From: Nitrospinota bacterium
Lineage (GTDB): Bacteria; Nitrospirota; Nitrospiria; Nitrospirales; UBA8639
NCBI GenBank assembly: GCA_022561525.1
Contig: JADFRB010000055.1
Coordinates: 1 to 8,298 of the forward strand
Direction of reading: 5' to 3'
DNA: 8,298 nt
Under the pieces are notes generated by a model. That model was not told the DNA's origin. It did no database searches and saw only the letters and a program-made list of their open reading frames with translations. Position numbers and translations under genes: made by a program. Positions 1-8,298 of this stretch are shown here, one piece after another; position 1 is the first letter of the stretch, and each line of letters starts with the position of its first letter.

Positions 1-175
1 TATCAATCTCGTGGCGTTTTCCCATTACTTGGATTCGATGGCTGGGCAATTAGCAGCCCTCTTTGTCATTGCCATTGCTGCTGGAGAAGCGGCAATAGGT
101 TTGGCCATCATCATCGTGGTGTTCCGTGGAAAAATGTCGACCAATGTGGATCAGATCAATTTATTGAAATGGTAG
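1..175 (+). CDS. nuoK: NADH-quinone oxidoreductase subunit K, C-terminal part (5' end outside window)
   Basis: NuoK is a small three-helix membrane subunit of complex I (an MrpC homologue) lying between the quinone-site end and the first antiporter-like subunit NuoN. The open frame enters at base 2 and gives 57 residues before TAG at 173-175. The segment containing GQLAALFVIAIAAGEAAIGL is the third transmembrane helix. It holds the conserved glutamate in the AxGEAAIGLA context that belongs to the family's buried acidic path. The tail ending NVDQINLLKW matches the usual NuoK ending (NVEDINxLK-like). The second conserved Glu, expected in TM2, would lie upstream and cannot be seen. nuoL begins after a single intervening base, so the two are probably translationally coupled. 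The call is based on motif recognition and gene order. Confidence 0.95.
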   Translation, partial: INLVAFSHYLDSMAGQLAALFVIAIAAGEAAIGLAIIIVVFRGKMSTNVDQINLLKW

Positions 176-176
176 C

Positions 177-2168
177 GTGTCAGATCTTATCGTAATTCTT
201 ATCCCAGTCTTTCCGCTCATTGCCGTCCTGGTGAATGGGCTTGTCGGTCATCGATATTCTCATGACCTAGCTGGCCGTATTGCCTTAGGATCTGTGGGTT
301 TATCCTTCCTCTGTGCACTCAACGTGTTCGTCGGTGTCATGTCCGATCCGACCCCTCGTGAAGTCATTGCCTACTCTTGGATCTTTGGCGGTGACCTCAA
401 CATCAATCTCGGATTCCTGATCGATCCGTTAACCGCTATCATGTTGATGGTGGTGACAGGAGTTGGATTTCTGATTCATGTGTACTCGGTTGGGTATATG
501 CATGGCGAAGAAGGGTTTACCCGCTTCTTCGTGTATATGAATTTGTTCATGGTCTCGATGCTCCTGCTGGTGATGGGGAACAATTACTTGGTGCTCTTCA
601 TCGGATGGGAGGGTGTCGGACTGTGCTCCTATCTGTTGATCGGGTACTACTTCACCAAAGTATCGGCGTCGAAAGCGGCCACCAAGGCGTTTGTGGTCAA
701 TCGCATTGGTGATGCCGGGTTCCTTCTGGCCATCTTCTTAATATTCGTGAATTTTAAGACATTGGATTACACCAAAGTATTTGCCAATGCCGGTCAACTC
801 TCTACAGAAATGGCCACGGCGATTGCGCTGTGCTTGTTAGTCGGAGCCATAGGAAAGTCGGCGCAACTGCCTCTGTTCACGTGGTTGCCTGATGCCATGG
901 AAGGTCCCACGCCAGTGAGCGCCTTGATTCATGCGGCCACTATGGTCACGGCTGGTGTCTACATGGTGGTTCGAAACCATGCGTTATTCGATATGGCGCC
1001 CTTCGCTATGGCCACGGTGGGCCTCGTTGGAGGCATCACCGCGTTATTTGCCGCCACAATTGGACTCGTCCAGAACGACATCAAGCGTGTGTTGGCCTAC
1101 TCAACCGTCAGTCAGTTGGGCTACATGTTTTTGGCCTGTGGGGTAGGTGCGTATACTGCCGCCATCTTTCATCTGGTCACCCATGCGTTTTTCAAGGCGC
1201 TCCTCTTCCTGACTGCCGGGGCGGTGATTCATTCGCTGAATGGCGAGCAAGACATTCGGAAGATGGGCGGGCTCTCCAAAAGGATTCCGATTACGCATGC
1301 GGTGTTTCTCATCGGCACCTTAGCCATTGCGGGGATTCCGCCGTTGGCTGGATTCTGGAGTAAAGATGAGATCATGGCGCATGCGTTTCTTCAGGGAGAT
1401 TTTTTGGGATACGTGTTGTACGCTTTTGCGGCCATTGGTGCATTTTTGACGTCTTTTTACATGTTCCGTCTCATGTATCTCACGTTTTACGGGCAGTCGA
1501 GAGTTGATCCTGAAGTCGATCATCATATCCATGAATCGCCGCCGGTGATGATGGTGCCGCTTATGGTGTTGGCTGGCCTCGCGATTGTTGGTGGTTTTTT
1601 AGGTGTTCCGCCCGAGCATGGATGGTTCCATGGATTTTTATCGACTGTGGCAACACCGCTTGGCGCAGTGCCTCATGAAGTGAGTACGGGGACGTTGATC
1701 GGTTTAATGGCTGTGGCCATTACCATTGCGTTGGGTGGTTGGGGATTGGCGCACTATATGTATTCCGTGAACACGACGTTGGCAGAAGAGTGGTCGGAAC
1801 GATTCGCTGGGGCCTATCGCACCGTGTTGAATAAATACTATGTGGATGAGATTTACGATGCGATCATTGTTGAACCGTGTAAACGTCTTGGCCAAATAGG
1901 GGATTGGGTCGATCAGAATATTATCGATCGTTTCATTCGAGGGATTGGTCATGGGGCCGATGCGAGTGGGGCGGGGATCACGTGGATGGAGAAACACGTG
2001 ATTTACGGTGGTCTCAATGTGATTGGGTACGCCAATCATGTATTGGCCGGGTCATGGCGGAAAATGCAATCAGGTCTGGTAAATCATTACGCCGCGGTGA
2101 TTGTGATTGGACTGTTTTTGCTGGTGCATTTATTGTTTGTGTGGTTGGTCGGAACATCGGTTTTATAA
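177..2168 (+). CDS. nuoL: NADH-quinone oxidoreductase subunit L with an extended lateral helix
   Basis: This is the distal antiporter-like proton-pumping subunit of complex I, here 663 aa against about 613 in E. coli. Residues expected in its proton path are present: E145 (FIGWEGVG, TM5), D179, K227 (GKSAQLPLFTWLPDAMEGPT, TM7), H252 (IHAATM, TM8), H336 and K340 (THAFFKAL), and K396-D397 (FWSKDE, TM12). After the 14-helix core, the segment from YDAIIVEP (about residue 560) to the final helix is the lateral amphipathic helix HL, which runs along NuoM and NuoN. It spans about 77-80 residues against roughly 50-56 in ordinary NuoL, so about 24-29 extra, as expected of a complex with two NuoM subunits. 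The comparison is with family sequences recalled from memory. The start is GTG, one base after the nuoK stop; there is no strong Shine-Dalgarno, so coupling is likely. The next gene follows after a 113-nt gap with a palindrome. Confidence 0.97.
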   Translation: MSDLIVILIPVFPLIAVLVNGLVGHRYSHDLAGRIALGSVGLSFLCALNVFVGVMSDPTPREVIAYSWIFGGDLNINLGFLIDPLTAIMLMVVTGVGFLIHVYSVGYMHGEEGFTRFFVYMNLFMVSMLLLVMGNNYLVLFIGWEGVGLCSYLLIGYYFTKVSASKAATKAFVVNRIGDAGFLLAIFLIFVNFKTLDYTKVFANAGQLSTEMATAIALCLLVGAIGKSAQLPLFTWLPDAMEGPTPVSALIHAATMVTAGVYMVVRNHALFDMAPFAMATVGLVGGITALFAATIGLVQNDIKRVLAYSTVSQLGYMFLACGVGAYTAAIFHLVTHAFFKALLFLTAGAVIHSLNGEQDIRKMGGLSKRIPITHAVFLIGTLAIAGIPPLAGFWSKDEIMAHAFLQGDFLGYVLYAFAAIGAFLTSFYMFRLMYLTFYGQSRVDPEVDHHIHESPPVMMVPLMVLAGLAIVGGFLGVPPEHGWFHGFLSTVATPLGAVPHEVSTGTLIGLMAVAITIALGGWGLAHYMYSVNTTLAEEWSERFAGAYRTVLNKYYVDEIYDAIIVEPCKRLGQIGDWVDQNIIDRFIRGIGHGADASGAGITWMEKHVIYGGLNVIGYANHVLAGSWRKMQSGLVNHYAAVIVIGLFLLVHLLFVWLVGTSVL

Positions 2169-2199
2169 CTAATACTGAGTGAGAAAATTTTGTGTTCTC

Positions 2200-2253
2200 C
2201 GTTCGCCCTGAGCTACGTCGATGGGCTCACCACGAACGAAAAAAAGTTTTTTT
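2200..2253 (+). repeat. Imperfect palindrome plus A7-G-T7 tract between nuoL and nuoM1
   Basis: CGTTCG at 2200-2205 can pair with CGAACG at 2233-2238. Inside, GAGC 2210-2213 can pair with GCTC 2225-2228, with a mismatched internal loop between the two stems. Its wording (CGTTCGCCCTGAGC ... GGGCTCACCACGAACG) resembles the palindromic extragenic repeats that occur in many copies in numerous bacterial genomes; that is recognition from memory. Seven As (2239-2245), a G and seven Ts (2247-2253) follow, a perfect 15-base inverted repeat in itself. A hairpin followed at a short distance by a T tract could act as a weak terminator or attenuator, or as an mRNA stabiliser, between nuoL and nuoM1. The T run is not directly after the stem, so a strong intrinsic terminator is not supported. 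Confidence 0.6.
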
Positions 2254-2281
2254 AACGACCTCCTAGGGTTCACTATTTTCG

Positions 2282-3853
2282 ATGCTTGAAGAATTGCAAT
2301 TTGGGTTTCCCTTGCTCTCGGTCCTGATTTTCTTGCCGTTCGTCGGAGCGCTTTTGCTGTGGCCGCAGAAGGATCCGGATCTTCTCAAGAAGTCCGCCCT
2401 CGGGATCGCCGTGCTTGAGTTCATCCTGGCTGCGTTGCTTTTATGGCGGTTCATTCCTGATTCTGCCGCCATGCAATTCAGTGAACGGCATGAATGGATT
2501 CCTCCACTGGGAATTTCCTATCACCTCGCCGTCGATGGCATTAGCATTTTATTCGTCGGCTTGACCGCCTTTCTCACCGTCCTGATTGTGCTCTACTCCT
2601 GGGATGCGGTGTCCGAGAACCTCAAGACCTATTTCATGAGCATCCTGGTCTTGGAAACGATGATCATGGGCATTTTCGTGTCCATCGATTTAATCCTGTT
2701 CTTCGTCTTTTGGGAACTGATGCTGATTCCCAGCTACTTCCTCATCAAAATGTGGGGGGTGGGAGAAGAGAGGGAGTATGCCGCGTTAAAGTATGTCCTC
2801 TACACGCTGTTGGGCAGCGTCTTTATGTTGGTCGGGTTCGCGCTGCTGAGCTTGAATTATCATAATGTCACGAATTCCTATAGTTTCGACTTCCTCGAAT
2901 TGCTGACAGTCCCGGTTCCCGTCGGAGAACAGATTCTTATTTTTTGGTTCATCTTCATGGGGCTGGCCTTTAAGGCTCCGATATTTCCTTTTCACACCTG
3001 GTTGCCGGATGTGCTCGTTCAAGGGCCCATCGGCATGTCGGTGGTGTTGGCCGGTGTCAAACTTGGAACCTATGGATTTCTCCGTTTCAGTTTTCCGTTG
3101 CTCCCTGAAGCCTCCACGAATGAAACCGTGGTCGTGATACTCATGGTCCTCGGCCTATCTGCAATTGTGTATGGCGCGATCATCGCGATTGTGCAGGCTG
3201 ATTTCCGCAGGCTCCTGGTCTATAGCAGCATTAGCCATTTGGGCTTCGTCGTGATCGGTCTGTTTGCGCTGAACTTTCAAGGCATTCAAGGCAGCTTGTT
3301 GCAGATGATCAACTTGGGCTTTACGACCGCTGGCCTCTTTTTCATAGCAGGCTTTTTGTATGACCGAACGGGGAATACCCTTGTGGATCAAGCCGGAGGC
3401 ATCGCGGCCAAGATGCCCTTGTTCGCGACGTTCTTCCTCATCATTGGCATGGCGTCAATTGGGCTACCGGGAACCAATGGGTTTATCGGAGAGTTTCTGA
3501 TTCTGCTTGGCGCCTTTCAAGCGCATTGGATCTATGGGGCTGTGGCGGTCTTGGGTGTGATTTTCTCTGCGGCCTATTTCCTCTGGTACTACGAACGAGC
3601 GATCTTTGGTCCGTTGGGAGAAAAAGTGCCGCAAGTGCTACAGGATTTGACTCAACGGGAGACCATTATTGCGATGTCGCTGTGCGTCATGATTTTTTGG
3701 ATCGGCTTGTATCCGTCCCCATTTTTGCGAATGATCAATGGCTCGGTGCAGGCGGTCGTCGATAGATTAGAGCGAGGTTCCGTGGCAAGTATTGAGTTCG
3801 ACCAAAGACTCGCGATGGATTCTCCGAATACACGCCTCCTGGTGAAAGAATAA
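2282..3853 (+). CDS. nuoM: NADH-quinone oxidoreductase subunit M, copy 1
   Basis: This is an antiporter-like membrane subunit of complex I, 523 aa, near the usual NuoM length. Recognisable landmarks are E145 (FFVFWELMLIPSYFLI, TM5), K231 and H238 (FKAPIFPFHTWLPD, TM7), H319 (YSSISHLGF) and E404 (GLPGTNGFIGEF, TM12, the glutamate that replaces the NuoL/NuoN lysine). There are two departures. Between WLPD and YGFLRF there are 20 residues where E. coli-type NuoM has 22, so the TM8 lysine (K260, AGVKLGTYG) sits in a shortened helix instead of the usual AGxLLK arrangement. Residue 345 (MINLGFTTAG) is Leu where the TM11 histidine is normally found. The C-terminal tail after the last helix (about residues 495-523) is hydrophilic. 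The Shine-Dalgarno is weak (AGGG about 13 nt before ATG). nuoM2 starts 5 nt after the stop. That it is a NuoM is certain; the functional effect of the changes is inference. Confidence 0.96.
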   Translation: MLEELQFGFPLLSVLIFLPFVGALLLWPQKDPDLLKKSALGIAVLEFILAALLLWRFIPDSAAMQFSERHEWIPPLGISYHLAVDGISILFVGLTAFLTVLIVLYSWDAVSENLKTYFMSILVLETMIMGIFVSIDLILFFVFWELMLIPSYFLIKMWGVGEEREYAALKYVLYTLLGSVFMLVGFALLSLNYHNVTNSYSFDFLELLTVPVPVGEQILIFWFIFMGLAFKAPIFPFHTWLPDVLVQGPIGMSVVLAGVKLGTYGFLRFSFPLLPEASTNETVVVILMVLGLSAIVYGAIIAIVQADFRRLLVYSSISHLGFVVIGLFALNFQGIQGSLLQMINLGFTTAGLFFIAGFLYDRTGNTLVDQAGGIAAKMPLFATFFLIIGMASIGLPGTNGFIGEFLILLGAFQAHWIYGAVAVLGVIFSAAYFLWYYERAIFGPLGEKVPQVLQDLTQRETIIAMSLCVMIFWIGLYPSPFLRMINGSVQAVVDRLERGSVASIEFDQRLAMDSPNTRLLVKE

Positions 3854-3858
3854 TTTTC

Positions 3859-5454
3859 ATGGGTTCTTTAGCCTTACTCACAGTATTGTTTGCGCCATTT
3901 TTTGGTGCCATTGCGTTGATCTTTGTCCCGAATCGGGAAGCCCTCATGGTGCGCATGGTAGCTGCAGCGTCTGCTGGCCTCGCCCTCTTGGCCTCGGCGT
4001 ATGTGTTTGTGTCCTACGATCCGAATGTCGGCGGGTTTCAGTTTAAGACCCATTGGACGTGGTCTGAGGAACTGGGCATTGCCTTTTATATTGGCGTGGA
4101 TGGCATTGGCGCGCCCTTGGTTTTTGTCTCGGCGCTCTTACTCTTCGCGGGTATTTTTGTTTCGTGGCACATCAAAGATCGAACCAAAGAATTTTATATC
4201 TTTTTGTTGATCCTCGCGGCGGCGACTATTGGGGTCTTTATGTCACTGGACCTGTTCTTCCTCTACTTCTTCTATGAAATGTCCGTGCTACCCATGTATT
4301 TGCTGTTGGGGGTGTGGGGCAGTCATACCAAGGGCTACTTGGGCATGACGGATCCTGAAGGCTTGAAGCTGAGGGATTCCACCAAATTCTTTTTCAACTT
4401 TGGGGCGAACAGCAAAGAATACGCCGCCATGAAGCTGACGCTGTTCTTGTCGGCAGGCGCCGTGTTCGCCCTCATGGGCATCCTCTTGATTTACCATTTC
4501 TCTCCCGTGCATACGTTCGATATTTTGGTGCTGCGTGAGCAGGCAAAATTTGATGGCCTGTTGGGCAACATTATTTGGCTGCTCATCTTTTTTGGATTTG
4601 CCTCGATTGCGCCGATTTGGCCGTTGCATTCCTGGTCGCCCGTCGGCCATGCCGCGGCCCCTGCCGCGACAAGCATGTTGCATGCCGGCGTGTTGATGAA
4701 GCTAGGCCACTTCTCCATTATCCGTGTGGCCTTTGAAATTATGCCGGAGATCACACGCGAGCTCATGCCCATTGCGGCGGTCTTGTGTGTCTTCAGTATT
4801 ATCTATGGCGGCTTTGTGTCCTACTATGCCAGGGACACCAAATATATCATCGGGTATTCCAGCTCGAGCCACATGGGCTACATCTTTTTGGGCATGGCAG
4901 CCTTGGACTACATCAGTTTGACCGGGGCGGTCATTTATATGTTTGCCCATGCCCTGGCCACGGGCATGCTCTTCGCCATGGCGGGATGGATCTATGACCA
5001 AACGCATTCGCGTGACATCCCATCATTAGGAGGGTTGGCACAGAAGATGCCCTTCCTGGCCGGTGCGTTTCTTGTAGCCTGTATGGCTTCCATCGGTATG
5101 CCCGGCACCATAAACTTTATTGCCGAGGTAATGATTATCGTGGGAAGTTGGGAGAAATATCCCTTCCAAGTCATCGTCGCGGTGTTGGGAATTGTACTGA
5201 CCCTTGCCTATTTGTTCAAAATGATGCGGGGCTTGTTCTACGGAAAATTGTCACCGGAATTTGAGCATGTGAGGGATACCTCGCAATGGGTGGATCGAAT
5301 GCCACTGCTCCTGATGATCAGCGCGAGTATTTTCTTTGGCATTTTCCCAATGCACTTTTATAACGTGGTCCGGTCAACGGTAGAACCCATGCTAGATCGA
5401 ATCAACCAAGTAGCGCCGGCGATTGCGCAGAACACAGCGGGGATCTTTCCGTAA
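3859..5454 (+). CDS. nuoM: NADH-quinone oxidoreductase subunit M, copy 2 (divergent NuoM)
   Basis: This second NuoM-family antiporter-like subunit has 531 aa and is clearly not a recent copy of its neighbour. Landmarks are E140 (FFYEMSVLPMYLLLGVWG, TM5), H257 (WPLHSWSP), K281 (HAGVLMKLG, TM8, canonical spacing), H338 (YSSSSHMGY), H364 (MFAHALATG, TM11) and E423 (GMPGTINFIAE, TM12). The TM7 lysine is absent: the aligned position is I250 (FASIAPIWPLHSW against FKAPIFPFHTW in copy 1). Between TM5 and TM6, residues about 155-186 form a polar insertion about 27 residues longer than the same loop in copy 1, predicted to face the cytoplasm in the standard topology. With copy 1 and the long NuoL lateral helix, this fits the '2M' complex I arrangement. 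No clear Shine-Dalgarno is seen; the 5-nt spacing suggests coupling to nuoM1. It is not an Mrp antiporter subunit, given its place inside nuoK-L-M-M-N. Confidence 0.94.
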   Translation: MGSLALLTVLFAPFFGAIALIFVPNREALMVRMVAAASAGLALLASAYVFVSYDPNVGGFQFKTHWTWSEELGIAFYIGVDGIGAPLVFVSALLLFAGIFVSWHIKDRTKEFYIFLLILAAATIGVFMSLDLFFLYFFYEMSVLPMYLLLGVWGSHTKGYLGMTDPEGLKLRDSTKFFFNFGANSKEYAAMKLTLFLSAGAVFALMGILLIYHFSPVHTFDILVLREQAKFDGLLGNIIWLLIFFGFASIAPIWPLHSWSPVGHAAAPAATSMLHAGVLMKLGHFSIIRVAFEIMPEITRELMPIAAVLCVFSIIYGGFVSYYARDTKYIIGYSSSSHMGYIFLGMAALDYISLTGAVIYMFAHALATGMLFAMAGWIYDQTHSRDIPSLGGLAQKMPFLAGAFLVACMASIGMPGTINFIAEVMIIVGSWEKYPFQVIVAVLGIVLTLAYLFKMMRGLFYGKLSPEFEHVRDTSQWVDRMPLLLMISASIFFGIFPMHFYNVVRSTVEPMLDRINQVAPAIAQNTAGIFP

Positions 5455-5518
5455 ACCAAAGGATCATCCTTGGAAAATGGATAGACCCTTTAACCGATTT
5501 GGTTTTTGAGCAGGCACT

Positions 5519-5593
5519 TTCCAACATTCCCCTCCTTTGTAAGGAGGGGTAGGGGAGGTAGAGTCTTTCCTGGAAAAATTAGAGCTGTTGGAA
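5519..5593 (+). repeat. Palindromic element I in the nuoM2-nuoN gap
   Basis: CCCCTCCTT at 5529-5537 and AAGGAGGGG at 5541-5549 form a perfect 9-bp stem with a 3-nt loop, followed by AGGGGAGG (5551-5558), which repeats the right-arm wording. An 8-bp inverted pair, TTCCAACA (5519-5526) and TGTTGGAA (5586-5593), encloses the hairpin and could mark the ends of a small element of about 75 bp. The core wording resembles a palindrome seen in many copies in unrelated bacterial genomes (recognition from memory). It has no T tract and so is not a typical intrinsic terminator. A shorter hairpin, AAGG 5459-5462 with CCTT 5468-5471, lies just after the nuoM2 stop. Confidence 0.6.
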
Positions 5594-5621
5594 TGAGAAG
5601 AGGAATTATTACTTCTATTCT

Positions 5622-5656
5622 CCCTCGCCCCTGAGGGGAGAGAGTTGGGGCGAGGG
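5622..5656 (+). repeat. Palindromic element II in the nuoM2-nuoN gap
   Basis: CCCTCGCCCC (5622-5631) pairs perfectly over 10 bp with GGGGCGAGGG (5647-5656), around a 15-nt loop. An alternative small stem, CCCC TGA GGGG (5628-5638), is also possible. The sequence resembles the common dispersed palindrome family of the CCCTCxCCCCTxAGGGGAGAG type. It ends about 60 bases before nuoN. With element I it fills much of the 263-nt gap, which shows no ORF and no convincing sigma70 promoter for nuoN. Likely effects on transcript processing or stability are inference. Confidence 0.65.
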
Positions 5657-5717
5657 GTTAGCCCATGAGGAAGTTAAAATACCCTACTCATAGAAACTAC
5701 GATTATCTGAATTTCTT

Positions 5718-7214
5718 ATGACCTTTGATCTCACCCTATCCGCCTCCGACCTCCTCCTTCTCGCACCAGAGATTTTTCTCACACTCTGGTTGTGTGTGGT
5801 GTTGGCCGTCGATTTTTCGTTCAAAAATATAGATCACGAAAATCTCGCGTATCTCTCGGTTGGCGGAATTATTGCCACGCTCATCAATCTGATTTGGTTC
5901 AATTATATCGGGGTCCACGGTGCATTGTTTAATGACACGTTTGTCCTGGACGGCATGGCGATCTTCTTTAAAATCATTATTGTGCTGTCCACTGCGCTCG
6001 TCTTGTTGATGTCTATCGATTATGTCAAGAGTTTCCGTTTCTTCCGTGGCGAATATTATTTTCTGGTCATGATGTCGGCCTTGGGGATGATGTTTATGGC
6101 ATCAGCCCAGGATCTGTTGTCGGTGTTCGTGACGTTAGAGTTTTCTACCTTCGGCTTTTATGTGTTGGTCGCGTACCTTAGAGAAGATGAACGGTCTAGC
6201 GAAGCAGGGCTGAAATTTTTCATTCTGGGTGTGTTTGTCGCAGGCCTTTTGACGTATGGAATCAGCCTGGTCTACGGAGAAACCGGAACCTTCGTGTTCT
6301 CCGAAATGGGAGTGACATCTGGAAGTTATGGTTTGGCAATTGGCTTTATCATGATCTTTGCCGCCCTGGGCTTCAAAATCGGCGCTGTGCCTTTTCACTC
6401 TTGGATTCCTGATACGTACCAAGGTGCTCCGACACCCATCACCGCGTTTCTCTCCATCGCTCCGAAGGCAGCGGCATTCGCTATTCTCATTCGGATGTTC
6501 TATGTCGCGCTCATCACGTTTAAGCCGATGTGGGTGTTGCTGTTTGTCGTCGCCTCGATTGTCTCGATGACCTATGGCAACATCGTGGCCATAGCGCAGA
6601 AAAACATTAAGCGCCTGCTGGCGTATTCCGGCATCGCCCAAATTGGCACTGTGATGATTGGGTTGGCCGCGGGAACCAAGCGCGGAAGTGATGCGATTCT
6701 GTTCTTTCTGTTGTCCTACCTGTTCGCCAACCTTGGCGCGTTTGCTGTTATTGTCGGTGTAAGTAACCTGATTAAGAGTGATGAAATCGAGGACTACAAT
6801 GGCTTGAATCGCCGATCACCCTTCCTCGCAGCGGCCATGCTGCTCTTTCTTTTGTCGTTGGCAGGCGTGCCACCACTCGCTGGATTTATCGGGAAAATCT
6901 ACATCTTTCTCGCTGCCATTGAACAAGAACTCTATACGCTGCTGATTGTCGGTCTGATCAACATCGTGATCTCGCTGTACTACTATCTTATTGTGGTTAA
7001 AAAGATGTACATCAACGAACCAACCGATCCAAGTCCTCTCACCGTCTCAGCCCCCCTCAAAACCGCCATCTGTGTCTGCATCGCCGGCACACTGCTCCTC
7101 GGCATCTACCCCAAACCCTTCATCGACTGGGCCGTCTCAGCAACATTGATGTTCTCAAACATTGTTGCGCCGACCGCTGCTGTTCCTGCCTTGCCTTCCC
7201 TGGTCGGAGGATAG
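5718..7214 (+). CDS. nuoN: NADH-quinone oxidoreductase subunit N
   Basis: This antiporter-like subunit is the one closest to the quinone-site end of the complex I membrane arm, 498 aa against about 485 in E. coli. Expected channel residues are all present: E141 (LEFSTFGFYVL, TM5), K220 (GFKIGAVPFHSWIPD, TM7), K250 (SIAPKAAAFA, TM8) and K393 (GVPPLAGFIGK, TM12). The usual 'AYSSIAH' histidine position after TM9 reads Q308 (AYSGIAQIG). The start ATG gives a normal NuoN N-terminus (helix with LLLLAPEIFLTLW), but no Shine-Dalgarno is visible. It is separated from nuoM2 by 263 nt of palindromic repeats. Codon choice changes abruptly at the 3' end: 26 of the 34 codons at 7038-7139 end in C, against 14 of the first 34. 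A degenerate copy of part of this tail lies near 8173-8253. The gene itself appears intact. Confidence 0.97.
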   Translation: MTFDLTLSASDLLLLAPEIFLTLWLCVVLAVDFSFKNIDHENLAYLSVGGIIATLINLIWFNYIGVHGALFNDTFVLDGMAIFFKIIIVLSTALVLLMSIDYVKSFRFFRGEYYFLVMMSALGMMFMASAQDLLSVFVTLEFSTFGFYVLVAYLREDERSSEAGLKFFILGVFVAGLLTYGISLVYGETGTFVFSEMGVTSGSYGLAIGFIMIFAALGFKIGAVPFHSWIPDTYQGAPTPITAFLSIAPKAAAFAILIRMFYVALITFKPMWVLLFVVASIVSMTYGNIVAIAQKNIKRLLAYSGIAQIGTVMIGLAAGTKRGSDAILFFLLSYLFANLGAFAVIVGVSNLIKSDEIEDYNGLNRRSPFLAAAMLLFLLSLAGVPPLAGFIGKIYIFLAAIEQELYTLLIVGLINIVISLYYYLIVVKKMYINEPTDPSPLTVSAPLKTAICVCIAGTLLLGIYPKPFIDWAVSATLMFSNIVAPTAAVPALPSLVGG

Positions 7215-7228
7215 CACGAAACAAGGTT

Positions 7229-7257
7229 TTGTCCTTTCAGTTTTCATTTGCCATAAT
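7229..7257 (+). promoter_or_regulatory. Sigma70-like promoter of the MNT/HEPN pair
   Basis: A -35-like TTGTCC (7229-7234, 4 of 6 consensus bases) and a -10-like CATAAT (7252-7257, 5 of 6) are separated by exactly 17 nt, in the short gap after nuoN. Transcription would start near 7264. An ATG at 7273 would then have almost no leader, and its AGAGG (7258-7262) would not be transcribed. That argues for the later ATG at 7306 as the MNT start. The module would thus be expressed independently of the nuo operon. Confidence 0.55.
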
Positions 7258-7294
7258 AGAGGCACTCAGATCATGAAGCTTTCTGAAGGAAACT

Positions 7295-7302
7295 GGGAGA
7301 GG
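7295..7302 (+). promoter_or_regulatory. Ribosome binding site deciding the MNT start
   Basis: GGGAGAGG at 7295-7302 contains GGGAG (7295-7299) six bases before ATG 7306, the best Shine-Dalgarno of the region. It favours 7306 over the in-frame ATG at 7273. Confidence 0.5.
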
Positions 7303-7305
7303 CGT

Positions 7306-7638
7306 ATGAAAAGGTCTGTAAATAGCGCTACCCTTATCACAGAGATGGTTCGGCGAATTGTCGAAACCTGGAATCCCGACCAGATCATTTTGTTTGGGTC
7401 ATATGCTCGTGGAACAGCGGGCCCGGATAGCGATGTTGATCTCTTGGTAGTTATGTCACTTTCTGAAGGGAGGCGAAAAGTTCGGCTGGGTATTCGCCGA
7501 GCGTTAAGTGGCATGGGACTACCAAAGGATATTGTGGTGGTCACCCCACAGGAAATAGATCGCTATCGTGAGTGTCCTGGAACCATCATTCGTGCGGCCT
7601 TAGGTGAAGGAAAAGTTCTATATGAGCGCAAGTCCTGA
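7306..7638 (+). CDS. MNT-type minimal nucleotidyltransferase, putative antitoxin
   Basis: This is a small protein (110 aa from ATG 7306; 121 aa if ATG 7273 is used) of the DNA polymerase beta-like minimal nucleotidyltransferase family. Residues 31-45 (GSYARGTAGPDSDVD) match the GSx10DxD signature exactly, with metal-binding D43 and D45. A likely third acidic residue is D75 in LPKDIVVVTP. The core beta strands are IILF and VDLLVVM. Members paired with HEPN proteins form MNT/HEPN modules. In characterised type VII systems the MNT protein neutralises the HEPN toxin by transferring AMP onto it. Here the HEPN gene overlaps its 3' end by 17 nt, the usual co-translated layout. The frame is open back into nuoN, but the upstream start is ruled out by overlap, by the promoter at 7229-7257 and by the non-family N-terminus. 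With its partner frameshifted, the gene may be an orphan. Family call firm; substrate unknown. Confidence 0.88.
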   Translation: MKRSVNSATLITEMVRRIVETWNPDQIILFGSYARGTAGPDSDVDLLVVMSLSEGRRKVRLGIRRALSGMGLPKDIVVVTPQEIDRYRECPGTIIRAALGEGKVLYERKS

Positions 7639-8022
7639 ACGAATTGAGGTTGTCCGGCAATGGGTAGCGAAAGCAGAAAATGATCTGAGAAATGCTGAAC
7701 ATACCCTCAAAATGAAAGAAGACTGTCCGCTAGATACAGTGTGTTTTCATGCACAACAGTGTGCCGAGAAATTGATGAAAGCTTGGTTAGTCTTCCTAGG
7801 CATTGATTTCCCCAAAACCCACGACTTAACCGAGTTAGCGGCACTTCTTCCGAAAAAGATCGTTTCCCAATTTCGGTAGATGATTGTGTGATGTTAACGG
7901 ACTACGCAACGGTCACGCGATACCCTGGAGAAGGGGAAGTCATTGAACGTTCCGATGCTCAACAGGCCGTAGAATTGGCCAAACGAGTACGAGAAGTGGT
8001 CCGTCAAATTCTTCCTGTTTGA
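7622..8022 (+). pseudogene. HEPN-domain protein, partner of the MNT gene, split by a frameshift
   Basis: The first frame runs 7622-7879 (85 aa). It has the HEPN hallmark helices: VRQWVAKAENDLRNAEHTL, then CFHAQQCAEKLMKAWLVFLG and the conserved THDLTELAALL. It then ends early at TAG 7877. The missing C-terminus continues in the -1 frame from about 7861 to TGA 8020-8022, with VDDCVMLTDYATVTRYPGE and a final helix AVELAKRVREVVRQILPV, typical of this family. One extra A in the A5 run 7853-7857 would give one continuous protein of 133 aa, the normal length. So one base has been lost, by mutation or sequencing error. The ATG at 7622, with AAGGA (7607-7611) 10 nt upstream, is preferred over an in-frame GTG at 7604. 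An ATG at 7891 could start a 43-aa fragment. HEPN proteins of such pairs are often RNA-targeting toxins; function here is inferred only from family and pairing. Confidence 0.85.
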
Positions 8023-8133
8023 TTGTGAGCCATTTTCCTCACTGATTTCCGTGGATCATTTTCTCTTTCCTGTAGCTTGCCATGAGGTACCCATTGAGGT
8101 CTGCTCTGAGTGTTATCGAAGGGTTCCCCCAAT

Positions 8134-8174
8134 GGAACAGTGGGCTAAGGGGATTTTCGAAATCCCATTGTTCC
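8134..8174 (+). repeat. Nested hairpin after the MNT/HEPN pair
   Basis: GGAACAGT (8134-8141) pairs with ATTGTTCC (8167-8174), 8 bp with one G-U. Inside, GGGATTT (8150-8156) pairs with AAATCCC (8160-8166) around a TCG loop. Alternatively the outer stem extends to 11 bp, using GGG 8142-8144 with CCC 8164-8166. It could be a transcription end signal for the module, though only TTT follows, or the edge of a repeat. It abuts the nuoN-like fragment that begins near 8173. Confidence 0.45.
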
Positions 8175-8253
8175 TTTGACTGCCCGCACTAAAACTGCTG
8201 TAAATTTTCGAATCGATAGCAGCCTCCTCGTCGGCACCTTCCCCAAACCCTTC
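8149..8253 (+). pseudogene. Degenerate fragment resembling the nuoN 3' end
   Basis: A frame opening after TAA 8146-8148 stays open to the window end and has no usable ATG. Its residues at 8179-8253 (TARTKTAVNF, then RIDSSLLVGTFPKPF) align without gaps to NuoN residues encoded at 7047-7121 (SAPLKTAICV, then CIAGTLLLGIYPKPF). Twelve of 25 residues are identical and several others similar (V/I, F/Y, S/T). By hand count 50 of 75 bases match, and 26 of the last 30, including a 14-base exact match CCCCAAACCCTTCA. Upstream, PLT (8173-8181) also matches NuoN PLT if a small gap is allowed. Beyond 8253 similarity is lost. The likely origin is a displaced or duplicated nuoN tail. The match is short and was found by eye, so chance cannot be fully excluded. 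Confidence 0.5.
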
Positions 8254-8298
8254 AATCCAAAAACAGCAGCTGGAAGTGCTGATGCAGCGCAAGAGTTC

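Follow-up and report, generated by a model that had tools for sequence, protein, structure and literature searches.

How many protons can a complex I move when its operon encodes two NuoM subunits? The question bears directly on the energetics of CO2 fixation in Nitrospira, because current accounts, in which a 2M complex I of higher proton stoichiometry reduces ferredoxin, presuppose that the extra NuoM is a pump. We addressed it with a stretch of 8,298 nucleotides, hereafter the window, which comprises bases 1-8298 of the 8586-nt contig C56 in a 2.2-Mb assembly that is 64% complete. The window carries the 3' end of nuoK, nuoL, nuoM1, nuoM2 and nuoN, in that order and all on the + strand (Table 1). 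A conserved lysine of the pumping machinery is lost in precisely the extra NuoM (M2), which makes the pump assumption testable and turns M2 into a natural mutant for the question of how charge is coupled between complex I modules.

Table 1. Coordinates of the genes and residues discussed, counted from the first nucleotide of the window.
Feature	Position	Strand	Evidence
nuoK, 3' end	2..175	+	translation; contig starts inside the gene; nuoK lies immediately 5' of nuoL in relatives
nuoL, 663 aa, lengthened form	177..2168	+	TIGR01974, 744.9 bits
NuoL 26-residue insertion, residues 598-623, lateral-helix region	1968..2045	+	alignment against 2M and single-M NuoL
nuoM1, 523 aa; TM7 lysine K231 kept	2282..3853	+	TIGR01972, 540.9 bits; K in 78/78
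nuoM2, 531 aa; extra antiporter-like subunit	3859..5454	+	TIGR01972, 413.9 bits
M2 27-residue insert relative to M1, residues 156-182	4324..4404	+	gap in M1 alignment
M2 Ile250 codon at the TM7 ion-pair lysine position (E. coli NuoM K234)	4606..4608	+	alignment
M2 TM8 His275 (new) to Lys281 (kept)	4681..4701	+	alignment; both in 81/81 order-level rows
nuoN, 498 aa	5718..7214	+	TIGR01770, 410.2 bits

The original prediction held that nuoL and nuoN flank two full-length, strongly diverged nuoM genes separated by 5 nt, and this is borne out: both frames are open, both products score above the curated NuoM cut-off of 263.8 bits (NCBIfam TIGR01972), the gap is 5 nt, and the two proteins are 31% identical by BLASTP, so low a value that an assembly duplicate is ruled out. 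The spacer between M2 and NuoN had no match in plasmids in a similarity search, and scanning the window against Rfam likewise returned none.

Does M2 belong to complex I at all? Its strong divergence from M1 would suit a protein outside the enzyme, be it an antiporter of the Mrp or hydrogenase type or a degenerating copy next to nuoM, a reading to which we give almost no weight. Against the 413.9 bits for TIGR01972, every Mrp or hydrogenase model scored M2 at 141 bits or less, and the Mrp and Hyf models reached less than a third of their own curated cut-offs (both among the best 25 of 68 models listed). In a tree that included Nitrospira, M2 grouped inside the NuoM clade with 99% SH-aLRT support, apart from NuoN, NuoL, three Hyf proteins and an MrpD piece, the last a 293-aa fragment and the sole Mrp row. 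An Mrp or hydrogenase subunit is ruled out by these scores together with the tree; the lengthening of NuoL described below also co-occurs with M2, and against a decaying copy, the M2 frame of the window is intact and the gene is conserved across 80/80 loci (the best 80 of 175). Within the M2 clade, the protein of the window pairs with its counterpart at locus L010 (91% identity over 502 columns, 99% SH-aLRT). The tree was a quick one with long branches, and the deep place of M2, as sister to the other NuoM, may reflect long-branch attraction. Eight of the 15 loci taken from other classes (L221-L235) entered the tree through the ORF filter, and two of these, L226 (branch length 10) and L230 (a NuoN), are wrong frames that were kept in and from which nothing was inferred. 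A further NuoM piece (contig C65) and an Mrp cluster (C324) lie elsewhere in the assembly, separate from the 2M genes.

The same family models, tree and gene order, together with the 26-residue insertion in NuoL, support two further claims of the original prediction, namely that the operon is of the Nitrospira 2M class and that it encodes a membrane arm with four antiporter-like subunits. As far as its sequence tells, the window is one more operon of a known class: like Nitrospira 2M complex I it has two NuoM and a lengthened NuoL, it comes from the same order, Nitrospirales, and no difference was seen in the genes present. Described examples of this type, which is clade 3 in the scheme of Chadwick et al. 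2018 as cited in PMC6606698, are CI_1 from N. moscoviensis and the second Nuo from N. marina, and 2M complex I in Nitrospirales, marine members included, has already been published (PMC10579370, PMC12342949).

The NuoL insertion distinguishes the two kinds of operon clearly. All 26 columns are filled in 73/73 2M NuoL sequences, that of the window included, and the insertion is found in 0/11 single-M NuoL sequences of the same lineages (the E. coli row, ambiguous here with 21 of 26 columns filled, was excluded). Each single-M operon of the relatives encodes a separate NuoL that lacks the insertion, and the NuoL of the 2M operon is not shared with them. In length and position it resembles the 26 residues inserted in the MrpD2 of Manganitrophaceae; both insertions have been interpreted as reaching over the fourth module (PMC9040806). 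Comparable NuoL insertions are also reported from two further, canonical-like Manganitrophaceae complexes (PMC9040806), so the insertion alone is no proof of a fourth module. A structure model of the window's NuoL drew a single helix, residues 553-627, across the insertion, at a mean pLDDT of 51 and a pTM of 0.48, values too poor for use.

It is instructive to compare this arm with those of other complexes. Canonical complex I, as in E. coli and in the single-M operons of the same lineages, shares the L, M and N modules and the wire residues; it differs in having a single NuoM, which has the lysine, and the single-M operons also contain nuoH. The 2M complex I of Chloroflexi is, reportedly according to Chadwick 2018, of independent origin. 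It likewise places two nuoM between nuoL and nuoN (Anaerolinea-type, nuoLM1M2N; PMC7117926). Complex_I_3 of Ca. Manganitrophaceae has five antiporter-like subunits, of which the two NuoM and NuoN are nearest to the Nitrospira 2M set; it differs in that two MrpD replace NuoL, with the 26-residue insertion in MrpD2 (PMC9040806).

The M1-M2 tandem is widespread among relatives. A contig scan of their genomes with M2 gave 175 confirmed stretches, and in the best 80 of these, which form our locus set, the tandem occurs in 80/80 at an M2 identity of 74-90%; full-length rows in this set number 80 for M2, 77 for M1, 72 for NuoL and 71 for NuoN. The top match among named genomes, at 90%, is the MAG 'Nitrospirae bacterium isolate casp150-mb.14', and nearly all of the best 80 M2 matches are titled Nitrospira, Nitrospirales, Nitrospirae or Nitrospirota, titles that point to the order Nitrospirales as the source. 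An M2-type protein is present in 94 of the 97 relatives' genomes searched, the window's own counted; in G021, G028 and G051 the matches to M2 are no stronger than an ordinary NuoM gives. Among 395 Nitrospirota genomes drawn, with scoring limited to three candidates in each genome, M2 was found at an E value of 1e-150 or better in 16 of 20 genomes of the same class but another order; the four genomes of the class and not the order without it (G198, G237, G314 and G393) gave the same result on full candidate scoring, and no genome of this draw from outside the class matched M2 better than 8.5e-68.

The gene order B-C-D-G-I-J-K-L-M1-M2-N is complete in 41 of the 80 loci, the remainder being shorter (many ended by contig or locus ends) or carrying an extra fragment. 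In the 2M operons of the window's relatives nuoC and nuoD are separate genes, and nuoA lies 5' of nuoB in both loci examined (L185 and L186). NuoE, F and H had no match in any of the 80 loci, many of which are cut short, and their absence from the Nitrospira 2M operon is already stated in two publications (PMC6606698, PMC8115632). The eight genomes of the window's family that were searched have one strong nuoH match each (G011 has a second, weak one), and nuoH sits in the single-M operon in G001, G002, G012 and G017, as it does in G065 from another family. The 2M enzyme therefore probably borrows NuoH. In the assembly of the window, searches for the upstream nuo genes recovered one nuoA, one nuoD (as a fused nuoCD) and one nuoH, but all on contigs with nuoB/CD/E/F and nuoG/H/I, which look like the single-M operon. 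With single copies so placed, the upstream half of the 2M operon is missing from this 64%-complete assembly, in which the nuoA, nuoD and nuoH searches gave none of its genes upstream of nuoK.

The two NuoM proteins differ in the ion pair. In every antiporter-like subunit a Glu (or Asp) is paired with a Lys, the partners in E. coli NuoM being E144 and K234 (PMC9271201). At the position of K234, isoleucine is found in 81/81 order-level M2 sequences, the window included, and in 213/213 clustered database proteins from two homology searches, a set that comprises the best 120 of each search and, being close to M2, describes conservation inside the clade and not beyond it. Three proteins named Manganitrophus or Manganitrophaceae (P0132, P0135 and P0136) are among the 213. 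At class level, 19 M2 rows reduce to 17 distinct ones, L214 and L215 being repeat copies of one gene in overlapping loci, and these comprise 16 Ile and one Leu (L216, an additional M2-like gene in G235). Across the 80 loci the isoleucine is encoded by ATC in 59 and by ATT in 21; as the codon varies synonymously, it is the residue itself that is conserved. The lysine, in contrast, is kept in M1 (78/78) and in single-M NuoM (24/24 rows, E. coli counted), in NuoL along with six other checked residues (E. coli K229; 72/72 full-length relatives) and in NuoN (71/71 full-length relatives). An alignment slip was considered and rejected: the stretch is gapless up to a conserved P-x-H-x-W a few residues on, BLASTP pairs the residues identically, and the TM7 stretch of M2 is without any lysine.

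Other key residues persist. All 81 M2 sequences keep Glu140 (E144), Lys192 (K173, in TM6), Lys281 (K265), His338 (H322), His364 (H348) and Glu423 (E407), E. coli numbering in brackets. M1 has the full set of TM5 Glu, TM7 Lys, TM8 Lys and TM12 Glu, and M2 has three of them. Family model and fold identify M2 as a homologue of NuoM; judged by its residues, it is not a functionally canonical NuoM, the TM7 lysine being the absent one of the four. The 27-residue insert of M2 falls within the loop that follows the Glu140 helix, a block with pLDDT of 50-65 in the structure model. In the accessible part of the literature on 2M enzymes, which does not extend to the founding paper, Chadwick 2018, we found no mention of the lysine loss.

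What does this loss mean for pumping? Mutation of the lysine leads to loss of function in NuoN, NuoM and NuoL of E. coli (PMC3046159); Paracoccus Nqo13 cannot do without the ion pair and the TM12 Glu but depends less on the TM8 Lys (PMC9802314); and the pair tunes the barrier to proton transfer, its opening lowering that barrier (PMC11496545). All the lysine mutations cited were made in three-module enzymes. Because the lysine is required in the enzymes tested and lost in M2, the extra subunit is probably no usual, independent pump. The extra pumping that the original prediction offered as an inference is weakened in this respect, M2 being without the ion-pair lysine. The data fall short of establishing a simple gain of one pumped proton, and the sequence argues against an unmodified pump.

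M2 could instead be a full fourth pump, moving one more proton per two electrons with some other residue in place of the lysine, and we consider this a distinct, if lesser, possibility. Candidate replacements include the TM6 lysine, which like the wire residues is kept in 81/81, and the new TM8 histidine, His275, present in 81/81 order-level sequences and 213/213 database proteins where single-M rows have Leu (24/24). A TM8 histidine has been described in MrpA and NuoL (PMC7419157), and a putative equivalence with that of M2 is a lead. The lengthened NuoL implies that M2 is incorporated, more pumping by the 2M class has already been proposed in print (PMC6606698, PMC9040806), and the pair residue of E. 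coli NuoN, Glu133, could be changed without the effect seen for NuoL and NuoM (PMC3046159). This last result weakens the case for a strict requirement, the ion pair not being equally vital in all modules. Set against a full pump are the absence of the M2 lysine without exception in the sequences examined and the abolition of function by its mutation in the tested single-M enzymes (PMC9802314, PMC3046159). In one published model all protons leave via ND5/NuoL (PMC9802314), so the number of modules need not equal the number of protons, either way.

At the other extreme, M2 might mainly be a spacer, making the arm longer without conducting any proton. Besides the lost lysine, such a role would suit the wider divergence of M2: single-M NuoM has 132 conserved columns (at least 23 of 24 rows), and M2 shows a different, fixed residue in 37 of them, M1 in 11. 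Yet K265, H322 and E407, useless to a spacer, are kept in 81/81, and we regard this reading as improbable.

The retained wire and the missing lysine are together best accommodated, in our judgement and with about even confidence, by a distal arm in which M2 keeps the wire without the gating lysine and is likely controlled by a neighbour, so that it is no fully independent fourth pump. M2 would be incorporated into the membrane arm and, if module order follows gene order, would adjoin NuoN. M2 itself looks like a proton wire in which the lysine side of the ion pair always stands open. Glu140 could form a salt bridge to the TM12 lysine of NuoN, a residue kept in 71/71, in replacement of the lost lysine, and proton passage through M2 would then be controlled by the subunit next to it. 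Run in reverse, the arm would spend pmf to drive electrons uphill from quinol, so that ferredoxin is reduced for the reverse TCA cycle, a direction that is a hypothesis of the literature (PMC6606698, PMC10579370). As well as the result on NuoN Glu133, other points count against gating by a neighbour. M2 keeps the wire, and its TM6 lysine (E. coli K173, 81/81) might form a pair with the glutamate and so bring back a normal gate; and the wire varies outside the order, the H348 position being His in 174 and Asp in 39 of the 213 proteins and the H322 position Gln in one.

More tentatively, and short of the confidence we place in neighbour control as such, the loss of the lysine may have been the founding change of M2 throughout the 2M complex I of the class Nitrospiria, leaving a wire with no gate of its own and no independent pump of a fifth proton. 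NuoN and M2 would then form one double-length module, with the gate residue supplied by the neighbour across the interface, and M1 would have changed in step. Co-variation between M1 and M2 bears on the last point. We compared 92 operons (94 minus the repeat loci L214 and L215), in which the H348 states of M1 and M2 follow phylogeny and the counts are not independent events: in 85, M1 has lost the bridging H348 along with two residues before the TM8 lysine, and M2 keeps H348; six have the reverse, with H348 in M1 and Asp in M2; and a single operon has H348 in both.

Each genome searched in the family of the window contains two complex I operons, yet only one strong nuoH match. The 2M complex therefore apparently either shares its quinone-site subunit, the product of nuoH, or lacks one. 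Two complete genomes from another family (G087 and G090) carry an additional single-M operon, at loci L189 and L190, which is similar to that encoding complex I of E. coli, with a NuoM 52-54% identical to the E. coli subunit.

Within the window, the second NuoM gene (M2) and nuoN are separated by a gap of 263 nt, whereas in three loci from relatives (L010-L012) the nuoN frame begins within a few nucleotides of the M2 end. A 21-nt palindrome-like element sits inside this spacer, and a second site lies at contig position 8365. The assembly holds 15 copies of the element (≤1 mismatch) and 0 copies of its reversed control; the element looks like a dispersed REP-type repeat that was inserted into the operon. 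At about 8299-8307, directly past the window end, the contig shows a short N run, a scaffold gap.

Features in and after the M2 end of the operon (window coordinates)
Feature	Position	Location	Evidence
M2-nuoN spacer	5455-5717	between M2 and nuoN	
MntA-like nucleotidyltransferase and HEPN-domain gene	7162-7879	downstream of nuoN	nucleotidyltransferase: MntA-like model, score below the cut-off

The nucleotidyltransferase scores 39 bits against the MntA-like model, below the cut-off of 60, and its gene is overlapped by the HEPN-domain gene, whose frame ends at 7879. The two resemble an MNT/HEPN toxin-antitoxin pair.
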